A stretch of 37,356 nucleotides of DNA from a virus. The position numbers and the translations under genes were made by a program. The DNA lies in the IMG/VR virus record IMGVR_UViG_3300043411_000252, positions 1-37,356 of that record. One strand, written 5' to 3'. The notes under the pieces are model-generated. The model saw nothing but the letters and a program-made list of their open reading frames with translations, did not search any database and was not told the origin of the DNA. Of this stretch, positions 1-37,356 are shown in pieces; the first letter of the stretch is position 1; every line of letters starts with the position of its first letter.

Positions 1-145
1 CGCAATAGAAGCATGGCTGGTTCTGGTCATAGCGGGGTTGTACGTCTGGTAGTTGCGGAGGGTAAACCGGCGTCTGCCACGGGTCTCGCTTCTCCAGTTC
101 CGCCACTCGTCGCTCAAGCGCGGTAATGCGGTCAGAGTCGGTCAT
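1..145 (-). CDS. small coiled-coil phage protein, 3' end outside window
   Basis: Only the first 48 codons are visible; the gene continues past the left edge. It opens MTDSDRITALERRVAELEKR, a short heptad-like coiled coil, followed by a Pro/Gln-rich stretch and a Cys-x-x-Cys-like end (CFYC). Its start lies 5 bases after the stop of the upstream gene (150-323), so it is the last visible member of the leftward operon. Function not recognised; short ALERRVAELE peptides are common in phage early operons but carry no known role. Confidence 0.6.
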   Translation of the reverse strand, partial: MTDSDRITALERRVAELEKRDPWQTPVYPPQLPDVQPRYDQNQPCFYC

Positions 146-149
146 GTGG

Positions 150-323
150 CTAGGCTTCATCAAGCAATTCCTTTTCGACTATCCGCAGAACCCCGATAAT
201 CAGCGCAAGCGGTAGTCCGTTGTGTTTGTGTATCTCAGCCTTAAGCGCGTCTGCCAACTCTCCTGCGATTTGCGAATGAGGCTTGCTGGCTATCGCCATA
301 AATTTCCTTGGGTTTGTGGTCAT
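150..323 (-). CDS. hypothetical small phage protein (57 aa)
   Basis: The start is chosen at the ATG that overlaps the upstream stop as ATGA (320-323); a longer in-frame start at 344 would overlap the neighbour by 25 bases. The protein starts MTTNPRKFMAIASKPHSQIA and ends with a predicted amphipathic helix rich in Leu, Ile and Glu. No catalytic motif and no membrane segment. It is part of the tightly coupled leftward early operon. Function unknown. Confidence 0.6.
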   Translation of the reverse strand: MTTNPRKFMAIASKPHSQIAGELADALKAEIHKHNGLPLALIIGVLRIVEKELLDEA

Positions 324-796
324 GCTTCTGCATCCTTGCAACACGTCGCAATCGCTATCGTGCGCCCCTTGTGTACATGTCGTCCGGCAAGCTCATCTGC
401 GCTTGGAAGTCCGTTGATAACAGCAGCGACTTCGCATCGCTCACATAAAACGCGGCCTTCGGGTGGAAAGGCAAGAAAAGTTAGATTCTTACCATCAGAG
501 GAAGTAGCCATTCCACACCAGAAATGAATCCCTACATGCGGGCCAGTGCGATGCAGGTTGTATGTTGACCCACTACGCGGCCTATGAATCAATGTTCCGC
601 GAGAATTTTCGACAAATGGAGCACAACTAGCCCAAGGGAATTGTCCTTTAGCAACTTTCCTTGGACGTTCAAGCGCAAACTTTTGAATGGCTTCGGTCAT
701 CATTTCCCCTCCAGTATCGAAGGTGCGAACGGGTGCAGTTTTTGTTTTGCCTTCAGATACGCATGAGTCGCGCAGATTTTTTATCAGGTCACTCAT
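320..796 (-). CDS. hypothetical protein with Cys/His-rich C-terminus
   Basis: The C-terminal half has the Cys pattern LCERCE followed by AGRHVH and a terminal TCC, which suggests a small metal-binding fold; an upstream FWCG adds another Cys. Start choice is uncertain. ATG at 796 follows a weak GAGTGAG site, whereas ATG codons at 703 and 700 (MMTEAIQKF) sit directly behind a strong GGAGGGG site, so the real protein may be about 127 residues. It overlaps the downstream gene as ATGA. The Cys/His part resembles unnamed phage proteins I have seen; function not known. Confidence 0.6.
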   Translation of the reverse strand: MSDLIKNLRDSCVSEGKTKTAPVRTFDTGGEMMTEAIQKFALERPRKVAKGQFPWASCAPFVENSRGTLIHRPRSGSTYNLHRTGPHVGIHFWCGMATSSDGKNLTFLAFPPEGRVLCERCEVAAVINGLPSADELAGRHVHKGRTIAIATCCKDAEA

Positions 797-803
797 GGCT
801 TGC

Positions 804-959
804 TCACTCGAATAAGTAATGCGCCACAAAAAAAGCGCAAAGGAAGTCGAAATAACACATTGCCACTATTGCTGATCGTGTAAGCAAGTCGACATCGGCA
901 AGAAAAAATATCACTGGAACTTGCAATGCTGCCAAAAAACTAATCAGTAGTCGCTTCAT
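804..959 (-). CDS. small membrane protein (51 aa)
   Basis: The start is the ATG at 959, preceded by AAAGGAAAATC, a good ribosome site, and overlapping the end of the upstream gene by 20 bases. The product is almost entirely hydrophobic: a first segment around residues 4-22 (LLISFLAALQVPVIFFLA) and a second around residues 29-47, so probably two membrane helices with a short polar link. No lysis gene motif is recognised. Its position in the early operon argues against a holin role, but this cannot be excluded. Confidence 0.55.
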   Translation of the reverse strand: MKRLLISFLAALQVPVIFFLADVDLLTRSAIVAMCYFDFLCAFFVAHYLFE

Positions 960-1293
960 GATTTTCCTTTGTGAAAATTGAAAGTGCGAAGTCGCAGAAT
1001 GTTTCGTGCAAATCAACAAGATATGAATTACCGTAGTTGTCGTGCCTTTGTACATCGTGCTTTGCCGCAATTTGCTTGATATGCGCGGTGAGTCTGGTGT
1101 TTGCTTGCTCAAGCGTTGTAGCGTGTAGCGCCATCGTTTCAAATTCCGCTTGTGCCTTAAACAACCTGGCCTTGGTAATCTTAAGCTGCCTCTTTAGCCC
1201 CTCAAGCTCGGCTATCCTGTCGGTGTGGTACTTATCCCTTGCTCGCAAGCAATCGAGTTCATTGGCGAACATTGACATTACAGGTGCGTTCAT
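940..1293 (-). CDS. hypothetical coiled-coil protein
   Basis: 117 residues. The middle (about residues 18-75) has a strong heptad pattern of Leu, Ile and Ala with Lys, Glu and Arg (AELEGLKRQLKITKARLFKA), indicating a coiled coil. ATG is preceded by AAGGGAGTGGGA. It overlaps the upstream gene by ATGA. Phage early operons often carry such coiled-coil proteins of unknown role. No enzyme motif visible. Confidence 0.65.
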   Translation of the reverse strand: MNAPVMSMFANELDCLRARDKYHTDRIAELEGLKRQLKITKARLFKAQAEFETMALHATTLEQANTRLTAHIKQIAAKHDVQRHDNYGNSYLVDLHETFCDFALSIFTKENHEATTD

Positions 1294-1577
1294 TTCCCAC
1301 TCCCTTCTGTGTCTGGTCTGGCGAGGATGAAGTCACGCAAACAACACGCCCTCTCTTGTCGCGCAGCTAATGCTTTGCCTTTTGGCAATTCAATACCAAG
1401 CAACAGTCCCGCTAAGCTATCTAACGCCTCTTGCTGACTCGGCGTAGGTATGGGTGCGGGGTTTCTAAGTTGCATTTCCGCTTCCCGTAATTCATCAAGA
1501 GTAATGTTGTGCAAATCCACTTGGCGTAGATACTCAGCTTTCCAGTCGTGGTTGTCTGGTGGTATGGGTGCGCTCAT
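1290..1577 (-). CDS. hypothetical protein (95 aa)
   Basis: ATGA overlaps at both ends show it is translated with its neighbours. The N-terminal half is helical and acidic (EYLRQVDLHNITLDELREAE); a Pro-rich linker (PAPIPTPSQ) leads to a Leu-rich segment and a CC pair near the C-terminus. No recognised domain. Function unknown. Confidence 0.6.
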   Translation of the reverse strand: MSAPIPPDNHDWKAEYLRQVDLHNITLDELREAEMQLRNPAPIPTPSQQEALDSLAGLLLGIELPKGKALAARQERACCLRDFILARPDTEGSGK

Positions 1578-1882
1578 CGCTTGAGACTCCTTAGTTCGTT
1601 TCCATAATCATCAGCATCGAGCGTATGTCCTCGCGTAGCTTGCCACTCAATTCCCGTTGTTAGCGCCTCATTCCACAGCGCATCATCATGTGCCTTGAGT
1701 GCGGATAGGTCGTCTGTGGTGGCAAGGGCTAGTATCTTTTCTGTGACGTGGAATTGCTCGGCTTCAATTGCGTAACTAGCCTTCTCAATCACGTCCTTCA
1801 AACTAGCAATCCGCGCCTGTTGCGCCACAACCTGCGCTTTCAGTTGGGCGAGTTCTTCGTCGTGCTGTGTGGTGTCGGTCAT
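1574..1882 (-). CDS. hypothetical coiled-coil protein (102 aa)
   Basis: The start at 1882 (MTDTTQHDEELAQLKAQ) is chosen because it overlaps the upstream stop as ATGA and lies behind AAGGAGGTGAAACC, one of the strongest ribosome sites in the operon; a longer frame upstream is rejected. Residues 8-35 look like a coiled coil and the remainder is helical. Acidic overall. Function unknown. Confidence 0.65.
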   Translation of the reverse strand: MTDTTQHDEELAQLKAQVVAQQARIASLKDVIEKASYAIEAEQFHVTEKILALATTDDLSALKAHDDALWNEALTTGIEWQATRGHTLDADDYGNELRSLKR

Positions 1883-2202
1883 GGTTTCACCTCCTTGAAC
1901 CATGCTGCGTTGAACGCCTCGGATGCCTTTTGGGGACTTCCCCCGAATCCGCATACGCCTTCTTGAATGTTCTCCCCGTACAAAGCGCACCACATATTTC
2001 CGTCCAAATACATCTTTGGGCGCAGTCGCGTGAACGGTTGTGAAAGGTCATAAAGAAGGCCATCAATATCCCCTTTGATTTGGAAAGTCATGTGTGAAAT
2101 ATCAAAGGCACTTCTGGCAACCTCCGTAACCGCATCGGCTATATTGCCGCCTGAAATTCGGCTTCTTACCGCGTCATAAATTGCTTGGTAACTATCGCTC
2201 AT
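1879..2202 (-). CDS. hypothetical protein (107 aa)
   Basis: The first third (SYQAIYDAVRSRISGGNIADAV) resembles N-terminal helices of several small phage proteins I cannot name. A Gly-rich, aromatic C-terminal part (YLDGNMWCALYGENIQEG) looks like a compact beta fold in which an enzyme-like or binding role is possible but not shown. Overlaps both neighbours by ATGA; the ribosome site of the next gene is coded inside its last codons. Confidence 0.6.
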   Translation of the reverse strand: MSDSYQAIYDAVRSRISGGNIADAVTEVARSAFDISHMTFQIKGDIDGLLYDLSQPFTRLRPKMYLDGNMWCALYGENIQEGVCGFGGSPQKASEAFNAAWFKEVKP

Positions 2203-2540
2203 TTCATCGCTCTCCCAATTTCCACGGCAACAAGAAAAATAGCTTCACGCATCGCACGCAGATCATCGTCTGGGATGGCGGGGTTGAAATCGACGTATTT
2301 AGCGCATAGAAACGTATCTGTAAAATTATCCGCGCTAACACTGTTAGCGTCTTTTAGCCAGCTAATCCGAATCCGCAGCTTCACTTGCAGTCGCTGGCTG
2401 TCGTCGCCGTCATCATGCGGAAGCCATCGGCGCGATAATCCACTGCGCTTGTAGTAATACTCACCTAGCGCGTCGTTCCACCAGCCTTTAAGCCCCGCTG
2501 CCTTAGCAGCCAGTTCCATCTGTTCGCGTGTCGGGTTCAT
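2199..2540 (-). CDS. hypothetical protein (113 aa), phage ASCH/DUF-like small protein
   Basis: The start at 2540 (MNPTREQMELAAKAAG) is chosen because it overlaps the upstream stop as ATGA and follows AGGAAGCAATC; a longer frame starts at 2582. The protein has a GWWNDALGEYYYKR segment and a string of basic and acidic residues, then a long C-terminal helix (DDLRAMREAIFLVAVEIGRAM). This layout, a phage sample-type protein describing WNP..DDGDALRLAV, recurs in phage early operons with no assigned function. Confidence 0.6.
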   Translation of the reverse strand: MNPTREQMELAAKAAGLKGWWNDALGEYYYKRSGLSRRWLPHDDGDDSQRLQVKLRIRISWLKDANSVSADNFTDTFLCAKYVDFNPAIPDDDLRAMREAIFLVAVEIGRAMK

Positions 2541-2734
2541 GATTGCTTCCTGAGTTCGGCGGCTTTTGCTTCCAACTTCCACGCAAGGCTATTAACACCC
2601 TGCCCGTCAAGTTCCGCGGCCACTTCATCCAGCGCCTCGGCTTGGCATAGATTGGCGAAGCGAGTTATGTGTTCGTCAAATCGCTTCTCAGTGCCAGATA
2701 AATCCCATAATTCTGTTGCTCGTTCTGGTGTCAT
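2537..2734 (-). CDS. hypothetical helical protein (65 aa)
   Basis: Preceded by CGGAGGAAAT, a strong ribosome site. Entirely helical by residue pattern, with acidic and Leu/Ala-rich segments (LCQAEALDEVAAELDGQG). Overlaps the next gene by ATGA. No motif recognised; function unknown. Confidence 0.6.
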   Translation of the reverse strand: MTPERATELWDLSGTEKRFDEHITRFANLCQAEALDEVAAELDGQGVNSLAWKLEAKAAELRKQS

Positions 2735-2752
2735 ATTTCCTCCGTAGCTGTA

Positions 2753-2965
2753 TCAATAATTCATTGCTTCACGGATGTCACGAATCTTCATTCCAAGCAG
2801 CGGCGCGAGTTCAATCTTGCTGGCTTCGAGTCGTGCGATTTCAGCTTGCATCTGCGCGATTTTGTTGTCGATGTTCTCGCCAACGGTGATGTTTTGCTGG
2901 ACTTGCAAACCCGCTTCTGCGTAGCCGACCATTACCTTCTGTGCGTTGTTTATTCCGTAGTTCAT
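2753..2965 (-). CDS. hypothetical coiled-coil protein (70 aa)
   Basis: The ATG overlaps the stop of the preceding 39-residue gene (ATGA) and follows AAAGGAGATTCAAA. Residues 30-58 (IDNKIAQMQAEIARLEASKI) form a clear coiled coil. The protein begins and ends with the same short peptide MNY, a coincidence worth noting only because the gene is bounded by 14-base direct repeats (2744-2757 and 2987-3000). Function unknown. Confidence 0.65.
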   Translation of the reverse strand: MNYGINNAQKVMVGYAEAGLQVQQNITVGENIDNKIAQMQAEIARLEASKIELAPLLGMKIRDIREAMNY

Positions 2966-3081
2966 TTTGAATCTCCTTTAGTTGATGTAGCTGTATCAAT
3001 TAAGACTCGTTCCACGCTAGGTGTGAGTTGACCTGCATTCCGTAGCTCGGTGAGGATGCGGGATAGGTCGTGGATGGTCAT
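2962..3081 (-). CDS. hypothetical 39-aa protein
   Basis: A short gene with convincing translation signals: AAGGAGAAATCGAA in front of the ATG, an ATGA overlap with the upstream gene at 3078-3081 and another with the downstream gene at 2962-2965. It reads MTIHDLSRILTELRNAGQ at the N-terminus, a helix-rich sequence. Its last codons carry one copy of the 14-base repeat GTAGCTGTATCAAT (complement). Function unknown. Confidence 0.6.
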   Translation of the reverse strand: MTIHDLSRILTELRNAGQLTPSVERVLIDTATSTKGDSK

Positions 3082-3221
3082 TTCGATTTCTCCTTTTTCA
3101 TCGCATTGACAAACTCATCCACCTTTTTAGCTTGTGGAATTGTTAGCCAGTAAGACTTTCTGACATTACCGGCTGCTTTCTGATTGGCTACGAATAGCCG
3201 TTGGCGTTCTGCATTAGTCAT
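3078..3221 (-). CDS. small basic protein, paralogue of 3427-3567
   Basis: 47 residues from the ATG at 3221, which overlaps the upstream stop as ATGA. It starts MTNAERQRLFVANQ and has the core NVRKSYWLTIPQAKKVDEFV, matching the product of 3427-3567 at most positions. Lys- and Arg-rich, helical, possibly nucleic-acid binding; it resembles a mini ribbon-helix-helix or partition-type small protein only in size. The two copies flank an unrelated gene (3218-3430), which suggests tandem duplication with an insertion. Confidence 0.65.
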   Translation of the reverse strand: MTNAERQRLFVANQKAAGNVRKSYWLTIPQAKKVDEFVNAMKKEKSK

Positions 3222-3430
3222 GTTGTTGTAGCCCTTGGTTTCGTAGCCGCAATGGTTCCGACGAGGCGCAATCCAGAGGTCATCGGTTCGCACCTTAATG
3301 GTTGAACGCTACTAAAAATAGTTTCGCCGTCCAACAGGGAAATGATTTTGTTTTGCCCGAAATCACGACTAACGCCTTCGCTGAAATACCAATTTCTGTC
3401 GTCGGCGTACACGCATTTTTTTTCGTTCAT
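3218..3430 (-). CDS. hypothetical protein (70 aa)
   Basis: Lies between two paralogous small genes, sharing ATGA overlaps with both. Sequence starts MNEKKCVYADDRNWYFSEGV; there is one Cys near each end of the first two thirds and a basic C-terminus (ATKPRATTT). No recognised domain. The translation coupling supports it as real; function unknown. Confidence 0.55.
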   Translation of the reverse strand: MNEKKCVYADDRNWYFSEGVSRDFGQNKIISLLDGETIFSSVQPLRCEPMTSGLRLVGTIAATKPRATTT

Positions 3431-3567
3431 TTCACTTTCTCCTTAATCATCTTGACAAAATCATCCACCTTTTTTGCTTGCTGAACTGTTAGCCAGTAAG
3501 ACTTCCTGACATTGTTGAGTTTCCGTTGATTGGCCACAAACAGCCGTTGGCGTTCTGCATTAGTCAT
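3427..3567 (-). CDS. small basic protein, paralogue of 3078-3221
   Basis: 46 residues, MTNAERQRLFVANQRKLNNV at the N-terminus, then RKSYWLTVQQAKKVDDFV and a basic end (KEKVK). The start lies behind GGAGGCACTAGCT; the stop overlaps the next start as ATGA. Near-identical to 3078-3221 over its first 14 residues and its central core. Function unknown. Confidence 0.65.
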   Translation of the reverse strand: MTNAERQRLFVANQRKLNNVRKSYWLTVQQAKKVDDFVKMIKEKVK

Positions 3568-3569
3568 AG

Positions 3570-3805
<236 letters not shown>

Positions 3806-3818
<13 letters not shown>

Positions 3819-4117
3819 GACTCATGCACCGGAACGGCAAAGATTTCCGCGCCTTCTGGAATCTGAACGTCAGCTATCGGGCGCAAATCGGCTTTCTTGG
3901 TGTTTTCAATCATTCCGGCAAATCCAACGGATTCCCACTTAAAAACATGCAGGGCGCGAGTTAGTGTAATAAACCCGTTTTCTCGCTTCACATCTCCGGC
4001 GAAAATCCATCCACGATCAACCACAATAATCGCTCGGTTGCCAGTAGGCGCAGCCTTAATGCTGTCTGCTCGGACGTATGAAACATTGTTAATCTGAATC
4101 GTTGTTGGTGTGTTCAT
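3806..4117 (-). CDS. hypothetical protein (103 aa)
   Basis: ATG follows AAAGGAAAAGGAA. The sequence alternates short beta-like strands (TIQINNVSYVRAD, RAIIVVDRGWIFAGDV, GFITLTRALHVFKW), which suggests a small beta-barrel or SH3-like fold. RAIIVVDRGWIFAGDV recalls an unnamed phage family found beside recombination genes; no function is known to me. It lies directly downstream of the ERF/YqaJ/SSB-like block. Confidence 0.65.
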
Positions 4118-4167
4118 TTCCTTTTCCTTTAGTTGATTAGATACTGTTAGTGATAACGTGTCAAGGG

Positions 4168-4536
4168 TTATTTGTACTTAGCCATCCGGCGGGAAATACG
4201 CGATTCAAGGTCGTGCGCCATGCTGTTAGAAAGGAAAGGGATGTCGGATTCAAATTCGCTGAAGTCAGCCGGCGCACCGCCCGTAGGTTTGGCTTGATTA
4301 GCGGCCTTTGGAGCATCGTTTTGACCGTCCTTAGGCTTTGGGTCGAACAGGTTAAAAAACACCCTGTCATCGCCTTCCTTACGCGGCAGGGCGGCTAAAT
4401 TGATGTGTGGGAAAACTACGCCGTAGGTCTTACCGTTGTGTTCGTGGATTTCGCCTATTTTCAGCCACACGGTTTTTTCGTTGCCGTTCTTGTCGGTGTA
4501 TTTGCGTTGGGCTACGCAGAGTTCTTTTGTAATCAT
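4168..4536 (-). CDS. SSB-like protein of the recombination module (tentative)
   Basis: 122 residues with an OB-like N-terminal half (KYTDKNGNEKTVWLKIGEI) and a disordered linker, then an acidic segment ending ESDIPF at about residues 96-101. DIPF is the tip of bacterial SSB C-terminal tails, which bind exonucleases, RecO and primase; here about 20 basic residues follow it, which is unusual. The gene overlaps the YqaJ exonuclease by ATGA. Family assignment is inference from context and the tail motif; it could instead be an unrelated accessory protein. Confidence 0.45.
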   Translation of the reverse strand: MITKELCVAQRKYTDKNGNEKTVWLKIGEIHEHNGKTYGVVFPHINLAALPRKEGDDRVFFNLFDPKPKDGQNDAPKAANQAKPTGGAPADFSEFESDIPFLSNSMAHDLESRISRRMAKYK

Positions 4537-5153
4537 TTTGTCGTGTCCTGTATTTGGTTGAGATCGGAAACCATTTGTTCGATTTCGCCGTTGAATTTCA
4601 AAACCTCGGTTTCGAGTTTGAGTGATAGAACTTCATCATCAATTACCCGCATTACTTTGATTCGCATACGTTCCGGCATTCGCGGGTCGAACGAAACGTA
4701 GTCGCACCACTTCCGGCCAGTGCAAAGCATCTGCCACGCCATCTGCAAAACGTATTTGTTCGGTATCTTGCCGGTGAGTAGGAAGTCAATATGCGTTGCC
4801 GTGTTCGGACACTTGATTTCGACCAACCCATCGTCGACAAGGCCATCAGGCGAAGCCCCAGACATAGCAATCTTTGGGTGATGGATAAACCCTACCTCTT
4901 GAACGATAACGCCGCGCTGAATCTCATAGGTCGCTCTGGCGAAAGGCTCTTGTTCCGTTCCCCATTGCATTGCGGCATTGGTAAAGCCTTCGGGTATTTG
5001 TCCGGTTAGTCGTTGAGCAACCAATTCGGCGCGGTAATTGGCTCTAGTAGCTGCTTCGCCGGTCTTAGTCGTTGCCAGTACGTCTGCCATGCGGGAAGCC
5101 GTGATAAATCCGCACCGTTCGGCTAACCATTCGGGAGTTCCTTGGTCGCTCAC
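4533..5153 (-). CDS. YqaJ-family viral exonuclease (lambda Exo-like)
   Basis: 206 residues, usual length for the family. It is a 5'-3' double-strand DNA exonuclease expected to make single-stranded tails for the annealing protein next door. Visible motifs: TASRM (18-22), QWGTEQEPFAR (63-73), catalytic Asp in GASPDG (D103) and the E-x-K pair in VEIKCP (E112, K114), followed by YVLQMAWQM. Start is GTG at 5153, overlapping the ERF stop as GTGA. Together with 5150-5767 it forms the classical two-component phage recombinase. Confidence 0.93.
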   Translation of the reverse strand: MSDQGTPEWLAERCGFITASRMADVLATTKTGEAATRANYRAELVAQRLTGQIPEGFTNAAMQWGTEQEPFARATYEIQRGVIVQEVGFIHHPKIAMSGASPDGLVDDGLVEIKCPNTATHIDFLLTGKIPNKYVLQMAWQMLCTGRKWCDYVSFDPRMPERMRIKVMRVIDDEVLSLKLETEVLKFNGEIEQMVSDLNQIQDTTK

Positions 5154-5767
5154 TTTGCGGCCTCGGCCTTCTCTGCGAATTTCGACGCAAGCAATTCTTG
5201 AACCTTTTTACCTAGCAACTTGAACGCCGCTGCGTCATTCGCCGCCATTGCCGCCTCTTTAGCTTTCAGGTACATGAATTCAAGCACCTGCTTATTTGGT
5301 GCTGAATTGATCGCCTCCATGTGCGTTAAAAGGTCAAAGCCCTCGTTGTAGCGCGATTCATCATCCTCGCCGGATTCAATCTCAAACACTTTCAAAACCA
5401 GCGCCTTTTTAGCGTAGCTGAGTGCTTTGCCAGGCGCTTTGTCGCCTTGGTCGTTCGCGTGCGCCGAAACTGACGCAACGAACCTATCGGCAGAATCATC
5501 CATATTTACGAAGGTGAATTCATAAACCGCCTCGACTCGGATGATCGGCGTTCCCTTGCTTGTCTTTTCGCCGGTATCAATCGTTACCGATGAAACAAGG
5601 CTAGGAAAAATCACAATCCCTGCTTCAACCAGATGATCTCGCACCATCGCCGTAACTTGGTCGTGCGTCACAGCCTTGTAGGTCTGCACAGCCTTTTCTT
5701 TCTTGATGTAATCAATCTTTTTGCGGACTGCATTGATTCGCTGAAAGATGTTTAGCTTGTCGCTCAC
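5150..5767 (-). CDS. erf: ERF-family single-strand annealing protein
   Basis: 205 residues. The ERF signature DQGDKAPGKALSYAKK lies at about residues 106-121, followed by GEDDES; the N-terminal half has the usual helix-strand layout. It pairs complementary single strands, probably those made by the YqaJ exonuclease, during genome repair, concatemer formation or circularisation. Start GTG at 5767 follows AGGAAGGTTTGAA. The C-terminus is Ala/Lys/Glu-rich and probably flexible. Gene order ERF, exonuclease, SSB-like is typical of lambdoid left operons. Confidence 0.9.
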   Translation of the reverse strand: MSDKLNIFQRINAVRKKIDYIKKEKAVQTYKAVTHDQVTAMVRDHLVEAGIVIFPSLVSSVTIDTGEKTSKGTPIIRVEAVYEFTFVNMDDSADRFVASVSAHANDQGDKAPGKALSYAKKALVLKVFEIESGEDDESRYNEGFDLLTHMEAINSAPNKQVLEFMYLKAKEAAMAANDAAAFKLLGKKVQELLASKFAEKAEAAK

Positions 5768-5796
5768 TTCAAACCTTCCTGCCGCACATGGCGGCG

Positions 5797-5958
5797 TTAA
5801 AAAATCCTGCTATTGATTTCAAGTTCCCATTGCTTCAATTCGAGTTCGGAGATTTCGCGCTGCAACTGTTGGATATTGGCAGGATTGCGGCCTGTGCTTC
5901 TGGCTATGACAATTTCATGGCGCAAGCACCAGAGCATAAAGCGGTAGAAGTAGGTCAT
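5797..5958 (-). CDS. hypothetical 53-aa protein
   Basis: Behind AAGGAGGCTAA, one of the best ribosome sites in the operon, and overlapping the upstream stop as ATGA. The sequence starts MTYFYRFMLWCLRHEIVIAR and continues with a short coiled-coil (QQLQREISELELKQWELEI). Looks like a small helical protein; a weak membrane affinity of the N-terminus is possible. It sits just ahead of the ERF gene. Function unknown. Confidence 0.6.
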   Translation of the reverse strand: MTYFYRFMLWCLRHEIVIARSTGRNPANIQQLQREISELELKQWELEINSRIF

Positions 5959-6155
5959 TTAGCCTCCTTTGTTATGCCGCGCCACGGTAGGGATTGATTC
6001 AATGATGGTTGATTTATCGGATCATCAGGGTTGGAAACATGAAATTTTTTCCCATCCCAATAACAACTCATTGCCCCGAATAGTGCGGAATTGCGCTCAT
6101 AAACACCAACTCTTACCGGCTTCTGGTCGCCGCGATACCATCCTGTGCGCCTCAT
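5955..6155 (-). CDS. hypothetical protein with WYRGDQKPVRVGVYER motif (66 aa)
   Basis: Start at 6155 (MRRTGWYRGDQKPVRVGVYE) is chosen from the ATGA overlap with the upstream 35-residue gene; longer starts exist at 6164 and 6179. The motif, followed by a Cys-Tyr-Trp-Asp-Gly-Lys segment, recurs in small phage proteins of beta-strand type with no known function. Part of the leftward operon. Confidence 0.65.
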   Translation of the reverse strand: MRRTGWYRGDQKPVRVGVYERNSALFGAMSCYWDGKKFHVSNPDDPINQPSLNQSLPWRGITKEAK

Positions 6156-6259
6156 ACGCTCCATCCTAGCGACACACAAACAAAGGTTAAAAAGGAAACT
6201 ACTATCATCAAACCAAGCCAGACTTGGAATGAGTAAGGTGGTTCGTCGTGGTCGTTCAT
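6152..6259 (-). CDS. single-span membrane peptide (35 aa)
   Basis: MNDHDEPPYSFQVWLG, then a hydrophobic span LMIVVSFLTFVCVSLG to near the C-terminus. Both ends overlap neighbours by ATGA (6152-6155 and 6256-6259). The topology (short acidic outside or cytoplasmic N-terminus, one helix) fits a small inner-membrane peptide; role unknown. Confidence 0.55.
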   Translation of the reverse strand: MNDHDEPPYSFQVWLGLMIVVSFLTFVCVSLGWSV

Positions 6260-6618
6260 GCTATCTCTCCTGTTTTTTCAGCATCATTCAATCGGTCGGC
6301 TCGGTCACATTCCGCGTCATACTTAGCATTCGGCGGCATGATGTAATTGCCTACTGGCGGAAGTTTGAATTCACGCGACGCGGTTTGTTTCTTAATCCGC
6401 ATAATCCACAACGCCACCTGCGTACAGTAGATAGCGCGTTTCAGGTCGCCATAGTGCAAGAAGCGATAAGCGCAGTCCTTATAGAACTTGTCAGCAGTCA
6501 AACTCCCCGAACTACCTAATGCAAGCCTTGCGCTAATCATTGCCTTGTCGCTTGAGTAATCCGGCGAGCTATACCGCTGTGATTGCAAGCGGACTAGGCG
6601 TTTTTCTGTGGCGTTCAT
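6256..6618 (-). CDS. hypothetical protein (120 aa)
   Basis: Start 6618 (MNATEKRLVRLQSQRYSS) is taken from the ATGA overlap with the upstream gene. A Tyr- and Arg-rich helical protein with a KRAIYCTQVALWIMRI core that might be a buried helix pair. Ends acidic (DRADRLNDAEKTGEIA). No family recognised. Confidence 0.6.
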   Translation of the reverse strand: MNATEKRLVRLQSQRYSSPDYSSDKAMISARLALGSSGSLTADKFYKDCAYRFLHYGDLKRAIYCTQVALWIMRIKKQTASREFKLPPVGNYIMPPNAKYDAECDRADRLNDAEKTGEIA

Positions 6619-6992
6619 TTGACTGTGCTCCAATCGAATTTTTTATCTAGCGCACGAGTTCCAACTTTCATTCTGCCAAGCGAACCCGGAACAGCTTTAA
6701 TTCCACAGGCGCGTCTTGCCGCATTGATTTGATTAGCGTTACTTCTAGCCTCCCACATAACATCGGATAGACGACGAAAATTCGTATGCACAAACGACTT
6801 GAGCTTTCTATCAGCAAGCCATGCAACGCCCAAGATAGTAGCCACTTCGTCATATGATATTTTCAGGCCGTTAGTTCTTTCGACGTGGCGCGGTATGTCG
6901 TGCGTTGTTCCATCGGCTTCCCAAACAGCGATTAGTGCATCTGCCACAGCAAGGCGCATTTCATGGCTTATGGTCTTTTCTGTATCACTCAT
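6615..6992 (-). CDS. first gene of leftward operon, hypothetical (125 aa)
   Basis: Preceded by AGGGAGATGAA and lying 33 bases downstream of the -10 box of the left promoter, so it is the promoter-proximal early gene. The sequence has a helix-turn-helix-like stretch (KISYDEVATILGVAWLADRK), followed by a basic region (NFRRLSDVM, AARRACGIK). A DNA-binding or antitermination role, as for lambda N in the same position, is possible but is only inference; there is no Arg-rich N-terminus of the lambda N type. Confidence 0.6.
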   Translation of the reverse strand: MSDTEKTISHEMRLAVADALIAVWEADGTTHDIPRHVERTNGLKISYDEVATILGVAWLADRKLKSFVHTNFRRLSDVMWEARSNANQINAARRACGIKAVPGSLGRMKVGTRALDKKFDWSTVK

Positions 6993-7024
6993 TTCATCTC
7001 CCTATTGACTGCTAACTTGGCGCT

Positions 7025-7052
7025 ACTTTACGCCTTCAAATAATCTTGTCAA
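7025..7052 (-). promoter_or_regulatory. leftward early promoter
   Basis: On the minus strand: -35 TTGACA (7047-7052), 16-base spacer, -10 TAAAGT (7025-7030). It drives the 6992-1 operon. Its -35 box shares bases with the rightward -35 box at 7046-7051. Confidence 0.65.
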
Positions 7053-7074
7053 GCCCCTTGCTAATATTTATTTT
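7046..7074 (+). promoter_or_regulatory. rightward promoter (candidate 1)
   Basis: -35 TTGTCA (7046-7051), 17-base spacer, -10 TATTTT (7069-7074). It overlaps the leftward promoter back to back, so the two probably exclude each other. Confidence 0.5.
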
Positions 7075-7087
7075 CGCGTGTTAGAAT
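7058..7087 (+). promoter_or_regulatory. rightward promoter (candidate 2), possibly giving leaderless mRNA
   Basis: -35 TTGCTA (7058-7063), 18-base spacer, -10 TAGAAT (7082-7087). The expected start site falls at or next to the ATG at 7094, and no ribosome site precedes that ATG, so this promoter would make a leaderless transcript. Confidence 0.4.
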
Positions 7088-7093
7088 TCGCAC

Positions 7094-7255
7094 ATGGGAC
7101 TAATCGACACAGTAAGAATCAACCGAGAAGCACGCGCAAGGCGTGTCCGAATAATTGCGCTCAGAGCTAAAGGCGAAACGCTTGAAGCCATCGGTAAGAA
7201 GTTCGGGATTACCCGCGAACGAGTGCGGCAGATACTAGCAAAGGAATCGAAATGA
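7094..7255 (+). CDS. mini sigma-70 region-4-like helix-turn-helix protein (53 aa)
   Basis: MGLIDTVRINREARARRVRI, then RAKGETLEAIGKKFGITRER and VRQIL: this is a close match to the DNA-binding helix-turn-helix of sigma-70 region 4.2 (TLEEIGKxFxVTRERVRQI). No other sigma regions are present. It may bind -35 elements or the beta flap and regulate the divergent early promoters; known relatives are small phage regulators without a single name. There is no Shine-Dalgarno site; the -10 box ends 6 bases upstream, so leaderless translation is plausible. The stop overlaps a small frame at 7252. Confidence 0.7.
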   Translation: MGLIDTVRINREARARRVRIIALRAKGETLEAIGKKFGITRERVRQILAKESK

Positions 7256-7335
7256 AGTGTCAGGTATATCGCTGTTACGACAAGGATAACGTGGAGCTAA
7301 CCGGGCTGAGCGGCTTCTTGCGAAGCTCCGGTTGA
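7252..7335 (+). CDS. possible 27-aa peptide overlapping attC-like site 1
   Basis: ATGA overlap with the upstream HTH gene, then MKCQVYRCYDKDNVELTGLS and a stop at 7333-7335, inside the right arm of the hairpin at 7284-7349. Two Cys in a C-x5-C arrangement. It has coupling for translation but no other support; it may be a read-through remnant of a gene whose end is replaced by the hairpin. Confidence 0.3.
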   Translation: MKCQVYRCYDKDNVELTGLSGFLRSSG

Positions 7336-7349
7336 GCGTAGGGTTATGC
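7284..7349 (+). other. attC-like recombination site S1 (complete)
   Basis: R box GGATAAC (7284-7290), 5-base spacer GTGGA, arm GCTAACCGG (7296-7304), inner hairpin GCTTC/GAAGC, arm CCGGTTGAGC (7328-7337) with an unpaired G at 7334, 5-base spacer GTAGG, R box GTTATGC (7343-7349). This layout of two R boxes, two 5-base unpaired spacers and an extrahelical base in one arm is that of integron attC sites. The extra base lies on the plus strand right arm, which would make the plus strand the recombining (bottom) strand. Confidence 0.6.
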
Positions 7350-7381
7350 GGCAACCCACGATCGCCGCAGAGGAGAACGAA

Positions 7382-7597
7382 ATGCAAGTGATGGAGATAA
7401 ATGTTTTAGATGGGCAAGGCGTGATCGAAGTCGCGGTTTGTGACTTCATGCAGGAGACGCGGCTGCGCGCTTACGTTTCTGACGCGGCGAAGGCGTTTGC
7501 CAACGAGGACAAACTGGCTGAAGCGGTGCGGTGGTTGGAGGCGAACCAGCCTGATGTTTTCAAGCGCGGCATATGGGACGCGATCAATGCCGCATAA
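7382..7597 (+). CDS. cassette gene 1, hypothetical (71 aa)
   Basis: ATG at 7382 follows AGGAGAACGAA; a longer start at 7346 would lie inside the R box of S1 and is rejected. Product starts MQVMEINVLDGQGVIEVAVC and has a C-terminal helical part (DKLAEAVRWLEANQPDVF). Its stop codon TAA is part of the R box GCATAAC of the next attC-like site, as often seen for integron cassette genes. Unknown function; small, acidic and soluble. Confidence 0.65.
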   Translation: MQVMEINVLDGQGVIEVAVCDFMQETRLRAYVSDAAKAFANEDKLAEAVRWLEANQPDVFKRGIWDAINAA

Positions 7598-7678
7598 CGT
7601 GTAGGTGACCGGCGATGCGCAGCTTTATCGCGCAGCGTCCAGAGAGCGAAGCGAACGGGGTCGACCGTAGGGTTATGC
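7592..7678 (+). other. attC-like recombination site S2 (complete)
   Basis: R box GCATAAC (7592-7598), spacer GTGTA, arm GGTGACC (7604-7610), a GC-rich variable middle, arm GGTCGACC (7659-7666) with unpaired G at 7663, spacer GTAGG, R box GTTATGC (7672-7678). The two R boxes are perfectly complementary. The final 12 bases GTAGGGTTATGC are identical in S1 (7338-7349). Confidence 0.65.
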
Positions 7679-7690
7679 ACTGGAGGAATG

Positions 7691-7903
7691 ATGATTGAGA
7701 AACTGAAATGGAACGACGTAGCCAAAGAAATGCCGGACGCGGGCAGCACGGTGCTGCTTTGGGTGAGAGACCCGAAACCGTTTGCAAACCCTGGTTGGGC
7801 GACCGGCTATCTTGATGACGGCGAATGGCACGATAGCGAGACCAGCCACGTACTGACCGAGATTGTCACGCACTGGGCAGACCCGAATGGCCCCGGTGCA
7901 TAA
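7691..7903 (+). CDS. cassette gene 2, DUF551-like protein (70 aa)
   Basis: Start at 7691 (ATG after GGAGGAATG; an ATG at 7688 is closer to the ribosome site). WNDVAKEMPDAGSTVLLWV followed by GYLDDGEWHDSE matches the pattern of DUF551 proteins (W...P..G..VL......GY.DG.W), small phage and bacterial proteins of unknown role. The gene starts 12 bases after S2 and its TAA stop lies in GCATAAC (7898-7904), the exact complement of the GTTATGC in front of it. Confidence 0.7.
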   Translation: MIEKLKWNDVAKEMPDAGSTVLLWVRDPKPFANPGWATGYLDDGEWHDSETSHVLTEIVTHWADPNGPGA

Positions 7904-7904
7904 C
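7898..7904 (+). other. solitary R box GCATAAC (S3, truncated attC-like site)
   Basis: Complements GTTATGC at 7672-7678, which begins this module. No arm pair follows, so the rest of the site appears deleted or replaced by the ribosome site of the next gene. Confidence 0.45.
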
Positions 7905-7925
7905 TAATAGTCTAAAGGAGTGAAT

Positions 7926-8222
7926 ATGAAAATCGCACAAATTGAAACCGCTATCGACTCTTTTCATCAACACCACAGCAAGAGCGCCGTACAGCATCAA
8001 CTAATCCTAGACTTCATCGCAAGCGAGTTCACCGTATTCGACTGGTCAATAAACGAACTAGCGCACGCTATGGGATGGCGGCACAGTACATTGTCGGCAC
8101 GTTTGAATGAGATGCTCAAGTCAAAGCAGCTTGTCGAATGCGAACACCGGAAAGACCGATACTCAAACGTAATGTGTCGGCCGGTTGCGCTTAAAAAAAC
8201 ACAGCTTGAACTTTTCCACTGA
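7926..8222 (+). CDS. winged-helix DNA-binding protein (98 aa)
   Basis: ATG at 7926 follows AAAGGAGTGAAT. The middle (WSINELAHAMGWRHSTLSAR, LNEMLKSKQLVECEH) is a clear helix-turn-helix with wing, as in MarR/HxlR-like or phage replication-initiation regulators. A role in early regulation or in origin or host-helicase control is possible. C-terminus ends with LKKTQLELFH. No sign of an enzyme domain. Confidence 0.65.
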   Translation: MKIAQIETAIDSFHQHHSKSAVQHQLILDFIASEFTVFDWSINELAHAMGWRHSTLSARLNEMLKSKQLVECEHRKDRYSNVMCRPVALKKTQLELFH

Positions 8223-8234
8223 TAGGTGTAAGAT
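8206..8234 (+). promoter_or_regulatory. weak promoter candidate ahead of 8277
   Basis: -35-like TTGAAC (8206-8211), 17-base spacer, -10-like TAAGAT (8229-8234). Each box matches consensus at 4 of 6 positions. It would serve the short frame 8277-8396 and the DUF1376 gene. Confidence 0.3.
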
Positions 8235-8239
8235 TCACA

Positions 8240-8260
8240 CATCGGCATGATAACCCGATG
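8240..8260 (+). other. hairpin CATCGG/CCGATG
   Basis: Six-base stem (8240-8245 with 8255-8260), loop CATGATAAC, no U-tract. Lies between the -10 candidate and the ribosome site of 8277; possible leader structure. Confidence 0.35.
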
Positions 8261-8276
8261 CGAAAAAGGAGATACC

Positions 8277-8396
8277 ATGAACACCATCTCAGTTTACTGT
8301 AGCGTCAGCCAGCCCCAGTTGGCCGATTCTCCTTTGTCGCTCACATTCGGGATGGGCTTATCACCCGTCACGCTGGCTGACCCTAGAGTGAATTGA
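8277..8396 (+). CDS. possible 39-aa leader peptide
   Basis: ATG behind AAAAAGGAGATACC, a very good ribosome site; stop TGA one base before the ATG of the DUF1376 gene. Encodes MNTISVYCSVSQPQLADSPL and ends TLADPRVN. A 10-base inverted repeat (8304-8313 with 8372-8381, GTCAGCCAGC) spans most of the frame, so it may act as a coupled leader controlling the replication gene. Confidence 0.5.
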   Translation: MNTISVYCSVSQPQLADSPLSLTFGMGLSPVTLADPRVN

Positions 8397-8397
8397 T

Positions 8398-9153
8398 ATG
8401 TCTAAAAAGACAGATATTTGGATGCCGCTTTACATCGGCGACTACCTTAGAGATACCAACAGATTGACTACAGAACAGCATGGCGCATACCTGTTGCTAA
8501 TCATGGATTATTGGGTGAATGGTGCGCCACCAGACGTTGATTCAATCCTCGCTCAGATATGCCGACTAGACGCGAATGCTTGGAGCATTGCTAAATTAGT
8601 CATCAAACCGTTTTTCACAATCACAGATGGAAAACTGACTCACCCTCGGATTGACCGTGAAATTCAGGACGCTAGGACTAAGAAGCTAGGCGCAGTAAGG
8701 AAAGCTGAGGCGGCAGCTAAAGCTAGATGGGATAAAGAAAATGCTTCAAGCATTACTTCAAGCAATAGCCGAAGTATGCTTGAGGATTGCCCGTCACCTT
8801 CACCTTCACCTGATAATACAAATTCAAAAGCTCTTGTTGTCGCTAAAGCCGACAACGTGCCGTTTGGCAAGATTGTAGATTTGTACCATCAAGCACTTCC
8901 GGTCTTACCAAGAGTTGCTGACCTATCTGCAAAACGCAAAGCGTTGGTAAGGGCTAGGTGGCAAGGAATCAAGCCTGAATCTGTTGATGACGGGTTAAAC
9001 GAATTCAAGTGCTTTTTTGATATTGTCAGCAAATCCAAGTTTCTTACAGGGCAATCAACAAACGGTGGCGGGCGACCATTCAGGGCTAACTTTGAGTGGT
9101 TAATGAATGAATCAAATTATCTGAAAGTCATTGAGGGAAATTATCATGCGTAG
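8398..9153 (+). CDS. DUF1376 (YdaU-like) replication-associated protein
   Basis: 251 residues. The N-terminus (TDIWMPLYIGDYLRDTNRLT, EQHGAYLLLIMDYW) is the DUF1376 signature; a long low-complexity linker SPSPSP follows; the C-terminal part is helical. Such proteins in lambdoid and Burkholderia phages replace lambda O-type initiators and are thought to be replication initiators or primosomal partners. The gene for 9146-9499 follows with 8-base overlap, as a helicase-loader-like partner might. Confidence 0.85.
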   Translation: MSKKTDIWMPLYIGDYLRDTNRLTTEQHGAYLLLIMDYWVNGAPPDVDSILAQICRLDANAWSIAKLVIKPFFTITDGKLTHPRIDREIQDARTKKLGAVRKAEAAAKARWDKENASSITSSNSRSMLEDCPSPSPSPDNTNSKALVVAKADNVPFGKIVDLYHQALPVLPRVADLSAKRKALVRARWQGIKPESVDDGLNEFKCFFDIVSKSKFLTGQSTNGGGRPFRANFEWLMNESNYLKVIEGNYHA

Positions 9154-9499
9154 AGCAAGCCAAGCGTCACAACAACTAACAGCGGAAAGTTATCGACGTT
9201 CTCCTCAAGAGCAAGATTTAATCGACAAAGAGCGGTCACGAACCCTTGAGATACAAAATCAACCTAGAACTCTTGACGCACAAGAATGGATGCGAAGTAA
9301 AGGCGTGCTAGGTCGCTCTGGTACTCCTGAATGGCGAGAAGGTAGAACTGCATTACTTGAGGAATACCGAGATAAATTGCCACCAAACCGAGATTGGGCG
9401 CACGCAATCATTGAAGGATGGAAGGATGGAACTTACGCGTCAAAGTATGGCTATGACCAGGCTGTTGCTGCGTTGAGAATTCCGGTCGAGGCGGCATGA
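9146..9499 (+). CDS. hypothetical protein in replication block (117 aa)
   Basis: ATG at 9146 preceded by GAGGGAAATTATC inside the end of the DUF1376 gene. Basic, helical N-terminus (MRRASQASQQLTAESYRRSP), then acidic or aromatic C-terminus (RDWAHAIIEGWKDGTYASKY). Size, charge and position suit a primosome or loader partner of the DUF1376 protein, but no Walker motif is present, so a DnaC-type ATPase is excluded. Stop overlaps the next start as ATGA. Confidence 0.6.
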   Translation: MRRASQASQQLTAESYRRSPQEQDLIDKERSRTLEIQNQPRTLDAQEWMRSKGVLGRSGTPEWREGRTALLEEYRDKLPPNRDWAHAIIEGWKDGTYASKYGYDQAVAALRIPVEAA

Positions 9500-9702
9500 C
9501 ATGCGAGTCCTGCGCCAAGACCTACACTTATACCCTATCGTGCCTATCGTGCTGCGCGAGGCTAGTAGCCAGTGCGAGGCCATACAAGAGCAACCAGAAT
9601 TCAATGCTGGAATTCATAGAACGGCATCGGGTGCGAGAAGGGAATACACCGAAACGCGCCGACATTTTGAATTATCTCAAAACGAACTTACCGGCTGCTT
9701 GA
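9496..9702 (+). CDS. small Cys-rich zinc-binding-like protein (68 aa)
   Basis: ATGA coupling with 9146-9499. MTCESCAKTYTYTLSCLSCC gives four to five Cys in a C-x2-C...C-x2-CC arrangement, typical of a small zinc ribbon; the rest is a helix-rich basic tail (KRADILNYLKTNLPAA). Phage relatives near DUF1376 genes have the same Cys pattern. An alternative overlapping frame at 9501-9746 lacks the Cys pattern and is rejected. Confidence 0.65.
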   Translation: MTCESCAKTYTYTLSCLSCCARLVASARPYKSNQNSMLEFIERHRVREGNTPKRADILNYLKTNLPAA

Positions 9703-9746
9703 GTGCCATTGAAATTGACGCTGCAAGGCGTAGGGGGTGGATGTGA

Positions 9747-10733
9747 ATGAACACAATGCATCTTTTTGCTGGCATCGGAGGCGGCTTATTGGCCGATTTA
9801 ATTCTTGGACACAAACCTACAATTGCAGTTGAATGGGATAGATACGCCTGCCAAGTCCTCAGAGAACGAGCCGCAGACGGATGGTTTCCCAATTTGTCAG
9901 TGTGGGAAGGGGACGTTAGATTGTTCAATCCATCCGAGTACGCCGGACAAGTGGATTGCATCCATGCGGGATTCCCTTGCCAAGACATTAGCGTCGCTGG
10001 CAATCAAGCCGGATTGGGAGAAGGAACTAGAAGCGGCCTCTACCGGGAAGTCCTGCGGATTGCTGGCATCGTTAAGCCCCGACAAATCTTTCTGGAAAAC
10101 GTGTCAGCAATCCTTAGTAACGGACTCGGAACCGTACTCGCAGACCTGGCCGCGATGGGGTATGACTGCCGGTGGATTTGCCTACGCGCATCCGATGTCG
10201 GAGCGCCGCATCACAGGGATAGGTGGTGGGGATTATGTACCTACACCGCAAGCAAGGGATTGGAAAGGGAGCAGCGGCAGGAGTTTGAAGGGGCAGGAGT
10301 GCGACTTACCGACGTATGTTCGGCAGATGTTTGCAACACCGAACACTTTGGACGGAATGCCGCCGAAGTCAGTGGAAAAGATATTAGCGATGAATCGCAA
10401 ACACCGCCCCGGTCGCAGTTATGCGGCAACGAACCTACGGGAGCAAGTGGTTTATGGAAAGATTCAGATGTGGCCGACACCGAATGCCTCAGACAATCGG
10501 GACAGGGGCAACATGAGCGACCCAAGCATTCAGCGCAGGATAGCGATTGGCAAGCAAATAGGCTTATCGACAGCGGTGAAGGAAACGCAGACTGGTGGGA
10601 CGTTGAATCCCTTGTGGGTCGAGTGGCTGGTCGGAGTGCCTATCGGGTGGAGCGTCTTAAAGGACTCGGAAACATACAAGTCCCAATGCAAGCCGCCGTC
10701 GCGTATTCAGTCCTTAATCAAAGAAATGATTGA
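9747..10733 (+). CDS. DNA (cytosine-5) methyltransferase, dual-coded
   Basis: 328 residues. Motif I LFAGIGGG (6-13), the catalytic motif IV GFPCQDISVAG (75-85, Cys78), motif VI ENV (117-119), motif VIII HHRDRWW (155-161) and motif IX/X GLGNIQVPMQAAVAYSVL (306-323) are all present and in order, so the enzyme looks intact. Protects phage DNA from host restriction or regulates expression. Ribosome site GGGGGTGG before ATG at 9747. From 9805 on, the same DNA is also read in the next frame as a second protein (9805-10749). The target-recognition region (about 165-300) coincides with the overlapping frame's conserved segments. Confidence 0.9.
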   Translation: MNTMHLFAGIGGGLLADLILGHKPTIAVEWDRYACQVLRERAADGWFPNLSVWEGDVRLFNPSEYAGQVDCIHAGFPCQDISVAGNQAGLGEGTRSGLYREVLRIAGIVKPRQIFLENVSAILSNGLGTVLADLAAMGYDCRWICLRASDVGAPHHRDRWWGLCTYTASKGLEREQRQEFEGAGVRLTDVCSADVCNTEHFGRNAAEVSGKDISDESQTPPRSQLCGNEPTGASGLWKDSDVADTECLRQSGQGQHERPKHSAQDSDWQANRLIDSGEGNADWWDVESLVGRVAGRSAYRVERLKGLGNIQVPMQAAVAYSVLNQRND

Positions 10734-10749
10734 CGAGGCGAATAAATGA
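9805..10749 (+). CDS. overlapping-frame protein with NPxWVEWLxGxPIGW signature
   Basis: Open for 314 codons, shifted +1 to the methyltransferase. It has its own family-like features: CQCGKGTLDCSIHP (31-44), PYSQTWPRWGMTAGG (110-124), two PTP repeats (VPTPQARDWKG, WPTPNASDNRDRG) and near the end LNPLWVEWLVGVPIGWSVL. I recognise this end motif from phage proteins annotated as hypothetical or methyltransferase-associated that adjoin or overlap C5-methyltransferases. Its stop overlaps the next ATG as ATGA (10746-10749), supporting translation. Start uncertain: TTG 9805 lacks a ribosome site; ATG 9964 is another candidate. Possible role: anti-restriction or DNA-modification partner (inference). 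Confidence 0.65.
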   Translation: MDTNLQLQLNGIDTPAKSSENEPQTDGFPICQCGKGTLDCSIHPSTPDKWIASMRDSLAKTLASLAIKPDWEKELEAASTGKSCGLLASLSPDKSFWKTCQQSLVTDSEPYSQTWPRWGMTAGGFAYAHPMSERRITGIGGGDYVPTPQARDWKGSSGRSLKGQECDLPTYVRQMFATPNTLDGMPPKSVEKILAMNRKHRPGRSYAATNLREQVVYGKIQMWPTPNASDNRDRGNMSDPSIQRRIAIGKQIGLSTAVKETQTGGTLNPLWVEWLVGVPIGWSVLKDSETYKSQCKPPSRIQSLIKEMIDEANK

Positions 10750-10919
10750 ACACCGTCTCACCAGCACCAACTGACGACGAACTACGCGACCTACTGCGCG
10801 AGTGCTTGCGCCACGTTGAATCGCAAGCCGCATCTGAGCATATTCTCGACGGGCTTTATGGTCACAAACACCGGCCGATTGATGATTTAGTCGACAAGGT
10901 ACGAGAAGCTATTAAATGA
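10746..10919 (+). CDS. hypothetical 57-aa protein
   Basis: ATGA overlaps on both sides (10746-10749 and 10916-10919). MNTVSPAPTDDELRDLLREC, then LRHVESQAASEHILDGLYGH: a helical, acidic protein. Position between the methyltransferase overlap and ninB. No family recognised. Confidence 0.6.
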   Translation: MNTVSPAPTDDELRDLLRECLRHVESQAASEHILDGLYGHKHRPIDDLVDKVREAIK

Positions 10920-11296
10920 GCTACTTCCGACTTGTCCATGCTGAGGCCAGAAAACGGGCAGCAAGCGCGATTATGGACGCGCCGGATGGTTATATTGTTC
11001 GGATCGCTGAACCTACGCGCACACTTGAATCTAACGCCTTGCTTTGGGTTTTATTGGGTGAAGTCAGCAAGCAAGTTGAGTGGTACGGTTCAAAGCTCAC
11101 AGCAGAGGAATGGAAGGACGTGTTTTCCGCGAGCCTCAAGAAGCAAAAGGTAGTTCCGGCGCTCGATGGTGGTTTTGTGGTCTGCGGTCAGCGAACCAGC
11201 AAGATGAGTAAGAGCGAATTTAGCGACTTAATCGAGCTAATCTACGCATTCGGGGCAACGAAGGGCGTAAATTTTGACGAAAGGATGACAGCATGA
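10916..11296 (+). CDS. ninB: NinB-family recombination protein
   Basis: 126 residues. VRIAEPTRTLESNALLWVLL and GEVSKQVEWYGSKLTAEEWK correspond to the NinB/Orf family; the C-terminal SKMSKSEFSDLIELIYAFGA also matches. In lambda, Orf (NinB) binds single-stranded DNA and SSB and helps Red recombination, replacing RecFOR functions. Its stop overlaps a 12-codon frame (11293-11331) whose end runs into attC-like site S4. Confidence 0.9.
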   Translation: MSYFRLVHAEARKRAASAIMDAPDGYIVRIAEPTRTLESNALLWVLLGEVSKQVEWYGSKLTAEEWKDVFSASLKKQKVVPALDGGFVVCGQRTSKMSKSEFSDLIELIYAFGATKGVNFDERMTA

Positions 11297-11314
11297 TCTA
11301 CCCGCCACACCAAA

Positions 11315-11373
11315 TGCTAAGCCTGAGATAACCGGCGCGCTTTAGCGCGTCCGAGTTGATTGACGGGTTGGCA
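11315..11373 (+). other. attC-like site S4 (degenerate)
   Basis: R box-like TGCTAAG (11315-11321), stem AACCGG+CGCGC (11330-11340), loop TTTA, stem GCGCG (11345-11349), CCG and GTT (11351-11353, 11355-11357) with unpaired T at 11350 and A at 11354, R box GTTGGCA (11367-11373). The right R box complements TGCCAAC at 11901-11907. Spacers are 8-9 bases rather than 5, so the site is degraded or a variant. Confidence 0.45.
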
Positions 11374-11400
11374 GGAAAAACGTAACTACGGAGTGATGAC

Positions 11401-11913
11401 ATGACAGAACTTGATGAACTCAGGAAACTTGCCGAAGCAGCAGACCTGAATATCGACTGGATTGGCGCAGGCCCGACAAGGCACGGCGATCTTATTAGCA
11501 CCAGCGGAAAGCCGCTATTCATCGACAGCGTTTATCTCGACTGCGATGAGCAGGATGTTGACGGAGACGACTATTTCGTTTGCTCTGCTGGTTCTGACGA
11601 GTATGGGCGATTCATTGCGGCGGCAAGCCCACGGACTGTGATTAGGTTGCTTGATGATCTGAAAGCCGCAGAGCAGCAGCGTGACGAATTGATAGCGCAA
11701 AAGTTTGCCGAAGAGCCGCTTCGCAGACAGATTGCAGAACTACAGGAACTCGGCAGGTTCCGTGAAAAGCATTCCCTTACAGGAAGCCCTGAAATTTACG
11801 ATGATCCGTCCGCCGCGTTCCATAAATTTGCCTGTGAAACACATGATGCTCTGAAAGTCGGCGCTGGCGAGACGGCGGTGCAGGGCGACATGCTTTTGCC
11901 TGCCAACGCATGA
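11401..11913 (+). CDS. Ea22-like protein (cassette gene 3)
   Basis: 170 residues. DYFVCSAGSDEYGRFIAAAS followed by PRTVIRLLDDLKAAEQQRDE matches the Ea22/Ead family of lambdoid accessory proteins of unknown function: a compact N-terminal domain followed by a coiled coil (about 90-125). The start follows ACGGAGTGATGAC. The gene lies between GTTGGCA (11367) and TGCCAAC (11901), i.e. inside a cassette-like module; its last codons run through the TGCCAAC box. Confidence 0.75.
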   Translation: MTELDELRKLAEAADLNIDWIGAGPTRHGDLISTSGKPLFIDSVYLDCDEQDVDGDDYFVCSAGSDEYGRFIAAASPRTVIRLLDDLKAAEQQRDELIAQKFAEEPLRRQIAELQELGRFREKHSLTGSPEIYDDPSAAFHKFACETHDALKVGAGETAVQGDMLLPANA

Positions 11914-11920
11914 ATTAGCC
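11901..11920 (+). other. collapsed attC-like site S5
   Basis: R box TGCCAAC (11901-11907) is followed after only seven bases by TTAGCC (11915-11920). TGCCAAC is the complement of GTTGGCA at 11367-11373 and TTAGCC the complement of GGCTAA at 12222-12227, so this is a junction of two modules whose hairpin middle seems deleted. Confidence 0.45.
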
Positions 11921-11949
11921 GGCTGCCACCCACGAAGAAAGGAAGAGAG

Positions 11950-12270
11950 ATGAGATACACGGCGGTATTTGAATTCGAGGAAGGCACTGAACCAGCAGTA
12001 GGCAAGAAAGACGGCTGGCTTGGTGGCGAGTTGTGCGCCGTCCTGTTTTCGGACGGGCTGGCGGAACTGGTGGCCATCAAGAAAGCGGCGGAAACCGTGA
12101 TTGCGGAGAACGCGCACTCCGGGGACGATATTTGGTGGCACCTTGCCGAGTTGCTTGGGTGGGAAGTAGGTGGTGACGATGCGATAAACGGCCTCGGCAA
12201 GAAAGTCGGCGCTGACAAGACGGCTAACGCCGAATTCAGCGGGCGGCCGAAGGCCGGTCCGCTGGAATGA
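11950..12270 (+). CDS. cassette gene 4, hypothetical (106 aa)
   Basis: ATG follows AAAGGAAGAGAG. MRYTAVFEFEEGTEPAVGKK, with Trp-rich and acidic segments (DDIWWHLAELLGWEVGGDD). Its last 17 codons are coded by the attC-like site S6 (ending TANAEFSGRPKAGPLE), as cassette genes often run into their recombination site. Shares a 24-base, 22-match repeat with the end of the Ea22-like gene (11853-11876 and 12201-12224). Unknown function. Confidence 0.6.
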   Translation: MRYTAVFEFEEGTEPAVGKKDGWLGGELCAVLFSDGLAELVAIKKAAETVIAENAHSGDDIWWHLAELLGWEVGGDDAINGLGKKVGADKTANAEFSGRPKAGPLE

Positions 12271-12280
12271 CGTGTTATGT
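12222..12280 (+). other. attC-like recombination site S6 (complete)
   Basis: R box GGCTAAC (12222-12228), spacer GCCGA, arm ATTCAGCGG (12234-12242), inner hairpin CGGCC-GAA-GGCCG, arm CCGCTGGAAT (12259-12268) with unpaired G at 12264, spacer GACGT, R box GTTATGT (12274-12280). Nine perfect arm pairs. The unpaired G is on the same strand and arm as in S1 and S2. Confidence 0.65.
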
Positions 12281-12301
12281 TTCGCGTGGCACAGAAAACA
12301 C

Positions 12302-12329
12302 TTGACACGGTTATTTCGTGTGCTACACT
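12302..12329 (+). promoter_or_regulatory. promoter inside cassette 5
   Basis: -35 TTGACA (12302-12307), 16-base spacer, -10 TACACT (12324-12329). The -10 overlaps a small palindrome GTGTGCTACAC (about 12318-12328) that could be an operator. Would drive 12378-12581 and 12574-12765 independently of upstream phage promoters. Confidence 0.6.
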
Positions 12330-12377
12330 GTATTCATGGTTAGCGATAGGCGCGAACCGCAGACAGGAGCAAAAGCC

Positions 12378-12581
12378 ATGAGCATCAATCAAAGATCAGC
12401 CGACCGCCTTGACAAACTGGCCGCAGAAAAAGGAATCCATGTTCGCATCTCGGAGAGCACGAAGCCGAAGCGCCGCTGGTACTCGATTGGCAACAACCAC
12501 GGATGGCAGTGGCACCAAGTTGCCGGCTTCACCGAAATTGAAGCGGTCGAGAAGTTCATTGCGACATTCGGCAATGCCTGA
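12378..12581 (+). CDS. cassette gene 5a, hypothetical (67 aa)
   Basis: ATG behind CAGGAGCAAAAGCC. MSINQRSADRLDKLAAEKGI, then a basic-aromatic segment (KPKRRWYSIGNNHGWQWHQV) and a helical end (EIEAVEKFIATFGNA). The pair with 12574-12765, an 8-base overlap and a private promoter resemble a small toxin-antitoxin unit, but no toxin family is recognised. Confidence 0.6.
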   Translation: MSINQRSADRLDKLAAEKGIHVRISESTKPKRRWYSIGNNHGWQWHQVAGFTEIEAVEKFIATFGNA

Positions 12582-12765
12582 GCAGAAAATAACCGGCCCC
12601 GGCAAGGGGCCAACAAACCTGAGCGGGGCGCGTGGTGCCTCGCCGGTTTTACGGGTTCGGATGCCGGCCGAATTGCTCGAAGCGGCAGAAGCTAAGGCGG
12701 GGAGAACTGGCGAGAATTTGCCCGACGTGGTTCGCGAACTGCTGCGGCGGTGGGCGCGGAAGTAA
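12574..12765 (+). CDS. cassette gene 5b, ribbon-helix-helix-like protein (63 aa)
   Basis: ATG at 12574 overlaps the end of 12378-12581. VLRVRMPAELLEAAEAKAGR followed by ENLPDVVRELLRRWARK fits a ribbon-helix-helix fold (beta strand plus two helices) as in Arc/CopG-type repressors and antitoxins. It may autoregulate the promoter at 12302-12329 (inference). The stop TAA is one base before ACATAAC (12767-12773). Confidence 0.65.
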   Translation: MPEQKITGPGKGPTNLSGARGASPVLRVRMPAELLEAAEAKAGRTGENLPDVVRELLRRWARK

Positions 12766-12766
12766 A

Positions 12767-12773
12767 ACATAAC
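12767..12773 (+). other. solitary R box ACATAAC (S7, truncated attC-like site)
   Basis: Exact complement of GTTATGT at 12274-12280, which opens the module, placed directly after the last stop codon of the two-gene unit. No hairpin arms follow. Confidence 0.45.
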
Positions 12774-12798
12774 GCGGAAATAAGGCGGCAGTTTGAAA

Positions 12799-13059
12799 AT
12801 GGAATCCATCCTCTGTTTGCGCGTGTTGATCGATATTTTCGTGGAGAATGATATAAAGGTTTGTCCCAACTGTGCCAATGAACATATCGGAGCAACGTCC
12901 CGATGTGGATATTGCCTAGCAGTAGCTGACCAAAGACCACAGCGAGGCGACACGGCTCAATCTTTGGGTGATGATAGGGTTAATGATGCTTTCAAAGAAC
13001 AACAGCACAGCAATAACGAATCAAGCGATGGCGATTGGAGAGGTGGTAGCTATGACTGA
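12799..13059 (+). CDS. zinc-ribbon protein (86 aa)
   Basis: Start chosen at ATG 12799; TTG 12793 is two codons upstream and closer to AAGGCGGC. CPNCANEHIGATSRCGYC is a CxxC...CxxC zinc ribbon near residue 22-39; the C-terminal half is polar and disordered (QQHSNNESSDGDW). Overlaps the next gene by 8 bases. Role unknown; may bind nucleic acid. Confidence 0.5.
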   Translation: MESILCLRVLIDIFVENDIKVCPNCANEHIGATSRCGYCLAVADQRPQRGDTAQSLGDDRVNDAFKEQQHSNNESSDGDWRGGSYD

Positions 13060-13231
13060 CCAAACCGAGGAATTAAGAAGGGCTGAAATAATCCCATTCA
13101 CCAAACCGGATGATATTTGCAGTTTCTGCAAGAAACCGAAAGCCGACACTAAGCAGTTTTTCAGCGGTAACAACGGGGCTTTTATCTGTGGAGAGTGCGT
13201 TATTCTGTGCAAAGCGAGGATAAGCCAATGA
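13052..13231 (+). CDS. stand-alone ClpX-type C4 zinc finger (59 aa)
   Basis: ATG at 13052 after GGAGAGGTGGTAGCT; a longer frame from 12968 overlaps the neighbour and is rejected. CSFCKKPKADTKQFFSGNNG followed by AFICGECVILCK is the zf-C4_ClpX domain, almost residue for residue like the N-terminal zinc-binding domain of ClpX (CSFCGKS..., YICDECVDLC), but without any AAA+ domain. In ClpX this domain dimerises and binds adaptors such as SspB and substrates such as lambda O. A phage decoy or adaptor of ClpXP is a reasonable guess, not proven. Confidence 0.75.
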   Translation: MTDQTEELRRAEIIPFTKPDDICSFCKKPKADTKQFFSGNNGAFICGECVILCKARISQ

Positions 13232-13491
13232 ACTCAATCCAATTCGCCCTAATGAATTTCGGAATAATGCCTATTCCGCTATTGCCAGCGGTTTCCCCAA
13301 GCGGTAAGCCGATTGTTCCGAAAACCAGATGTTCGCCAAGAGTTAGTCGTGCTAAATGCCAAATCTGCCCAACTGAATTTATGCGGAAGGGGCGGCAGGT
13401 ATATTGCGAGAGCTGCCGAGACAAGATTAACAAGGCAAAATGGCACGCGGCATCGTTACGCAAAACGGCGAAAAGAAGGGCTTTACGGTGA
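13228..13491 (+). CDS. hypothetical zinc-finger protein (87 aa)
   Basis: ATG at 13228 overlaps the stop of the ClpX-finger gene (ATGA). Residues 55-75 (KCQICPTEFMRKGRQVYCES) contain a C-x2-C...C-x2-C finger; the C-terminus is very basic (HAASLRKTAKRRALR). The gene ends with GTGA over the start of NinG at 13488. Such fingers are often found at the N-terminus of NinG; here it is a separate product in another frame. Confidence 0.6.
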   Translation: MNSIQFALMNFGIMPIPLLPAVSPSGKPIVPKTRCSPRVSRAKCQICPTEFMRKGRQVYCESCRDKINKAKWHAASLRKTAKRRALR

Positions 13492-13910
13492 TACCTAAGA
13501 AAAAGCCTAAGATTAAGCAAGCAAAGCTATCAACCTTAGTCGACAAGGCCGACAAGGTATGCTCGATTTATATCAGGATGAACTATTCAGATTCTGACGG
13601 CCTGATTACCTGTATCACTTGCGGCAAGCGGTTACACTGGAAAGAAGCGCATAACGCGCATTACGTTGAACGTAAATTCGTCAATACCCGATGGCATGAA
13701 ATGAACCTTGCGCCAGCTTGTGCCGGTTGCAATATGTTCAACAAGGAATTTCACAAACGGCAATATACCTTTTACATGCTCGACAAATACGGGCGCGAAG
13801 CAGTTGAGGAGCTAAAGGAGCTAGGCAGGAAGGTGGTTAGTCCAACGCAGAAGCGCTTCCTAGCCGAAAATGCCATTGCCTACTACACCGAAGCCATTAA
13901 ATCGCTGTAA
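13488..13910 (+). CDS. ninG: NinG (Rap) family recombination endonuclease
   Basis: GTG at 13488 is preferred: it overlaps the upstream stop as GTGA and follows AAGAAGG; an ATG at 13440 is also possible. Four Cys in CITCGK and CAGC (residues 42, 45, 78, 81 from the GTG) and the His/Asn-rich middle (HNAHYVERKF, TRWHEMNL) give the NinG metal-binding core. Lambda Rap/NinG is a Holliday-junction endonuclease acting with Red recombination. At 140 residues it is shorter than lambda NinG (about 200) because the N-terminal finger is missing. Confidence 0.85.
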   Translation: MIPKKKPKIKQAKLSTLVDKADKVCSIYIRMNYSDSDGLITCITCGKRLHWKEAHNAHYVERKFVNTRWHEMNLAPACAGCNMFNKEFHKRQYTFYMLDKYGREAVEELKELGRKVVSPTQKRFLAENAIAYYTEAIKSL

Positions 13911-13933
13911 AGCCCAACTTGGAGAAATGAGAT

Positions 13934-14368
13934 ATGGCCGAAAACTTCGATGAGCGTTTGGATAATTGGGGCAGGTACTACCGATCCAGAACTCAAACAG
14001 TCACCGGCTCACTCGGAAGGCTATACAAAGCCCCTTGGAGACAATGGGTGAGTTACCTAGACCTTCCTCTATTCAAAGCCCTGGACTGGCGCGATGCTGA
14101 GCTAATCGAGTCTCATTGGCGGCAAATGCAGGGGTTACAGAAGGAAATGCTCAAACTGACCTACATGGCAAAGGTAAGCAAGTCTGTCCTATGTCGTAGG
14201 TGCGAGATTAAGCCATGGGAGCATGCCGAGGAATTACGCAAAGCAAAATATATTTTAGAATGTGCGGTAACAAACGGAAAAAGTGTGCTAACATTGCGCC
14301 ACTGTCAAACCGCGCAAGCGAGAATTAGCCCAACTGAGGCTAATTTCGCACGCCTAAACAACCGGTAA
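13934..14368 (+). CDS. Q-like late antitermination protein (tentative)
   Basis: MAENFDERLDNWGRYYRSRT, then a helical middle (LDWRDAELIESHWRQMQGLQ) and MAKVSKSVLCRRCEI before KPWEHAEELRKAKYILE, a sigma-region-4-like helix-turn-helix as in type-2 Q proteins. It lies just before the terminase genes, where late regulators sit. Stop is 6 bases before the next start. Fit to the Phage_antitermQ family is by pattern only; no Q-binding site is evident. Confidence 0.5.
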   Translation: MAENFDERLDNWGRYYRSRTQTVTGSLGRLYKAPWRQWVSYLDLPLFKALDWRDAELIESHWRQMQGLQKEMLKLTYMAKVSKSVLCRRCEIKPWEHAEELRKAKYILECAVTNGKSVLTLRHCQTAQARISPTEANFARLNNR

Positions 14369-14374
14369 AACACC

Positions 14375-14638
14375 ATGGGCAAGTGCGTAGAAATCGAATT
14401 GAAGGACGACGGATCATTCTCTGTCGTTGAATGCGAGCCAAAAGCCGAAGCAATGCCCGGTGAAGAGCAGGGTGAACCGGCTGGTCAATCATTCCCCGAC
14501 GTGAAATCCGCATTGATGGCCGCTGGCCAGATGCTGATGAGCGCCGGCAACGACGAAGCGAAGGCTGGAATTCAGGCGGGTTATGACAAAGTAGCCAATC
14601 CCTCGGGCAAACCGATGTTCTCCGGGGCGCCGCAATGA
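14375..14638 (+). CDS. hypothetical virion/morphogenesis protein with AGY motif
   Basis: 87 residues, acidic. A C-terminal peptide IQAGYDKVANP (about residues 66-76) is shared with the scaffold protein (21786-22631), which has two copies of it, SIQAGYDRIANP and SIRAGYERVAG. It sits just before the small terminase. The shared peptide suggests it binds the same capsid or portal surface as the scaffold (inference). Confidence 0.6.
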   Translation: MGKCVEIELKDDGSFSVVECEPKAEAMPGEEQGEPAGQSFPDVKSALMAAGQMLMSAGNDEAKAGIQAGYDKVANPSGKPMFSGAPQ

Positions 14639-14877
14639 GTGAGCCGAACGACATCCTGATCCGTTTCACCAAGGACGCAAACGGCAAAATCGTCAAAGCG
14701 GTTGAAATGGGAGTCAATGATGATTCACTGTTGCCGGAAATGACCAAGACGGCGGATTTCATCACGCAATGCCTCGCCATCCAGGACAAGACCGACACTG
14801 AAATCGAATTCAATAGTGCGTTGGAAGTCGCCAACAAGCTCGCGGCCTCGTCGCCTCGGATACTGCTGCCACACTAA
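14635..14877 (+). CDS. hypothetical protein (80 aa)
   Basis: ATGA overlap with 14375-14638. Sequence starts MSEPNDILIRFTKDANGKIV, an acidic, helical protein with no recognised domain. Sits directly before the small terminase. Possibly a partner of 14375-14638. Confidence 0.55.
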   Translation: MSEPNDILIRFTKDANGKIVKAVEMGVNDDSLLPEMTKTADFITQCLAIQDKTDTEIEFNSALEVANKLAASSPRILLPH

Positions 14878-14878
14878 A

Positions 14879-15394
14879 ATGGTTACAAAGGATCAATCAA
14901 GGCCGGCAAAGAAGTTTGTGCCGAAGAAGACCGCGCCAGCAAAGAAACTCACGACCGCTCAAAAGCTCGATAAGGTCGGCGTCGAAGTCATCATGGAGCA
15001 AGTTGCTGACTGCCAAACACTCAAAGTTATTGCGGCGCAATATGGCGTTTCGGTAGGTAGTTTGCACGAATGGCTGGACTCAAAACCTGAACAGTACGCG
15101 CGCGCACGCGAGAGACAGGGCGACAAGTTGGTCGCAGATATGCTGGAAATCGCTGATACAGCAAGCGAAGACACGTTCATAGACCCAAAGACAGGCGAAG
15201 TAAAAGTCAATCAAGAGGTTGTCGCACGATCACGGTTGCGGGTTGATGCGCGCAAATGGTTGGCCGGCAAGATGCACAGCAAAAAGTACGGCGACAAACT
15301 CGATTTGAACCACAGCGGCAAGATTGATCTGACGGATGATCAGGTGACGGCTCGATTGACACTGTTGCTCGGCAAGGTGTTGCCTGTTGGTTGA
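14879..15394 (+). CDS. terS: terminase small subunit
   Basis: 171 residues. A basic N-terminus, a helix-turn-helix (about residues 44-67; LKVIAAQYGVSVGSLHEWL), then PEQYARARERQGDKLVADML and the C-terminal LRVDARKWLAGKMHSKKYGD, the signature of TerS proteins that recognise packaging sites and stimulate the large subunit. Start at 14879; overlaps the TerL frame by 8 bases. Confidence 0.85.
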   Translation: MVTKDQSRPAKKFVPKKTAPAKKLTTAQKLDKVGVEVIMEQVADCQTLKVIAAQYGVSVGSLHEWLDSKPEQYARARERQGDKLVADMLEIADTASEDTFIDPKTGEVKVNQEVVARSRLRVDARKWLAGKMHSKKYGDKLDLNHSGKIDLTDDQVTARLTLLLGKVLPVG

Positions 15395-16127
15395 TATAGC
15401 AGCGCTCAGTCCGCTTGAGCGTCGTGAATTGCTGGTGTTGCTGGAAGAAAAGAACCGGCGCGAGGCCAGAAAGAAGCTCAGTACCTATTACCCGGACACC
15501 GGACCGCTGCGACGCGAGCTCTACACGAAGCATATGGAATTCTTTACCGCTGGCGGACAGTACCGTGAGCGATGCTTCATGGCGGCGAACCGGATTGGCA
15601 AGACTGAGGGCGCTGGCGGCTACGAGACTGTTCTGCATCTGACGGGCAATTATCCGCACTGGTGGGATGGTGCTGAATTTGATTCGCCAACGAGGTTTTG
15701 GGCGGCAGGCAAGACCAACGAAACAACGCGAGACATCATCCAGGCCAAGTTATTCGGTCGCGTGACTGGTTCTGGCAGTACCAAGCACGTCAGCGGCACT
15801 GGATTGATACCCGGCGACATGATTGGCGACCTGACGTGGAAGGCTGGCGTATCGGACTTGATTGATACGGCGCTTATTAAGCACGAACCGACTGGCGAAT
15901 GGTCGTCCCTGGGCTTGAAAAGCTACCAACAGGGGCGCGGCGCCTTCGAGGGAACGGAGCAGGACGGGATTTGGCTCGATGAAGAGCCGCCGCTCGATGT
16001 CTATGGCGAGTGCTTGATTCGCACAGCAACGACTGACGGACTGATCTACATCACTTTCACGCCGCTGGAAGGCATGAGCGAGACAGTGATGCAGTTCCTA
16101 CCCGGCGGAAAGATACCTGATGCCTGA
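15387..16127 (+). CDS. terL: terminase large subunit, ATPase half
   Basis: 246 residues from a TTG start that overlaps terS. Walker A AANRIGKTE (67-75, Lys72), Walker B IWLDEE (195-200, Asp198, Glu199), coupling motif YITFTPL (221-227). These define the DNA-translocating ATPase domain. The frame stops at TGA 16125-16127 in the linker just after the ATPase (GGKIPDA). The nuclease half continues in the +1 frame from 16120. Together 246 + 252 residues equal a normal TerL. Confidence 0.9.
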   Translation: MVDIAALSPLERRELLVLLEEKNRREARKKLSTYYPDTGPLRRELYTKHMEFFTAGGQYRERCFMAANRIGKTEGAGGYETVLHLTGNYPHWWDGAEFDSPTRFWAAGKTNETTRDIIQAKLFGRVTGSGSTKHVSGTGLIPGDMIGDLTWKAGVSDLIDTALIKHEPTGEWSSLGLKSYQQGRGAFEGTEQDGIWLDEEPPLDVYGECLIRTATTDGLIYITFTPLEGMSETVMQFLPGGKIPDA

Positions 16128-16878
16128 GATTACGCCATCAAAGTACCTGGTCATGGCGGGATGGAACCATGTGCCGCACCTGTCGGACAAGATGAAGCGG
16201 GAATTGCTGGCCGCAACGCCATCGCACTTGCGGGCGGCGCGCAGCCAAGGCATTCCGTCGCTCGGCTCGGGGGCCATCTTTCCGGTCGATGAGGCAATGA
16301 TTCGAGTGGATCCAAAGCCAATTCCGGATCATTGGGTGCAACTCGGCGGGCTGGATTTCGGGTGGGACCATCCAACGGCGGCAGCGGCGCTTGCTTGGGA
16401 TCGTGACGCAGACTGCATCTATGTGACCAAGACCTACCGGCAAAGCGAGAAGCCGCCAGTCATTCATGCGGCAGCAGTCAAGCCATGGGGAGATTGGCTA
16501 CCTTGGGCATGGCCGCACGACGGCAACAACGACACGGCGGCCGGTGAAGCGCTGGCCAAGCAGTACAAAGCCCATGGGCTGAGGATGCTATCAGAGCACG
16601 CAACGCACCCGGCTGGTGGTAATAGCGTGGAAGCCGGGCTGATGGAAATGCTCGACCGAATGGAAACCGGGCGCTGGAAGGTGTTTTCCACCTGCGATGC
16701 GTGGTTTGAAGAATTCAGGCTTTACCACCGCAAGGATGGCAAGGTGGTGAAGGTGCTCGACGATACGCTGTCGGCAAGCCGCTACGCTTACATGATGCGA
16801 CGGTTCGCCACCACGAAACCGCAGAAACGCACTGTGGCGGCCGGATTCGAGCCGCAAAACACTGCATTCGGCTACTAA
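16120..16878 (+). CDS. terL: terminase large subunit, nuclease half
   Basis: 252 residues, starting MPEITPSKYLVMAGWNHVPH; overlaps the ATPase half by 8 bases (ATGCCTGA). GLDFGWDHPTAA (77-88, Asp79, Asp83) is the first RNase H-like metal-binding motif; HDG (133-135) and the C-terminal DDTLSASRYAYMMRR complete the fold. Either a true split TerL assembled from two chains, a +1 frameshift product (GCC-T-GAG), or a sequencing error that breaks one gene. A GGCGGAAAG stretch upstream of ATG 16120 may serve as a ribosome site. Confidence 0.85.
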   Translation: MPEITPSKYLVMAGWNHVPHLSDKMKRELLAATPSHLRAARSQGIPSLGSGAIFPVDEAMIRVDPKPIPDHWVQLGGLDFGWDHPTAAAALAWDRDADCIYVTKTYRQSEKPPVIHAAAVKPWGDWLPWAWPHDGNNDTAAGEALAKQYKAHGLRMLSEHATHPAGGNSVEAGLMEMLDRMETGRWKVFSTCDAWFEEFRLYHRKDGKVVKVLDDTLSASRYAYMMRRFATTKPQKRTVAAGFEPQNTAFGY

Positions 16879-16930
16879 ATCAAGAAATGAGGCAATTCGT
16901 CGCGGCATTTCGTTAAATTGGAGAATCACT

Positions 16931-19423
16931 TTGGAACTATCCCAACTCGATGAGAAGCGGCTGGCAGCGCTATCGTCACGGCTCAAAGAGTTACGGGATG
17001 AGGCTATCACTGGTCGCGCCGAGTCTGGCATCGAGCAGACTTGGACCGAAGATCGAGAGTATTACGACGGTATCGATGACTCGAATCGTGCCGAGAAGAT
17101 GCTCAAGCCGACAACGAGCGATGGTCGTGTTACTCGGGAGCGAAAGAGCAAGAAATCTACCCGCTCGACGGTATTCCTGAATCTGACGGCCAGGTACTGC
17201 AACGCAGCCGGGGCTTATGTGGCTGACAAGCTGTTCCGTTCGGATGTGAGCAATTACGGGCTACGACCGACGCCGCTGCCGGATCTGATCAAGCAGTCGA
17301 GGGACACGACAACCCCGGCGACGGACGAGCGAGGCCAGCCAATCGAACTGCCGGTGATGGACGAGCAGGGCGAGCCAGCAATGGCGCCACAGATCATCAA
17401 TGGTCAGCCGATGATGGATGACGCGACCGGCGGACCGGTGATGCTACCGGCAACCAAGTCGGCGACTGTTGCGGATGTGGCCAGGCAGATATTGAGCCAA
17501 GCCAAAGAGGCTTGCGAGAAGGCCAAGGTCCAGATTGATGATTGGTTGGTTGAGAGCCGAATCAACGCGCAATCGCGCCAAGTGGTGATGGATTCGTCAA
17601 TCATCGGAACTGGCGTGATGTACGGGCCGGCGCCGGAAATCATCAAGAAAAGCGCCGTGCTCACCCAAGGCGGCAAGGTAACGCTGACGATCAAGGAAAA
17701 ATTGATCCCAAAGGTGCGCCGCCTGAGTGTCTGGAATCTGTACCCGGACCCAACCTGCGGAACCGATATTCACCGTGGCAAGCACATCTTCCACGACGAA
17801 GAAATCAATTCGCGCGAATTGGGCGAGCTCAAGCGTGATCCGAGTTTCATTGCCAGTGCAATCGACCAGGTGATTGAGGAAGGCCCGAAGAACGCTGTCA
17901 CCGGCACGTCGAAGCGCTCGAAGAACTGGAACAAGGGCAAGACCGAGACATTCCAGATTTGGTACTTTCACGGCTATCTGTCCGTTGAAGAGCTTTGCGC
18001 CTGCGGCTACGAGTTTGAGCAGCCGGAAGCGATTGGCTTGATGGATGCGCCGGAAGCGGATCACGCCGATCCGGAATACGCCGATCCGGAATACGCCGAC
18101 GAGGCTGGCGAGGTGGAAGGCGAAGCGCTGGAAGGCGAGGTATTGCCGCCTGAACCGCAGGAAGAGCGCAAAGAACAGTATCCCTGCATCGTGGCGATGG
18201 TCAATGATGTGGTGATCAAGGCAGTGGTATCGCCGTTTGACTCCGGCCGATTCCCGTACAACCTGATGCGCTGGCAGTATCGGGATGATCATTGGGCGGG
18301 CTTGGGTGTCTCGCGGCAGATGCGGACCAGTCAAGACGGCGTGAATGCGGGCGTCAGGATGATGCACGACAACGCCGGGGTGTCCGGTGCGCCGATTCTG
18401 ATTATCGATCGCAAGCGCATCGAGCCCGCAGACGGAATCTGGACAGTCGGCCCGCGCAAGGTCTATCTGACGACTGAGGATAGCGACGGCAACATTCGGG
18501 ACGCAATGACCTGGATCATTACGCCATCGATGCAAGCGGAAATGATGGCCATCATCCAATTCTGGATGTCCGCAGCCGAAGAAGAAACCGGTATGCCGAT
18601 GCTGTTGCAAGGGCAGCAGGGCAATGTCGAAATGACGCGCGGCGAAGCGCAGATGCTGAACAACAACGGCTCGGCACTGCTCCGCCGGGTGACGAACATT
18701 TACGACGACGACGTGACCAAGATGATGATTGGCGCGTTCTACGAATGGCTATTGATCCACGTCGAAGATGACTCGATGAAGGGCGACTTCACGATCGACG
18801 CCTTGGGTAGTTCGGTGCTGATCGAGCGGGATGCGCAATCGCAGATGCTGATGCAGATGCTCGGGCTGGCACTCAATCCGGCGTATGAACAGGATCCGGC
18901 ACTGGTGTACAAGGAATTCTTGCTGTCCCAACGCTTTGATCCAGAGAAGATGGCACTGAGCGACGAGAAGAAAGCCGAAATGGCCAAGCGTCCGCCGCCA
19001 GAAGATCCAAGAGTGACGGCGGCGAAGATCATGGCTGATTCGCGCATCAAGCTCGAAGAAATGGACGACAAGGATCAAGCCGACCATGCCGCGGCCAAGG
19101 CGCAGTTGCAGATGGAAGCACAGCAGTTCGAGGCGGCCGAGGCGCAGAAGAACCGGCAGCTAGCCGTCGCAATCGAGAAAGCCAATGCCGAGATTGAGCG
19201 CATGAAGCTGCAAGGCGCCAGTGCTCAGACGATTCAGCAATTGAAGGTGAAATTGGCTGATACCACCATGAAATTGCAGCAGCAAGAGCGGCTATCGAAG
19301 CTATCAATGGCGCAAGCCAATGACCACAAGGTTGCGGATCACATGATGACCGCGCGTAATCAACCAAAACCGCCGACCGAGCCAGTCGGCCGCGCATCAC
19401 CGGGCAACTCATTTCCTCGATAG
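16931..19423 (+). CDS. portal protein (large, podovirus type)
   Basis: 830 residues. TTG start behind AATTGGAGAATCAC; no in-frame ATG lies near. The N-terminal WTEDREYYDGIDDSNRAEKM segment and the long alpha/beta core with a DDHWAGLGVSRQM stretch match large portals of N4/SU10-like phages. A Glu-rich insert with the repeat ADPEYADPEYADE lies near residue 380. C-terminal ~130 residues are a Gln/Ala/Lys coiled coil likely to form the barrel. Forms the DNA-entry vertex with the terminase. Confidence 0.85.
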   Translation: MELSQLDEKRLAALSSRLKELRDEAITGRAESGIEQTWTEDREYYDGIDDSNRAEKMLKPTTSDGRVTRERKSKKSTRSTVFLNLTARYCNAAGAYVADKLFRSDVSNYGLRPTPLPDLIKQSRDTTTPATDERGQPIELPVMDEQGEPAMAPQIINGQPMMDDATGGPVMLPATKSATVADVARQILSQAKEACEKAKVQIDDWLVESRINAQSRQVVMDSSIIGTGVMYGPAPEIIKKSAVLTQGGKVTLTIKEKLIPKVRRLSVWNLYPDPTCGTDIHRGKHIFHDEEINSRELGELKRDPSFIASAIDQVIEEGPKNAVTGTSKRSKNWNKGKTETFQIWYFHGYLSVEELCACGYEFEQPEAIGLMDAPEADHADPEYADPEYADEAGEVEGEALEGEVLPPEPQEERKEQYPCIVAMVNDVVIKAVVSPFDSGRFPYNLMRWQYRDDHWAGLGVSRQMRTSQDGVNAGVRMMHDNAGVSGAPILIIDRKRIEPADGIWTVGPRKVYLTTEDSDGNIRDAMTWIITPSMQAEMMAIIQFWMSAAEEETGMPMLLQGQQGNVEMTRGEAQMLNNNGSALLRRVTNIYDDDVTKMMIGAFYEWLLIHVEDDSMKGDFTIDALGSSVLIERDAQSQMLMQMLGLALNPAYEQDPALVYKEFLLSQRFDPEKMALSDEKKAEMAKRPPPEDPRVTAAKIMADSRIKLEEMDDKDQADHAAAKAQLQMEAQQFEAAEAQKNRQLAVAIEKANAEIERMKLQGASAQTIQQLKVKLADTTMKLQQQERLSKLSMAQANDHKVADHMMTARNQPKPPTEPVGRASPGNSFPR

Positions 19424-19432
19424 GAGTCAAAC

Positions 19433-19798
19433 ATGGCAACAATTAACCCAACCATCACCGACCTTAGTGGCAACGGACAGGTATTCAAAGCGACGTGGGA
19501 CTTGACCACGGCGGATCATACCGGCGCCGCAATCAGCGACAGATTCGCAGAATTCGCCGATCGGACGGTCTATTTCCTTGGCACCTGGGGCGGCGCTACT
19601 GCTGCGGTTGAGGGCGGAAATGGCACGACTTACGTTGCGCTGACCGATCCGCAAGGCAATGCGATTGCCAAGACGCTTGATGCTATCGAAGTAATCACGG
19701 AAATTCCGCAATTCACCAGACCACGCCTCAGTACCGTAGGCGTCGGGGCAACCGTTACCGCGACCATCATTATGCGTCGCGGCTTCAAGAGAGGGTAA
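19433..19798 (+). CDS. hypothetical structural protein (121 aa)
   Basis: Starts after AGGAGTCAAAC. Beta-rich sequence with FLGTWGGATAAVEGG and LDAIEVITEIPQFTRPRLST. It resembles small phage structural proteins with a beta-sandwich located between portal and scaffold (perhaps a decoration or head-tail joining factor). Name not recognised. Confidence 0.6.
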   Translation: MATINPTITDLSGNGQVFKATWDLTTADHTGAAISDRFAEFADRTVYFLGTWGGATAAVEGGNGTTYVALTDPQGNAIAKTLDAIEVITEIPQFTRPRLSTVGVGATVTATIIMRRGFKRG

Positions 19799-19802
19799 CG
19801 CC

Positions 19803-20333
19803 ATGACCAAAGCAACTGATGCCGCCGACGCAATTCGCCGATTGGCCAAGCAATTCGAGAATATGCAATTTGCCGCCGATGTGTTGGAGAAAATCGGCAG
19901 TATGGAAAACGCCTTTGACGAAGCTGGTAAGGCAAGAGCGGCAGCGGAGGCCGCTAGAGATCAGGCTCTCGCCGATAAACTTGTCGCCGAGTCTGAATTG
20001 GCGGCTACCAAAGCAAAAAGCAAAGAGATTGTCGCGCAGGCTGAAAAGCGCCGAGAGCAGATTCTTGCCGATGTTGATGCCGAATCCGACAAGCGGTTAG
20101 CCGATGCGTCCGAGCGCGCGAACGCCGCAATTCAATCCGCGACCGAGCAAGCGCACGGTATTCGAGAGGATGCGAATCGGCAGAAGGCAGCGGTAACGCT
20201 CGATGTCCAGGCATTGCGCGACGAATCAGAGCAATTGGAAGCCGCAAACAACGCCAAGCGTGCCGAAGCCGATGCGATTGAAGCGCGGCTTGCCAAAGCG
20301 CAAGCCAAGATCGCCAAGCTATTAGGGGATTGA
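19803..20333 (+). CDS. coiled-coil protein in head module (176 aa)
   Basis: Starts behind GAGGGTAACGCC. After a 50-residue head, residues 40-175 are an uninterrupted coiled coil (RAAAEAARDQALADKLVAES and on), rich in Ala, Glu, Lys and Gln. Possible second scaffold, length regulator or tail-assembly factor. No family named. Confidence 0.65.
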   Translation: MTKATDAADAIRRLAKQFENMQFAADVLEKIGSMENAFDEAGKARAAAEAARDQALADKLVAESELAATKAKSKEIVAQAEKRREQILADVDAESDKRLADASERANAAIQSATEQAHGIREDANRQKAAVTLDVQALRDESEQLEAANNAKRAEADAIEARLAKAQAKIAKLLGD

Positions 20334-20334
20334 T

Positions 20335-20769
20335 ATGCCAAAATCGACACCAACCTGCAACAGCATCATCAATCTTGTGTACCGCGCCGTCACCTGGGCG
20401 AATTTGGCGGAGAACGCTTCTGCCGCGCCGATCGCTGACATTTATGTTGGGCTTCATACCGGCAATCTGACGGCGGCGACGGACTCGCAAGCGGAGAACG
20501 AAACCGCCTATACGAACTATGTTCGCGTCGCGGCGGCACGCCCTGCTGGATGGGCTGCGGCCTCGGGCGGCGCAACACAGAATGCCGCGACGATCAGCTT
20601 CGCTCAGTGTGGCGTGACAGGGGCAACGCTGACACACGTTTCAACGGGCAAGGCTTCTGCTGGCGCAACGTCGGTCTTTCACTATGGCGCGCTGAATTCT
20701 TCGCTGGCTGTGTCGTCGGGCATCACCCCGCAATTTGCGGCGGGTGCGCTCACGGTGACTGAGGCGTAG
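20335..20769 (+). CDS. phage structural protein, YVGLHT family (144 aa)
   Basis: IYVGLHTGNL, TAYTNYVRVAAARPAGW and FAAGALTVTEA match a recurrent phage virion-structural family (a beta-sandwich, usually near capsid or tail genes, sometimes called Gp80-like). Start after TTAGGGGATTGAT. Confidence 0.65.
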   Translation: MPKSTPTCNSIINLVYRAVTWANLAENASAAPIADIYVGLHTGNLTAATDSQAENETAYTNYVRVAAARPAGWAAASGGATQNAATISFAQCGVTGATLTHVSTGKASAGATSVFHYGALNSSLAVSSGITPQFAAGALTVTEA

Positions 20770-20771
20770 AC

Positions 20772-21014
20772 ATGGCGGATCAACGCACAGCGACTGAGAA
20801 AAAGCTGTGGGACAGTATTGGCCCGCCGCTCTATTACTGCGCTGATTGCATGAAGGCGGTGAGCGTTACGCCGGTAGAAGGTGGCGAGCTTGACTGGCGC
20901 GGGAGGGATCACCACTGGAACGCTGACCGGAATCGGGGAATTGCTTGCCGACATCCTTGGCGATGGAACGCTGGACGCACCGGTTCTGTCGGCGCTGGGC
21001 GAATTAAGTGCTGA
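20772..21014 (+). CDS. hypothetical protein, C-terminal half probably not real
   Basis: The first 37 residues (MADQRTATEKKLWDSIGPPL, YYCADCMKAVSVTPVEGG) look like a known phage protein with a CADC finger. After that the frame turns Arg/Trp-rich and overlaps 20881-21342 in another frame, as expected for a shadow translation. The real protein may be truncated here or joined to the next frame by a +1 shift. Confidence 0.35.
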   Translation: MADQRTATEKKLWDSIGPPLYYCADCMKAVSVTPVEGGELDWRGRDHHWNADRNRGIACRHPWRWNAGRTGSVGAGRIKC

Positions 21015-21342
21015 TCTGACGGTAACGGGAACAGGGCTTTCGACGGCGAACGTCGGCGAAGCAGTCTGGAGCGCTATTGCTGCATCGAACAACGCCCCCG
21101 GCACGATGGGCGAAAAACTGAACGACGCAGGATCTGCATCAAACCCTTGGACGGAAGTAATCGAGTCGGGATTGAGTGCGGCGGAGATATTGCGCATCAT
21201 CGCGGCGGCGTTAGCGGGGGAAGTCTCTGGCGCCGGAAGCGGTACGGAAACCTTTGTCGGGCTGGATGGTGCGACGGATAGGATAGTTTCGACGGTCGAC
21301 GTGGACGGCAATCGCACCAACGTCGTTGTCGATGGGACTTAA
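20881..21342 (+). CDS. phage structural protein with GEAVWSAIAAS domain (153 aa)
   Basis: Start GTG at 20881 or TTG at 20890 (the latter behind AGAAGGTGGCGAGC). Gly/Ala/Leu-rich repeats (GIGELLADILGDGTL and on), then EAVWSAIAAS, GTMGEKLNDAGSASNPWTEV and AAEILRIIAAALAGEVSGAG. These signatures occur in many phage tail or baseplate-adjacent proteins. Ends 11 bases into the next small gene. Confidence 0.65.
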   Translation: MASLTGAGGITTGTLTGIGELLADILGDGTLDAPVLSALGELSADLTVTGTGLSTANVGEAVWSAIAASNNAPGTMGEKLNDAGSASNPWTEVIESGLSAAEILRIIAAALAGEVSGAGSGTETFVGLDGATDRIVSTVDVDGNRTNVVVDGT

Positions 21343-21460
21343 TCACTTCAAGGCTCGGCATTTCGGTGCCAAGCATTTTGTAGCGCTGACGGGACTGGCG
21401 GCGATTGTCGCTGCGGTTACTGAATGGTTAGTGCGCGCGCGACGACGAGGACGACGATGA
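21332..21460 (+). CDS. HFKARHF-type small phage protein (42 aa)
   Basis: MGLNHFKARHFGAKHFVALT followed by a hydrophobic helix (GLAAIVAAVTEWLV) and a basic Arg tail. Such small proteins with repeated HF.A..F motifs sit in phage head or tail modules. Overlaps both neighbours (ATGA with 21457). Confidence 0.55.
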   Translation: MGLNHFKARHFGAKHFVALTGLAAIVAAVTEWLVRARRRGRR

Positions 21461-21657
21461 CATTGACCAAAGAAGAGCGGAATTCACCGCTTTGGATGAA
21501 ATTGAAATCGCACCTTGATGCCAGGTTAGCCAAGCTGCGTATTGAAAATGACAAATCGGAAGAGCTGCTTGTTACCGAAAAGCGCCGTGGCCGAATTGCT
21601 GAATTGAAAGACATGATTGAAATTGGCTCTGAAAAGCCAAAACCAGAATTGGAATAA
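21457..21657 (+). CDS. hypothetical small structural protein (66 aa)
   Basis: Starts by ATGA overlap. MTLTKEERNSPLWMKLKSHL, a helical Lys/Glu/Leu-rich sequence with a coiled-coil feel; ends polar (EKPKPELE). Followed by a terminator. Function unknown. Confidence 0.6.
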   Translation: MTLTKEERNSPLWMKLKSHLDARLAKLRIENDKSEELLVTEKRRGRIAELKDMIEIGSEKPKPELE

Positions 21658-21709
21658 AGAAATTTAGAGCGCCGCGCAAGCGACCCTCGAAAGTAGTAGG
21701 TGAACCGAC

Positions 21710-21734
21710 GACCCGCACTTGATGCGGGTTTTTT
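21710..21734 (+). terminator. Rho-independent terminator
   Basis: Stem CCCGCA (21712-21717), loop CTTGA, stem TGCGGG (21723-21728), then TTTTTT. It separates the terminase/portal block from the scaffold/capsid genes. Confidence 0.85.
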
Positions 21735-21785
21735 ACGTCCGCTCGCCATGTTGCCGTCTATGACGGTTTGTTTGGAGGCTGGAAA

Positions 21786-22631
21786 ATGACCACAGAAAAT
21801 GAAGTTGCACCGAGCGTAGTTGCACCGAGTGAGGTCAGCGAATCGATTCAAGCGGGTTATGACCGCATCGCTAACCCGGAAAAAGTACAGGAAGATTTGC
21901 CAGCGAAAGCCGAGCCGACCGTGGCAACACCGCCGGAGCCGGAATTCACCAATGAGCAAATCAAAGATGCGCTGGCCCAAGTGGCGCGCATTCCTGAACT
22001 GGAGAAACGCTTACGCGACGATGGCGGCAGATACGGAGCGCTCAAGCAAACGCTTGAACAGCTTCAGCAGCGAATGAGTACCGGCGGTTCTGGTGCGCCA
22101 GTGGATGTTGAAGAAATGCTGGCAGGCATCAAGGACGATTTCGGTGACGACAGTTCGGTGTATCTGTCGCTGAAGAACGCATTTTCAAAGATCACGACAA
22201 GCCAAGCAGTGCTGGACCCGAGCGTCATTGAGAACATCGTGGCGGAAAAGGTCGAAGCGGCCAAAAAAGCCGATCTCGCAGAGGCAATGACCTTGTTGAC
22301 TGATGCTCACCCAACCTGGATGGAAGACCGCAAAACCCCTGAGTTTCAGGAATGGCGGAACAGCCTATCAGAGCGGGAGCGGAGCAAGTTCAACCGGTCA
22401 AAAGACCCGGACTATGTGGCATCCAAGCTCGATGATTTTGTCGAGTGGAAGAAGGTAAAGGCGGCAACACCGCCGCCACCACCACCCAAACGGGAGCAAC
22501 AACCAAGCAAGCGGCTGCTATCAGCCGTGATGCCAACCAACGGAACCAAGCCCAAAACATCGGGGGAGTCCGATCCGAAAGCAAGCATTCGCGCAGGCTA
22601 CGAGAGAGTGGCAGGCGCCCGAATGCGTTAA
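21786..22631 (+). CDS. scaffold (capsid assembly) protein with IQAGYD motifs
   Basis: 281 residues, start ATG 21786 after TTTGGAGGCTGGAAA. It lies just before the major capsid gene and is acidic, Pro/Glu-rich and helical, as scaffolds are. Near its N-terminus SIQAGYDRIANP (about 20-31) and at its extreme C-terminus SIRAGYERVAG; a third copy is in 14375-14638. These may be the capsid-binding tips of the scaffold. Also carries a short Pro run (PPPPPPKREQQ) and a KTPEFQEWRNSL segment. Confidence 0.7.
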   Translation: MTTENEVAPSVVAPSEVSESIQAGYDRIANPEKVQEDLPAKAEPTVATPPEPEFTNEQIKDALAQVARIPELEKRLRDDGGRYGALKQTLEQLQQRMSTGGSGAPVDVEEMLAGIKDDFGDDSSVYLSLKNAFSKITTSQAVLDPSVIENIVAEKVEAAKKADLAEAMTLLTDAHPTWMEDRKTPEFQEWRNSLSERERSKFNRSKDPDYVASKLDDFVEWKKVKAATPPPPPPKREQQPSKRLLSAVMPTNGTKPKTSGESDPKASIRAGYERVAGARMR

Positions 22632-22651
22632 CTCACATTTAGGAGATTCAA

Positions 22652-23695
22652 ATGACAGTTCAAGCATACGGCCTCTCGCCAGGTCGCGTTAATGAGATTT
22701 TGGGCGAAACCCTGGCCTACGCCGAGCCGACAATGGTTCTGGCACTCGGCTGCGAAATGAAACAGATCCCCAAGAACAAGGGCGATAACGTCAGCTACCG
22801 CCGGATTATCCCGACCGGTGGCGCGACGACCAACGCTAACACCATCAACCGGTGGAGCGTTACCAGTGCCGCGCATCTGCTTCAGGAAGGCGTGACGCCT
22901 GATGCAGAAACCCTGACCGATCAGTACGTCAATGTGCAGATCAATCAGTACGGCGCCATCTACGGATGGACCAACAAGACCGCTGACTTGCATGAGGACG
23001 ACATCCCGAAAGATATGTCGCGCATCATGGGCAAGCGCATGGGCTTGGTGCAGGAAATGATCCGCTACGGCGTGATGAAAGCCTGTACCAACGTGTATTA
23101 CAGCGGTGGCACGACTCGCCTGACGGTTGATGAGGCAATTTCTCTGGCAGTTCTGCGTCGGGCCGCGCGCGGCTTGATGGCGAACCACGCTGGCAAGAAG
23201 AGCCGCATCATTCGCCCCGGTCCTGACTACGACACTTCGGCAATCGAAGAGGCGTTCTTGGTCATGGTGCATACCGACGCGGCCAGCGATGTCCGTGATC
23301 TGCCTGGCTTTGTGCCGGTCGCCAAGTATGCCGGCGTCCAAGCCATCAGCCCGAAAGAAATCGGTTCGTGCGAAGAGTTCCGCTTCATCCTCTCCCCTGA
23401 GTTGGCGTCCTACGCTGACGCGGGCGGCGGCAATGCGGCGCTCTACGCAACCACGACAGCAGCGACGGCGGTGGACGTTTATCCGTTCATCGTCTGCGGC
23501 GAAGATGCTTGTTTCGACATCGCTTTGAAGGGTGAGGATTCGTTCGACATGAACGTGCTTCCACACACTCAGACCGACAAGAACGACATCCTTGGCCAGC
23601 GCGGCTATTGCGGTGCCAGCTTTTGGTCAGCCAGTTTAGTCGTGAATAACGGCTGGATGTGTGTGGTGGAAGCGGGTGTCTCGTCGCTTGCATAA
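22652..23695 (+). CDS. major capsid protein, N4-gp56 family
   Basis: 347 residues. MTVQAYGLSPGRVNEILGET at the N-terminus, then a conserved core including YRRIIPTGGATT, LTDQYVNVQINQYGAIYGWT and ISPKEIGSCEEFRFI. These match the N4-gp56 type major capsid protein of podovirus-like phages. Strong expression is expected: AGGAGATTCAA ribosome site and a terminator after it. Confidence 0.85.
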   Translation: MTVQAYGLSPGRVNEILGETLAYAEPTMVLALGCEMKQIPKNKGDNVSYRRIIPTGGATTNANTINRWSVTSAAHLLQEGVTPDAETLTDQYVNVQINQYGAIYGWTNKTADLHEDDIPKDMSRIMGKRMGLVQEMIRYGVMKACTNVYYSGGTTRLTVDEAISLAVLRRAARGLMANHAGKKSRIIRPGPDYDTSAIEEAFLVMVHTDAASDVRDLPGFVPVAKYAGVQAISPKEIGSCEEFRFILSPELASYADAGGGNAALYATTTAATAVDVYPFIVCGEDACFDIALKGEDSFDMNVLPHTQTDKNDILGQRGYCGASFWSASLVVNNGWMCVVEAGVSSLA

Positions 23696-23715
23696 GAATG
23701 CAATAAAACCAACTT

Positions 23716-23741
23716 AACCAGCTTCGGCTGGTTTTCTTTTT
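23716..23741 (+). terminator. Rho-independent terminator after capsid gene
   Basis: Stem AACCAGC (23716-23722), loop TTCG, stem GCTGGTT (23727-23733), T-rich tail TTCTTTTT. A classic phage capsid-gene terminator, perhaps raising capsid mRNA stability. Confidence 0.85.
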
Positions 23742-23753
23742 AGGAGATTCAAC

Positions 23754-24263
23754 ATGGAAAACATCAATTATCGCGGCGTGACGATGGCGCACAGCAACAG
23801 CCTTCTGACCGCTACCGGGGCCGAAACAGTGCATGACACGACTGTTCGGCTCGACTTCTCAATCGGCGGCAAGATGTACTCGAAATCGGGTACGAATGCT
23901 GACCAGGCGACACCGACCACCGATTATGGCGACAGCGTGGCGTTTTCGGATACCAGCAAGAAGCTGACCGGCGTAAGTTCTGCCGGCGGTCAAGGCACGG
24001 TCGTTGTTTGGGCCTACAACTCATCCGGCGCCGTCAAGTGCTTGATGGGTACGCGGGAAACGCTGGATGCTGGTGGCAACTTCGCCAGCCCGCCACAATT
24101 CCCGTCGATTCCGGCTGATGTGTGTCCATTTGCCTACCAAGTGCTCAAGCACTACGGGCAGACCAGCACCGTCACATTCGGTACATCGAACTGGAACACG
24201 TCGGGCTTCACCAACGCAATCGTCAACGTGTCTCAGTTGCCGGCGCGTCCGCAGGTAGCGTAA
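23754..24263 (+). CDS. hypothetical virion protein (169 aa)
   Basis: Start after AGGAGATTCAAC, same leader as the capsid gene. MENINYRGVTMAHSNSLLTA, beta-rich with TVVVWAYNSSGAVKC, Ser/Thr/Gly-rich. A head-decoration, minor capsid or joining protein is likely by position; no family named. Confidence 0.55.
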   Translation: MENINYRGVTMAHSNSLLTATGAETVHDTTVRLDFSIGGKMYSKSGTNADQATPTTDYGDSVAFSDTSKKLTGVSSAGGQGTVVVWAYNSSGAVKCLMGTRETLDAGGNFASPPQFPSIPADVCPFAYQVLKHYGQTSTVTFGTSNWNTSGFTNAIVNVSQLPARPQVA

Positions 24264-24284
24264 CACCGTAGTTGCAGCAAACAG

Positions 24285-24309
24285 GGGCGCCTCTCGGGGC
24301 GCCCTTTTT
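24285..24309 (+). terminator. Rho-independent terminator
   Basis: Stem GGGCGCC (24285-24291), loop TCTCGG, stem GGCGCCC (24298-24304), then TTTTT. Ends the unit with 23754-24263. Confidence 0.85.
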
Positions 24310-24332
24310 CATTCCAAATCAAGGAAACCAAA

Positions 24333-24863
24333 ATGACTCGAAAATATACACCACGCAAGATGGTTGAATCACAGGAACACCAACCGGCAGCGCAAGCTCC
24401 GCGTGAATTCAACGAAGCGGGCGATTTGCCAAGCCAGAAGATTGCCGGCGTTGACGGACATCATCAAGCAACACCAGTGCTGGAATCCCTTGGCTTCGAT
24501 GCCAACGGCAAGCGCATTCGCAGTAAGAAGTGGCACGACGAAATGGCCTTTGCCAATGAGCAAGTGCTGGTTCGCGTCCACGACACCACCGACAAAAACG
24601 CACAAGAACTGCCAGAAGTCTTTGTCAATGGCAGGGTCCAGCGCTTCCCGCGCGGACAAGAGATTTCTGTTCGGCGTTGCTTTGTCGAGCGACTGGCAAG
24701 GGCAATGGCGACCACCTACGGCAACGTCAAAGTCAAGGGACCGGATGGCGAGGACAAGTACATCTATCCCGCCAGGAGTGCCGAGGTCTATCCCTTCACC
24801 GTGATCAATGACACGCCCAAGGGCCAGAAATGGCTCAAAGACCTGCTTCAGCAGGGGGCTTAA
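24333..24863 (+). CDS. hypothetical virion protein (176 aa)
   Basis: Start after AAGGAAACCAAA. A polar N-terminus (KYTPRKMVESQEHQPAAQAP), then LVRVHDTTDKNAQELPEVFV, GRVQRFPRGQEISVRRCFVE and RLARAMATTYGNVKV. The pattern matches phage proteins located between capsid and tail-adaptor genes; no named function known to me. It likely joins head and tail. Confidence 0.6.
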   Translation: MTRKYTPRKMVESQEHQPAAQAPREFNEAGDLPSQKIAGVDGHHQATPVLESLGFDANGKRIRSKKWHDEMAFANEQVLVRVHDTTDKNAQELPEVFVNGRVQRFPRGQEISVRRCFVERLARAMATTYGNVKVKGPDGEDKYIYPARSAEVYPFTVINDTPKGQKWLKDLLQQGA

Positions 24864-24874
24864 AGAGCAGCAAC

Positions 24875-24901
24875 CCCTGCCGACCAATCCGATCGGCAGG
24901 G
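24875..24901 (+). other. strong stem-loop without U-tract
   Basis: Nine-base perfect stem CCCTGCCGA (24875-24883) with TCGGCAGGG (24893-24901), loop of 9. No run of T follows. Between 24333-24863 and 24943-25428; likely an mRNA processing or stability element. Confidence 0.55.
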
Positions 24902-24942
24902 AAACTCAAAGCGGGAAACCGCACTAGAAAAGGAGTATGGCC

Positions 24943-25428
24943 ATGCTTACAAGAGCTTTTGATTTTGTGAAAGTTAGCCGACAAATCACGCTTGGCGTGA
25001 AAGCGGCAATTGCCGGCTCGGGAAAGAGTCTCGGCATTCCACTGCGCGGCGTAGTTGTCAAGACGCAAGGCGCGCCAGCCACGGCAACCGTCGCGGCAAC
25101 GCTGACGGCAGCGCAACTGCTGACTGGCATCCTCAATGCCACGCCAACCGCGACTGGTGCCACAGCGGCTTACACCTTGCCGACCGGCACACTCATGGAC
25201 GGCGCCGTTGATTTCAAAATCAACGACTCGTTCGATTGGGTGCTGATCAACAACGCTTTGGCTGCGGCTGACACCATCACGCTGACGGCTGGCACGGATC
25301 ACACGATTGTTGGTGGCCCGATCGTTCAGTCGTTGCACGCCACGACTGGCGGTATCACCGGCTACTCGGCGGTGTTCAGAACCAGAAAGACGGCAGCCAA
25401 TACGTTCGTTACCTATCGCATCGGCTAA
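24943..25428 (+). CDS. hypothetical virion protein (161 aa)
   Basis: ATG at 24943 gives correct spacing behind AAAAGGAG; an upstream ATG at 24937 is too close. MLTRAFDFVKVSRQITLGVK, then ALTAAQLLTGILNATPT-like and DFKINDSFDWVLINNALAAAD and a terminal FRTRKTAANTFVTYRI. A common family of tail/head-decoration proteins of small beta-sandwich type in phages of this kind. Confidence 0.6.
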   Translation: MLTRAFDFVKVSRQITLGVKAAIAGSGKSLGIPLRGVVVKTQGAPATATVAATLTAAQLLTGILNATPTATGATAAYTLPTGTLMDGAVDFKINDSFDWVLINNALAAADTITLTAGTDHTIVGGPIVQSLHATTGGITGYSAVFRTRKTAANTFVTYRIG

Positions 25429-25434
25429 TCCACT

Positions 25435-25462
25435 TCCGGCCGCCGGGCGACTGGTGGCCGGA
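25435..25462 (+). other. stem-loop before adaptor gene
   Basis: TCCGGCC (25435-25441) with GGCCGGA (25456-25462), a 14-base GC-rich loop. Lies just upstream of the ribosome site of 25481; no U-tract. Confidence 0.45.
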
Positions 25463-25480
25463 TCTTCCTGAAGGATTGCA

Positions 25481-26197
25481 ATGACCTATCTCACGCTTTG
25501 CTCGGACACGCGGCGCGAATGCCGCATGAACGGCACCGGTCCATCGGCAGTTACCTGGCAGACCGGATTGCTGGCCGACGTAGTGGCATGGGTAGCGAAT
25601 GCCTACACCGAATTGCAGCAGGCCCGAGACAATTGGCGCTGGCTGCGCTCGACGTTCACCTTTAACACGGTGGCGAGTACGGATGCCTATGCTTACACCG
25701 CCGTCACTGATTCGAGACTATCGGCAACAATCAGTCGTTTTGCGAAATGGTGGCTGACGGACGACGAAGGCTATTCAGCGATTCGGATTTACCTGACATC
25801 GAGCGGGGTTGGCAGCGAGTTTTATCTGACGCCGATTCCGTGGGATCAGTTTCGCGCGCGCTACAAGTTCGGCGCCCAACAGTCGCTGACCGGGCAACCA
25901 CAGCACGTCAGCGTCGATCCACAGAATCGCTTGGTACTCGGGCCGAATCCAAGCGCGATCTACACCGTGACCGGCGAATATCAGATGTCGCCGCAAACCC
26001 TTACCGCCAATGATGACGTACCCGAAATGCCGACGCAATTCCATCAGCTGATTGTCTACATGGCGATGGAAAAGTACGGCGCAGCCAAGAGCGAAATCGA
26101 GGTATTCAATCGCGGCGCGCTCGAAGGCGGGAGAATGCGCAATCGGCTGGAAATGGATCAATTGCCAATGATTACCATGGCTGGCCCGCTCACATGA
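25481..26197 (+). CDS. head-tail adaptor protein (SU10-like)
   Basis: 238 residues. MTYLTLCSDTRRECRMNGTG, then WVANAYTELQQARDNWRWLR-like, and SPQTLTANDDVPEMPTQFHQ and LIVYMAMEKYGAAKSEIEVF. This pattern is that of phage adaptor proteins (SU10-type) which sit on the portal and connect to the nozzle. Ends with ATGA overlap to 26194-28269. Confidence 0.75.
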   Translation: MTYLTLCSDTRRECRMNGTGPSAVTWQTGLLADVVAWVANAYTELQQARDNWRWLRSTFTFNTVASTDAYAYTAVTDSRLSATISRFAKWWLTDDEGYSAIRIYLTSSGVGSEFYLTPIPWDQFRARYKFGAQQSLTGQPQHVSVDPQNRLVLGPNPSAIYTVTGEYQMSPQTLTANDDVPEMPTQFHQLIVYMAMEKYGAAKSEIEVFNRGALEGGRMRNRLEMDQLPMITMAGPLT

Positions 26198-28269
26198 GGG
26201 TAACGCGCGCGAGTCTGGCGCAGGCGATTCGCTCGGTGCCAATTAAGCCAGGCTACATCGGGCTGACGGGCGGACTCGATCAGGTCACACCGGCCTATGA
26301 AATGAAGCCCGGCAGGGCGAGGCGCGCGCAGAACTTTGAAGTCGACGTGCTCAACGGCTATCGCAGAAGCGGCGGCTATGAGCGGTATGACGGTAGGCCA
26401 AGTCCGTCGGACGGCACTTATTCACTGATAGGCGCAACGATCACCGGCACTGTGGCGGTAGGCGACACCCTAACCGGATTAACTTCGGCGGCAACTGGCG
26501 TAATCGTTTCGTTGCCCGGTAGTTCGTTCGTACTCACGAAAGTTGTCGGCACTTTTGTCAATGGCGAGTCGCTGCAAATATCGGCTGTGACGGTAGCAAC
26601 TTCGACATCAGCGGCAATCGAGGGCGGCGCATCAACAACGAAACTTCATGCGCAGTATTTGAACGCGGCGGCAGACGAATACCGCGACGACATAGCGGCA
26701 GCAGCAGGATCAGGCGTGATTCTCGGCGGGTTCTATCTCAACGACATCAACTACTGCTTCAGAAACAACGCAGGCGGCACGGCGGCGGTGCTGTTCAAGA
26801 AATCCAGTTCCGGCTGGACAGCGGTAACGATGTATAACGAAATCAGTTTCACTGCTGGAGCAGTAGCAACACCGGCTGATGGCGCAACGCTGACGCAAGG
26901 TGGCGTGACTGCGACCGTTAAGCGGGTGGTTACGCAATCCGGGGCATGGACAGGAGCGGCAACAGGACGATTTATCATCACCAATCCGGGAGGCGGAAAC
27001 TTCGCAGCGGGCGCGGCCACACTGACGGGCGGGGCGACTTGCACGTTATCAGCAGTTCAGACCGCAATCACTTTGCTACCTTCTGGACGTTACGAGCACG
27101 TCAAGGAAAACTTCAGCGGCTCGGCAAATGCGACTCGGGTATATGGCTGTGACGGAGTGAATCGAGGCTTTGAATTTGACACCAGCGAAATCTTCGTGCC
27201 GATTGCCACCGGTATGACGACCGATACACCGTCCCACGTCGTTGCGCACAAGAAGCAATTGTTTTTCAGTTTTGGTGGATCGGTTCAGCACGCGGCACCG
27301 GGTACGCCTTACATTTGGAGCGCGATTCTCGGGGCTTCTGAGCTTGCGATGGGTGACACGGTAACAGGGTTTGCAGGGCAACCGGGCGATTCGTCTGGCG
27401 CGGCGCTGGCGATTTTCACCCGAAACAGAACGTCAATTTTGTACGGCTCTGGCGTGGCGAATTGGCAACTGACGCCGTATCGGGACGAGCTAGGCGCATG
27501 GGCTTACACCATTCAGGATGTGGGCTACTCGATGTTCTTGGATGATCGTGGAATTACCAATGTTCAGACCAGCCAAGCCTTCGGTAACTTCCAACACAAC
27601 GCGATTACGAACGCCATTTTGCCGCTGATGGTGGAGTACAAGCCCTACGCCATCGCTTCAAGTATCTGCCGGGACAAGAGCCAGTACCGACTGTTTTTCT
27701 CAAGCGGCTATGCGTTTTATGTGACTGTCGTTGGTCAGAAGATCGTCGGCATCATGCCGCAACTATTTGCCGACGTTGTTCGTTGCACATGGACAGCAGA
27801 AAAGAATGACGGTAACGAAGTGATGTTCTTTGGTTCTGATAGCGGCATGGTTTATCAGTTCGACAAAGGCACCAGTCACGACGGCGACGACATCGAGTTT
27901 TTTATCGAGCTTGCCTACAACTTCTTTGGCAGTCCGAGGGAAGAAAAAACCTATCACGACGCGACCATTGAAGTGACGGGAAGCAGTTACGTAGCCTTTG
28001 ATTTTGGCTATTCGCTCGGTTATGGCTCAACGGATATTCCACAGCCAAACGACACGGAATTGACCAGCAGTTTCACGGCGACTAGGTGGGATTCATTCAC
28101 TTGGGATGCGTTCTTTTGGGATGGCACGACGCTATCGCCATCGACTGCTGATATGCGCGGCAACGCAGAAAACGTCTCAATCTCGATTCGCGGTAACGCG
28201 GATTATTTTCAATCATTCACGTTGGCGGGGATTTTGGTTCATTACGCGCAACGTAGACGAATGGGGTAA
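26194..28269 (+). CDS. nozzle / tail tubular-like protein (691 aa)
   Basis: Overlaps the adaptor gene as ATGA. KPGYIGLTGGLDQVTPAYEM and KPGRARRAQNFEVDVLNGYR at the N-terminus; beta-rich with repeated TLTGLTSAATG-like segments in the middle and YQFDKGTSHDGDDIEFFIEL in the C-terminal half. Matches large nozzle-type proteins coded after the adaptor in SU10- and N4-like phages. Probably forms the tail tube end through which DNA passes. Confidence 0.7.
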   Translation: MRVTRASLAQAIRSVPIKPGYIGLTGGLDQVTPAYEMKPGRARRAQNFEVDVLNGYRRSGGYERYDGRPSPSDGTYSLIGATITGTVAVGDTLTGLTSAATGVIVSLPGSSFVLTKVVGTFVNGESLQISAVTVATSTSAAIEGGASTTKLHAQYLNAAADEYRDDIAAAAGSGVILGGFYLNDINYCFRNNAGGTAAVLFKKSSSGWTAVTMYNEISFTAGAVATPADGATLTQGGVTATVKRVVTQSGAWTGAATGRFIITNPGGGNFAAGAATLTGGATCTLSAVQTAITLLPSGRYEHVKENFSGSANATRVYGCDGVNRGFEFDTSEIFVPIATGMTTDTPSHVVAHKKQLFFSFGGSVQHAAPGTPYIWSAILGASELAMGDTVTGFAGQPGDSSGAALAIFTRNRTSILYGSGVANWQLTPYRDELGAWAYTIQDVGYSMFLDDRGITNVQTSQAFGNFQHNAITNAILPLMVEYKPYAIASSICRDKSQYRLFFSSGYAFYVTVVGQKIVGIMPQLFADVVRCTWTAEKNDGNEVMFFGSDSGMVYQFDKGTSHDGDDIEFFIELAYNFFGSPREEKTYHDATIEVTGSSYVAFDFGYSLGYGSTDIPQPNDTELTSSFTATRWDSFTWDAFFWDGTTLSPSTADMRGNAENVSISIRGNADYFQSFTLAGILVHYAQRRRMG

Positions 28270-28272
28270 CTT

Positions 28273-31200
28273 ATGTCGGCCACTGAATACTACTCGCACA
28301 CCACCTATCCGGCGACCGGTGCCGCAGGAAGCTCTGCGAGTATGCGCTCCGAGCTCGAATTAGTTGAGGCCGGATTCGGGAAGCTCCCCGACCTATCCGG
28401 CAACGGCTCAAAGATTGTCGCGGTGAATTCTGGCGGCACGGCGCTTGAGTCGGTATCGTCACTCACGGTAGCGCAAGGCGGAACTGGCAGAGCCACGAGC
28501 ACGACTGCCTATGCCTTACTTGCCGCAGGAACCACGGCGACGGGCGCGCATCAGACCTTGGCGGCTGGCGCGACGACTGAAATTCTTGTCGGCGGCGGCG
28601 CATCGGCATTGCCGGTTTGGACAACGGCAACGGGTACGGGTGCACCGGTACGGGCAACCAACTGCGCCCTTGTCACTCCCGATCTAGGAACCCCGTCTGC
28701 CCTAGTCGGAACGAACATCAGTGGCACGGCAGCAAGTCTGACCGCCGGAAACGTAACGACGAATGCGAACCTGACAGGACACGTTACGTCCGTTGGCAAC
28801 GCTGCGGTACTCGGCTCATTCACGATGGCTCAGTTGGATGCGGCGGTGAGTGACGGGAATGTAATTTATTCCGGACAAGCGCTAGGTACGCCATCGTCAG
28901 GGACGCTGACAAATTGCTCGGGAACGGCAGCGAGCTTAACTGCCGGCAACGTCACAACCAACGCCAACCTCACCGGCCACGTCACCAGCAGCGGCAACGC
29001 CGCAGTGCTTGGCAGTTTCACCTTCGCCCAACTGAATACAGCGGTGAGCGATGCCGAAGTAGCGAGAACCGACGCAGCAAATACCTTCACTGGAACGCAG
29101 ACCTTCAGCAACTTGATTGCCGCCGCCGCTGGTTCGGTCGGCGCACCATCCATTTACATGACTGGCTACGCAACGACGGGCTGGTACAACATCGGTGCGA
29201 ATAATTGGGGCTTTGCAGTATCAGGTTCTAAGGTGCTGGATATTGCGAGTACGGGGCTGACAGTTGTTGGCATTAGTACCGTCACTCAATCAAAAGTTAC
29301 AGTAAACACTAATAATTTGTATGAAGCCGTTACTCTAACAAACAGTTCTAATACTTCGTCTGGAATGCAAATTCTTACGAAGAATGGCTACGGCAATTTA
29401 GTTTCGATAGACATGCAGCAAGTGGATAACGGTACTGGTGCTGATGACGGTGTAATGAACATCAAAATCGCCACCAACTCTACATTGGCAACCGTCGCTT
29501 CGGTTTCCTCTACCGGACTAGCAGTAACGGGGACACTATCCTCAACCGGCCTATTTGCGGCACCTAGGTTTGCGTGGACTGGAGACGCGGCAGGCACTCA
29601 GGGGGTGGTTGCAACCGATTCAACTTTTAACAAAATAATCTCTGCTTCTATCGCCTACGGTATCAGCACAAATAATGCTGGCGGCCTAGACATTATGGCA
29701 AACCAAGATAGCCAAGCAATTAGGATGTATGCAGGCACCGCGAACAACGCAAGCCCCCCAGCCATAGCAACTGTTTCCTCTACCGGACTAGCAGTAACGG
29801 GGACGGTAACTGCAACTGATAACTTCGTCATTGCAGTAGGTAAGAAACTCTATTACTCAGCAACAGCTTACGTCACGCCTGATGACAATGTAACAGGTGC
29901 GGTTCTAGCAGGAACGTCGGCGGCAAGCATCAAGGTCAACGGTTCAAATGTTGCGGTAGCGACGAGTGCCGGACTAGCAGTAACGGGGGAGATTGGCGCG
30001 TCAGGAACGATAACCAGCACAGCAAGCGGCTCAATTCTGCAACGCACAGGAGCATCGACAGCTGCACAAATAATCAGGTTGGCGAATACCACTGGTGATT
30101 TCTACCTCGGCATTGAATCGAGCGTCGCTGGTTCGTATTTCCCGACTTCCTCTGCATATGCCTCTGTGCTTGCCTCGACACAACCTGTTCAAACAATCGT
30201 CGGCGGCGTAAAAATAACAGACACGAATGCTGCTGGTCTAGCAGTAACGGGGACGCTATCAAGTACCGGAGATTACAAAATCGCTGGAACGGGAATCTAT
30301 AACGCAATAGCGACTAATACATCTCTTGGATTATTCGCTGATGCCAACGCTTACGCAGGGATAAAGGCTTATGGTTCATCTCACGCGACAAAAGCAAACG
30401 TCACTGAATTACTAGCCGGAACGGGGGTAGTTGTTGGCACTGTTTCCTCTACCGGACTAGCAGTAACGGGGACGCTAAACACAGCCACCACAACCGCGCT
30501 GAGTTGGGGTGGTGGTGTTGTGGCAGGACACATACTCGGAACGTTAGGTACAGGTTCGTCGCTGTTCATAAATACTGAAGGACTAAACACTTCTTACGCG
30601 TCCGGTTTGGCTGTTGATGGGAGTTACAGTTCGCTCGTTTCCACCGTCAACATAAGGGCGCTAGGCACTTATTCTGGCGGCGGCTACGAAGCCAAGCTCG
30701 CGTTTTTCACTTCTTCGGATACAACTCAAGGGCAAAGGATGCTCCTTTCCTCTACCGGACTAGCAGTAACGGGGGCGCTGAGTGCGACGGGAAACATTAG
30801 CGCCTCTTCAGTGTCGCTTCCTGATGGGAATGTTGTTACTTGGGGAGCAGGTGCGACAACGTACATACAGGGAAATCAGGCTTCGGCCTACATGAATTTT
30901 TGTATCAATTCAGTAAACCGGATGGCGCTCACATCCGCAGGACTAGCAGTAACGGGGACGCTGAGTGCTACTGGCACATCATCTCTAGCGCGAATCGACC
31001 AATCCAATGGAAGCATCGATTTCGCGTCTTTAGGGAATGGTTCAACGTCTTGGCAAATTGGAACAGTAACAGCAGGGAAACCGCTTGACCTTTTTATTGG
31101 TGGGTCAGTTATAGCGACTGTATCAACTACCGGACTAGCGGTAACGGGCGATATTTCAGTCAGCACCAAGACTCCCGCATCAGCAGCAGCAGCAGGTGTA

Positions 31201-31287
31201 GCCGGAACGATTACTTGGGATGCGGACTATCTCTACGTTTGCACGGCTACGAATACTTGGAAGCGCGTAGCCATAGCCACTTGGTAA
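28273..31287 (+). CDS. tail fibre / receptor-binding protein (1004 aa)
   Basis: N-terminus TVAQGGTGRATSTTAYALLA is a typical fibre start. Two long copies of GTAASLTAGNVTTNANLTG (about residues 155-175 and 218-238) follow. The shaft consists of repeats GLAVTGTLSATG-like (8-9 copies), and the end TITWDADYLYVCTATNTWKR is a frequent phage fibre C-terminus. It probably binds the host surface. The repeated DNA core GGACTAGCAGTAACGGGG makes it prone to recombination. Confidence 0.8.
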   Translation: MSATEYYSHTTYPATGAAGSSASMRSELELVEAGFGKLPDLSGNGSKIVAVNSGGTALESVSSLTVAQGGTGRATSTTAYALLAAGTTATGAHQTLAAGATTEILVGGGASALPVWTTATGTGAPVRATNCALVTPDLGTPSALVGTNISGTAASLTAGNVTTNANLTGHVTSVGNAAVLGSFTMAQLDAAVSDGNVIYSGQALGTPSSGTLTNCSGTAASLTAGNVTTNANLTGHVTSSGNAAVLGSFTFAQLNTAVSDAEVARTDAANTFTGTQTFSNLIAAAAGSVGAPSIYMTGYATTGWYNIGANNWGFAVSGSKVLDIASTGLTVVGISTVTQSKVTVNTNNLYEAVTLTNSSNTSSGMQILTKNGYGNLVSIDMQQVDNGTGADDGVMNIKIATNSTLATVASVSSTGLAVTGTLSSTGLFAAPRFAWTGDAAGTQGVVATDSTFNKIISASIAYGISTNNAGGLDIMANQDSQAIRMYAGTANNASPPAIATVSSTGLAVTGTVTATDNFVIAVGKKLYYSATAYVTPDDNVTGAVLAGTSAASIKVNGSNVAVATSAGLAVTGEIGASGTITSTASGSILQRTGASTAAQIIRLANTTGDFYLGIESSVAGSYFPTSSAYASVLASTQPVQTIVGGVKITDTNAAGLAVTGTLSSTGDYKIAGTGIYNAIATNTSLGLFADANAYAGIKAYGSSHATKANVTELLAGTGVVVGTVSSTGLAVTGTLNTATTTALSWGGGVVAGHILGTLGTGSSLFINTEGLNTSYASGLAVDGSYSSLVSTVNIRALGTYSGGGYEAKLAFFTSSDTTQGQRMLLSSTGLAVTGALSATGNISASSVSLPDGNVVTWGAGATTYIQGNQASAYMNFCINSVNRMALTSAGLAVTGTLSATGTSSLARIDQSNGSIDFASLGNGSTSWQIGTVTAGKPLDLFIGGSVIATVSTTGLAVTGDISVSTKTPASAAAAGVAGTITWDADYLYVCTATNTWKRVAIATW
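29515..31149 (+). repeat. tail-fibre repeat GGACTAGCAGTAACGGGG (8 copies)
   Basis: Copies at 29515, 29785, 29971, 30235 (one change), 30454, 30757, 30940 and 31132 (two changes). Intervals range from about 180 to 300 bases. They encode the GLAVTG shaft repeat. Confidence 0.85.
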
Positions 31288-31293
31288 TCCGCC

Positions 31294-31638
31294 ATGAAAA
31301 CTCTACTCTGCCTACTGCTAAGTCTTAGCCTAATCGGTTGTGCATCTATCAAGCCGATTGCTGAATCACCTGAGACATTCGCGCTCCTTATCCTTCTCAC
31401 CATTCTGCAAGTCGCTGATTGGTGCTCGACTAGAACCATCTTAGCTAAAGGGGGGCGAGAGCTAAACCCGATTGTTGCCGCAGGAATCAAAGCGGTGGGC
31501 ATGGACGCGTTTCTTATAAGCAAGGGTTTGCTTGTCGTCGCGCTAGGCTGCTGGATAGGTACTCAAACGGCATGGCTACTTGCAGCGTTGGTCGTTTTTT
31601 ACATAGGTATTGTCATGCATAACTGGAAATCACTATGA
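31294..31638 (+). CDS. lipoprotein-like membrane protein, DUF5658-type (114 aa)
   Basis: Signal peptide MKTLLCLLLSLSLIGC with lipobox LIGC (Cys16), then LQVADWCSTRTILAKGGREL and NPIVAAGIKAVGMDAFLISK, the DUF5658 pattern (D...T...GG.E.NP....K), and two further membrane helices. Position between fibre and endolysin suggests a lysis role such as holin, antiholin or spanin-like, but DUF5658 has no defined function. Confidence 0.6.
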   Translation: MKTLLCLLLSLSLIGCASIKPIAESPETFALLILLTILQVADWCSTRTILAKGGRELNPIVAAGIKAVGMDAFLISKGLLVVALGCWIGTQTAWLLAALVVFYIGIVMHNWKSL

Positions 31639-31973
31639 GCACACTATTCGACAAACAAACGAAGTTCACCCTCATGGTTGCCAAGTTGATTCAGATGGCC
31701 GACTACATGGGGTATCAAGTAACCCTCGGTGATGCTTTCCGCGACCCGCGAGTATTTGGTGCTATGGGTGAAAGCAAGGGCTACGGTAACGCAAGCTCTA
31801 ACCACAAGAATCGTCTTGCCATCGACCTTAATCTATTTAAGGACGGTGTGTTTCTAACTACGACTGAGGGGCATAAGCCTCTAGGTGAGTGGTGGGAGTT
31901 GGAGGGCGGTACTTGGGGTGGTCGGTTCAATGACGCTAACCACTATTCATTGGAACACAACGGGATTAAATAG
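31635..31973 (+). CDS. endolysin, M15-type L-Ala-D-Glu peptidase
   Basis: 112 residues, ATGA-coupled. MSTLFDKQTKFTLMVAKLIQ and GYQVTLGDAFRDPR at the N-terminus; zinc motif SNHKNRLAIDL (His57, Asp64) and WGGRFNDANHYSLEH (His103). The family cleaves cross-links of peptidoglycan. No signal peptide, so release depends on the holin. Confidence 0.8.
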   Translation: MSTLFDKQTKFTLMVAKLIQMADYMGYQVTLGDAFRDPRVFGAMGESKGYGNASSNHKNRLAIDLNLFKDGVFLTTTEGHKPLGEWWELEGGTWGGRFNDANHYSLEHNGIK

Positions 31974-31987
31974 TGAGTGAGATAACA

Positions 31988-32221
31988 ATGGCCGACGAAC
32001 ACAAAGAACACGACCTTGCTGCATTGTGGGAACTATTGCACACGGTTGATAAGAAGCTCGACCTACACATGCAACAGTACGCAATCAATGCGCCTAAAGT
32101 CGATGAACTTGTCCAACTTCTCGATAGAAGCAAAGGGATTCTGATATTCCTGACGTGGGCGAGTGTTATTGCTAGTGCGGCAGGCGCGGCGTTTCTTTGG
32201 CTGAAAGACCACATAAAATGA
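31988..32221 (+). CDS. small membrane protein in lysis block (77 aa)
   Basis: Start ATG 31988 (a GTG at 31973 would give 5 residues more). Polar, helical N-terminus (LAALWELLHTVDKKLDLHMQ), then one hydrophobic span (ILIFLTWASVIASAAGAAFL) before a short basic tail. Could be a holin, antiholin or inner-membrane spanin; topology alone cannot decide. Confidence 0.55.
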   Translation: MADEHKEHDLAALWELLHTVDKKLDLHMQQYAINAPKVDELVQLLDRSKGILIFLTWASVIASAAGAAFLWLKDHIK

Positions 32222-32231
32222 GGGAATGACA

Positions 32232-32741
32232 ATGAATGATTTTTTAGCCGGACTTGCACCTACGATTGCAAGCGCACTTTTAGGGCCACTAGGCGGCGTA
32301 GCAGTTGCCGGACTCGGCAAGATATTCGGCATTGATAACGCTACGCAAAAGGACATTGCCGCGCAATTTGAGGCAGGTAAACTTACTCCGGAACAGATAG
32401 GGGAAATCAAACTACTCGAACTGAAATTGCAGGACGACGAGAAAGAGCGCGGGTTTAGGTACGCGGAACTTGAATTTAAGGATAGAGACTCGGCAAGGGA
32501 TATGCAGAAGGTTACGCTGTCCCCCGTTCCGGCTATTCTCACCTACCTGCTGACGGTCGGATTTTTCGGCATCCTCGGCGCAATGTTTTACTTTCCAGAC
32601 GTGAAGGACAGCCCACCACTGATGATCATGCTTGGCAGTCTCGGCACGGCTTGGACGGGTGCTTGCAGTTTTTGGTTCGGCTCAAGCAGGGCGTCGCAGA
32701 ATAAAGACGCGATGCTGGCGAATTCGGCGCCCGTCAAATGA
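32232..32741 (+). CDS. holin of the 3-TM (GTA-type) family
   Basis: ATG at 32232 has correct spacing behind GAGGGAATGACA; 32226 is too close. Hydrophobic spans at about 8-30 (weak), 99-118 and 126-148. YAELEFKDRDSARDMQKVTL, then LLTVGFFGILGAMFY and LGSLGTAWTGACSFWFGSSR is the pattern of the GTA_holin_3TM family. Permeabilises the inner membrane for the endolysin. Confidence 0.75.
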   Translation: MNDFLAGLAPTIASALLGPLGGVAVAGLGKIFGIDNATQKDIAAQFEAGKLTPEQIGEIKLLELKLQDDEKERGFRYAELEFKDRDSARDMQKVTLSPVPAILTYLLTVGFFGILGAMFYFPDVKDSPPLMIMLGSLGTAWTGACSFWFGSSRASQNKDAMLANSAPVK

Positions 32742-32869
32742 GCGGCTTTCGCAACTGGTGGCACCGCCATCCCATGAGCGACATCTTCGGCGAACTGATG
32801 GAGAACGCGCCTGCGCTGCTTGGTGCGGCACTGATTGCCGCCATTTTCATTGAAACAATAACCGGGTGA
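32738..32869 (+). CDS. single-span membrane peptide (43 aa)
   Basis: ATGA overlap with the holin. MSGFRNWWHRHPMSDIFGEL, then a hydrophobic helix LLGAALIAAIFIETI. Likely an accessory of the lysis block; no named family. Confidence 0.55.
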   Translation: MSGFRNWWHRHPMSDIFGELMENAPALLGAALIAAIFIETITG

Positions 32870-32877
32870 GATAGATC

Positions 32878-33981
32878 ATGCCAACACCAACAGCAGGCAA
32901 CGTCATTGCGCCGATCAAACCGGCAGTCGTTAATCAAGCGCCCATAGTAGGCGATACCGGCACCGGCTTAATCGGACAAGCGGCGACCTACACGCCGACC
33001 GATGGCACTGCGACCGCGAATCTCACCGGCACCGGCTACACCGGGGCGACAGCGACTGGCAACGGCTACAACTCGACCGATTGGGCTGGCGGTGAAGATC
33101 AAACCGTGTCCGGACAAGTCAAGAAAATCATTGACGAGAATTCGCCTCTAGCACAGCAGGCGGTCGCCAAAGCAACGGGGCAAATGAACGCGCGCGGGCT
33201 TATCAATACCAGCATCAATGCAGGTGCGGGACTTGGCGCTTTGTACGAACACGCGACCCCAATTGCACAGCAGGATGCAACCACGGCGGCGAATCGCGCA
33301 GCAACCAATGCCGGAGCCAAGACTGCCGCATCAGCCTTTGGCGCAAACGCAGGCAACACGGCGAACCTGGCCAACCAGCAATCAACGAATCAGGCCAGCG
33401 CATTCACGGCAGGGGCGAAAGACGCGGCCAGCGCGGCGAACCAAGCGGCAACGAATCAGCAAAGTCTGGTCAACCAGAGCTCAAGGAATGAAGCCTTGGC
33501 GCAGGGCGCGGCGGCAACCAATTCGTTGCAAACGCAAACCAACGCACTGAGGCAACAGGCCGCGCAGGGCAATCAGGATGCGGCGAATAAGTTGGTGCTG
33601 CTCGACATGGATAACCAGTTCAAGGCATCGATCGCCAATGCTGACGCGGCGAATAAGGTCCAGCTTCAGGAATTGGCGGATAGCGCCAAGGCGGAACTGG
33701 CGTCGATTGACGCGAACTACCGCACATTGATTCAAGCATCGGCCACGGCGGGCGGATTGTACGAATCGGCAGTCAACAACATCGCACGGATCGCGGCAGA
33801 TCCAAACATGGGTGCTGCCAGCAAAGCCGCAACGATCACCGCAATTCAGAATCATTTGAAATCCAGCCTCAACGTCATTGGTTCGATCAACGCGATTGAT
33901 ATTGGTTCGTTGCTCGACTTTGGCGCGGCGGCAGACGCGGCTGATGCAGGCTCGGGCGACGGTACCGGAGTCCCGGCTTAA
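32878..33981 (+). CDS. internal virion / ejection protein (367 aa)
   Basis: After a Thr/Gly-rich N-terminal 70 residues, the core [40 protein letters not shown] and [19 protein letters not shown] recalls internal virion proteins of podovirus-like phages; a long Ala/Asn/Gln helical middle follows. Small, soluble and likely packed in the head for ejection with the DNA. Confidence 0.6.
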
Positions 33982-33983
33982 TC

Positions 33984-36900
33984 ATGACCGCGTTCAGAAA
34001 TAGATTCACGGCGAGTCGCGGCGAACCTCCTGAATCAGATAGCATTCCGCTCGTCATCCCGCCGGGCAACTATGTCGATACTCAGGCACAGCAACAAGCC
34101 GCAGCAGCGTTAGAAACGCAAAGATTAGCCGACCTAGAAGCTCAACGTCTTGCAGGGTTAGAAACTCAGCGTCAGGCTGACTTGGAAGATCAAAGATTGG
34201 CTCAAACGCAGGGGGCGGCGGACTACGAGGCGTTCATTGCTTCGCCAGAAGGCATCATCAATCAAATCGTTGCACCGGTAACGCAACAGGCAGCGCCGAC
34301 TCAGCCAGTCGTCAATTACGACGAATACGGCAATCCAAGTGCAATTGGCCCGATTGATTGGAGCGTCGGCGGCGCGGCAATGACCGCTGGCACGAATTAC
34401 GCCGAGGACATTCGAGCGCAACAAGAAGCAAGGCGCAACGGGATATTCGCCACGACGGACGGACTGGATTCTGAAAACGGGCCTTATGGGTTCTGGAATG
34501 TGGCGCAAGGCGGACAGAACGCAGGCTACGAGGCGTTCATTGCTTCGCCAGAAGGCATCATCAATCAGTCTGTTGCGCAAACAACAGCGCAAAACAATCC
34601 GACTTTCGAGACTGATGTATTCGGCAATCCAATCTTTAACATCGATTGGAGCGTCGGCGGCGAGGCAATGACTGCCGGGACGAATGCGCAACAAGCCAAT
34701 GTCGCTGCGGCGAATACCGCAATGGAAGCAAATTTCGCTTCGCAAGTGGCAAGCGGGAACACCCCTGTTGAGACATTGATTTCGCCCGAAATGAAGGTGG
34801 CAATCCAGCAGTCAATCGACACCGGGCAACCGATGCCGCCGGAACTGCAACAGCAATTCACGGCACTGAATGAATCAATGGGTGCGCGGGCTTTCGATGG
34901 CAATCCGTATGGTGCGTGGAATGTGCCGCAGGGCGGGACGAACGCGGGCTACGAGGCGGCGAACGAGTTACGCCGGACGTCGACCGCTGAAAACGCAACC
35001 GTGGTGCGTACAGTGCTCGCGCAGATGTTTCCTAACGCGACGGTCGGACAGATGGACGCGGCAGCACAGGCGGCATTGAGAGCGAATCAAGGTGCGACCG
35101 AGGGGCATTACACCGAAGTCCATAATCCAGTTGACATCATTACCGGCATTGCGCAGCAACTTGGCGGGGTGCCACAGCAATTCCAAGCGAATCTCGACGC
35201 AATGCGCCCGCAGTTCGACCAGCGTATCGAGCAGATCACGGCGGCGCGAAATGGCTCCGAAGATGCGGCAGACCAGTTGCCGATGGCGGTCAAACTGATT
35301 GCGGCGGCAGCGGGCGGGGTGATACTCGGTCCTGCGCTTGCTACGGCATTTAGCACTGGAACTACAGTCAGTATGGCGGCGGCAATGGGCGGCAATTTCC
35401 TTGGCTCGGCTGTCATGTCAGCAGTGACTGGCGGCGATTGGGTGCGCGATGGCTTAATGAGCGCCGTCGCAGCGGGAGCGAATCACCTGATCAATGCGCC
35501 AACAGGAGCTACTGGAACCGCCGATAGCGCGGCCGGTTCAATGGACATCATCGATGGTGGCACAAGTACGCTCGGCACTGATGGCGTCAATGACTTGGTG
35601 AATTCATCGCAAGCGGCCGCAGACGCAGGAACGGCTTTTGCCGGTGAAGGCGGGTTGATCAATACCGCAACCAATAATGCGTCAAACGTCATTACTGGCG
35701 CTGGCGGACTTCCCATAAAAGAAACAATTCAAACCGCAACAAATGCGGCAACAGCGCCTGGATTCGCCGAAACCCTTTTCAATAAAGTTCAAGCCAATTT
35801 CGTCAACCGAATCACGTCACCGTCAACATGGGTAAAGGCCGCGCTCAATCAAGTTCTCGCCACCGGAGATTTGGATATTAAGGATTGGGTAACTGGCGTA
35901 TTGCAGGGAACCGCAGCGGGCTCGGTCGGTAGCGGGGTGTCGCAGACCTTGCTTAAAACGCTGCCTAGTTTCGGTGATGGCAATGTCGCAGACTCAGGGC
36001 GAGTCCTGTTCGGTAACACGATAGGCGCTATCGCGGGCGCGGCGACTCTGGCGGGTATCAGTGAAGCAGAATTGAAGTCTGCGCTGACTTATAGCGTTGC
36101 TTCTACGGCGGTGTCGTCATTGCTGAAATCGGGACTGGACATTTACACCACCGATGAAAACGGGAAACGAACCATCAGCCCAAAAGGCTATCAAGAGCTT
36201 GCGGCGATTGCCAATAGTATCGGGCAGGTTGCGGGGAACACGGCAAGCGGCGTTGACTTTAGCGATGCCATAGTCAATGGAATGAAGGGCGCGCTTATTT
36301 CTGTTGCCGATATTCAATTCGACATATCCAAAGACTTCGACAAAATACAGTGGAGCAAGGTTACTGATGCGGCAAAGGGTAATGTTGTTGCCGTGAATGA
36401 TGCCGGAACAAATTCAACTGCTGGCGACGGGAATACCGTAGTCGTGCCGGGAACCAGTAACGCATCGAGTGCCGATGTCGATGCTGGCGCTGGCGCAACT
36501 GCTGGGTCAAGCACAACCGCAGGGACGGGGGCTGGAACAGGGACAGGAACCGGCACTACGGTCACGGTCACAGGAACCAATTCAACAACAGAGACAGGGA
36601 CTGCCGTTGATGTAGGTGCTGGCGGTCTGATAAATACTGCCGCGACTGGCACCGGCACTGGTACAGGGACGGGTTCGGGCGTTGGTACTGGCACAGGAAG
36701 CACGATTGTTGTGAGTGGTGCAGGAACAGGAACAGGAACAGGCGTTGACGTTGATGTTGGAGCCGGAAGTGGCACTGGCACTGGCACCGGATTGTCTTTT
36801 GGTGATTTCGTCGGCACTGGAACCGGTACAGATACAGGTTCAACCGTTGTCGTCAATGGTACTGGCGCTGGAACCGGTACGGGTACTGATGTAGATGTTG

Positions 36901-37356
36901 GCGCGGGGACTCGCCCGCAACGACCGCCAATAAGAGATAGGCAAACTGAAGCACCAATTACAACCACGGCAGAAGTCGTCAGGATTGACGATACCGGACG
37001 CACTGGTCGAACCGAGAACACCGAAACGATCACCGTCACTGGGACAGGTGCTGGAACCGGCGCAGATGTTGATGTCGGCGGCGGGGGTTTGGTTGGCGGC
37101 GCTCTGACTGGAACCGGCACGGACACAGGCACTGACTCGACCGTTGTTGTGAGCGGCACAGGAACTGGTAGCGGCACTGGAACAGATGTCGATGTTGGAA
37201 CCGGATCTGGAACCGGGTTGTCTTTTGGCGATTTCGTCGGCACTGGAACCGGTACAGATACAGGTTCAACCGTTGTCGTCAATGGTACTGGCGCTGGAAC
37301 CGGTACGGGTACTGATGTAGATGTTGGCGCGGGGACTCGCCCGCAACGACCGCCAA
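33984..37356 (+). CDS. giant internal virion protein, 3' end outside window (1124+ residues)
   Basis: Open without stop from ATG 33984 to the window end. N-terminal part: Gln/Ala coiled coil (residues 35-75), then two copies of [14 protein letters not shown] and of DWSVGGxAMTAGTN. Middle: helical with a hydrophobic, membrane-like stretch ([20 protein letters not shown]). C-terminal part (residues about 830 on): Gly-Thr dipeptide repeats with DVDVGAG and STVVV(N/S)GTG, in which a unit containing [18 protein letters not shown] occurs twice. Probably an ejection or tail protein; nothing catalytic seen. Confidence 0.65.
34224..34567 (+). repeat. 41-base direct repeat in the giant gene
   Basis: Perfect copies at 34224-34264 and 34527-34567, 303 bases (101 codons) apart, encoding [13 protein letters not shown]. 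Followed by diverged copies of GATTGGAGCGTCGGCGGC near 34356 and 34644. Confidence 0.85.
36804..37356 (+). repeat. 127-base exact direct repeat ending at the window edge
   Basis: 36804-36930 is identical to 37230-37356, 426 bases (142 codons) apart. A mismatch stands immediately to the left of both copies (T at 36803, C at 37229). Confidence 0.95.

Follow-up and report, generated by a model that had tools for sequence, protein, structure and literature searches.

Putative integron cassettes with reversed gene polarity in the early region of a tailed phage

Two clusters of cassettes in a virus record

The window (the whole 37,356-base stretch of DNA analysed here) is an IMG/VR virus record that carries portal, terminase, replication, and NinB-like genes. 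A preliminary description had noted two single-gene modules in its early region, bounded by complementary seven-base boxes and accompanied by two hairpins, S1 and S2; the coordinates of these boxes are correct in the sequence (GTTATGC at 7343-7349 and 7672-7678; GCATAAC at 7592-7598 and 7898-7904). The modules are flanked by a small open reading frame (ORF) with a sigma-like helix-turn-helix (7094-7255) and a DUF1376 replication protein gene (8398-9153), and their G+C content is 55-57% vs. 46-49% in the flanks. A second cluster lies at 11315-12773. We list the features of both clusters below, with bit scores from R1, a covariance model built from 20 bacterial attC sites with S1-like ones excluded (covariation, 0/500 shuffles).

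7284..7349, plus strand: attC site S1 of cassette 1; plus is the recombinogenic (bottom) strand of attC
7290..7597, minus strand (cassette polarity; gene on plus): cassette 1; boxes 7343-7349 and 7592-7598 complementary 7/7
7382..7597, plus strand: cassette 1 gene, 71 aa; ATG at 7382 after a GAGGAGA ribosome-binding site, stop overlapping the box
7592..7678, plus strand: attC site S2 of cassette 2; R1 36.4 bits
7598..7903, minus strand (gene on plus): cassette 2; boxes 7672-7678 and 7898-7904 complementary 7/7
7688..7903, plus strand: cassette 2 gene, 71 aa, DUF551-like; Pfam PF04448 E 6e-4, just below cut-off
11315..11373, plus strand: attC site of cassette 3; R1 23.7 bits, outer box degenerate (CTAAGCC vs. 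CTAACGCC)
11401..11913, plus strand: cassette 3 gene, 170 aa, Ead/Ea22-like; Pfam PF13935 E 4e-5, just below cut-off
11950..12270, plus strand: ORF bounded by a truncated attC half-site (about 11901-11926) and the following attC site; phrog_3876 E 2e-4
12222..12280, plus strand: attC site of cassette 4; R1 32.6 bits, E 1.1e-6
12409..12765, plus strand: cassette 4 gene, 118 aa; weak C-terminal ribbon-helix-helix match, PF01402 E 5e-3, below cut-off

In all four cassettes, the box after the attC site is the exact reverse complement (7/7) of a box that overlaps the last gene's stop codon or directly follows it; that is, each cassette start is complementary at 7/7 positions to the R'' box of its own attC site. 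The boxes of the second cluster are GTTGGCA (11367-11373) and TGCCAAC (11901-11907) for cassette 3, and GTTATGT (12274-12280) and ACATAAC (12767-12773) for cassette 4. The crossover positions of cassettes follow from established integron biochemistry and, given the reversed polarity described below, fall within AA|C at 7289/7290, 7597/7598, and 7903/7904. The insert 7290-7903 is two complete cassettes with nothing missing beyond 7904, and, with their polarity reversed, this is why no hairpin follows that position.

The cassette 1 gene has a partial relative in viral contig L077, and its longer form, from 7346, weakly matches phrog_30014 (here and below, L and G numbers are our handles for loci and records). 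The cassette 2 gene has a GGAGG ribosome-binding site and starts shortly after its attC site. The second cluster is partly decayed. Half-sites of attC (11901-11926 and 12767-12795) follow cassettes 3 and 4, suggesting decay or deletion there, and the ORF at 11950..12270 is probably a remnant cassette.

Elsewhere in the window, the terminase-like gene is present as two overlapping ORFs (15387-16127 and 16120-16878). The same split occurs in the relatives L145 and L183, so it is probably real. Low-complexity repeats at 3570-3818 and 36314-37282 would encode GYGDGN-like peptides, or VAVAVA-like ones on the other strand.

Matches of the hairpins to attC sites

The GTTATGC-type heptamer by itself is unremarkable, with eight occurrences in the window vs. 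4.5 expected. Its placement relative to genes is more specific: among 242 GTT heptamers with a downstream ORF of at least 60 aa, five have an exact reverse complement at the ORF stop, and three of these are attC boxes, which leaves a background of two. An attC covariance-model check, proposed in the preliminary description, returned strong matches to R1 for both S1 (46.0 bits, E 2.8e-10) and S2 (36.4 bits, E 1.1e-7). Two further matches fall in the second cluster, at 12222-12280 (32.6 bits, E 1.1e-6) and 11315-11373 (23.7 bits, E 2.7e-4). All four are on the plus strand, and a clear gap separates them from the next-best match in the window, which is at chance level (12.6 bits). As a control, attC sites of class 1 resistance cassettes score 19-56 bits with R1, the same range as the window sites.

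Folded as single strands, S1 and S2 reproduce the stem, 5-base spacers, and unpaired G that had been described for them, and the hallmarks of attC (R and L boxes, 5-6 nt spacers, extrahelical base) are present in the window. The fold energy of the hairpins alone is modest (z -2.1 for S1, -1.3 for S2). With S1 and S2 242 bp apart and no integrase in the record, the locus has the makeup of a CALIN (at least two attC sites within a few kb).

The outer box of S1 does not fit RYYYAAC, and the strict attC pattern was relaxed to include S1. Searching bacterial genomes with the S1-derived pattern gave 19 loci, many of them in Betaproteobacteria, and 11 of the 19 genomes encode an integron integrase above the NCBI cut-off. 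The closest of these loci are 85-89% identical to S1, while the attC sites of L012, L023, L043, and L050 share 88-92% identity with it over ~60 nt. For S2, matches were found among attC sites of the bacterial arrays L027, L015, and L025, of Dechloromonas and Ideonella, and of class 1 resistance cassettes in L075, and its right half is 85% identical to the Azoarcus plasmid pAZKH. Judged by sequence and fold, S1 and S2 are attC sites, and their types suggest a host among the Betaproteobacteria. The proposal that the cassettes of this phage were taken up by an integron system, or are shared with one, is supported by the attC model matches, by the overall 85-92% identity between S1 and attC sites of bacterial genomes and further viral contigs, and by the presence of the module 2 gene in three other viral contigs, where different attC sites are joined exactly at the boxes.

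Polarity of genes relative to attC

By definition, a cassette has its gene first and its attC site after it, since IntI picks the bottom strand of attC and so aligns the genes with Pc at attI. R1 is asymmetric due to an extrahelical G in the 3' arm, so the strand of a match can be distinguished. L075, the class 1 control, carries its resistance genes on the minus strand and its R1 matches on the plus strand; the known bottom strand is therefore the one that R1 matches. All four cassettes of the window have their genes on this R1 (attC bottom) strand, and none has the canonical gene on the top strand. The modules had been said to have exactly the form of integron cassettes. This holds for the boxes and the attC sites but not for polarity: the extrahelical G is on the coding strand, opposite to bacterial cassettes, and therefore each hairpin belongs to its downstream gene (S1 to module 1, S2 to module 2). 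Likewise, the boxes of S1 do match at only 6/7 positions as described, but this had been attributed to boxes of different cassettes; the outer box, GGATAAC, is off consensus, which under the reversed polarity would be because the phage target site completed it.

We compared the polarity of viral contigs, found by two attC patterns and one cargo pattern and thus not a random sample, with that of bacterial arrays. The clearly longest ORF between neighbouring attC sites lies on the R1 strand in 84 of 116 viral intervals (84:32) vs. 4 of 47 (4:43) in bacterial IntI arrays and plasmids (Fisher p = 2e-14), a count made noisy by mechanical ORF calls and the clipping of genes that run past a box (seen in L154). 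About a quarter of the viral intervals appear canonical. Because these counts are noisy, we added a codon-level comparison and a set fetched by cargo. Codon-level substitutions place the coding strand on the R1 strand in 21/24 shared-cassette comparisons, and the set fetched by a shared gene tail, not by attC, is reversed in 17/17, mostly as one cassette family and not as 17 independent events. Among the sampled viral contigs, attC ahead of the gene is thus the usual order; in bacterial IntI arrays it is rare.

Misfiling of bacterial contigs as viral was considered as a source of reversed cassettes and rejected using terminase and head/tail families. Terminase-positive, IntI-free records give reversed polarity in 15/16 cases by our tally of the ORF counts.

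Phages with CALINs have already been described (Qi et al. 2023, PMC9892861); that paper lists MW202573 as attC-bearing, and we found no mention of polarity reversal in the sections covered. These integrase-free attC arrays carry small unknown genes and DNA methyltransferases, as does the viral set here. All seven genes annotated next to attC sites in the deposited MW202573 lie on the R1 strand, the same reversed polarity as the window, whereas phage TJE1 from that paper is canonical; the window is another phage with other cassettes. R1 matches are absent from the first 49 kb of phage PH101. Class 1 and chromosomal integron arrays share attC structure, boxes, one short gene per cassette, and G|TT breakpoints with the window but differ in that, in the window, the coding strand of the cassettes is the bottom strand of attC, each gene follows its attC site, and IntI is absent. 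We found no report of systematic reversal in phage cassettes in the open-access literature.

Cassette exchange, cargo, and possible origins

The module 2 gene has homologues in L078 (89%), L079 (70%), and L080 (69%), and homology of the window to these contigs is limited to the gene and its boxes. With L078 it stops exactly at 7904, and the 13 synonymous and 8 nonsynonymous changes confirm the coding strand. L079 and L080 share the upstream attC site and the DUF551 gene at 92%, and their downstream attC sites differ, the pattern predicted for a gene whose own attC site is the upstream one; the pairs L032/L055 and L043/L050 follow the same pattern. Neither flanking attC site is shared between the module 2 gene and its L078 homologue, or between L040 and L144; only the gene between the boxes is common, so by sequence some transfers swap only that gene. 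Of the two outcomes that relatives were expected to reveal, breakpoints at the boxes were thus found (at 7904, and around the attC plus gene unit of L079 and L080), but an empty site was not: megablast against known phages gave no near relative of the window, the winged-helix gene (7920-8222) yielded no relatives, and those of the replication and NinB genes are too distant to reveal one. Matches to attC occur in 5/48 viral loci picked solely for a NinB homologue, so phages of this kind do not invariably carry them.

Related viral cassettes carry N6/N4 and cytosine DNA methyltransferases. Cassette 3 has the leader and tail of methyltransferase cassettes, ~90% identical to those of one in L154, around another gene, which ends in the shared tail VGAGETAVQGDMLLPANA; cassettes therefore also recombine internally. 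The conserved tail VGAGxTAVQGDMLLPANA (11854-11926) is present in 19 viral contigs, mostly on DNA methyltransferases and in the window on the Ea22-like gene. The window also encodes a cytosine DNA methyltransferase (9747-10733) without an adjoining attC site, homologues of which are in reversed cassettes of L051, L073, L133, and L141.

Three readings other than insertion of phage-borne reversed cassettes were weighed. Were the hairpins to terminate transcription or to serve as sites of RNA processing between early genes, the box matches would be coincidental. They do lie between co-directional genes and fold as stems; however, no T-run follows 7349 or 7678, an Rfam scan of the window matched zero families, the attC covariance model fits, near-identical copies occur in integron arrays, and box complementarity at stop codons is far over background, all of which make this reading exceedingly improbable. 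It is also improbable, though less so, that the locus is an ordinary CALIN, that is, a bacterial array fragment acquired by illegitimate recombination whose polarity is accidental. Phage CALINs are known, some with attC sites functional with IntI1 (PMC9892861), and the attC types resemble betaproteobacterial arrays, but the reversed polarity is repeated across many unrelated viral contigs, sharply unlike bacterial arrays, the same cassettes occur in several viral contigs, and both ends of the insert are crossover points.

A phage lineage may instead have its own integron system, in which phage IntI moves attC-first cassettes within a gene pool of phages; the window would belong to it, its integrase either lost or borrowed. 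IntI was found above the NCBI cut-off in five viral records, at least three of which (G029, G046, and G055) encode full-length IntI together with head, tail, portal, or terminase genes. Their arrays (L195/L196, L197/L198, and L199/L200) have mixed to mostly reversed polarity, and a reversed cassette gene of G029 is 97% identical to one in the terminase-positive record L144. However, such records are few, and G029 and others may be prophages, some possibly adjoining a bacterial integron. In a small tree, IntI of viral records falls into two groups apart from sampled bacterial IntI and is not one clade; moreover, no TIGR02249 match, and hence no complete integron, was found anywhere in the window record, which may be incomplete. 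We regard this reading as possible but doubtful.

We consider it likely that the locus comprises two complete integron cassettes (7290-7903) inserted in a tailed-phage early region, plus a decayed second cluster, with reversed polarity and IntI acting in trans. That IntI carries out the recombination, and why the polarity is reversed, we infer from sequence comparisons. IntI would be supplied by the host or a co-infecting phage, would recognise the folded plus-strand attC, and would insert cassettes by crossover at G|TT. The first insertion would have used a secondary (attG-like) site, reconstructed from the sequence as ATTAG|TTATCC on the minus strand (predicted empty-site sequence, minus strand: CTATTAGTTATCCTTGTCG), with later cassettes added at existing attC sites. 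The reconstructed target G|TTAT would fit the secondary-site consensus (GWTMW or GNT, cited in PMC4618277), here in a phage and with the empty site itself a reconstruction.

The cassette genes are co-directional with the phage early genes and would be read along with them, each with its own ribosome-binding site just after attC. At attI, the bottom strand of attC determines how a cassette is oriented on insertion; in a normal integron, reversed genes would therefore point away from Pc. The reversed cassettes look adapted to phage operons, and their polarity may also make the recombinogenic strand coincide with whichever strand is single-stranded more often, favouring exchange. How a cassette is oriented at attI depends on the choice of the bottom strand by IntI, and excision increases when a chromosomal array is inverted (PMC11023631). 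In that inverted Vibrio cholerae chromosomal integron, orientation likewise alters which replication strand bears the attC bottom strand, but there the whole array was inverted experimentally, whereas in the window gene and attC are reversed within the cassette. A broader picture can be drawn tentatively, one we hold to be somewhat doubtful: a phage-adapted cassette economy in which attC-first cassettes, with accessory genes and anti-restriction methyltransferases, would be transferred between phages by phage IntI, their recombinogenic strand being the coding strand, independently of attI and Pc.

Altogether, the reversed polarity in this virus and in dozens of related viral sequences suggests that viruses maintain a cassette pool of their own. 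That so many viral cassettes are arranged in reverse implies that their origin or the selection on them is distinct, and reversed cassettes offer a direct route to asking how cassettes form. Phages, some with their own IntI, thus represent a pool of mobile genes that includes DNA methyltransferases.
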